IMG/VR virus record: IMGVR_UViG_3300021379_001151 | Coordinates: 1-28,180 of that record | Source: a virus | Reading direction: 5' to 3' (one strand) | Length of the DNA: 28,180 bases | Part shown: positions 1-28,180 of the stretch, piece by piece | Layout of the letters: each line of letters begins with the position of its first letter | How positions within the stretch are numbered: position 1 is the stretch's first letter | Position numbers and translations under genes: made by a program | The notes under the pieces: model-generated | What the model was told of the DNA's origin: nothing | Database searches by the model: none | The model's input: the letters and a program-made list of their open reading frames with translations, nothing else

Positions 1-2
1 CA

Positions 3-1019
3 ATACTAGAAATTGACAGGGTTTACAGAAGCGAGGCTGAAATTCTTTCTGCATTAGATATAAGAAATCAGCAAGCAGAAAAAGCTATTCCTTTAATTCT
101 AAGCATTTATTATAGCAGCGATTTACGGCTCGTGAGTAGAACTGAAAAAGAATTTGAAAGAAAAACGGAAAGTACGTCTATAACGGTCAGAGAAGTTAAT
201 AAAACGACGAATACAGCAAACCTACGCAGAAGAGTTGTACCAATCAACATTACGATAGAAAACACTAAAGAATATGCACTTCAGAGCACAACAGATGAAG
301 GGCAAAGAATTATTTCAGAACTATCTGAAGCCGGTTTTCACCCTATTAGGTTGAAGCAAGAAGCGTTTAAATTAGTATTCATAAGAGCTGAAAAGAGAAA
401 ATCAACAGTTTTAGATGTAAGCCGAGTTAGAAGTCCTATTGCTGAAAATACACCCGATGATGCTGATCCCAATAATGACTATCGGACAGAAAAGAAAAGT
501 CAAATCAAGACAGTCGAGGGTGCTGCTCAACCTGGCGATGCTGGCAGACTTTTAACATTACAAATGCCCTACGCTCCTGACGATACTTTCAAAAAGGTAG
601 GTTCAGGCGAAAATGTTAGTTATAGTGTAACTAAATCAAGAGCGCCTTCTATTGCCAAGCAGTTTGGAAAGACACAACTTAAGCTTTTGCGCGGGGAGAG
701 GGAAGGCGTTACTTTATTTGGTGATCCTAGGGCATTTCCGACCAGGCCAGGCAGTCAAGTTGCTATCAATTTAAATGGTATTATCGCATCTTTTATTACC
801 TCTGGAGTTCAAATAACAATGAATGATAGAGGTATAATTGGTAGCCTTGATTGTATTTATAATTCAATCATTGGCTTTTCTAATGATCCAGCGAATCCTT
901 TGGAAGGTCAAGTTCCATGGATAACAATTCCTGACGGAGTAACTCTGCCAAATGCACCAGCGATTGGTACTTTTACTCCCAATATCATTGGGAGTATTGA
1001 GGACGTAAACGCTCCGTAA
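3..1019 (+). CDS. Virion-associated structural protein, 5'-partial
   Basis: The reading frame is open from the left edge of the window (first complete codon at position 3), so the GTG at 132 is probably internal and the true start lies upstream. The 43 codons before that GTG encode a normal-looking helical stretch. The visible 338 residues are charged and Thr/Ser rich, with an Asp/Asn-rich linker after about residue 150 and a beta-rich C-terminal half (TRPGSQVAINLNG, then ITMNDRGIIGSLDCIYNSI). The C-terminal part loosely recalls tail hub or baseplate proteins, but I cannot name a family. It ends one base before the giant adhesin gene, so the two are surely co-transcribed. A role at the tail tip or in fibre attachment is inferred from this position only. 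Confidence 0.75.
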   Translation: MLEIDRVYRSEAEILSALDIRNQQAEKAIPLILSIYYSSDLRLVSRTEKEFERKTESTSITVREVNKTTNTANLRRRVVPINITIENTKEYALQSTTDEGQRIISELSEAGFHPIRLKQEAFKLVFIRAEKRKSTVLDVSRVRSPIAENTPDDADPNNDYRTEKKSQIKTVEGAAQPGDAGRLLTLQMPYAPDDTFKKVGSGENVSYSVTKSRAPSIAKQFGKTQLKLLRGEREGVTLFGDPRAFPTRPGSQVAINLNGIIASFITSGVQITMNDRGIIGSLDCIYNSIIGFSNDPANPLEGQVPWITIPDGVTLPNAPAIGTFTPNIIGSIEDVNAP

Positions 1020-1020
1020 G

Positions 1021-4000
1021 ATGTCAAATGTACAGGATAAACTGAATACTGCTTTTCCCGGTGCGGTTGCGGGAGATGCTGTTTTAGACCAAGCTTCTGG
1101 TTATTACTGGCAGTACGATGGATCTATTTGGGTACAGAAAATACAGGGGTTAGATTGGGAAATACTTGAAATAGGTGAAAGTATTGAGCCATATGAATAC
1201 ATAGATGTGATTCCTCTTGGGATTTCAATAGGATATAGTTTATTTGCCAACGATTGGGATAGAAACCTAGCACTTACCACAGAAATTAATTTTGGTGTGT
1301 TTATCGGTGGAAACGTAATAATACCAACCATCGTAGACCTTGGTCCTAGTGCTCAACAAAGTTTAGTAACTGTATTTACGATACCGCCAGTAATTGCTAC
1401 TGGCATCGCCGTAAAAGTATTAGATACACCTGAAATTGAAATTGTAGCTTTTGAGCCATTAGTAGAAGGTGGCTCTGATAAAGTTTTAGAGCTGATTGAA
1501 CAAGAAATTGTTATAGACCTAGTAGCCCAAGAACCTAGTATTACGGTTCCTGCAACTACTGTCAATGCTGATTTTAAGACCATAAATATAAATGAACAAG
1601 AGCCATTTATTCTTGCTATTAATGATCCTTTTTATAATGACGTGAATTTTATTCTCGGTGACGGAGGGGAGCTTTTAAATACTGATTTACCGAAAGGGCG
1701 AGTTTATTTAGATGGTAGCGAAAACTTATACAAAGTATATCAATTAAATTATATTGATGAATTTTGTAATTTTGTTGATGGTAAGGAGTACTTCACAAAC
1801 CATCGCCCCCTTGGTCTGGCTGATGAAACAACTGTCTTCAAAAATGTTGATGTTACCGATCCGGAGAGTTACCAAATTGAAGAGCCAGGTTCGGATTGGG
1901 ATTTCGTAAGTCGTGAAATAACTGTATTCGAAGAAGCTCTTGACCTTGATTTTAATGAATATGTTGGCGGCGAACTTGGCGTAAGATATAATTCAAGCGT
2001 GAAAAATCATGGCAATGGCTCCTACTCTTTTGCAGGTAAAAGTACTTGGCTTGAGTGGATTGCAAATGATGCAGATAAATACGGCTCAGGCGATTTTACT
2101 CTTGAATGGTGGCAGTTCTTGCTTCCTGATGAGGTAAATAGAAGTGGAGCTGGATACAGTCATGGAGTCACTTATGAAAATCACATAACATTTACTCAAA
2201 ATGCTGCCGTAACTAGTAATCATAACAAGAGGTTTGATTGGTATCATCCTTATGGAATTGGCTTCGACGTTAGAGAAGACTTTCATTATGGTAGAAACGA
2301 TCCAAGGTACGGTTACAGGGCGTTTGGACGTAGCCAGAACTTCTTAGCAGAGCCTGGTAGCGATACTATTAGATTGTCTTACTCAACTGACGCTAAATAT
2401 ATACCAGATTACAATTTAAACCTTATCCCAGGAAATACCCTCGATTTCTTTGTTGATGGTATTCCTGTAACCGCAACAGTTTCAGCTTATACGCAGTTAG
2501 ATACACAACCCTGGGGAGTCGAAACCCGATTAAGTGATGAAGAAGTCACTGTTGAAGGAGACTGGACAACGACATTAATTTCTTTTTCTGATTACACATT
2601 TCCTTCAAATTATGCTGTTCACGAAATTAGATTTTCGCTGCAACAGAACGGATTCTCAGCAATTTCTTTAGCTGAAGACGAAAGGTATAAAGAACGTCAT
2701 GTATGTAATTTAGCTAAATTCAATAATAATAAGCTTTTCTTGAACAGAAAAGGAAACAATGAACAAACAGTAACAATAAACGGCGACTCGTTTTACGAGT
2801 ATGTTTCATTTGTTCTATTGCATAATCAATTTACTGGTAATTATAGCAATCAGCCTGCGGGTACTAGATACTATGAATATAGCCCATTTTCAGAAACACT
2901 TGGAACCGACTCATATACACTTAATAATGAAGACGCCTCAGGGTTACAGCCATATGGAAAAAATGGAAACGCCTACGATCCATCTGGTTACTTTGATATA
3001 AGAGCTTATTCTCCTGTAGCTTCAACTACTGTTGGTACTGATGAATATTCGACGACAGTACATAAGATTTACAAATTCCCCTCCGGAACAGATGCCGCTG
3101 CTACTAATCAAGATGATTTCTTACAGGACTTTAGTAATAATGATTATCTTTACTGGTCTCAGGATTTAGTTAACTGGAAACTCGCAAAAATTTCAAACAC
3201 TACAGCAATAGACAGTACTACAGTTACTTTCAACCTGACAAATGGCTGGGCTCTTGATTCAAGTACAGATAAAACTCTGTATGTCAGGAGATTTTATGCA
3301 ACAGGTAGTAGCAGTATAAATCTTTCCCAAGGAAGCTCTGCTTATAAGGGTAGCCCATTAATTGATACTAGAAATTTCCCAAATGAAGTTGATGCAGAAT
3401 TAGTAAAACAGATTGCTCCTAAAGTTTTCTTTGAAGATTTTTGCGTAGAATTTTACGTTCATCCTTTGCCTATGGTTTATGATGATGGAAGTACCAATGA
3501 ACCACATAGGGCTGTAAGGCTAGACAGCGCCCCTACTTATTTTAGTAATGATTACCTAGCCCGTAGGAGGGGAACGCCCGAAGTATTCTTTCAATTCGAT
3601 TCTTATCCATTCAGAGAAGAGTGGACTAGTGGACTATTTGGTGAACCATACGCAAATTTTGCATGGATTAGATGCGAAGGGTCTTATGAGGCCACTACTA
3701 ACAGCAAAGGATTGACAGAAGTTAATTATAGTATTGCTTTAACAATATGGGACCCAGATTTAGATCTAGACAGCACCACCTCTCAACCGAATGACGATGC
3801 CTACTGGATCACAAGAGCAAGAGTTGTTGCTTACGAGGGGGCTAGTTACGAAATATCTGATACAAATCCTGTTCAAATACAGCCAGAAGATGATAGATGG
3901 TTCCATATCGCTGTTACATGTGAAGGAAATATTTTCACAATATATGTCAATGGTGTGCCAAAAGCACATCTCAATCCTTTTAGTAATCAAGATCAGCCAG

Positions 4001-7000
4001 AATATCAAGATGAATTAGATCAGATTTTTTCGGGTTATAATAAACAGGAAGTGTTCCGGTCGATAAGGCTTTGGGATGGCTCGACAAATGGTCAAGATCC
4101 TAACTCAGATACTGGTCATAATGTTGAACATATGGCTATTTTCCCTTCTACTTATACTTATCCAGAGATAGATAGATTTGGCAAAGAGGAGTGGACTGAA
4201 AATTTCCTTAATGCTTCTCCTATAGAAGGATATCGCATAACTAAAGGTCATTCAAGATATGGATCTACTCAAACATTGACTAATTTCTACGAACTTGCAA
4301 TTACGGACAATGACCCTGATGGTTTACAGAATCAAGTATTTACCCCACCTCCGTTGTTATCGGTTTATCGAGAAACTCATAATGATCCCCCGTACCTAGA
4401 AATTGACGTTCAAAATTCTGAAGGTGCCTCTCCATGGAAAGAAAAAACTTGGCAACATGTTGCTATAACCAGAACAGATCAAGTTTACAATATCTACGTT
4501 GATGGAGAGCAAGTTGGTACAGATTCTTCTGAGTTTGATGAGTTCGAGTTTGCTGCAACTCCAACTTCAGCACCTATCGAAAATAGCTGGCTAGTTTTTG
4601 CTGATCGTGTTGAGATTTCAATTCTTGATATAAACAGTACTGATCTAACTTCTAATTTTGCGAAATTTAAAAATAGATTCCTAGCAGAAACACTAGATTT
4701 TTACGTTGATGACGTATTTGTCGTTAGCGGTGTAGTTGATAGTTTCACCTCTGATCTTGTCAAGGGTACATTAACTACTGTTGGCAATACTGCAGAAGCT
4801 GCTCTTTTACTTGAGACTGGAGTCCTAAAAATAGTAAGTCCTGGGTTCAAACAACCTTTGAATAGTATAGGGGCTTCGTGGTATAACTTTGATGGATGGA
4901 GAGATTTTAGAACCTCTACATTTAACGGATTTATAAACAACTTAAGATCAACAAAGGCTTCTAGGTATGGTAATGGTGCTACAATTTCACCAGACCAGTT
5001 GTTTGACGGTGCAACTAGAATTCCTGATAGTGAAGATACAAATACACTAGTACCAGCTCTGTCTAATATACAATTACAGGTCAGTGGTCAAGTTGATGGA
5101 TCCGGTAATTTATTAGATATCAGTCAAAATAATCATACACTGACGGCAAGAGATTCTTCTTCGAACATACCAGGAACTATTAACAGGTGGAGCGCTTGTA
5201 CTGGCCATACGACAAGGTCTGCCGGTTACGACGGAAATGAAACAGGGTCGGTTGATTTTGATTACACAGCACATTTGGGAATTATCGATCCTGGGGCCAC
5301 TGAATCCCTTGGACGATGGGCTTTTTATGATGTCCACTCTGTTGGGTTTGACACGCCAAGATCTCCCGATAGTTACTATGTTATCTTAAATTTAGAGATT
5401 CGTTCTGATACTGACGGTCCCTTCTCTAGCGTAATATCCAATCCTCTAATCGAAAGCTTAGATTTCGATAAACCGGGGTGTATTTGGGTTAAATTCGAAC
5501 AAGCTCCTAATACTTGGATACGTTTCGATTATACAAAAATTGAAAAATCTTCTAAATTTAGGTACTACCGGACTCCTTCACCTAATTACGTTGTTACCTC
5601 AGTCAGCGAAGATCCATATGTAACTTACAGTTTCTGGGAGAAGATTGATGGTGAACATAATTACGACAGGTGGCGTAATGCCGTATACGATGAGACCGGG
5701 GTTTGGGAAGAATTTCCAAATACAGATAGTTACATAGATGTAACTTTAACAAATCCAATTACTACGCCAGCATCTGGGTCTATCACTCCTATTACTCTCA
5801 CCAATCATCCTCAGGGCACTGTTCCAGCCTTAAAGATTGAGCCTGGGCATTGGCTGGAGATTCAAAGCCCCGTAGCGGATCTAATTTTTAATGAAGAGCC
5901 CTTTACTATCGAGTATTGGATTTACGTTGACCAGCATCCAGAAGCAATAACTCCAGGGAATGCTGGATTTTTCCCAATGGATGTTACGGCAAATCCAGAA
6001 CTTGCTCCTAGGCTTTATGTTGACTGGGATGAGCCTTCAAACGCTAGATATTGCGGCAGTGCTCTGGGCAGATGGGACGCAAAAAATGAAATATCAACAG
6101 ATCAAAACCCTCTTGCTCCAACATACTACGACGGATTTGAGCGTGAAGATGCTTTAGATATGATGGCATATTGGGGGCCTGTCAAAGGGCGCTCATTTAC
6201 TATTTCTGATGTTTTTGCAACCTTTGGTAGTAACATTAAACGTAAGCAATGGTATCACATTGCTTACACAAGAGACACGAATGGCGAAATAAGATTATTC
6301 GTTAATGGTAAGATTACGGGTGATCCTCATTTCAGTGCGTCTTACGTTGAAAAGCAGACAGATACCGTTAATAGTAGAAAATTAAATGGGATCAAGAATT
6401 TCACTCAACCTTTAAATACCATCAATACTGCTTGGCTTAATAACGTCAACCCAAATGAACTTAGGGGACTTGATGGTTATATTTCTGACTTAGTTGTAGT
6501 TAAAGGTGAAGCAATCTATGTAGAAGATTTTGAAGTTCCAAGCGCTCCTTCTTACGAAAGAAATCGTCCTAACGAAGGCGTAATGGTTACCAGTAACAAC
6601 GTTCCAACTTATAAGATTGAAGCTCAAGTTCCTGGCATAGGAGAACCGCCTGGATCAGGGCCAGTTTTCACTGATCCGGGTGTAACAATTATTACTCAGC
6701 AACTTTATTCTAGTGGCACAACTTTTACTTTAACGTTAAATCCAAGCCAGAGATATACAAACTCATTAAGTCAACCTGAATTTAATATACTCCTTTATGC
6801 TAGTACTGGCGACGGTATAGCTTTTACAGGACCACAAGTTACAGACGGTGCTGGTAACAACATTGGAACATGGACGGAAATTGGCAGTGGTTCAGTCACC
6901 GTTAATGTGTGGCAATACAAAGGCGACATCATTCCAGACGGCAGCGGCAATTACACGCTAAACTGGGATGCTGGAGACGTAGGTTTGGTCCCAATTAACT

Positions 7001-10000
7001 GGGGTCTTCATAGAGGTACAGAATTCGACTGGGATACAAGAAGTAAACCTCCTGGTGGTTTTTACGATGGTGTTAATGCATCATCTTGGGCTACTCTAGC
7101 CAGTGGTGAATTTCTTACCACTGATAATTTTGGCGGAACAGGCCCGAGGGTTAGGACATGCCCTACACCAGCGCAAGCTCCATGGCAGGAATATTTCGGT
7201 CCAGAGGAGCAAACAACCAACATCATGGCAGTGGACCTTGCTTTAGATGCTGACTGTTTTCAAGTTAATGGTGTAGACCTTCCACTAGCAAATCCCGCTG
7301 GCGGGTCTTATCGGCTTACAAGATTTAACATGTCTGAAGAGCCTATGAGTACTAACGTCCCTGATGTTAATCGTGCTACAAATATCACTTGCTACTATGG
7401 TTACCAACGCCCTTGGACTGTTGTTGAAGCCAACCAAAGTTCTGGCGGAACTCAGGATGCGTTTCAGTACGACATGAAAAATGGCTCTCGCTGTTTTTCA
7501 TTCTCTAATAATGGCGACTTTTCTACAAACCAAAACTATGTTCATCCTACCTTTGGCCCTTGGCCAATGGATGCGCTATCGAATTTCCATCTTAAGGCAC
7601 AATGGCAAGGATTCCCGTTTGACTCAATTGGATTGCATAAATGGAATTGGGCAGAAATAAATGGTAATGGTAACGTTGATTTCCATGGAACGACAGTCCC
7701 TTCAAACCAGGATCACATTTGGTATGTAAACTGGAGTATTCCAAAAATTGTTCAAGCTGATTTACCAGATGGTGGTGGATTGGCTGGGAACGCTGGAAAA
7801 CCTTCTAGTGGCAGACCATTTACCAGTATTAGAGATTGGGCGGATACTGATTTAGATAGTTATTTCTCAAATACTCCGCTCGTTGAGGACACAGTAGGCC
7901 TTCAGCAATTTGTCTCAAGCGGAAGAGCTTGGAGAAGTGTTGACTGGTATTCGGACCCCTGGCCAAGAGCGGCTACGATAGGCTACGGCATACCTCCAAA
8001 CACTGCAGCTTCAGCGGCAGTGGGAGCAGAATTTGATAACTATCAATATTGGCATCGCGTTACGGTCTCATTCACAAAAACTTACGCTGTCGACGGACAT
8101 GTTACGGGATCAACAGGAGACGGAAGTAACTGCATAGCAGAAGATTATACTGGTGTAGTTAATTTCTTTAAAGACTGCGCTTCTTACGGCGGCGATCCAC
8201 CTGCTATTTTTGGAATCGGCAGGAACGATTGCAGTTTGAGAGTTGCTTGCGACGGGGCTTATATAAGCAGAGGGATCAACAATCCCCTGCCTCAACAAAT
8301 TGAAGTTTTTGATTTTAATAATTATAGAACTTCGTCATCTCCTTTTGATTGTAACTGGTTAGCTCCTGACGATGGAAATATTAGAACTGAAAGCTTCTGG
8401 ATTCATCCTTATACAATTGAGCTGCAAGATTACGGGACAATATCTGACCAGGATCAAAAACGCAGTCCTTGTTTTTCATTTATATCTGATGGCGGCGGCG
8501 GCAGTTCAGCGCGTCGGTCCGGCGTTGGTATAACGGCAGCAACATATCAGATCTCGCCTAAAATTAAATTCTGGGGCATGATGTTACACAATGGTGACAT
8601 CACGGCAGGAGGCAGTAATACAAATGTAATCACTGACAAGAATGGGAATTCGCTTCCTGCTACCGGCTACAGGTCAATGTCCTATTTGGACAGCGATTTG
8701 GCGGAAGCCGTCACGGATGGATTTATTGTAACTGGCACAAATACAACAGGCACATTTAGCTTAAGCTCTACGCTTGACTCCGCTGGTATTTATGACTGTC
8801 TTACTGGGCCTAATCCCTGCTACGACAACTTCTCGTACTGGGATGCTCCCTTTAGGCCAAGAGGGAATGCAGTCGATCCTGGTACAAATGCAGCCAGCAC
8901 CTACAACCCAAGAGCTGGTGACATTTGCCGCTTGAGGATTAAGGCAAATCAGGGTATCTATAGCGGTGGAGCTTCTGTGCAAGGCTCTGGCGCAACCTTG
9001 AGGATCAGCAAGATTGGTTACATGGATAAAGATACTGGTGCAGTAACTTACCAATCTCTTAATACTACGGATTCTCCATCATGGACACCGAATGGCAGCG
9101 TAGAAGAGGTTGATTTCTTGTTCTCCGCTTTAGGTACGAGTGTATTCAACAGTTCAATGTGGGGTCAGATCGGCCTATTTGAACTTGAATATAGTGGAAG
9201 TGCAACAAATGGAGTCATCATTGAAGCCGCAAGCATGGAATATGTCAACGATTCTTATACTTCTCGTGGCACCGCCACAGCGGCAGATATAAATGTAACT
9301 TGCTTTACCTTTAACTCAGAATTAATCGATACGGATCAAATTATATCTGAAGGAATAAGTAGCACCCTCTCTACTACTACACCAACAACAATTAGTGCTA
9401 AATCAGGAGTGCAAACCAACTGGGTAGTTAATGAAGTTGGGACCAATCAAACAACTGCAGTTATCCCGGCACCTGCGGGTGATAATACCCAAGAGTTCTT
9501 CTTATCATTTGTAGCTCATCCTGGGACTTTAGATGATCCGGCTATGGGAAGTATCGCTACTCCTCAAGAGCTACAGGAAACTATCCTTGCCCCATTCGGA
9601 AAAACTGGTATTTTGCTGGCGGACAGAGACAGTGAAGTCGTCATGCAATTTGCTTATGGATACAGGGATTCAGTGAATCCAGTCTTAAGCCAAGCGATAT
9701 CTCTGCCTTCAGCAAAACCATATCTTTCGAGCACTATTAGCTACAACTATTTAAATACTTCAGAAAATGTTTATTTTGCCACTTGGTTTGACTTAATGGT
9801 TGCCGAGGATATGTTCCATCCAGACTTGGTCGATGATCCACAGTGGAGATTTTATTTAAGCCAAGCATATGATGCAGCATGTAACGTAAGTGGTACTTCT
9901 AGAATAGCTTACTACGCCGGATTAAAAACACCCTATGGCAACCGTTTAATGAACGGTCAAATGAAGGATAGCTTCCTAATTAAAAATTATCGCTGGACTG

Positions 10001-12177
10001 ATCCAACTTTTGATAACGCTGTTGATAGAACTATTGATTATACTATTCAGCACAAAAAAGATGATGGCAACTTCTATGACGCTGATTTTGAATGGAGGCC
10101 TGGACCTATTGGTGGGCCTGGTAATAGATTTTCGAGATTCCACGCTTTAGGAGATGGATCTGATTCAGTTCAAACCAGAACTAATCTGGAAACTGATATG
10201 TTTTTGGAAATGGGTCGTAATCCTAATGCTGGGGAAGATCCAAATCAAGGTAATCAATACTGGTTGAATAATTTTTACATACCAGATGGTAAGTATTCCA
10301 TTACAAACAACAGAGTTGATATATGGGAAAATGGTAATACAGATTACAGTCTAGTTTATGGATTGAAAGGAAATCCCACAATGGGAGCGTTCATCCAGAA
10401 CAAGCCAAAAGGATTATTTAATACAGCTCCTTATTTTAACTCATGGTCAAATATTGGTTTCGACGGCAACAAGGTTTATCCAACATATACGATCAATGGT
10501 CATGAAATGTTCTATGAGCATCGCTATGGGGTCGATGGTATTTTACCTCAATGGGAGGCAGATCTTGGATCAGAATTCCAGTACTTCCATAGCGCATTCC
10601 TGACTGAGTATGGTGGGAGGTCATATTCAAGAGGTGGATCAGGTACTCAATTCTTTAAGACAATTAACCTCAAAGGTCCTTTTACAGACAGACTAGATAA
10701 GAATGGATCGTCAGCTTATATTGACGACGCTGGCACAATCATGAATGGTAATACTTGCGGTGCATGGGAGTTTAACCATGCTGAGAATATTGAGTGCTTG
10801 TTTGGGAGAGAAGTAACCTCATACGGATGGTCTCCAGGTATTTGGAGCCCAACATTTTATGGATCTAATGTTGGTAATTTAACAAGAGATTACACTTTAA
10901 AAGGACAATATCAAGGCCGTAGCAGAAGTACGTTTACGGGAACTACTATCAGATTTGATCTTGGCCTTAATACTACTAATCAGAACAATGATCCAGAGGG
11001 CGCAAATGAAATGCCTTGGGACTCTGCATATTTAAACAAGCGAATGGTTCAATGGATAAGCGGCAGCGGCAAAAATACAAACGCCATATACATGGCTCAT
11101 CATGGAATTGGTTGGATCGAAAGGCCTTATGTGATTCATCAAAGTGATTCAACGTTCCTGAGGGGTGGCATAAATGGTCACCCTGATTACGGTTGGAGCT
11201 TTGCTACTGACGATCAAGCATTCTGTAATGGCCCATTCAACCAGCTCTTCTCAAGTAGCTGGTGGAACGATGAAAGACACGCTCTAGTTAATAACGGTTT
11301 CCAGGGGATATCTCGATCTGACTGGCCTTTAGGTTGTATTGCACAGCTAAGAACTGAAGGTACTAAAATAGGAGGGAATGTGCAATGGGAAAATAATAGA
11401 TACTTTGTCAGTCCTCGTAATTGGACTGCAGGCAATCCTAGTCAACCGAATCATATTGGATATTATCAAGTAGGAGACCAACAGCAAGCAGCCTTCCAGG
11501 GAGGTCAATTCCTAGCGGGTCACCAGATGTTACAGCAACCTTGTAACTGGAGATGGAGATATGCACAGTTACAGGTTAATGGCGTTAATACAGGCCAAAT
11601 ATCTTCAACATTGCCATTGCAATTCGGAAACCCTAGACCACAATGGGCAAACATGTGGGGAAACATCAATGTAGATGAACCAGACACCATACTAACGTTT
11701 AGAACTATACAAGGCTTAAAAACATCTCTATGGAATTCAGGAACTACAGGCTTGAGAGATGATACTATGAATAGAAGGATATTATCTGATTTCAGTAGTG
11801 GTGGTTTAGATGACGCTCCTGGAGAGACTTTTGATACTGATCCCGATAATCTGGATACAACTACTGTTAATAGGATGAGTAGCGCTAATACAATGGCTGG
11901 CAAGCGACTTGGCTGGAATTCGAGAGGAATGTCGATGTCATTTAATAGCATATTGAAAGCTGGTCGAGATGAGGTACACGAGCCAAGATATTCTTCAGCA
12001 AGAATATTTGCGCTAGATGCTGCAATTAGTTGGGATGATGACGATTACAGTCTTAACATGACGAATACTTTATTCACTAACCGATGGGTCAACGGTGACT
12101 TAACGACTGCTCATCTGAACCTGTTTAATTACCTCAAAACAAAATTCGCTAACTATGACCCTATACAGGAAGATTAG
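1021..12177 (+). CDS. Giant multi-LamG adhesin / tail fibre-like protein (3718 aa)
   Basis: Very large virion protein, probably host-recognition or appendage. The first ~100 residues (LNTAFPG...GDAVLD...YYWQYDG, then IEPYEYIDVIPLGISIGYS) match the start of the next gene product and look like a shared virion anchor. Short strands ending in AFEP, AQEP or EQEP follow around residues 135-195. Several concanavalin-like/LamG segments can be seen: GDFTLEWW near 356, DFCVEFYV near 806 with WFHIAVT...IYVNG near 960, WQHVAIT...IYVDG near 1144, and TIEYWIYV near 1633 with QWYHIAYT...LFVNG near 1744. From about residue 1850 the style changes to a Trp/Asn/Gly-rich region without clear LamG signatures, running to the end. 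LamG folds bind glycans in known proteins; glycan binding here is inference. It starts one base after the upstream stop, with no separate promoter. No frameshift is seen over 11 kb. Confidence 0.93.
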   Translation: MSNVQDKLNTAFPGAVAGDAVLDQASGYYWQYDGSIWVQKIQGLDWEILEIGESIEPYEYIDVIPLGISIGYSLFANDWDRNLALTTEINFGVFIGGNVIIPTIVDLGPSAQQSLVTVFTIPPVIATGIAVKVLDTPEIEIVAFEPLVEGGSDKVLELIEQEIVIDLVAQEPSITVPATTVNADFKTININEQEPFILAINDPFYNDVNFILGDGGELLNTDLPKGRVYLDGSENLYKVYQLNYIDEFCNFVDGKEYFTNHRPLGLADETTVFKNVDVTDPESYQIEEPGSDWDFVSREITVFEEALDLDFNEYVGGELGVRYNSSVKNHGNGSYSFAGKSTWLEWIANDADKYGSGDFTLEWWQFLLPDEVNRSGAGYSHGVTYENHITFTQNAAVTSNHNKRFDWYHPYGIGFDVREDFHYGRNDPRYGYRAFGRSQNFLAEPGSDTIRLSYSTDAKYIPDYNLNLIPGNTLDFFVDGIPVTATVSAYTQLDTQPWGVETRLSDEEVTVEGDWTTTLISFSDYTFPSNYAVHEIRFSLQQNGFSAISLAEDERYKERHVCNLAKFNNNKLFLNRKGNNEQTVTINGDSFYEYVSFVLLHNQFTGNYSNQPAGTRYYEYSPFSETLGTDSYTLNNEDASGLQPYGKNGNAYDPSGYFDIRAYSPVASTTVGTDEYSTTVHKIYKFPSGTDAAATNQDDFLQDFSNNDYLYWSQDLVNWKLAKISNTTAIDSTTVTFNLTNGWALDSSTDKTLYVRRFYATGSSSINLSQGSSAYKGSPLIDTRNFPNEVDAELVKQIAPKVFFEDFCVEFYVHPLPMVYDDGSTNEPHRAVRLDSAPTYFSNDYLARRRGTPEVFFQFDSYPFREEWTSGLFGEPYANFAWIRCEGSYEATTNSKGLTEVNYSIALTIWDPDLDLDSTTSQPNDDAYWITRARVVAYEGASYEISDTNPVQIQPEDDRWFHIAVTCEGNIFTIYVNGVPKAHLNPFSNQDQPEYQDELDQIFSGYNKQEVFRSIRLWDGSTNGQDPNSDTGHNVEHMAIFPSTYTYPEIDRFGKEEWTENFLNASPIEGYRITKGHSRYGSTQTLTNFYELAITDNDPDGLQNQVFTPPPLLSVYRETHNDPPYLEIDVQNSEGASPWKEKTWQHVAITRTDQVYNIYVDGEQVGTDSSEFDEFEFAATPTSAPIENSWLVFADRVEISILDINSTDLTSNFAKFKNRFLAETLDFYVDDVFVVSGVVDSFTSDLVKGTLTTVGNTAEAALLLETGVLKIVSPGFKQPLNSIGASWYNFDGWRDFRTSTFNGFINNLRSTKASRYGNGATISPDQLFDGATRIPDSEDTNTLVPALSNIQLQVSGQVDGSGNLLDISQNNHTLTARDSSSNIPGTINRWSACTGHTTRSAGYDGNETGSVDFDYTAHLGIIDPGATESLGRWAFYDVHSVGFDTPRSPDSYYVILNLEIRSDTDGPFSSVISNPLIESLDFDKPGCIWVKFEQAPNTWIRFDYTKIEKSSKFRYYRTPSPNYVVTSVSEDPYVTYSFWEKIDGEHNYDRWRNAVYDETGVWEEFPNTDSYIDVTLTNPITTPASGSITPITLTNHPQGTVPALKIEPGHWLEIQSPVADLIFNEEPFTIEYWIYVDQHPEAITPGNAGFFPMDVTANPELAPRLYVDWDEPSNARYCGSALGRWDAKNEISTDQNPLAPTYYDGFEREDALDMMAYWGPVKGRSFTISDVFATFGSNIKRKQWYHIAYTRDTNGEIRLFVNGKITGDPHFSASYVEKQTDTVNSRKLNGIKNFTQPLNTINTAWLNNVNPNELRGLDGYISDLVVVKGEAIYVEDFEVPSAPSYERNRPNEGVMVTSNNVPTYKIEAQVPGIGEPPGSGPVFTDPGVTIITQQLYSSGTTFTLTLNPSQRYTNSLSQPEFNILLYASTGDGIAFTGPQVTDGAGNNIGTWTEIGSGSVTVNVWQYKGDIIPDGSGNYTLNWDAGDVGLVPINWGLHRGTEFDWDTRSKPPGGFYDGVNASSWATLASGEFLTTDNFGGTGPRVRTCPTPAQAPWQEYFGPEEQTTNIMAVDLALDADCFQVNGVDLPLANPAGGSYRLTRFNMSEEPMSTNVPDVNRATNITCYYGYQRPWTVVEANQSSGGTQDAFQYDMKNGSRCFSFSNNGDFSTNQNYVHPTFGPWPMDALSNFHLKAQWQGFPFDSIGLHKWNWAEINGNGNVDFHGTTVPSNQDHIWYVNWSIPKIVQADLPDGGGLAGNAGKPSSGRPFTSIRDWADTDLDSYFSNTPLVEDTVGLQQFVSSGRAWRSVDWYSDPWPRAATIGYGIPPNTAASAAVGAEFDNYQYWHRVTVSFTKTYAVDGHVTGSTGDGSNCIAEDYTGVVNFFKDCASYGGDPPAIFGIGRNDCSLRVACDGAYISRGINNPLPQQIEVFDFNNYRTSSSPFDCNWLAPDDGNIRTESFWIHPYTIELQDYGTISDQDQKRSPCFSFISDGGGGSSARRSGVGITAATYQISPKIKFWGMMLHNGDITAGGSNTNVITDKNGNSLPATGYRSMSYLDSDLAEAVTDGFIVTGTNTTGTFSLSSTLDSAGIYDCLTGPNPCYDNFSYWDAPFRPRGNAVDPGTNAASTYNPRAGDICRLRIKANQGIYSGGASVQGSGATLRISKIGYMDKDTGAVTYQSLNTTDSPSWTPNGSVEEVDFLFSALGTSVFNSSMWGQIGLFELEYSGSATNGVIIEAASMEYVNDSYTSRGTATAADINVTCFTFNSELIDTDQIISEGISSTLSTTTPTTISAKSGVQTNWVVNEVGTNQTTAVIPAPAGDNTQEFFLSFVAHPGTLDDPAMGSIATPQELQETILAPFGKTGILLADRDSEVVMQFAYGYRDSVNPVLSQAISLPSAKPYLSSTISYNYLNTSENVYFATWFDLMVAEDMFHPDLVDDPQWRFYLSQAYDAACNVSGTSRIAYYAGLKTPYGNRLMNGQMKDSFLIKNYRWTDPTFDNAVDRTIDYTIQHKKDDGNFYDADFEWRPGPIGGPGNRFSRFHALGDGSDSVQTRTNLETDMFLEMGRNPNAGEDPNQGNQYWLNNFYIPDGKYSITNNRVDIWENGNTDYSLVYGLKGNPTMGAFIQNKPKGLFNTAPYFNSWSNIGFDGNKVYPTYTINGHEMFYEHRYGVDGILPQWEADLGSEFQYFHSAFLTEYGGRSYSRGGSGTQFFKTINLKGPFTDRLDKNGSSAYIDDAGTIMNGNTCGAWEFNHAENIECLFGREVTSYGWSPGIWSPTFYGSNVGNLTRDYTLKGQYQGRSRSTFTGTTIRFDLGLNTTNQNNDPEGANEMPWDSAYLNKRMVQWISGSGKNTNAIYMAHHGIGWIERPYVIHQSDSTFLRGGINGHPDYGWSFATDDQAFCNGPFNQLFSSSWWNDERHALVNNGFQGISRSDWPLGCIAQLRTEGTKIGGNVQWENNRYFVSPRNWTAGNPSQPNHIGYYQVGDQQQAAFQGGQFLAGHQMLQQPCNWRWRYAQLQVNGVNTGQISSTLPLQFGNPRPQWANMWGNINVDEPDTILTFRTIQGLKTSLWNSGTTGLRDDTMNRRILSDFSSGGLDDAPGETFDTDPDNLDTTTVNRMSSANTMAGKRLGWNSRGMSMSFNSILKAGRDEVHEPRYSSARIFALDAAISWDDDDYSLNMTNTLFTNRWVNGDLTTAHLNLFNYLKTKFANYDPIQED

Positions 12178-12185
12178 GCAAACTA
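12177..12185 (+). promoter_or_regulatory. GGNAAACTA intergenic motif, copy A
   Basis: GGCAAACTA overlaps the last base of the giant gene's stop codon (TAG) and sits in the 38-base gap before the 1229-residue gene, 30 bases upstream of its ATG. It is one of six related sites in gene gaps. The function (promoter, processing or operator site) is inferred from recurrence and orientation. Confidence 0.4.
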
Positions 12186-12215
12186 GCACCAGCATAAGGA
12201 TTACTTAGACAAGGA

Positions 12216-15200
12216 ATGTCGATTCAACAAGATAATCTGAATGCGGCCTTTCCGAGCCCCAATGATGGCGATGCAGTCTTAGATTCTACTACTGGCAGGT
12301 ATTGGGTATATTCTTCTGGTTCTGGTTTATGGGTTGAATATAGTGAAGGCTTCGATTTACCTTACTTAGGCGTTCAAAGTCCGATTGAGCCTTACAGTTT
12401 TATTGAAGAGTATCCTCTAGGGATCAAGATAAGTCTTTCCATAAGTGCTGTCGATTGGGATTCAACATTATCAACTACTGATCAGGCAACTTTAGGTGTA
12501 CTTATTGGCGGTCAGATTGAAACTGTTGAATCTTCTAATCAGACAGGAAGTGTTAATGTAACTATATCTAGTTTCATTCCAACCATAATCAATGATCTAA
12601 CTAAGGTTGACGTTGGAAACACGGTAATTTTAACTGATGTTCCGGAACCATCTATTGGTGCAAGTGGAATTCGTATTGATACAAGTATAATCAACACAAC
12701 TGCAAATCAGCCCGAAGTAAGGACAGTTATAACTCTCAATGATTCTAAAGATATAGCTATAACGGCTTTTGAGCCATCGTTATTACTGGCTTTATTCTTC
12801 CCGGCAACCGAACTCTCACTAACGGCCAATGAGCCAGAAGGCGTTGGATCTTTTGTTGCTGTAGACCCGACTTCTATTGCAGTAACAGCATTTGCTCCCC
12901 AAAGGCCAAGGATTGCACTTGAGGCTGAGTTTATTATATTTTACAACGACCTTATTCAAGGCCAAGTTGAAGTAAAGACATCGCCAAAAGTAGATTCGCC
13001 AGTACAAGTTGACTTAGACGTAGAGCCAATAAGTGTTGTAACTGGAAATCCGATTTTTGTTGATCAAGTTGAGATTGATTTTCAAGTATACGCCCCGGAT
13101 GTTGATGCGTTTCCCGCTATATGGGAGGCCGGATGGTGGGGAGGCTGGACATTGAATTGGAATCAATTACCAGAAACTTTCAACTTAAATTACATTGGCT
13201 CGACCACTCCTGAGCAAGAAGACGTTGATATAGCATGCGCTTGGAATAAACCTTATCTTGAAGATGCTTATAAGACAAATGCTGGAGTAACAAGTCCTAA
13301 TCCAATCAACAGCATTAATGGCAGGAGAGCAGAAGCACCAACAAAATTGTATCCAGGTAGACCCGAGCAAAAATTTAGTGGAGAATTTACTTCAAGTACT
13401 GAAGGATGTCCAAGAATAGTATTTACTGAAACTATCAACTGGGGTCATCCAGAAAAAGGTTCAGATAGCAACGATTTTGAGTCTTACCCTCATGGTTTAG
13501 GAGATTTCCCGAATTATTTTGCTTCATACGCAGATTATAGTGATAAGCCTTGGGCTTACTGGAGTAGTGCATCAATTAATACTACCTTTGATACGGATAT
13601 CGTTAGTAACGGTCAAACTTTTCCAACTGGTTACCAAGATCGTTTAGATACATTCCGATCTTATAATTTCTTCCACCCAGGAGGCAGTTGGCACGAAAAT
13701 ACTCCCGGTGTATGTGCTTCCAGAATTAATAATGCGCTTGGATCTAGTCACCTTGATATAGCTGGTGTTTTCACTTTAGAACTATGGATATATCCACTGA
13801 GTGCCAATTTTACTGGACTTACTAATGCTGATTATATCCCCATAATTGGTCATAATCAATATTGGCAATATGACAAAAATCATGATCCTTACAACCAAAC
13901 AAGGAGTACATCATCTCAGCCTTTCATAGGTGATAATTTCTTTACTGGATGGGACCTTTATTTCTTTGGCGAAAGCGGTACGGGCACTGTTGGATTCAGA
14001 GGTTCTACTAATAGGTACAGATGGAATTTTAATAGAACGCATATTGACAGTGTCAATGTTAGGAGTGTTTTCGAATATGAAGTTACTGATCCTACAGTAC
14101 TCAATACAAGCGATAATGCAAATAATGATCCTCTGTCAATTTTTGGAATTGACACTCCGAATTACACTAGTGTTTTGTTCAATTCAGTAAATGGAACTAA
14201 CGTCACCCCGGCAGAGGAACCTGATTACTATGACCATAGATGTACAGGAGCTGCAAATCAATTAATAGCTAATCAATGGAATCACATTGTTTTGCATTGT
14301 GACGGTGCCGGATATATTAATATTGCCACTAATGGTATATGGGGAAGTGATCAAAGGTTACTTTGTGGATCGACTCCTGATGAGTATTACACCAATAATG
14401 GTGGCACCTCCGGCGGTGGCAGTTTTATAAAAAGAACTTTTCAGGGATTACGTTGTATAACTAATCTAAGGTTTAAAGATTATCCAACGGCAGCGATACA
14501 ACACCATGTCAGTAGGATGGATAATCTTAATGCCAATGGTGGGGGATTTATAACCTATCCTGGTTGGGTTTATATGCGTGAAACCAATCATACTGATTAT
14601 TCGAAGATAACACTAGGCGCATTCACTGAACCTTTTTACACATGGATGGACGAAACCCCTCAAGGTTATGGGGCAGGCAGGCTTGCTACTGGAGAGTTCA
14701 CCGAACTAATTCCAGGCTTGCATAATCGATTTGAAGGATATATTCATGAAATTAGGTATATGCCTTGGCTTAAATATGATGAAAGATATTATAGAGGTAG
14801 TTATTTGGCTGATCACTATTGGGCAGGAGACCTTACAAATCCAACTATTAGTGGAACGCCAAGTGCTACTTTTACTTTACCTGGCAATTTCGGGATATCA
14901 GGTCTTACATGGCCTAATTTTGACACAAACCTTCCGACTGAGCCCTTTCCTTATAGTTTTGGAAGAAGAGAAGTTGACGGCACTGTTTCGACTGTTTGCA
15001 CAAGCATTTACGAACCTGAATTGCGTAGATATTATTGGCATGCGTTTAACAGAGTCAGGTCGATTACTCAACATTATGCTAGCTGGACTGGCATTTCGGA
15101 TGAATGGTTCAAGCGTATCAATGAGTTTATTATCAGTTGCAAGAAAGATGGCAATTGGTACAAAATGAATGATGTATATCTTTTCCCTGGCTATGCGAAT

Positions 15201-15905
15201 TATAGAATAGATGGTTTTTGCCTAAAAGGAAGAACCTTCCAAGATTATTTTACAGAAGAAATGACCTTCAGTGCTCCAGGATTAGAGCTTGAATATAGAG
15301 ATCCAGGTTATGACAGGCATTATGGAATCACAAACTCTCTTGGCGGGGATTTACCCTCTGCAAATCTTTTAGGCTTAAGACTGCCTAGGGTTAACTCTGA
15401 GTGGCCTGAGTCTGATCATCATAGAGCTACCTATGTCACGAAAGTCGGAGCAGGGCCAGTGTTTAGTAGCGGAATAGATGAATTCGGCAGCACGACTGTT
15501 GATTGGTATCCAGGAAGGTCTGGAATTAAGCATGGCTTTGTAACAAACGAGAAAACTATTAGCGGTGAAGATGCTGCCATTTCAAGCGGTGGATTTATTG
15601 GTTTCAATAGAAAGAATAAAGAATCTTATGAAGCCATGTTACCTGGACTTAATGGGTTACAGGTATATAACGTACCTAGTCAGACGCCATGGATGGAACC
15701 AGTTGAGCTATTAAAAACAAGCTATGGTCAAAGTTATGATTATAAAACTGCCGTGTTATCAAATCATTCTTTAGGTTTCTACTCTCATGGCAGAGCGGTC
15801 GACCTACAAAGATTGGAGTACAGGGTAACCAAGCTAATGACCGAACTAGCTGCTTTGAAAAATTCATGGCAGCCAGAGCAATTTTATGTAGGTAATGATT
15901 TTTGA
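12216..15905 (+). CDS. Second adhesin / tail fibre-like protein with LamG domain (1229 aa)
   Basis: Probable receptor-binding or appendage protein, paralogous at its N-terminus to the preceding giant protein: LNAAFPSPNDGDAVLD, then WVYSSGSGLWV, then IEPYSFIEEYPLGIKISLS and GVLIGG line up in the same order. Residues ~180-300 carry repeats of a beta-strand plus an A-x-E/A-P turn (ITAFEP, LTANEP, VTAFAP, VDLDVEP, FQVYAP), about 20 residues apart in the first three. A LamG-like segment follows (FTLELWIYPL near 520, NQWNHIVLHCDG near 687). The last ~45 residues hold a short leucine-zipper-like helix (DLQRLEYRV..LMTELAALKN) typical of trimerising fibre ends. ATG 12216 is chosen because the N-terminal homology to the neighbour starts there. 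An AAGGA directly abuts the ATG, too close to be a standard ribosome site. Confidence 0.92.
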   Translation: MSIQQDNLNAAFPSPNDGDAVLDSTTGRYWVYSSGSGLWVEYSEGFDLPYLGVQSPIEPYSFIEEYPLGIKISLSISAVDWDSTLSTTDQATLGVLIGGQIETVESSNQTGSVNVTISSFIPTIINDLTKVDVGNTVILTDVPEPSIGASGIRIDTSIINTTANQPEVRTVITLNDSKDIAITAFEPSLLLALFFPATELSLTANEPEGVGSFVAVDPTSIAVTAFAPQRPRIALEAEFIIFYNDLIQGQVEVKTSPKVDSPVQVDLDVEPISVVTGNPIFVDQVEIDFQVYAPDVDAFPAIWEAGWWGGWTLNWNQLPETFNLNYIGSTTPEQEDVDIACAWNKPYLEDAYKTNAGVTSPNPINSINGRRAEAPTKLYPGRPEQKFSGEFTSSTEGCPRIVFTETINWGHPEKGSDSNDFESYPHGLGDFPNYFASYADYSDKPWAYWSSASINTTFDTDIVSNGQTFPTGYQDRLDTFRSYNFFHPGGSWHENTPGVCASRINNALGSSHLDIAGVFTLELWIYPLSANFTGLTNADYIPIIGHNQYWQYDKNHDPYNQTRSTSSQPFIGDNFFTGWDLYFFGESGTGTVGFRGSTNRYRWNFNRTHIDSVNVRSVFEYEVTDPTVLNTSDNANNDPLSIFGIDTPNYTSVLFNSVNGTNVTPAEEPDYYDHRCTGAANQLIANQWNHIVLHCDGAGYINIATNGIWGSDQRLLCGSTPDEYYTNNGGTSGGGSFIKRTFQGLRCITNLRFKDYPTAAIQHHVSRMDNLNANGGGFITYPGWVYMRETNHTDYSKITLGAFTEPFYTWMDETPQGYGAGRLATGEFTELIPGLHNRFEGYIHEIRYMPWLKYDERYYRGSYLADHYWAGDLTNPTISGTPSATFTLPGNFGISGLTWPNFDTNLPTEPFPYSFGRREVDGTVSTVCTSIYEPELRRYYWHAFNRVRSITQHYASWTGISDEWFKRINEFIISCKKDGNWYKMNDVYLFPGYANYRIDGFCLKGRTFQDYFTEEMTFSAPGLELEYRDPGYDRHYGITNSLGGDLPSANLLGLRLPRVNSEWPESDHHRATYVTKVGAGPVFSSGIDEFGSTTVDWYPGRSGIKHGFVTNEKTISGEDAAISSGGFIGFNRKNKESYEAMLPGLNGLQVYNVPSQTPWMEPVELLKTSYGQSYDYKTAVLSNHSLGFYSHGRAVDLQRLEYRVTKLMTELAALKNSWQPEQFYVGNDF

Positions 15906-15922
15906 TTGGTAAACTATTTCAG
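15902..15922 (+). promoter_or_regulatory. GGNAAACTA motif, copy B (long repeat with copy D)
   Basis: GGTAAACTA at 15908-15916 lies 25 bases before the GTG of the 160-residue gene. The surrounding 21 bases (starting TTGATTGGTAAACTATT) recur at 25317-25337 with one mismatch, upstream of hli. The repeat begins inside the stop-codon region of the upstream gene, so it is intergenic in both places. It is a candidate promoter or regulator-binding site; the function is not proven. Confidence 0.45.
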
Positions 15923-15941
15923 ACTTTAATAGACCCGAACC

Positions 15942-16424
15942 GTGGCCGTCACAGTTAACGTTTACAATCAAGCGGCAGGGTTGTTTGCCCAGGGCTTAGT
16001 CAACATCGACGGGCCTTCATCTGCAACGGATGTGTTCTCTGCTTTCAAAGTTGCTCTATACACAGACATCAACCCAACGTTTACTGCGACAGATACAACC
16101 TTGGCGCAGTTCACGGCTACTGGTGTTACAGAAGTTGTCAATCCTAACTACACGGCAGGCGGCAACGCTTTAGTGAATCCTGTAATCACCGCTGCGGGTA
16201 ATGACGCAACGTTTGACGCTGATGATTTCAGTGTTACTGCAAGTGGTTCAGATATTCAAGCCGGTTGCGCCCTTCTCTATCGAACTTCATACGCAACTGT
16301 TGATGCTGTTGATCGGCCTCTATTGCTGCTTACCTTTGGTGGAACCGAGACAGCCTCTGCCGGAACCGATTTCAAAATCGTTTGGTCGGCTAATGGTATC
16401 TTCAGCTTCGTGGTTGCCGGTTGA
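15942..16424 (+). CDS. Small phage virion structural protein (160 aa)
   Basis: This resembles a widespread family of small siphophage-type structural proteins. The order of motifs is typical: an N-terminal strand (MAVTVNVYNQ), FKVALYTD, a NPNYTAGGNAL strand-turn, a TFDADDFSVTAS..DIQAGCALLYR core, then LLTFGG and a C-terminal FKIVWSANGIFSF. These are beta-sandwich proteins found among head and tail genes; the exact role (decoration, tail or fibre-linked) is not settled from sequence. The start is GTG at 15942, with no Shine-Dalgarno sequence. It is followed after 3 bases by the next structural gene, which implies one transcript. Codon choice is more GC-rich than in the adhesins, perhaps reflecting a higher copy number. 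Confidence 0.85.
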   Translation: MAVTVNVYNQAAGLFAQGLVNIDGPSSATDVFSAFKVALYTDINPTFTATDTTLAQFTATGVTEVVNPNYTAGGNALVNPVITAAGNDATFDADDFSVTASGSDIQAGCALLYRTSYATVDAVDRPLLLLTFGGTETASAGTDFKIVWSANGIFSFVVAG

Positions 16425-16427
16425 TAA

Positions 16428-17084
16428 ATGACTATTTCAAGCGAAATCAGTACTAAGGAGCTTGCAAGAACTGCCATTAGGGCTTACGAAGGTAAGACAC
16501 TAAAGGTATTCTTAGCAAACGGTGATGGTAACCAGACGGTCGACAGCTTGATCAGCGAATGGCGTGCTTTCGAATTACCTGCAACCGCTGGTTATGTAGA
16601 ATTTTCTGAAGTGATCGGTCAAGGTGCATACGACAATACAACACTTTCCTATCTTCTGCCGCAGGCCAATGCTTCTTACACAGCCAGTGGCGGTTCTTTT
16701 GCTTGGAATGATGTCATTGTTTATGTAGATGACCCTGTCTTGCAATCAGAAACTAGAACCGATTCTCTTGGCATTAATACAGGCGCAAGCACTATTACTG
16801 CGGCTTCTGGTGATTTCGCTGCCGATGGTTTTGTGGCGGGCGAATATGTAACTATTAGCGGCAGCGGCTTAAATGACGGCACATATGAAATTTCAACTGT
16901 AGCCGCATTATCATTAACAATTAATTCTACAACTACTCCATTACTAGCAGATGAAACTTCCTCGATGACTTTGACTAGGAGCTTGCTGTATCCTTACGCT
17001 TATATCGAGGAAATTAGTTCACGAACTTTGGCTGATGGTCAATCTCATACATATGCAATCACGTTAAACACTAATGACGCTTAA
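16428..17084 (+). CDS. Beta-rich virion structural protein with inserted domain (218 aa)
   Basis: Probable virion protein, translationally linked to the 160-residue protein (3-base gap). The N-terminal half (ISTKELARTAIRAYEGKTLKVFLANG) and the last 35 residues (YPYAYIEEISSRTLADGQSHTYAITLN) read as one compact domain. Residues ~112-180 form what looks like an inserted beta module of a type seen in many phage proteins (TITAASGDFAADGFVAGEYV, then GLNDGTYEISTV and LTINSTT). The gene ends in tandem stops TAA TGA created by a 10-base repeat. No function can be assigned beyond structural; tail or fibre connector is a guess from position. Confidence 0.85.
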   Translation: MTISSEISTKELARTAIRAYEGKTLKVFLANGDGNQTVDSLISEWRAFELPATAGYVEFSEVIGQGAYDNTTLSYLLPQANASYTASGGSFAWNDVIVYVDDPVLQSETRTDSLGINTGASTITAASGDFAADGFVAGEYVTISGSGLNDGTYEISTVAALSLTINSTTTPLLADETSSMTLTRSLLYPYAYIEEISSRTLADGQSHTYAITLNTNDA

Positions 17085-17096
17085 TGACGCTTAATG
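17072..17096 (+). repeat. 10-bp tandem repeat at a gene junction
   Basis: TAATGACGCT occurs twice in tandem (17072-17081 and 17082-17091), followed by a partial third unit TAATG. The first unit encodes the last residues of the 218-residue protein, the second supplies its tandem TAA TGA stops, and the partial third supplies the ATG of the 1491-residue gene. Replication slippage is the likely origin. Confidence 0.8.
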
Positions 17097-20000
17097 TCCC
17101 TTAACATACAGATAAACCTTGACTTAAGTGCATTAAGCGAAGAGGCTATAAGAGCTAAACTTGCGTCTGTTATTAATAGAATAAAGCAAGAATATTCGAG
17201 GCAGGAAGGCGAGAAAGAAGCAGACAAAGAAGTCATAGAGGAAAAGAAAGAACAAAAAACATATGAAAACAAATTAGTAGAAAGAGCAGATCCAAGGCAG
17301 ATTAACAACGATCCTTCAGTACTTAATCAAAGATTAGATCTGAAGAATTACAGGTTTAGAGATAAATTGTATGGGGGCTTTTGGATCAGGTACGAGAATA
17401 GACCAGAATTTCAACACGCTCTATTTTGTTTCACTTCTCCGGGTTCATTTGGGTGGAGGGTGTTGAATTACGATCAGATATATGATTCAGTTTCACCAGT
17501 CTGGGTGTATGATTATGGCGCAAAGTTAGATGAATTTATGCAAAGTCTTTATGGTTATGATAAGTATAATTTTATAGCAACGGAAGATGAATTTTTTCAC
17601 CTTAAGCAGGCGAATTTAGATCAATTTAGTATAATCCCATACAATGGATCCGTTCCCGCAACAGACCAGAGGGGTAATAAAAACAGAGCTGAATTCCTTG
17701 GAGATTATGCTATATTTGGCGATCCATCCAGAGAAGCTAACAGAATTCTAGGTGTCGATGACGGAACTCTAAATATCATTCATCAGTTATATAGAGGAAG
17801 ACAATCTAATGGTGGTGTACAATTCAGGTTTCTGCCACTGATTGATGAGATTGGTGTACTGATAATAAGCGGAGTAGGTGCTACTACTGCTTGGTATAAG
17901 GAAATTGCTTACGAACAGGTTAAAGCATTCAATTCCAGAGGCGATGGTCCTAGTAACGTATATGAGCAACAATTTGGTATCGTAGCTCCTCAATTTTATG
18001 CTAGACAAGTTAAAAGAAATGGTGCTAATTTAAATCAGGTAGGGAAACCTCCGAAAATGTTATTCAAAAGCCCTCCAGGAGGTGTCAAAATACAGGCATT
18101 TAATGTGGTAATGGAAGTACCTCATAATTCTCAAACTTATGACCCTGACGATGTACTTTCGGCAGATATGGGGCATACAATCAAATTTAGATTGAAGATG
18201 TGTACCGGAAGCGAGTGGCGCAATATGATGTATAATTTTAATGGAACTCCTCAAATGGAGACCGCTTCGAGAATTCCACCTGAAAGTTTTAATTTTATTT
18301 CTGAAGATTTTGGTATCAATATTTTAGAAGATGCAACAATCACTTATCCTGATCAGTATTTTATAGGTGATCCTTTACGATTCCCTGAAGATCTTTCTTG
18401 CAATAGCGACCCAGATTGGTGTGAGCCTAACAACCCTAACAATGATTGGTCTGGTCCTCAAGCTGAGGATTGGCTAGGTCAAGGAATTTATCACATCTCA
18501 AATAATCCTGCAAAATACAGTGCTTATAATTGGGGCTTTAAAGCAGCACAAGGATATGATACTACGATTTGTGATCCAGATGCGTCAGACACTGCGATAT
18601 CTTACCTTACTTTAATGAATGGAACAATTACAAGGAGTGAAATAAGACAACTTAGGATTAGAACAGAGGATGATCTTGGTGAAGAACCATACGTTTACGA
18701 AAGACCATATGCTCAAAACACTGGAATTCTACTTAACGAACAATCTGACGGCTACACTGTTCCAGAAGGATATGTAGTTTTTATTGACTTTTTGGAATTT
18801 GAAGTTGATGACCCTCCAACTCAACAATGCGACTTTGGAGTTTATCCTGGTTTTAGGGGTCTCTGGAGCAGTGGGGATGTTTACGATGATCTAATTGCTG
18901 ACCAAGGCGACGGATCCGTTAATTTTGCAACAGGTGGTATAGGTTACAAGCAAAAACTTTTAGACACACGAGGTATATACGGAGTCACAAATTTGATTGT
19001 TAGTTTTCAAATGCATAGGATATCAGAGTCAGACTTTGTCAATGTAATTAACAGTAGGGGTGCATCAGTACCTCCCAATCATAATGCTTATGCAACAGTA
19101 TTAGACGAAAAATATTTAGACACTGTTAGTCCTATAAGTGATATAACTGTTAGATCTTTTATTATGGGTCCTCAAGTAACTGAGGAGATACAAACTCCAT
19201 CAAAGGTAGTAGGTCTTGTTAAAAGTGGTGCGCTTTTTAATAAGCCTGAAAAGCTTAGCGGCAATATAGGGAATGATTTCATACAGCCTTTCGGTGGAGG
19301 ACTTGACGAGGGTAGTAGTTTAAATGAAGCACTTGGCTGGGATAGCGGAAGAAGACTTTTTCCAAAAAATATAAGTTATAATTTTGACAATAGAGTAGGT
19401 TTAAAGAGCCCTACTGGAACAGCTTCTGGGGGCAGTGTTGGACTAAGAACTGTTCCCTACGGTCAAGCTGTCGACATAGATTTGCTTTCAGAATACGATG
19501 GAAATAAAGGATTTAACATTCCTTGGCCCGAATTTTATATTTCAGCAAATGATCACAGGCCTTTAGCAGGACGAGACAATTTTCCCATGCATCTCAGTTG
19601 GGACCTTTTTTCCAGTATGGATTGGAGGGCAAGGCCAATACTAAACGCGCAATATACTTTTTCTTGTAAAATAAAAATAAGAAAAAATTATGCCGCCTTG
19701 GCTGGCTACCCAAATTGGCCGTACACTGCGCCTAGAGCTACCAATGAATACGGCCAGATTGGATGGGACAGTGAAAGTGGAGGCCAGGGATTTAATGCAA
19801 TCAAAGGTAACATGCAAGTTGCGGGTCTTTATAGCCCTAAATATATGGCCTGCAATGGCAGAAGTGATGATGCTAATCTATACTTTACTCTTGTGCATGT
19901 TGTTTTTGATACGGATAAAGTTAGGCCTAGATTTTTAGAACGCAAAGTAGTACGAATACCAGGAAGAGATAAATGGGTAAATGTAAGTATGACAATAAAT

Positions 20001-21569
20001 TATCAGGGAAATGATTGTGTTTGGCTAATGGCTTTTAATGGTCAAGAAAGATTCATGACTGATATTATGACAACGAATCTACAAGTTGAAGAAGGAGCAT
20101 TTCAAACTTCTTTCGAATTACAAGATTCGAAGCTTTTATTTGAAGGGCCGTCTCGGCCAGGTTCGGGTCTATTAAATGCCTCTGCAAATGCGGGACCCAG
20201 TCCGCCTATTTGGTTGATGTCTGATCTTTCTGGAAATACTTTAATTCCAAATGATTGTATGGGCATAGCAAATGAATTTGGTTTCTATTTACAGGGCAAC
20301 AATTCTCTTGGCGAAAATAACATAGCACCTGCAGATTTCTTTGTTCCTGAGTATAAAACAGATGCCTTTGGCACCCCACAGTCAATATGCTTTGGCCCTT
20401 TAGCCACTGAAAACACAGAAGGTGGTGCTGATGGTGGTGGTGCTAGTGGTTTTCCTGCTCCTCCTTGCGAGAATTCGCCGGAATATGATGAACCATTAGT
20501 TTGCGCTAAAGATCAGAGTGCAGATACCCCAGATTTAGAAAGCAATACAGGAATTTGCTTAGATAGAAATAAAAATGTAGGTCAATACATCGAACCAAAT
20601 AGTCGTGGCAATATTGTAATTAACCAAGATTCTCTTTCCAGCAATCAAAATAATCCTGAGTTTGCAGAAGCGCCGCCAAGCAGATTCAACAATCCTAACA
20701 TCGAGGGTAATTACGCTTACACTTCTGTAGGAGACGCTTATACGGCAGTTGCTGGAGAACAAGTTTCAAGCGGCAAAACAGATCCAAATACAAATCCTAA
20801 TTTTGTTGATGCTTCGAGGTGCGCGGATAGCAGAGACTATAAAACTGATCAAAGGTATTTTTATATTGTCCCTGAATCCCAAAGAGGTCAAGCTGATTAT
20901 ATTGGCAGAGTAAACCAGACTCAAATTCTTAGAAATGCTAATTTGCCGCCACCGCCACCAGGGAATCCAGCTATACCAAGAACGTATAATCAAGGTCCTC
21001 CAGATGATTTTAATCTAGGTATTGATGACGCATGTCTCTTAAGTGGCATTGATAACGAAAATGTAACAAAAGATGGAGATGCTAAATATAGTGGAAATGT
21101 TTTAAGTGAAAATAATTGCTTAACTGATGGGTGTACGAATGCCAGCAACACTAAGAATGCGGGTAAAATTTGCTACTCAAATAGGCCAAACTTGCCTCAG
21201 CCTCAATTAACAGAAGACGGCCAAGTGGTAGACCCTTGTAGAGATCCAGTACCTTCAGATCCAAATGATTGTGAACTAAATAGGCAGAAGTTCGAAAGTT
21301 ATTTTAATTGGTTGCAAGATAGCGAATATGAAAGCAATGAATTTTATAATCAAGGACATTCTGACGGAATGCCTAAATTTATTGGCTTTGCTAGCGGCGG
21401 TAAAAGAAATGTGCAGCGCAATATAGAAAATTTGCGCAATTTAGGTTATAACACGGAATTTATTTTAGCGAGAGCTGCAGGATATACGAACGAAGAAATT
21501 AGCTCCGGAGATATTAACTTTTCTGAAATTTATGAGGGCGAAGGGCTTGACGAAACAGTTGATTCTTAG
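17094..21569 (+). CDS. Large virion protein with coiled-coil start and Cys/Pro-rich end (1491 aa)
   Basis: Not recognised as a named family. It begins with a short beta strand (LNIQINLDL) and a charged predicted coiled coil up to about residue 65 (EEAIRAKLASVINRIKQEYSR, then EKEADKEVIEEKKEQK). The middle ~1000 residues are aromatic, Gly/Asn-rich and beta-like (FWIRYENRPEFQHALFCF, then FGWRVLNYDQIYDSVSPVWV), as in fibre or baseplate-appendage proteins. From about residue 1105 it becomes low-complexity: a Gly-rich run (GGADGGGASG), many Asn/Asp/Pro, a LPPPPPG run near 1285 and about a dozen cysteines. It ends with a compact basic/helical segment (KRNVQRNIENLRNLGYNTEF). No signal peptide is visible. 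Its size and position suggest a third large appendage protein. The start at 17094 lies 9 bases past the upstream stop. Confidence 0.92.
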   Translation: MSLNIQINLDLSALSEEAIRAKLASVINRIKQEYSRQEGEKEADKEVIEEKKEQKTYENKLVERADPRQINNDPSVLNQRLDLKNYRFRDKLYGGFWIRYENRPEFQHALFCFTSPGSFGWRVLNYDQIYDSVSPVWVYDYGAKLDEFMQSLYGYDKYNFIATEDEFFHLKQANLDQFSIIPYNGSVPATDQRGNKNRAEFLGDYAIFGDPSREANRILGVDDGTLNIIHQLYRGRQSNGGVQFRFLPLIDEIGVLIISGVGATTAWYKEIAYEQVKAFNSRGDGPSNVYEQQFGIVAPQFYARQVKRNGANLNQVGKPPKMLFKSPPGGVKIQAFNVVMEVPHNSQTYDPDDVLSADMGHTIKFRLKMCTGSEWRNMMYNFNGTPQMETASRIPPESFNFISEDFGINILEDATITYPDQYFIGDPLRFPEDLSCNSDPDWCEPNNPNNDWSGPQAEDWLGQGIYHISNNPAKYSAYNWGFKAAQGYDTTICDPDASDTAISYLTLMNGTITRSEIRQLRIRTEDDLGEEPYVYERPYAQNTGILLNEQSDGYTVPEGYVVFIDFLEFEVDDPPTQQCDFGVYPGFRGLWSSGDVYDDLIADQGDGSVNFATGGIGYKQKLLDTRGIYGVTNLIVSFQMHRISESDFVNVINSRGASVPPNHNAYATVLDEKYLDTVSPISDITVRSFIMGPQVTEEIQTPSKVVGLVKSGALFNKPEKLSGNIGNDFIQPFGGGLDEGSSLNEALGWDSGRRLFPKNISYNFDNRVGLKSPTGTASGGSVGLRTVPYGQAVDIDLLSEYDGNKGFNIPWPEFYISANDHRPLAGRDNFPMHLSWDLFSSMDWRARPILNAQYTFSCKIKIRKNYAALAGYPNWPYTAPRATNEYGQIGWDSESGGQGFNAIKGNMQVAGLYSPKYMACNGRSDDANLYFTLVHVVFDTDKVRPRFLERKVVRIPGRDKWVNVSMTINYQGNDCVWLMAFNGQERFMTDIMTTNLQVEEGAFQTSFELQDSKLLFEGPSRPGSGLLNASANAGPSPPIWLMSDLSGNTLIPNDCMGIANEFGFYLQGNNSLGENNIAPADFFVPEYKTDAFGTPQSICFGPLATENTEGGADGGGASGFPAPPCENSPEYDEPLVCAKDQSADTPDLESNTGICLDRNKNVGQYIEPNSRGNIVINQDSLSSNQNNPEFAEAPPSRFNNPNIEGNYAYTSVGDAYTAVAGEQVSSGKTDPNTNPNFVDASRCADSRDYKTDQRYFYIVPESQRGQADYIGRVNQTQILRNANLPPPPPGNPAIPRTYNQGPPDDFNLGIDDACLLSGIDNENVTKDGDAKYSGNVLSENNCLTDGCTNASNTKNAGKICYSNRPNLPQPQLTEDGQVVDPCRDPVPSDPNDCELNRQKFESYFNWLQDSEYESNEFYNQGHSDGMPKFIGFASGGKRNVQRNIENLRNLGYNTEFILARAAGYTNEEISSGDINFSEIYEGEGLDETVDS

Positions 21570-21597
21570 GGATTCTAAATAAAAAGTTCTAACCAAA

Positions 21598-21759
21598 ATG
21601 GCTACCGACAATATTGAAGAGCTGTTTGCTATTGCCGTAAGCAACGCAGAAACAAGAAGGGCTAACGAGATCACGAAACGCTCTGCTTCCAAAATTCTTC
21701 AACGTTATAATCTCTCGGCTAATACAAAAAAGGTTGGCAAGAGAGGTTTTATACATTAA
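21598..21759 (+). CDS. Small unknown protein (53 aa)
   Basis: An ATG-to-TAA reading frame of 53 residues fills the gap between the 1491-residue gene and the scaffold gene. The product is charged and mostly helical (NIEELFAIAVSNAETRRANE), with a basic C-terminus (SANTKKVGKRGFIH). No family is recognised and no Shine-Dalgarno sequence is visible. Position just before the scaffold gene, good fill of the gap, and an immediately following regulatory motif and hairpin favour a real gene. A head-assembly role would be only a guess. Confidence 0.6.
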   Translation: MATDNIEELFAIAVSNAETRRANEITKRSASKILQRYNLSANTKKVGKRGFIH

Positions 21760-21762
21760 TTA

Positions 21763-21771
21763 GGAAAACTA
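21763..21771 (+). promoter_or_regulatory. GGNAAACTA intergenic motif, copy C
   Basis: GGAAAACTA starts three bases past the stop of the 53-residue gene and lies 32 bases before the scaffold ATG. Flanking bases (TAATTAGGAAAACTA) resemble the minus-strand copy at 23009-23017 (TAATTAAGGAAAACTA). It is a candidate start or control site for head-gene transcription. Confidence 0.45.
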
Positions 21772-21778
21772 TCGGGCC

Positions 21779-21800
21779 AAAAGAGGCGTGATGCCTTTTT
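21779..21800 (+). terminator. Terminator-like hairpin directly before scaffold ATG
   Basis: AAAAGAGGC pairs with GCCTTTTT (one G-T wobble) around the loop GTGAT, ending in five T. The T-tract ends three bases before the scaffold start codon at 21804. The only GAGG that could serve as a ribosome site is buried in the stem and about 17 bases from the ATG. It could terminate upstream transcription or act as a processing or translation-control hairpin. Confidence 0.6.
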
Positions 21801-21803
21801 ATT

Positions 21804-22535
21804 ATGTCCGAACAAACTGTAAACGATCTGAATGCAACCGAGACGGTTGTCGAAGATCAAGCCCTTCCGAGCGAAGGCCAAAAGACCTATACTGAAGATG
21901 AGGTCCAGCGATTGCTTAGTGCTGTAAAGAAAACACGAGATGAAGTAAAAACCTATCAGAAAGAAAACAAAGAGCTTCTCTCTCAAATGGAGAAGTTCAA
22001 AGAAATCAATCCTGATGAATATCGAAAACTGCAAGAAGACGCGGCTCTTGCTGAGAAAGAGCGTCGAGCAGTAGAAGAGCGATCGTCTTTGCTTGAAGAG
22101 AAATACGGCGCACAGACGGCAGAAGCTGTTAAAGCGATGGAGGCGAAGGAAGCAGAGCTTACTGAGTTTCGTAAACGCTATGTGCTAGAGAAAGTTTTCT
22201 TTGCTGCAGGCGGTCGTACAGACGCGGATGGTGGAGCAAGCTTCTTTGATCTGATTGCTGACAGAGTCGGACATCGATTCAAGCTTGACGGTTCTGGTCA
22301 AGTCATTGTGGTTGACGAACAAGGTGATCCGATGATTGATAAGGAGACAGGCAAACGCCTTGATCCGGAAACGTTCATGGCAAGTTTTAAAACGCATCGA
22401 ATCTACGGTACGTTCTTTAAGTCGCAAAAAGGTGCAGGAGCTGCTTTGCCTTTGGGATCAGATCCTTCTGCAATCCCTGGCGAGGATCTTGACAATATGA
22501 GTGGAGACGAAATGTTTATGCGTGGTTGGGCCTAA
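21804..22535 (+). CDS. Capsid assembly scaffolding protein (243 aa)
   Basis: Predicted internal scaffold for procapsid assembly. The N-terminus is acidic and disordered (residues 1-28). It is followed by a long Glu/Lys-rich coiled coil from about 30 to 125 (VQRLLSAVKKTRDEVKTYQK, EKERRAVEERSSLLEEK). A small folded C-terminal part follows (YVLEKVFFAAGG, then FKLDGSGQVIVVDEQGDP and KETGKRLDPETFMASF). This coiled-coil-then-short-core layout, and the location just upstream of the major capsid gene, are typical of phage scaffold proteins. No protease motif is seen, so capsid maturation cleavage, if any, is encoded elsewhere. Unusually, a two-gene minus-strand cassette separates it from the capsid gene, with only one base between the convergent stops. 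Confidence 0.85.
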   Translation: MSEQTVNDLNATETVVEDQALPSEGQKTYTEDEVQRLLSAVKKTRDEVKTYQKENKELLSQMEKFKEINPDEYRKLQEDAALAEKERRAVEERSSLLEEKYGAQTAEAVKAMEAKEAELTEFRKRYVLEKVFFAAGGRTDADGGASFFDLIADRVGHRFKLDGSGQVIVVDEQGDPMIDKETGKRLDPETFMASFKTHRIYGTFFKSQKGAGAALPLGSDPSAIPGEDLDNMSGDEMFMRGWA

Positions 22536-22536
22536 C

Positions 22537-22824
22537 TCACCACTTCACGCGATTCGCCCAATAGGCCGCGCTCATCTTACCCTTTTTAATATTTCTTGCA
22601 TGGCGGGCTTTGAAAGAGGCCCGCTTTTTCTTCATTGCACTGCTCTCGCCAGCCTTGGGCTTGCCTGCAGTTTTGGCTCCTTTCTGACCGAAGCGAATCG
22701 TCTTGATTCGTGAGCCTTCTTTGGCGACAACAATATGAGACTTGGTCTTATGACCAGGAGTCCTCTTTGGTTTGTTATAACCACTGACTCCAGCTTTTTT
22801 TAATCTAGGGTCAGGCTTTTTCAT
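22537..22824 (-). CDS. Basic phage protein of conserved unknown type (95 aa)
   Basis: Lys/Arg-rich protein beginning MKKPDPRLKKAGVSGYNKPK and ending ARNIKKGKMSAAYWANRVKW. I recognise this as a type recurring in many phage genomes (a basic DUF family with the KTKSHIVVAKEG and RIKTIRFGQ strands followed by a basic helix). Its function is unknown; nucleic-acid binding is plausible from charge. The start codon overlaps the stop of the upstream minus-strand gene (ATGA), so the two are translationally coupled. It converges on the scaffold gene with a one-base gap and no terminator between them. Confidence 0.85.
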   Translation of the reverse strand: MKKPDPRLKKAGVSGYNKPKRTPGHKTKSHIVVAKEGSRIKTIRFGQKGAKTAGKPKAGESSAMKKKRASFKARHARNIKKGKMSAAYWANRVKW

Positions 22825-22979
22825 TTCTTCCTCTTCTTAGCTGTCTTTGCTGCTTTACGGAAATCGCTTGCCTTGGGAGCGCCTTTGCTACCAGGCTTGC
22901 GCATCCTTTCATCGCTACCGGCCTTGATACGACGGCGTTTTGCTGCGATATTGGCGTATAACCCCGGTCGTTTGGCCAT
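22821..22979 (-). CDS. Very basic small phage protein (52 aa)
   Basis: A 52-residue frame starting MAKRPGLYANIAAKRRRIKA and ending KTAKKRKK. It belongs to a recurrent phage small-protein type with the core GSDERMRKPGSKGAP. About a third of the residues are Lys/Arg. The stop overlaps the next gene's start by four bases, making a two-gene operon. Function is unknown; DNA or RNA binding is inferred from charge. It was found by reading the minus strand from the CAT at 22977-22979. A copy of the GGNAAACTA motif lies 29 bases upstream in the matching orientation. Confidence 0.8.
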   Translation of the reverse strand: MAKRPGLYANIAAKRRRIKAGSDERMRKPGSKGAPKASDFRKAAKTAKKRKK

Positions 22980-22980
22980 T

Positions 22981-22998
22981 ACTTAAAAGTTTTTAAGT
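22981..22998. other. AT-rich inverted repeat
   Basis: ACTTAAAA and TTTTAAGT flank GT, an 8-base-pair palindrome just outside the minus-strand start codon at 22979. It could be a weak hairpin in the minus-strand leader or an operator. No function can be assigned. Confidence 0.4.
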
Positions 22999-23008
22999 TA
23001 TCCAAGTT

Positions 23009-23017
23009 TAGTTTTCC
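23009..23017 (-). promoter_or_regulatory. GGNAAACTA motif on the minus strand, copy F
   Basis: Read on the minus strand the site is GGAAAACTA with TAATTAA in front, close to copy C before the scaffold gene. It lies 29 bases upstream of the minus-strand cassette start, which matches the spacing and direction of the plus-strand copies. This orientation match is the best argument that the motif is a directional signal. Confidence 0.45.
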
Positions 23018-23039
23018 TTAATTACTTTTTTTTCGGAAA

Positions 23040-23163
23040 TCTAGTGTGAGTACCCAGCCCTGATGTTCGTGATGAGCTTTCAGGGAGGGTCAACCGTCAA
23101 TTTGAACGTGATGTTCTAAATGACGACGCCTTTCCTGTTTATTCTTTCATCATTTTTTTTATC
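23040..23163 (+). promoter_or_regulatory. Major capsid gene leader with U-rich tract
   Basis: Leader between the divergent minus-strand cassette and the capsid gene. It holds a weak pairing (CCCTGA with TCAGGG across a 16-base loop) and a pyrimidine-rich end with eight T at 23153-23160, three bases before the ATG. No Shine-Dalgarno sequence or good sigma70 boxes are seen. A loosely motif-like GGAAATCTA lies at 23035-23043. The U-tract may be a ribosomal S1-type entry site; this is inference. Confidence 0.4.
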
Positions 23164-24054
23164 ATGGCTCTTACTTTAGCCGAAGCTAAAAAGCATTCCA
23201 CAAACATCCAAGAACGGGCAATTATCACCGAGTTAGCCGCTGGCCAGCTCCTGTCCGTCATGCCTTTCCGCGAGATTCCTGGTGGCGGCCACTTCTGGCG
23301 TCGTGAGGAGTCCCTGGGTGATGTCGGCTTCCGTGCTTTCAACGACACCTACACCGAAAGCTACGGTTCGACCAAGCAACAGTCTGAAGCTCTCCGCCTG
23401 TTTGGTGGTGATATAAAAGTTGACAAAGCCATCGTCGATCTCGAAGGTGGCGAGGCCCGTGCTTATCAGATCCAATCCAAGACCCGCGCAATGCGCCTTG
23501 CTTGGGAAGGTCTGTTCATCAACGGTGACGCCAACAGCACTGCTAATGAGTTCGACGGCCTTGCTCGTCGCATTCAGTCTGGTTCTAGCCAGTTCTTCAC
23601 CAATGGCGTTGGTAACATCAACCTGGACAAGCTTGATGAAGCCATCGACAGCGTGGACGCCCAGGGCGGTTCCAAGTATCTGGTGATGTCTAAGTCTGCT
23701 CGTCGCGCCCTGAGCAAAATTGCTCGCGCTAACGGCCAGATCGATATCGAGCGCACTGCATTCGGCTACCAGCAAATGGTTTACGCCGGTCTGCCCGTGC
23801 TCGAACTGGATCGTGACCACCTGAACGTGGCCATCCTCGACTCCGACCCTGCCGACCAGGACATCTATGTGGTCTCCTTCGGTAACGACCTCCTGACCGG
23901 CATCCAGAATGGCGGCCCTCAAGTCCGTGACCTGGGTGAGGATACTGCAGCTCCTGTGCTCACCACCCGCGTTGAGTGGTACTGCGGCATGGCTCTGATC
24001 AACGGTCGCGCTGCAGCTCGCCTGAATGGTGTTAACGCTACCGCTTCTCTCTGA
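23164..24054 (+). CDS. Major capsid protein, HK97-fold type (296 aa)
   Basis: Predicted main shell protein. The N-terminus (MALTLAEAKKHSTNIQERAI, then LLSVMPFREIPGGGHFWRRE) matches capsid proteins of a known HK97-like tailed-phage group that start near the N-arm without a fused delta domain. The central FINGD after RAMRLAWEG, a spine-helix-like region (LDKLDEAIDSVDAQGGSKYLVMS), and a C-terminal strand with VEWYCGMALINGRAAARL also fit. A separate scaffold gene upstream agrees with this. Codon use is strikingly C-ending and GC-rich against AT-rich neighbours, the pattern expected for the most highly translated virion gene. A strong terminator follows. It has no Shine-Dalgarno sequence but a T8 tract just before ATG. 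Confidence 0.92.
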   Translation: MALTLAEAKKHSTNIQERAIITELAAGQLLSVMPFREIPGGGHFWRREESLGDVGFRAFNDTYTESYGSTKQQSEALRLFGGDIKVDKAIVDLEGGEARAYQIQSKTRAMRLAWEGLFINGDANSTANEFDGLARRIQSGSSQFFTNGVGNINLDKLDEAIDSVDAQGGSKYLVMSKSARRALSKIARANGQIDIERTAFGYQQMVYAGLPVLELDRDHLNVAILDSDPADQDIYVVSFGNDLLTGIQNGGPQVRDLGEDTAAPVLTTRVEWYCGMALINGRAAARLNGVNATASL

Positions 24055-24080
24055 TCGCTAATTAAAGCAATCATTAAAAT

Positions 24081-24110
24081 AAACCTCCTTGGTTGCAAGG
24101 GGGTTTTTTT
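24081..24110 (+). terminator. Strong intrinsic terminator after the capsid gene
   Basis: AAACCTCCTTG pairs with CAAGGGGGTTT (11 pairs, one wobble) around the loop GTTG, and the run of seven T ends at 24110. It follows the major capsid stop by 26 bases. The next ATG starts at 24111, directly after the T-tract. Confidence 0.85.
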
Positions 24111-24140
24111 ATGGCTATGGTTTGAATGCGTTGGACGTGA
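24111..24140 (+). other. Two abutting minimal ORFs between terminators
   Basis: ATG GCT ATG GTT TGA (24111-24125) is followed at once by ATG CGT TGG ACG TGA (24126-24140), five bases before the next terminator stem. They would encode MAMV and MRWT. They sit where leader peptides of attenuators sit, but chance is a serious alternative at this length. Confidence 0.25.
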
Positions 24141-24144
24141 CCTG

Positions 24145-24175
24145 GAGCCGGGGATGAGATCCCGGCTCTTTTTTT
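24145..24175 (+). terminator. Intrinsic terminator before the 85-aa gene
   Basis: GAGCCGGG pairs with CCCGGCTC across an 8-base loop and is followed by seven T. The T-tract ends five bases before the ATG at 24181. It lies only 35 bases after the capsid terminator, so the two act in series. Confidence 0.8.
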
Positions 24176-24180
24176 GCCTT

Positions 24181-24438
24181 ATGGAAAACATCACCACCAA
24201 AGAACAGGAACTACGCTTGACGAAACTCCTCGTAAGAGCGATCAAAAATGATCAGATGTCAGTTTTTCTTGGAATATGTAGTGCTGGAGTTGATTATGTT
24301 CCAAAAGATTCAATGCGCAGAATTTTGATCGACGAAGTTCCTGCTTCTTTGGAAGAGTCTGAAACCAAGAGAATGATCAGTTGGATTAGTCAAGCTTTAC
24401 AAGCGATGACTCAGGCTAAGGATACTGCTAATATCTGA
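24181..24438 (+). CDS. Unknown small protein (85 aa)
   Basis: Helical, charged protein beginning MENITTKEQELRLTKLLVRA, with no recognised family. ATG 24181 is preferred over the in-frame ATG at 24154, because the latter lies inside the terminator hairpin and would add MRSRLFFCL encoded by stem and T-tract. No membrane segment or metal motif is visible. It is flanked on both sides by intrinsic terminators, so it forms a one-gene unit whose transcription must come from read-through or an unseen promoter within 70 bases. Confidence 0.75.
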   Translation: MENITTKEQELRLTKLLVRAIKNDQMSVFLGICSAGVDYVPKDSMRRILIDEVPASLEESETKRMISWISQALQAMTQAKDTANI

Positions 24439-24450
24439 CCGGGATCCCCC

Positions 24451-24485
24451 ACCGGGGCAGAACTTCTGCCTCGGTCCCTTTTTTT
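24451..24485 (+). terminator. Intrinsic terminator overlapping the next start codon
   Basis: ACCGGGGCAGA pairs with TCTGCCTCGGT (11 pairs, one wobble) around a 3-base loop, then CCC and seven T. The last T residues are part of the TTG that best starts the following gene (24484). Confidence 0.8.
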
Positions 24486-24837
24486 GTCAACTCGCTATTC
24501 AAACAAATTGGCTGAAGGACGCTGGGACACAGTGCAAGACTTGGTGGACGCAAAAAAAGTCCAACAGAAAGTCAAAAAGAAACTCATCCAGAGACCGCCA
24601 TCCAAAGAGAAGCTTTACAAGATGGCTCAGTATGCAGTCAAGCAAGTCCTAGAGGACTACAAGCAGCATTCTGATGATGAGTTACATCAAGTCGCTACAG
24701 AGACACTGGGTAATGAATACCGTTGGCTCAAATACAGAGTTGTTAATTCAGTGGTGCTTATTAAAAATGCACCTAATCCACTTTATCAACTAGATGATAG
24801 GGGTGGAAAACTTTACTGGACAAAGCAACATCAATAA
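24484..24837 (+). CDS. Unknown protein (117 aa), TTG start
   Basis: Soluble charged protein beginning MSTRYSNKLAEGRWDTVQDL with a Lys-rich helix (KKVQQKVKKKLIQRPPSKEK) and a C-terminal beta-like part (NEYRWLKYRVVNSVVLIKN). No family is recognised. The proposed start is TTG at 24484, taken from the terminator T-tract. The next candidates are a TTG nine codons on, or a far internal ATG that would lose over a third of the protein. No Shine-Dalgarno sequence is present. It converges on the SprT-like gene, sharing a two-way terminator. Confidence 0.72.
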   Translation: MSTRYSNKLAEGRWDTVQDLVDAKKVQQKVKKKLIQRPPSKEKLYKMAQYAVKQVLEDYKQHSDDELHQVATETLGNEYRWLKYRVVNSVVLIKNAPNPLYQLDDRGGKLYWTKQHQ

Positions 24838-24862
24838 AAAAAAGGGGCTAAGCCCCTTTTTT
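24838..24862. terminator. Bidirectional terminator between convergent genes
   Basis: AAAAAAGGGGC pairs with GCCCCTTTTTT around TAA. The A-run on one side and T-run on the other make it work on both strands. It separates the plus-strand 117-residue gene from the minus-strand SprT-like gene. Confidence 0.85.
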
Positions 24863-25259
24863 ATTTGATCACTCCGTATTTCTTTTTGGTCAATATAGTC
24901 AGTTCTCGACAACGGCTTTTAAACCATCGACCATGATCACCATCAGTCTTTCGAACAATATATTGTTCTGCGTGAATCATTTCATGCAATAAAATATTCA
25001 AAGTGAATTTTTTAGACATATAAGGATTGATGGTGATGCCATCGAAACGATTGGCATAGCCAAATGCACGGCCACAAAGACCACCGTTTTTGTTTCCCCT
25101 AAAGTAAATTCCTACATTTAGAGGAAGCTTCATGTCGAAATACTTGAGATTGAACTTGATGTACTGAGCCATCAACCAATCATCATCAAGTTTCTCTTTA
25201 ACGCAAAGAGAGTCTGGGCCGTGGGGGCGTTTTGCTGGAGCAAGTGGGACGTAAACCAT
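24861..25259 (-). CDS. SprT-like zinc metallopeptidase (132 aa)
   Basis: Small SprT/Wss1-type zinc peptidase domain. The zinc motif is HEMIH (His92, Glu93, His96), with a third probable ligand at His109 in GDHGRWF, the spacing usual for the family. Upstream strands (LPLNVGIYFRG, then GRAFGYANRFDGITINPYM) match the beta-hairpin preceding the active-site helix. In cells SprT/Spartan proteins cut DNA-crosslinked proteins; phage versions are of unknown target, so repair or host takeover is inference. It is encoded against its neighbours. It has an AGGGA ribosome site six bases before ATG and a consensus-like host promoter upstream, unlike nearly every other gene here. Confidence 0.88.
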   Translation of the reverse strand: MVYVPLAPAKRPHGPDSLCVKEKLDDDWLMAQYIKFNLKYFDMKLPLNVGIYFRGNKNGGLCGRAFGYANRFDGITINPYMSKKFTLNILLHEMIHAEQYIVRKTDGDHGRWFKSRCRELTILTKKKYGVIK

Positions 25260-25283
25260 GGGGGTTCCCTGTTGGACCCTTTC

Positions 25284-25312
25284 ATATTAACCGATCCGAG
25301 CGGCATTGTCAA
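25284..25312 (-). promoter_or_regulatory. Sigma70-type promoter for the SprT-like gene
   Basis: On the minus strand, TTGACA (25312-25307) and TAATAT (25289-25284) are separated by exactly 17 bases. The expected transcript start would be about 18 bases before the ATG at 25259. This is the best host-type promoter I found in the window. Confidence 0.7.
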
Positions 25313-25316
25313 CCTA

Positions 25317-25346
25317 TTGATTGGTAAACTATTGCAGTTTACCTTT
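25317..25346 (+). promoter_or_regulatory. GGNAAACTA motif copy D within a perfect hairpin, before hli
   Basis: GGTAAACT (25323-25330) and AGTTTACC (25336-25343) form a perfect 8-bp inverted repeat with loop ATTGC, then TTT. The left arm is the recurring GGNAAACTA motif, and 21 bases here match copy B at 15902-15922 with one mismatch. It lies 22 bases before the hli ATG. It may be operator, promoter element or a weak terminator. Confidence 0.5.
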
Positions 25347-25353
25347 CTTCACA

Positions 25354-25494
25354 ATGGAAAAAGCAGATCACGAGTACATCGAAACTCATTCAGAACTTGC
25401 CGAAAAGTTAAATGGGCGTTTCGCGATGTTGGGTATTGTTGCTGCTCTGGGAGCCTATTTTATGACAGGGGAAATTATTCCAGGCATTTTCTGA
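25354..25494 (+). CDS. hli: High-light-inducible (Hli) chlorophyll-binding protein (46 aa)
   Basis: One-helix thylakoid stress protein carried by cyanophages. The signature is E17-KLN-G21-R22-FAMLG, the ExxNGRxAMxG chlorophyll-binding motif, starting the single membrane helix (~22-38) that ends in YFMTGEIIPGIF. In cyanobacteria Hli proteins bind pigment and protect photosystems under stress; phage copies are thought to keep host photosynthesis running during infection. The start is ATG 25354, seven bases beyond the hairpin's T-rich side, with no Shine-Dalgarno sequence. Its TGA overlaps the next ATG (ATGA), coupling it to a second one-helix membrane peptide. Confidence 0.95.
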   Translation: MEKADHEYIETHSELAEKLNGRFAMLGIVAALGAYFMTGEIIPGIF

Positions 25495-25607
25495 TGGGCT
25501 ACTGGCAAATGGTTGGCATCGTAGGTGGCATTACAGGCATCCTAATGGCATCTATGGTGCTAGCCGTTCGCTGGTTGGTTAAAAACGATGGGAAACTCTC
25601 CGGTTGA
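25494..25607 (+). CDS. One-helix membrane peptide (37 aa)
   Basis: MGYWQMVGIVGGITGILMAS begins a hydrophobic helix (about residues 6-28) followed by a short basic tail (WLVKNDGKLSG). The ATG overlaps the hli stop codon (ATGA), so it is translated with hli. No family is recognised. It lacks the NGR motif, so it is not a second Hli. It could be a partner of Hli in the thylakoid or a small holin-like membrane protein; neither is shown. Confidence 0.65.
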   Translation: MGYWQMVGIVGGITGILMASMVLAVRWLVKNDGKLSG

Positions 25608-25743
25608 TAAAAGTCAAGATTTTATTAAATCCGGCAAGAAGTTGATTACTGAATACGGAAGCCTAAGTGGTGAGATAGCCACAGGAGGGCTAAATGGCAA
25701 GCACAAGCCTAAGCACAAGGGGTCTAAACATCCCAGCGTATGA
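25588..25743 (+). CDS. Small basic protein overlapping both neighbours (51 aa)
   Basis: An ATG-to-TGA frame beginning MGNSPVDKSQDFIKSGKKLI and ending HKPKHKGSKHPSV. It overlaps the upstream membrane peptide gene by 20 bases and the downstream 62-residue gene by 50 bases, and covers the 86 bases that otherwise lie empty between them. Composition is soluble and protein-like (an amphipathic start, then a Gly/His/Lys-rich tail). No Shine-Dalgarno sequence. No function is recognised. Confidence 0.55.
   Translation: MGNSPVDKSQDFIKSGKKLITEYGSLSGEIATGGLNGKHKPKHKGSKHPSV
25683..25688 (+). promoter_or_regulatory. Shine-Dalgarno AGGAGG
   Basis: A full AGGAGG five bases before the ATG at 25694 fixes the start of the 62-residue gene. 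It is the strongest ribosome site in the window and lies inside the overlapping 51-residue frame. Confidence 0.85.
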
Positions 25744-25882
25744 CTATGTGTTTAACACATACACTGCAGGCAATTTAACTCAGACGGTGTATCGGATCGG
25801 CGGTGCTGCCGGTGACATTGTTGCCACGTTGACTTACACCTACGACGGCAACAACAACGTTGAATCCATCACTAAGACCTGA
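25694..25882 (+). CDS. Small phage structural-type protein (62 aa)
   Basis: Beta-hairpin protein resembling a short phage family found beside tail fibre genes: a RGLNIPAYDYVFNTYTAGNL start, then QTVYRIGG, then VATLTYTYDGNNNVESITKT. Its role is not known; virion appendage or fibre-associated is likely from relatives and from the fibre-like gene that follows after two bases. The start is set by the AGGAGG at 25683-25688. Codon use is more GC-rich than in the big adhesins. Confidence 0.8.
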   Translation: MASTSLSTRGLNIPAYDYVFNTYTAGNLTQTVYRIGGAAGDIVATLTYTYDGNNNVESITKT

Positions 25883-25884
25883 TT

Positions 25885-26220
25885 ATGCCTTATCAATTTG
25901 ACCCATTAACAGGATCTGTTTCACTGTCTGGAGGGGGTGGCCTGACAGATGTCAATGGACCTATGTCTGGCTCTGTTATTCCGGACACAAACTCCAGTTA
26001 CGACTTAGGTTCTGCCGAGAACAAGATTCGCCACCTTTACCTGTCTGATAATTCCATCTACACCACTGGTGGAGTTCTTAGTATTGGCGATGCTGATGAC
26101 GCTGATCCTCCGTCAACCAAGCAGCGTCCAATTAAAGGTACTGACTTCAAAACTCTTGTTCAGCAATCTGCCGACTTTGCTGATTTTAAGGCTCGTATCG
26201 ACGCCGCAACTGAGTTCTAG
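25885..26220 (+). CDS. Short tail-fibre-like protein (111 aa)
   Basis: Contains the motif SVIPDTNSSYDLGSAENKIR followed by HLYLSDNSIY and a TTGGVLSIG strand. This is the YDLGS...RxLYLS...SIY repeat seen in phage fibre and baseplate-appendage proteins, including those of T4-like cyanophages. The N-terminus is Gly-rich (LSGGGGLTDVNG) and the end is helical (FKTLVQQSADFADFKARID). Much shorter than ordinary fibres, it may be a chaperone-like or adaptor piece or a single-domain fibre subunit. It starts two bases after the previous stop, so it is co-transcribed. Confidence 0.78.
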   Translation: MPYQFDPLTGSVSLSGGGGLTDVNGPMSGSVIPDTNSSYDLGSAENKIRHLYLSDNSIYTTGGVLSIGDADDADPPSTKQRPIKGTDFKTLVQQSADFADFKARIDAATEF

Positions 26221-26237
26221 TTTGGTAGCCTAAATTG

Positions 26238-26278
26238 GGCAAACTGTCAGTGACATTGCAGTTTTCCTGAAGTTTTCC
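26238..26278. promoter_or_regulatory. Cluster of GGNAAACT half-sites, copy E
   Basis: GGCAAACTG (26238-26246, plus) faces CAGTTTTCC (26259-26267) and AAGTTTTCC (26270-26278), which are GGAAAACTG and GGAAAACTT on the minus strand. The first two form a 9-base inverted repeat with one mismatch. It lies in the 75-base gap before the GC-rich 115-residue gene, whose ATG is 49 bases after the first site. It suggests a dimeric binding site or a promoter. Confidence 0.4.
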
Positions 26279-26295
26279 TTATTCTCTTTATAACA

Positions 26296-26643
26296 ATGGC
26301 AGCTCGTTCTTCTGGTATTTTTCCAATTGAGGGTTTTCATCCCGATAAGCTGATGGAGGTCCCCGTGACTACTCCTGCAGCTTGTCCTACCACCCTCGAA
26401 AACATCACCACCATCCGCGTGGTTCTCGTTAACGCCGCTATCACTGGCGATGCCAACGTGACCGTCACCATCGGTGGTCAAGACGTGGTCTTCGAAGCTG
26501 GCGACCTGGATCTGAATGGCGTGGGCATCTCCCACGTTCGTGGTTCCCTGTGTGACGCTAACAACAACATGGTGTATGTCACTAACGCTGGCGGTGGTTC
26601 TGTGTCCGTCGACAGGGTCTATCTGGACGCAGTCGACTTCTGA
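26296..26643 (+). CDS. Probable highly expressed virion protein, decoration-like (115 aa)
   Basis: Compact beta-rich protein: MAARSSGIFPIEGFHPDKLM, then VRVVLVNAAITGDANVTVTI-like strands and a C-terminal VSVDRVYLDAVDF. No named family is recognised. Codon use is strongly C-ending and GC-rich, like the major capsid gene and unlike the adjacent genes, so it is probably made in large amounts. A capsid decoration (cement) protein or another abundant virion part is the likeliest reading, by inference. A pyrimidine-rich leader precedes the ATG without Shine-Dalgarno, and a strong terminator follows. Confidence 0.8.
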   Translation: MAARSSGIFPIEGFHPDKLMEVPVTTPAACPTTLENITTIRVVLVNAAITGDANVTVTIGGQDVVFEAGDLDLNGVGISHVRGSLCDANNNMVYVTNAGGGSVSVDRVYLDAVDF

Positions 26644-26665
26644 TTTCCGTTTTTTGTGGAATAAT

Positions 26666-26694
26666 AAGGGGGTACTTTTACCCCCCTTTTTTTT
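26666..26694 (+). terminator. Intrinsic terminator after the decoration-like gene
   Basis: AAGGGGGTA pairs with TACCCCC(C)TT around the loop CTTT, followed by a run of eight T ending at 26694. The next ATG is at 26699, four bases later. Confidence 0.85.
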
Positions 26695-26698
26695 AGCC

Positions 26699-27070
26699 AT
26701 GTACTTAGACAAGCGTCCAACAATCTTTACAAAAGACGGACAAATCAAAGAAGTTTTCCACACAGTCAAGGCAGATGAGCTAAAGAAGTTGGGCTGGGTT
26801 GTTGAAGGGGAAGACGAGACCGAAGTAACTAATGATCTGCCGGGTGAGCCTGACTCTGCCCCTGAAGCCGAAGCCAATCCAGAAGAGCTTGAGGCTATTC
26901 AAAAAATTGAAGCCGAAGAAGATCTTAAAATGATGCTTGAAACGATGACGAAGGACAAATTGATCGCCTTTGCCGAAGAGAAAGGGGTTCGAGTTGATCC
27001 TCATGCCAAGAAAGCAAATATTATTGATAAAATTATCCAAGATATTGACGATGTTGAGGTAGGCCGATGA
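26699..27070 (+). CDS. HeH/SAP-like domain protein (123 aa)
   Basis: The N-terminal 35 residues form a small basic fold (MYLDKRPTIFTKDGQIKEVF, then ADELKKLGWV). An acidic linker (~36-75) follows, then a C-terminal helix-extended loop-helix motif (TKDKLIAFAEEKGVRVDPHA, then KKANIIDKII, ~82-115). HeH/SAP/LEM-like domains bind nucleic acid or act as docking modules and are common in phage head-gene clusters; the role here is unknown. The start at 26699 is preferred to an upstream in-frame ATG at 26516, which would overlap the 115-residue gene and translate the terminator. Its TGA overlaps the next ATG (ATGA). Confidence 0.82.
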   Translation: MYLDKRPTIFTKDGQIKEVFHTVKADELKKLGWVVEGEDETEVTNDLPGEPDSAPEAEANPEELEAIQKIEAEEDLKMMLETMTKDKLIAFAEEKGVRVDPHAKKANIIDKIIQDIDDVEVGR

Positions 27071-27255
27071 TTGAATTTGAATATGTAAAAGGGCCAAGAA
27101 TCTTAGAAGATGGAAGGAATTTGGATGAAGATGTTAAGTCATCTTTTCCTACTAACGTCCAGAATCGTCAGATCACTGATCCTGTCAGTGATGGATCTCT
27201 TGGAGAAGGTGGCTATGCTCCAGGACAGAAAAATAAGGATGGCACAGATTTATAA
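27067..27255 (+). CDS. Unknown small protein (62 aa)
   Basis: Short soluble protein beginning MIEFEYVKGPRILEDGRNLD and ending GGYAPGQKNKDGTDL. No family is recognised. The start overlaps the previous stop by four bases, so it is coupled to the HeH-domain gene, and the pair ends at a terminator. Composition suggests a small beta unit followed by a disordered Gly/Asp tail. Confidence 0.75.
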   Translation: MIEFEYVKGPRILEDGRNLDEDVKSSFPTNVQNRQITDPVSDGSLGEGGYAPGQKNKDGTDL

Positions 27256-27278
27256 GGCATACTAGTTAGTATGCTTTT
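27256..27278 (+). terminator. Intrinsic terminator, short
   Basis: GCATACT pairs with AGTATGC around AGTT, followed by four T ending at 27278. It begins directly after the stop of the 62-residue gene. The next ATG follows six bases after the T-run. Confidence 0.7.
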
Positions 27279-27284
27279 AATCCC

Positions 27285-27389
27285 ATGCCAATGCCCAAGG
27301 CTCTTGCCGCCAACATGAAAAAAATGAAAGAGAAAGCTATGAAAGGTAAAAAAGGAGGTTACAAGAAGTCTCCTAAAGGCAAAAAATGA
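27285..27389 (+). CDS. Lysine-rich peptide (34 aa)
   Basis: An ATG-to-TGA frame of 34 codons, MPMPKALAANMKKMKEKAMK and then a GKKGGYKKSPKGKK tail. Thirteen of 34 residues are lysine and there are six methionines. It exactly fills the space between two terminators, which supports a real gene despite its size. It may bind DNA or RNA, or be a virion-packaged basic peptide; this is inference from charge only. ATG 27291 is an alternative start two codons in. Confidence 0.55.
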   Translation: MPMPKALAANMKKMKEKAMKGKKGGYKKSPKGKK

Positions 27390-27398
27390 ATAAATGAG

Positions 27399-27426
27399 GA
27401 AGCCTATAATAGGCTTCTTTTTTTTT
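27399..27426 (+). terminator. Intrinsic terminator before the XhlA-like gene
   Basis: GAAGCCTA pairs with TAGGCTTC around TAA, followed by nine T ending at 27426. The GTG start of the next gene is six bases downstream. Confidence 0.8.
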
Positions 27427-27432
27427 GCAATT

Positions 27433-27702
27433 GTGGATCCTGAACACATCAGCCAAGCCGATGTTTACCACAGACTAGGAAGTCTAGAAGGTAAGTTAGA
27501 TGCTGCTATCTCACAAATGGCAAGCCTAAGAAGTGACATAAATATTGCTTTTCAACGAATACGAAAGATCGAAACGCAAGTCAACAGGTTTGTAGGTATT
27601 GGCCTGGTTCTGACAATAATTATTCCTGCAGGGATCACTTATTTAGCCAGCACAAATCAGCATGTCGTAGAAAGAGTAGTGATAGAAAGGCTCGAAGAAT
27701 AA
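27433..27702 (+). CDS. Coiled-coil plus one-helix membrane protein, XhlA-like (89 aa)
   Basis: MDPEHISQADVYHRLGSLEG leads into an amphipathic helix or coiled coil (~12-52), then a single membrane helix (54-72: VGIGLVLTIIIPAGITYL) and a short charged tail. This layout matches XhlA/holin-accessory type phage proteins that anchor lysis factors at the membrane. It lies next to a C39-like peptidase, but a lysis role is inference. GTG at 27433 is preferred; the in-frame ATG at 27394 lies in the terminator stem and would translate its T-tract to Phe-Phe-Phe. Confidence 0.75.
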   Translation: MDPEHISQADVYHRLGSLEGKLDAAISQMASLRSDINIAFQRIRKIETQVNRFVGIGLVLTIIIPAGITYLASTNQHVVERVVIERLEE

Positions 27703-27749
27703 TATTTAACGAAGGCTCGGTAATATATATGAGTCCACGATGAAACAAA

Positions 27750-28180
27750 GTGTCTCCAGCAAGGTACTTACCTTTAGCTAGCGCTGCTTCTTTGTTATCT
27801 GACAAAGATGAGCGTCACTTGGCGATGGCCTGGCTTGAGACGCAAATTTCTAATCAGACTTATCAAGAATTTCTTGAGCGTTTTTGGATCAATGATAAAA
27901 AATCATTGTACATCGACGTGCCTTATTTTAGCCAGCTAGATAGTACGACTGGACACGCCGAGAGGATGTGTCAAGCAAGTTCTATTGCTATGGCTGTGGC
28001 CTATCTGCGGGAAGATGTTATCGTCGATGATGATGACTATCTGAATCATGTTTTAGACTTTGGCGATGTCGTGGCAGCCAACTCTCACGCGAGTGCTCTT
28101 AACAAGATTGGAATCAAGAATGAATTCAAGCAAGATGGTAAAGAGCAAGATATCTGTAATTTACTAAATGAAGGTGTTCC
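27750..28180 (+). CDS. C39-like cysteine peptidase, 3'-partial
   Basis: The frame runs off the right edge after 143 residues. Residues 1-50 are a helical N-terminal part (ARYLPLASAASLLSDKDERH, then LAMAWLETQ). From residue 53 comes the papain-like C39 core: YIDVPYFSQLDST, with Gln62 fitting the oxyanion-hole position, then ERMCQASSIAMAVAYL, with Cys74 as the probable nucleophile. The catalytic His and Asp would lie beyond the window. C39-like domains of this form recur in cyanophages, where they may cut peptide links in the cell wall or process proteins. GTG 27750 is chosen because an in-frame TGA lies two codons before it. No Shine-Dalgarno sequence. Confidence 0.85.
   Translation, partial: MSPARYLPLASAASLLSDKDERHLAMAWLETQISNQTYQEFLERFWINDKKSLYIDVPYFSQLDSTTGHAERMCQASSIAMAVAYLREDVIVDDDDYLNHVLDFGDVVAANSHASALNKIGIKNEFKQDGKEQDICNLLNEGV

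Follow-up and report, generated by a model that had tools for sequence, protein, structure and literature searches.

Late-promoter-like motifs, probable promoter-terminator overlaps and a shared leader RNA element in the head module of a cyanosiphovirus

Introduction

The late promoters of phage phiEco32 are read by a phage sigma factor, phi32_gp36, through the motif tAATGTAtA, and transcription starts 6-8 nt downstream of this single element, with no -35 (PMC8948821). For P-SS2, the available part of the genome description lists sigma-70-type promoters predicted by BPROM, terminators, and two sigma factors belonging to group 2 and group 3 (PMC2784084). Concerning termination, intrinsic terminators in cyanobacteria lacking Rho consist of a GC-rich hairpin followed by a T-tract (PMC13289151). 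Little transcription data for cyanosiphoviruses is present in the literature searched, and no report matching an overlapping promoter and terminator or cyanosiphovirus late promoters was found there (subscription journals lay outside its coverage).

The window analysed here is the whole of a 28,180-nt stretch of the IMG/VR record IMGVR_UViG_3300021379_001151. The region of interest in it forms the late (head) module of a cyanosiphovirus, a virus of ocean or freshwater cyanobacteria, whose relatives include S-CBS2, S-CRES1-3 and P-SS2. The intergenic gaps are often just 30-60 nt long. Two of the head genes are:

21804..22535, plus strand, head scaffolding protein, 243 aa (phrog_206, E=1.3e-21)
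23164..24054, plus strand, major capsid protein, 296 aa (phrog_212, E=4e-74)

A sequence-only reading had proposed that hairpin, T-tract and start codon form a repeated unit at the scaffold, 85-aa, 117-aa, HeH, Lys-rich and XhlA-like genes, with related features at hli and capsid. The hairpins and their distances to the start codons are present at these genes as it described. The explanation favoured here, to which we assign a probability of about 0.75, is a different one: -10-only promoters used by a small phage sigma factor, terminators overlapping promoters at HeH and XhlA, and a leader element common to scaffold and capsid.

Results and discussion

A late-promoter-like motif precedes most late genes

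The motif attGGnAnnCTAg-N3-R, which resembles a late promoter, lies 5' of nearly all the genes named above. Across 85 related loci, 362 of 692 late-strand genes have it upstream, versus 9 on the control strand, and its distance to the start codon peaks at 25-35 nt. In the same loci the sequence GGNATACTA occurs 145 times forward and never in reverse, about 8 being found per shuffle. The aligned sites have no conserved column that could represent a -35 element, and index 13 is a purine in 92% of them, preceded by a pyrimidine, resembling a start site. Genome-wide, S-CBS2 presents 26 forward matches versus 2 reverse, the forward ones nearly all in the late part at 7-42 kb. Few matrix matches are found in P-SS2 (8 versus 1), where the motif has perhaps diverged.

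In the window, a held-out matrix placed a site 29-41 nt upstream of nine starts, versus about 0.06 expected as calculated from the shuffle rate. Taken by itself at a threshold of 8.5, the matrix is only moderately specific for so AT-rich a window (14 plus-strand and 5 minus-strand matches, shuffle mean 6.9), and the hits are convincing through their position. The sites around the two head genes are:

21763..21776, plus strand, late-promoter motif GGAAAACTATCGGG, 41 nt before the scaffold start, held-out score 13.9
22979..23017, minus strand, late-promoter motif, 38 nt before the 52-aa gene 22821-22979, score 11.0
23035..23048, plus strand, late-promoter motif GGAAATCTAGTGTG, 129 nt before the capsid start, score 15.2

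The capsid motif stands 128-141 nt 5' of the capsid start in nearly all relatives. The minus-strand site is divergent, 19 bp from the capsid promoter, and four further divergent minus-strand genes of about this length keep it too; five such genes carry properly oriented copies. Host sigma-70 promoters were rejected as the source of the starts, since their 38 matches are below the 44 expected in shuffles, and none lies between a terminator and a start. In the proposed mechanism, most late genes would be transcribed from individual -10-only promoters, attGGnAnnCTAg, beginning at a purine 5-6 nt downstream of the motif, and terminators would divide the transcription units.

Regarding the factor that could read this motif, 12 of the 14 related phage records encode sigma region 2, usually in two proteins each. 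The smaller protein (about 204-244 aa) has a Sigma70_r2 match in nine of nine relatives, its best family is SigF or SigBFG over the N-terminal part only, and region 4 is absent from all nine (domain search, E<=1). The sigma gene is not within the window fragment; the evidence comes from the relatives. A small SigB/F/G-type sigma without region 4, together with the lack of a -35, fits a -10-only promoter. Most likely, the motif would be read by the host RNA polymerase carrying this sigma, which has lost region 4, a pairing suggested by the sequences.

The motif commonly lies directly 3' of stop codons and often beside hairpins, as would be expected if it were an RNA processing or mRNA-stability signal, with the hairpins shielding processed 5' or 3' ends. 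This is very unlikely, as the motif also occurs in divergent intergenic regions, in the right orientation for each gene, where there is no upstream transcript to process; the purine signature 3' of it and the co-occurrence of region-4-less sigma factors also speak against processing. The sequence-only reading had likewise suggested hairpins acting as stabilisers cut near the T-tract, and processing there is unsupported in this analysis.

Palindromic sites of the promoter-like motif at hli and the Lys-rich ORF

Two of the hairpins are the promoter motif plus its own inverted copy:

25323..25343, plus strand, late-promoter motif GGTAAACTATTGCA in an 8-bp palindrome, 31 nt before hli (ATG 25354), score 16.3
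27256..27274, plus strand, late-promoter motif GGCATACTAGTTAG in a 7-bp palindrome, 29 nt before the Lys-rich ORF, score 15.2

At hli the 21-nt palindrome is followed by TTTCTTCACA and then the ATG, and the Lys-rich ORF begins after TTTT-AATCCC-ATG (ATG at 27285, 6 nt spacing). Both were rejected as terminators because they have no proper T-tract; the perfect hairpin noted earlier at hli is a promoter palindrome. Overall, palindromic promoter sites are only weakly enriched (5 versus 1.8 expected).

Intrinsic terminators and two ORFs without a promoter motif

Up to 21.7 kb a strict scan detected no terminator between genes, and a looser one gave 31 sites in 8.5-28.2 kb versus 15.3 +/- 4.6 in shuffles. 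Stable GC-rich stems with a T-tract are found at 24082, 24144, 24451, 24840, 26666 and 27396. Of the six genes said to follow terminator hairpins, the 85-aa, 117-aa, HeH and XhlA genes do, and the scaffold and Lys-rich genes do not. The first four terminators are:

24082..24112, plus strand, intrinsic terminator after capsid, hairpin 24082-24105, dG -14.5 kcal/mol
24144..24175, plus strand, intrinsic terminator adjoining the 85-aa ORF, hairpin 24144-24169, dG -17.8, no promoter motif
24451..24485, plus strand, intrinsic terminator at the 117-aa ORF, hairpin 24451-24475, dG -18.4, no promoter motif
24838..24866, both strands, bidirectional terminator separating the 117-aa ORF from the convergent minus-strand gene 24861-25259

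The strict scan found the hairpin of the last one, 24840-24861, on both strands. The 85-aa ORF follows T7-GCCTT-ATG (ATG at 24181, 5 nt spacing) and the 117-aa ORF has a putative TTG start at 24484 inside the T-run; for this ORF, as for XhlA, homology does not confirm the start codon. The motif scan gave no promoter motif before the 85-aa and 117-aa ORFs. Neither has homologues in IMG/VR, so their starts and upstream regions are not comparable, and both do not fit the best explanation.

Strong terminators adjoining these two ORFs with no promoter motif between could be explained by one long late transcript that passes terminators which are leaky or antiterminated, the downstream proteins being made in stepwise smaller amounts. 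Terminators are rarely 100% efficient, and the capsid leader contains a conserved RNA hairpin (see below) where a nut-like site could sit. Nevertheless, such an attenuated operon is unlikely: a promoter-like motif stands before each of the other named genes, the start-abutting terminators of relatives mostly present the overlap layout described next, and the leader loop is GNGAY, not the GNRNA pentaloop of lambda-type nut/boxB sites. Antitermination, which had been invoked earlier, is not needed at HeH, XhlA, hli, Lys-rich, scaffold and capsid because each has its own motif, and read-through into the 85-aa and 117-aa ORFs is possible.

Probable overlap of promoter and terminator at HeH and XhlA

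The two remaining terminators share their letters with the promoter motif:

26658..26698, plus strand, overlapped promoter-terminator of HeH: motif GGAATAATAAGGGG, hairpin 26666-26687 (-12.3 kcal/mol), T8 at 26687-26694, ATG 26699
27396..27432, plus strand, overlapped promoter-terminator of the XhlA-like gene: motif 27398-27411 forming the hairpin 5' arm, T9, GTG 27433

The spacings are T8-AGCC-ATG (4 nt) at HeH and T9-GCAATT-GTG (6 nt) at XhlA, where the motif scores 11.3 and the hairpin (27396-27420) has a dG of -13.1 in full and 0 from the inferred start site. Of 42 non-redundant relatives, 39 keep the HeH layout, with the T-run 0-6 nt from the ATG. Among relatives, the offsets between terminator and motif fall into two sharp groups, with 1 of 156 on the control strand. 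In the first, the hairpin 5' base lies 6-9 nt after the GG (25 cases, 19 of them at 8); in the second, the motif is directly 3' of the T-tract.

It could be argued that genome compactness alone brings terminators near starts by chance, many gaps being just 30-60 nt. This is hardly probable as a general account, and it is disfavoured at HeH, where the offset is conserved while the stem sequences differ, and by the two sharp groups with an almost empty control strand. For the 85-aa and 117-aa ORFs it stays the default account.

According to the overlap model, the hairpin 5' arm would lie on the promoter -10/+1 stretch, and the T-tract would double as the leader of the new mRNA. RNA arriving from upstream would form the full hairpin and stop; promoter-started RNA would begin within the 5' arm, lack that arm, and not be stopped, meeting the start codon through a short, unstructured, pyrimidine-rich leader. 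In 34 overlap elements the full hairpin averages -12.9 kcal/mol, and -4.2, -1.6 and -1.0 kcal/mol remain for starts at index 12, 13 and 14. With a start at index 10 or earlier the hairpin is still -10 kcal/mol, and the escape argument would then fail. One message would probably end, and the next begin, at one and the same short run of DNA letters. A start inside the 5' arm would explain why terminators seem to adjoin start codons with no room for a promoter: it is literally correct that none fits between terminator and start, but the motif lies immediately upstream of the hairpin or inside it.

Most of the overlap elements found with the held-out matrix (26 of 29) precede one gene family, so the geometry, though well conserved, has arisen independently only a few times. 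About 154 intergenic terminators were counted in relatives; 80 have the motif after the T-tract, and for these the next supported start is nearly always 20-165 nt away. Counts of the nearest ATG right after the T-tract in many relatives look artefactual, because the motif often begins aTGG and creates an ATG without a gene. The proposed scan of T-tract-to-start distances in relatives separates a conserved 0-6 nt at HeH from most terminators, which are followed by promoter and start. The hairpin, T-tract and start-codon unit is real and selected in the HeH family, and was rejected as a uniform device for all virion genes, being found only at the HeH boundary and a few others in relatives.

The T-tracts might instead have been selected as ribosome-recruiting leaders (S1-like) for initiation without a Shine-Dalgarno sequence, the hairpin being incidental. 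The named genes have no clear Shine-Dalgarno sequence, as had been stated, the capsid has a bare T8, and the new leader predicted here would be pyrimidine-rich and unstructured. However, the paired, GC-rich stems carry T-tracts of the kind seen in terminators, a T-run is missing from most relatives' scaffold and capsid leaders, and translation alone leaves the constrained motif-hairpin offset unexplained, which makes this reading improbable by itself. A pyrimidine-rich leader aiding such initiation would be compatible with the overlap model.

A leader RNA element common to scaffold and capsid

The scaffold and capsid leaders contain related structures:

21780..21800, plus strand, scaffold leader stem-loop, 8-bp stem, GTGAT loop at 21788-21792
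23048..23163, plus strand, structured capsid leader (alignment A1 of 30 leaders)

The spacing to the start is 3 nt in both (T5-ATT-ATG in scaffold, T8-ATC-ATG at 23164 in capsid). The scaffold hairpin was rejected as a terminator: T5 follows it in the window, but a T-run is absent from most relatives' equivalents. The capsid leader has an outer stem (ACCC 23052-23055 with GGGT 23087-23090), GTGAT-loop hairpins at 23069-23073 and 23108-23112, and then a pyrimidine-rich stretch with the T8. The scaffold hairpin is a conserved GNGAY-loop leader element shared with capsid, whose leader carries two copies in the window. Nearly all copies have the loop sequence G[U/A]GA[U/C], with the pyrimidine last, and the scaffold-leader alignment A2 shows strong covariation (46 double-changed cells versus 13.7 in shuffles). 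Rfam 15 covariance models assigned no family, the best matches being far under the gathering scores, and the element is previously uncatalogued. To our knowledge, GNGAY is not a recognised loop, and we know of no protein that binds this hairpin.

The element probably acts post-transcriptionally. P22 scaffolding protein is an example of autogenous or leader-hairpin control of head genes, and by analogy similar control of scaffold and capsid at the mRNA level would fit the hairpin shared here. Going further, the GNGAY stem-loops could form a novel family of cis-regulatory RNAs that a phage protein, for instance unassembled scaffold or capsid, uses to set the synthesis of both shell proteins co-ordinately, alongside fused terminator-promoters in which the start site in the arm decides whether the terminator forms; this broader proposal is tentative, with slightly less than an even chance of being right.

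Comparison with known systems

For cyanosiphoviruses, these results yield a late-promoter code open to testing and a candidate for the late sigma factor. One stretch of about 40 bp would serve as terminator for one message and as promoter plus leader for the next. Moreover, the candidate RNA element common to the scaffold and capsid messages would make translational control of capsid assembly in this phage group directly testable.

As in phiEco32, a single promoter-like element without a -35 stands upstream of late genes, and, like gp36, the phage sigma of nine relatives has no recognisable region 4 (PMC8948821). The purine after a pyrimidine at index 13 would agree with starts at a distance like that in phiEco32. 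The motif differs, being attGGnAnnCTAg here instead of tAATGTAtA, and so do the SigB/F/G type of the sigma, the cyanobacterial host and the overlap of promoters with terminators. P-SS2 belongs to the same phage group as the window virus, and the available part of its annotation describes neither this motif, the overlap nor the leader RNA (PMC2784084). The terminators resemble those of Rho-less cyanobacteria in their GC-rich hairpin and T-tract, the hosts of such phages having no Rho, but here the 5' arm overlaps the start region of the next promoter (PMC13289151).

Terminators and gene content

The region encodes the scaffold, the capsid, hli and a HeH-type protein, plus small neighbours. Among named relatives, Synechococcus phages S-CBS2 and S-CRES1-3 and Prochlorococcus phage P-SS2 come closest. 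The sequence-only reading had proposed one unit, a terminator-like hairpin set against the start codon of successive genes. On re-check, the hairpins and their distances to the starts were the same as those listed. The pattern is a real observation, but four different things had been merged into one. The best-supported reading of the sequence is that each late gene or small group would have its own promoter, that promoters would overlap terminators at particular boundaries, and that a leader RNA element is separate; start sites and activities are predicted throughout.

Intrinsic terminators of the window (strict scan)
24082, intrinsic terminator
24144, intrinsic terminator
24451, intrinsic terminator
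24840, intrinsic terminator, both strands
26666, intrinsic terminator
27396, intrinsic terminator

These six lie in the head part, whereas between the genes of the tail part (1-21700, the first 21.7 kb) the strict scan found none. A looser scan (8.5-28.2 kb) gave 31 sites versus 15.3 +/- 4.6 in shuffles. Between the capsid terminator, directly 5', and a second strong terminator there is a four-codon ORF (ATG GCT ATG GTT TGA, 24111-24125), probably due to chance. The minus-strand gene 24861-25259 has a sigma-70-like promoter 5' of it (TTGACA-17-TAATAT, 25284-25312, minus strand) and would seem to be an accessory gene transcribed by the host.

Late promoter-like motif

A repeated word, GGMATACTAG, was first noticed in intergenic gaps of annotated relatives. 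In 85 related viral loci (856 kb), all 145 copies of GGNATACTA fall on the late strand, against about 8 expected. The iterated matrix gave the consensus attGGnAnnCTAg, and the aligned sites showed no -35 column. Counting along these sites (index), position 13 is a purine in 92% and the preceding position is mostly a pyrimidine, as at a transcription start site. The matrix matched within 150 nt upstream of 362/692 late-strand genes versus 9 on the control strand, with distances to the start peaking at 25-35 nt. Correctly oriented copies also precede five divergent minus-strand genes; in four relatives the genes of this kind are 45-48 aa long. S-CBS2 has 26 forward and 2 reverse sites, the forward ones nearly all in the 7-42 kb late part. 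P-SS2 shows only 8 forward matches in 107 kb despite its small sigma gene; its version of the motif may have diverged.

The window was scanned with a held-out matrix, from whose training set the window and the isolates had been removed.

Motif sites in the window (held-out matrix)
29-41 nt upstream of starts 12216, 15942, 21598, scaffold, hli, 25694, HeH, Lys-rich and XhlA, plus strand
52 nt before start 25588, plus strand
72 nt before start 26296, plus strand
129 nt before capsid, plus strand
38 nt before 22979, minus strand

For the nine sites at 29-41 nt, about 0.06 plus-strand coincidences are expected, as calculated from the shuffle rate. At 22979-23035, late-type promoters stand back to back, serving a minus-strand 52-aa gene and the capsid.

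The hli and Lys-rich hairpins did not hold as terminators: each is the motif followed by its own inverted copy with no T-tract. Since such palindromes are only weakly enriched (5 versus 1.8), both sites are termed promoters. The 85-aa and 117-aa ORFs are each abutted by a very stable terminator; the held-out scan found no motif site upstream of them and an IMG/VR search found no relatives. They may be accessory genes expressed via read-through, or unexpressed.

Overlap of terminators and putative promoters

In the relatives, terminator-to-motif offsets fall into two sharp groups (control strand, 1/156). In one, the motif is immediately 3' of the T-tract; in the other, the hairpin begins 6-9 nt past the GG of the motif, exactly 8 in 19/25. 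In three further cases the hairpin 5' arm is the motif itself. Over 34 overlap elements, the full hairpin has -12.9 kcal/mol, and starts at index 12, 13 or 14 would leave -4.2, -1.6 and -1.0 kcal/mol. One at index 10 would leave -10.2 kcal/mol, so the argument that newly started RNA escapes the hairpin holds only for starts from index 12 onwards.

By script, the overlap element precedes HeH in 37/42 non-redundant upstream regions; adding the window and locus L052, where the start was mis-set and the element is present, gives 39/42. The T-run ends 0-6 nt from the HeH start. The element also occurs at XhlA in the window, at the gene that follows HeH in both S-CBS2 and another relative (L037), and at an HNH gene in S-CBS2.

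Scaffold and capsid leader RNA

The scaffold hairpin has a GTGAT loop. There are 134 hairpins with this loop where 10.6 would be expected, and the other strand has 3; of the 134, 110 sit in scaffold or capsid leaders. A stem of 4 bp or more capped by a GNGAY loop is present in 53/59 scaffold and 57/60 capsid leaders; elsewhere, GTGAT is on such a stem in 37/883. Covariation is strong in both: 96.1% of cells are paired in capsid leaders (sliding controls, at most 52%) with 89 double changes versus 24.4 shuffled, and 93.8% in scaffold leaders with 46 versus 13.7.

GNGAY-loop leader RNA in the window
21780-21800, scaffold leader
23048-23163, capsid leader

Rfam gave no matching family, and the cyanophage motifs that Weinberg 2010 names do not include one for the capsid (PMC2864571). 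As the predicted capsid promoter is about 130 nt upstream of the start, the mRNA leader would be about 115 nt; most other late leaders are predicted at about 15-28 nt. A post-transcriptional role is favoured for the hairpin, given that its 3' end adjoins the scaffold start codon. In P-SS2, an identical GTGAT hairpin sequence occurs twice (101490 and 102197), about 700 bp apart and not in the capsid region.

Candidate sigma factor

Proteins with sigma region 2 are encoded in 12/14 related phage records, usually two per record. Those of S-CBS2 are annotated as rpoD-like (gp061) and "rpoS" (gp077), and P-SS2 is described as carrying group 2 and group 3 sigma factors (PMC2784084). The window fragment stops short of any sigma gene. 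A small sigma of about 204-244 aa is conserved across eleven records; among nine members scanned, all matched Sigma70_r2 and none region 4. Its best families are SigF and SigB/F/G, with the match confined to the N-terminal part. We infer that gp077-like proteins could read the late motif. The well-studied parallel to the small cyanophage sigma is phiEco32 gp36, which lacks region 4 and has single-element promoters (PMC8948821).
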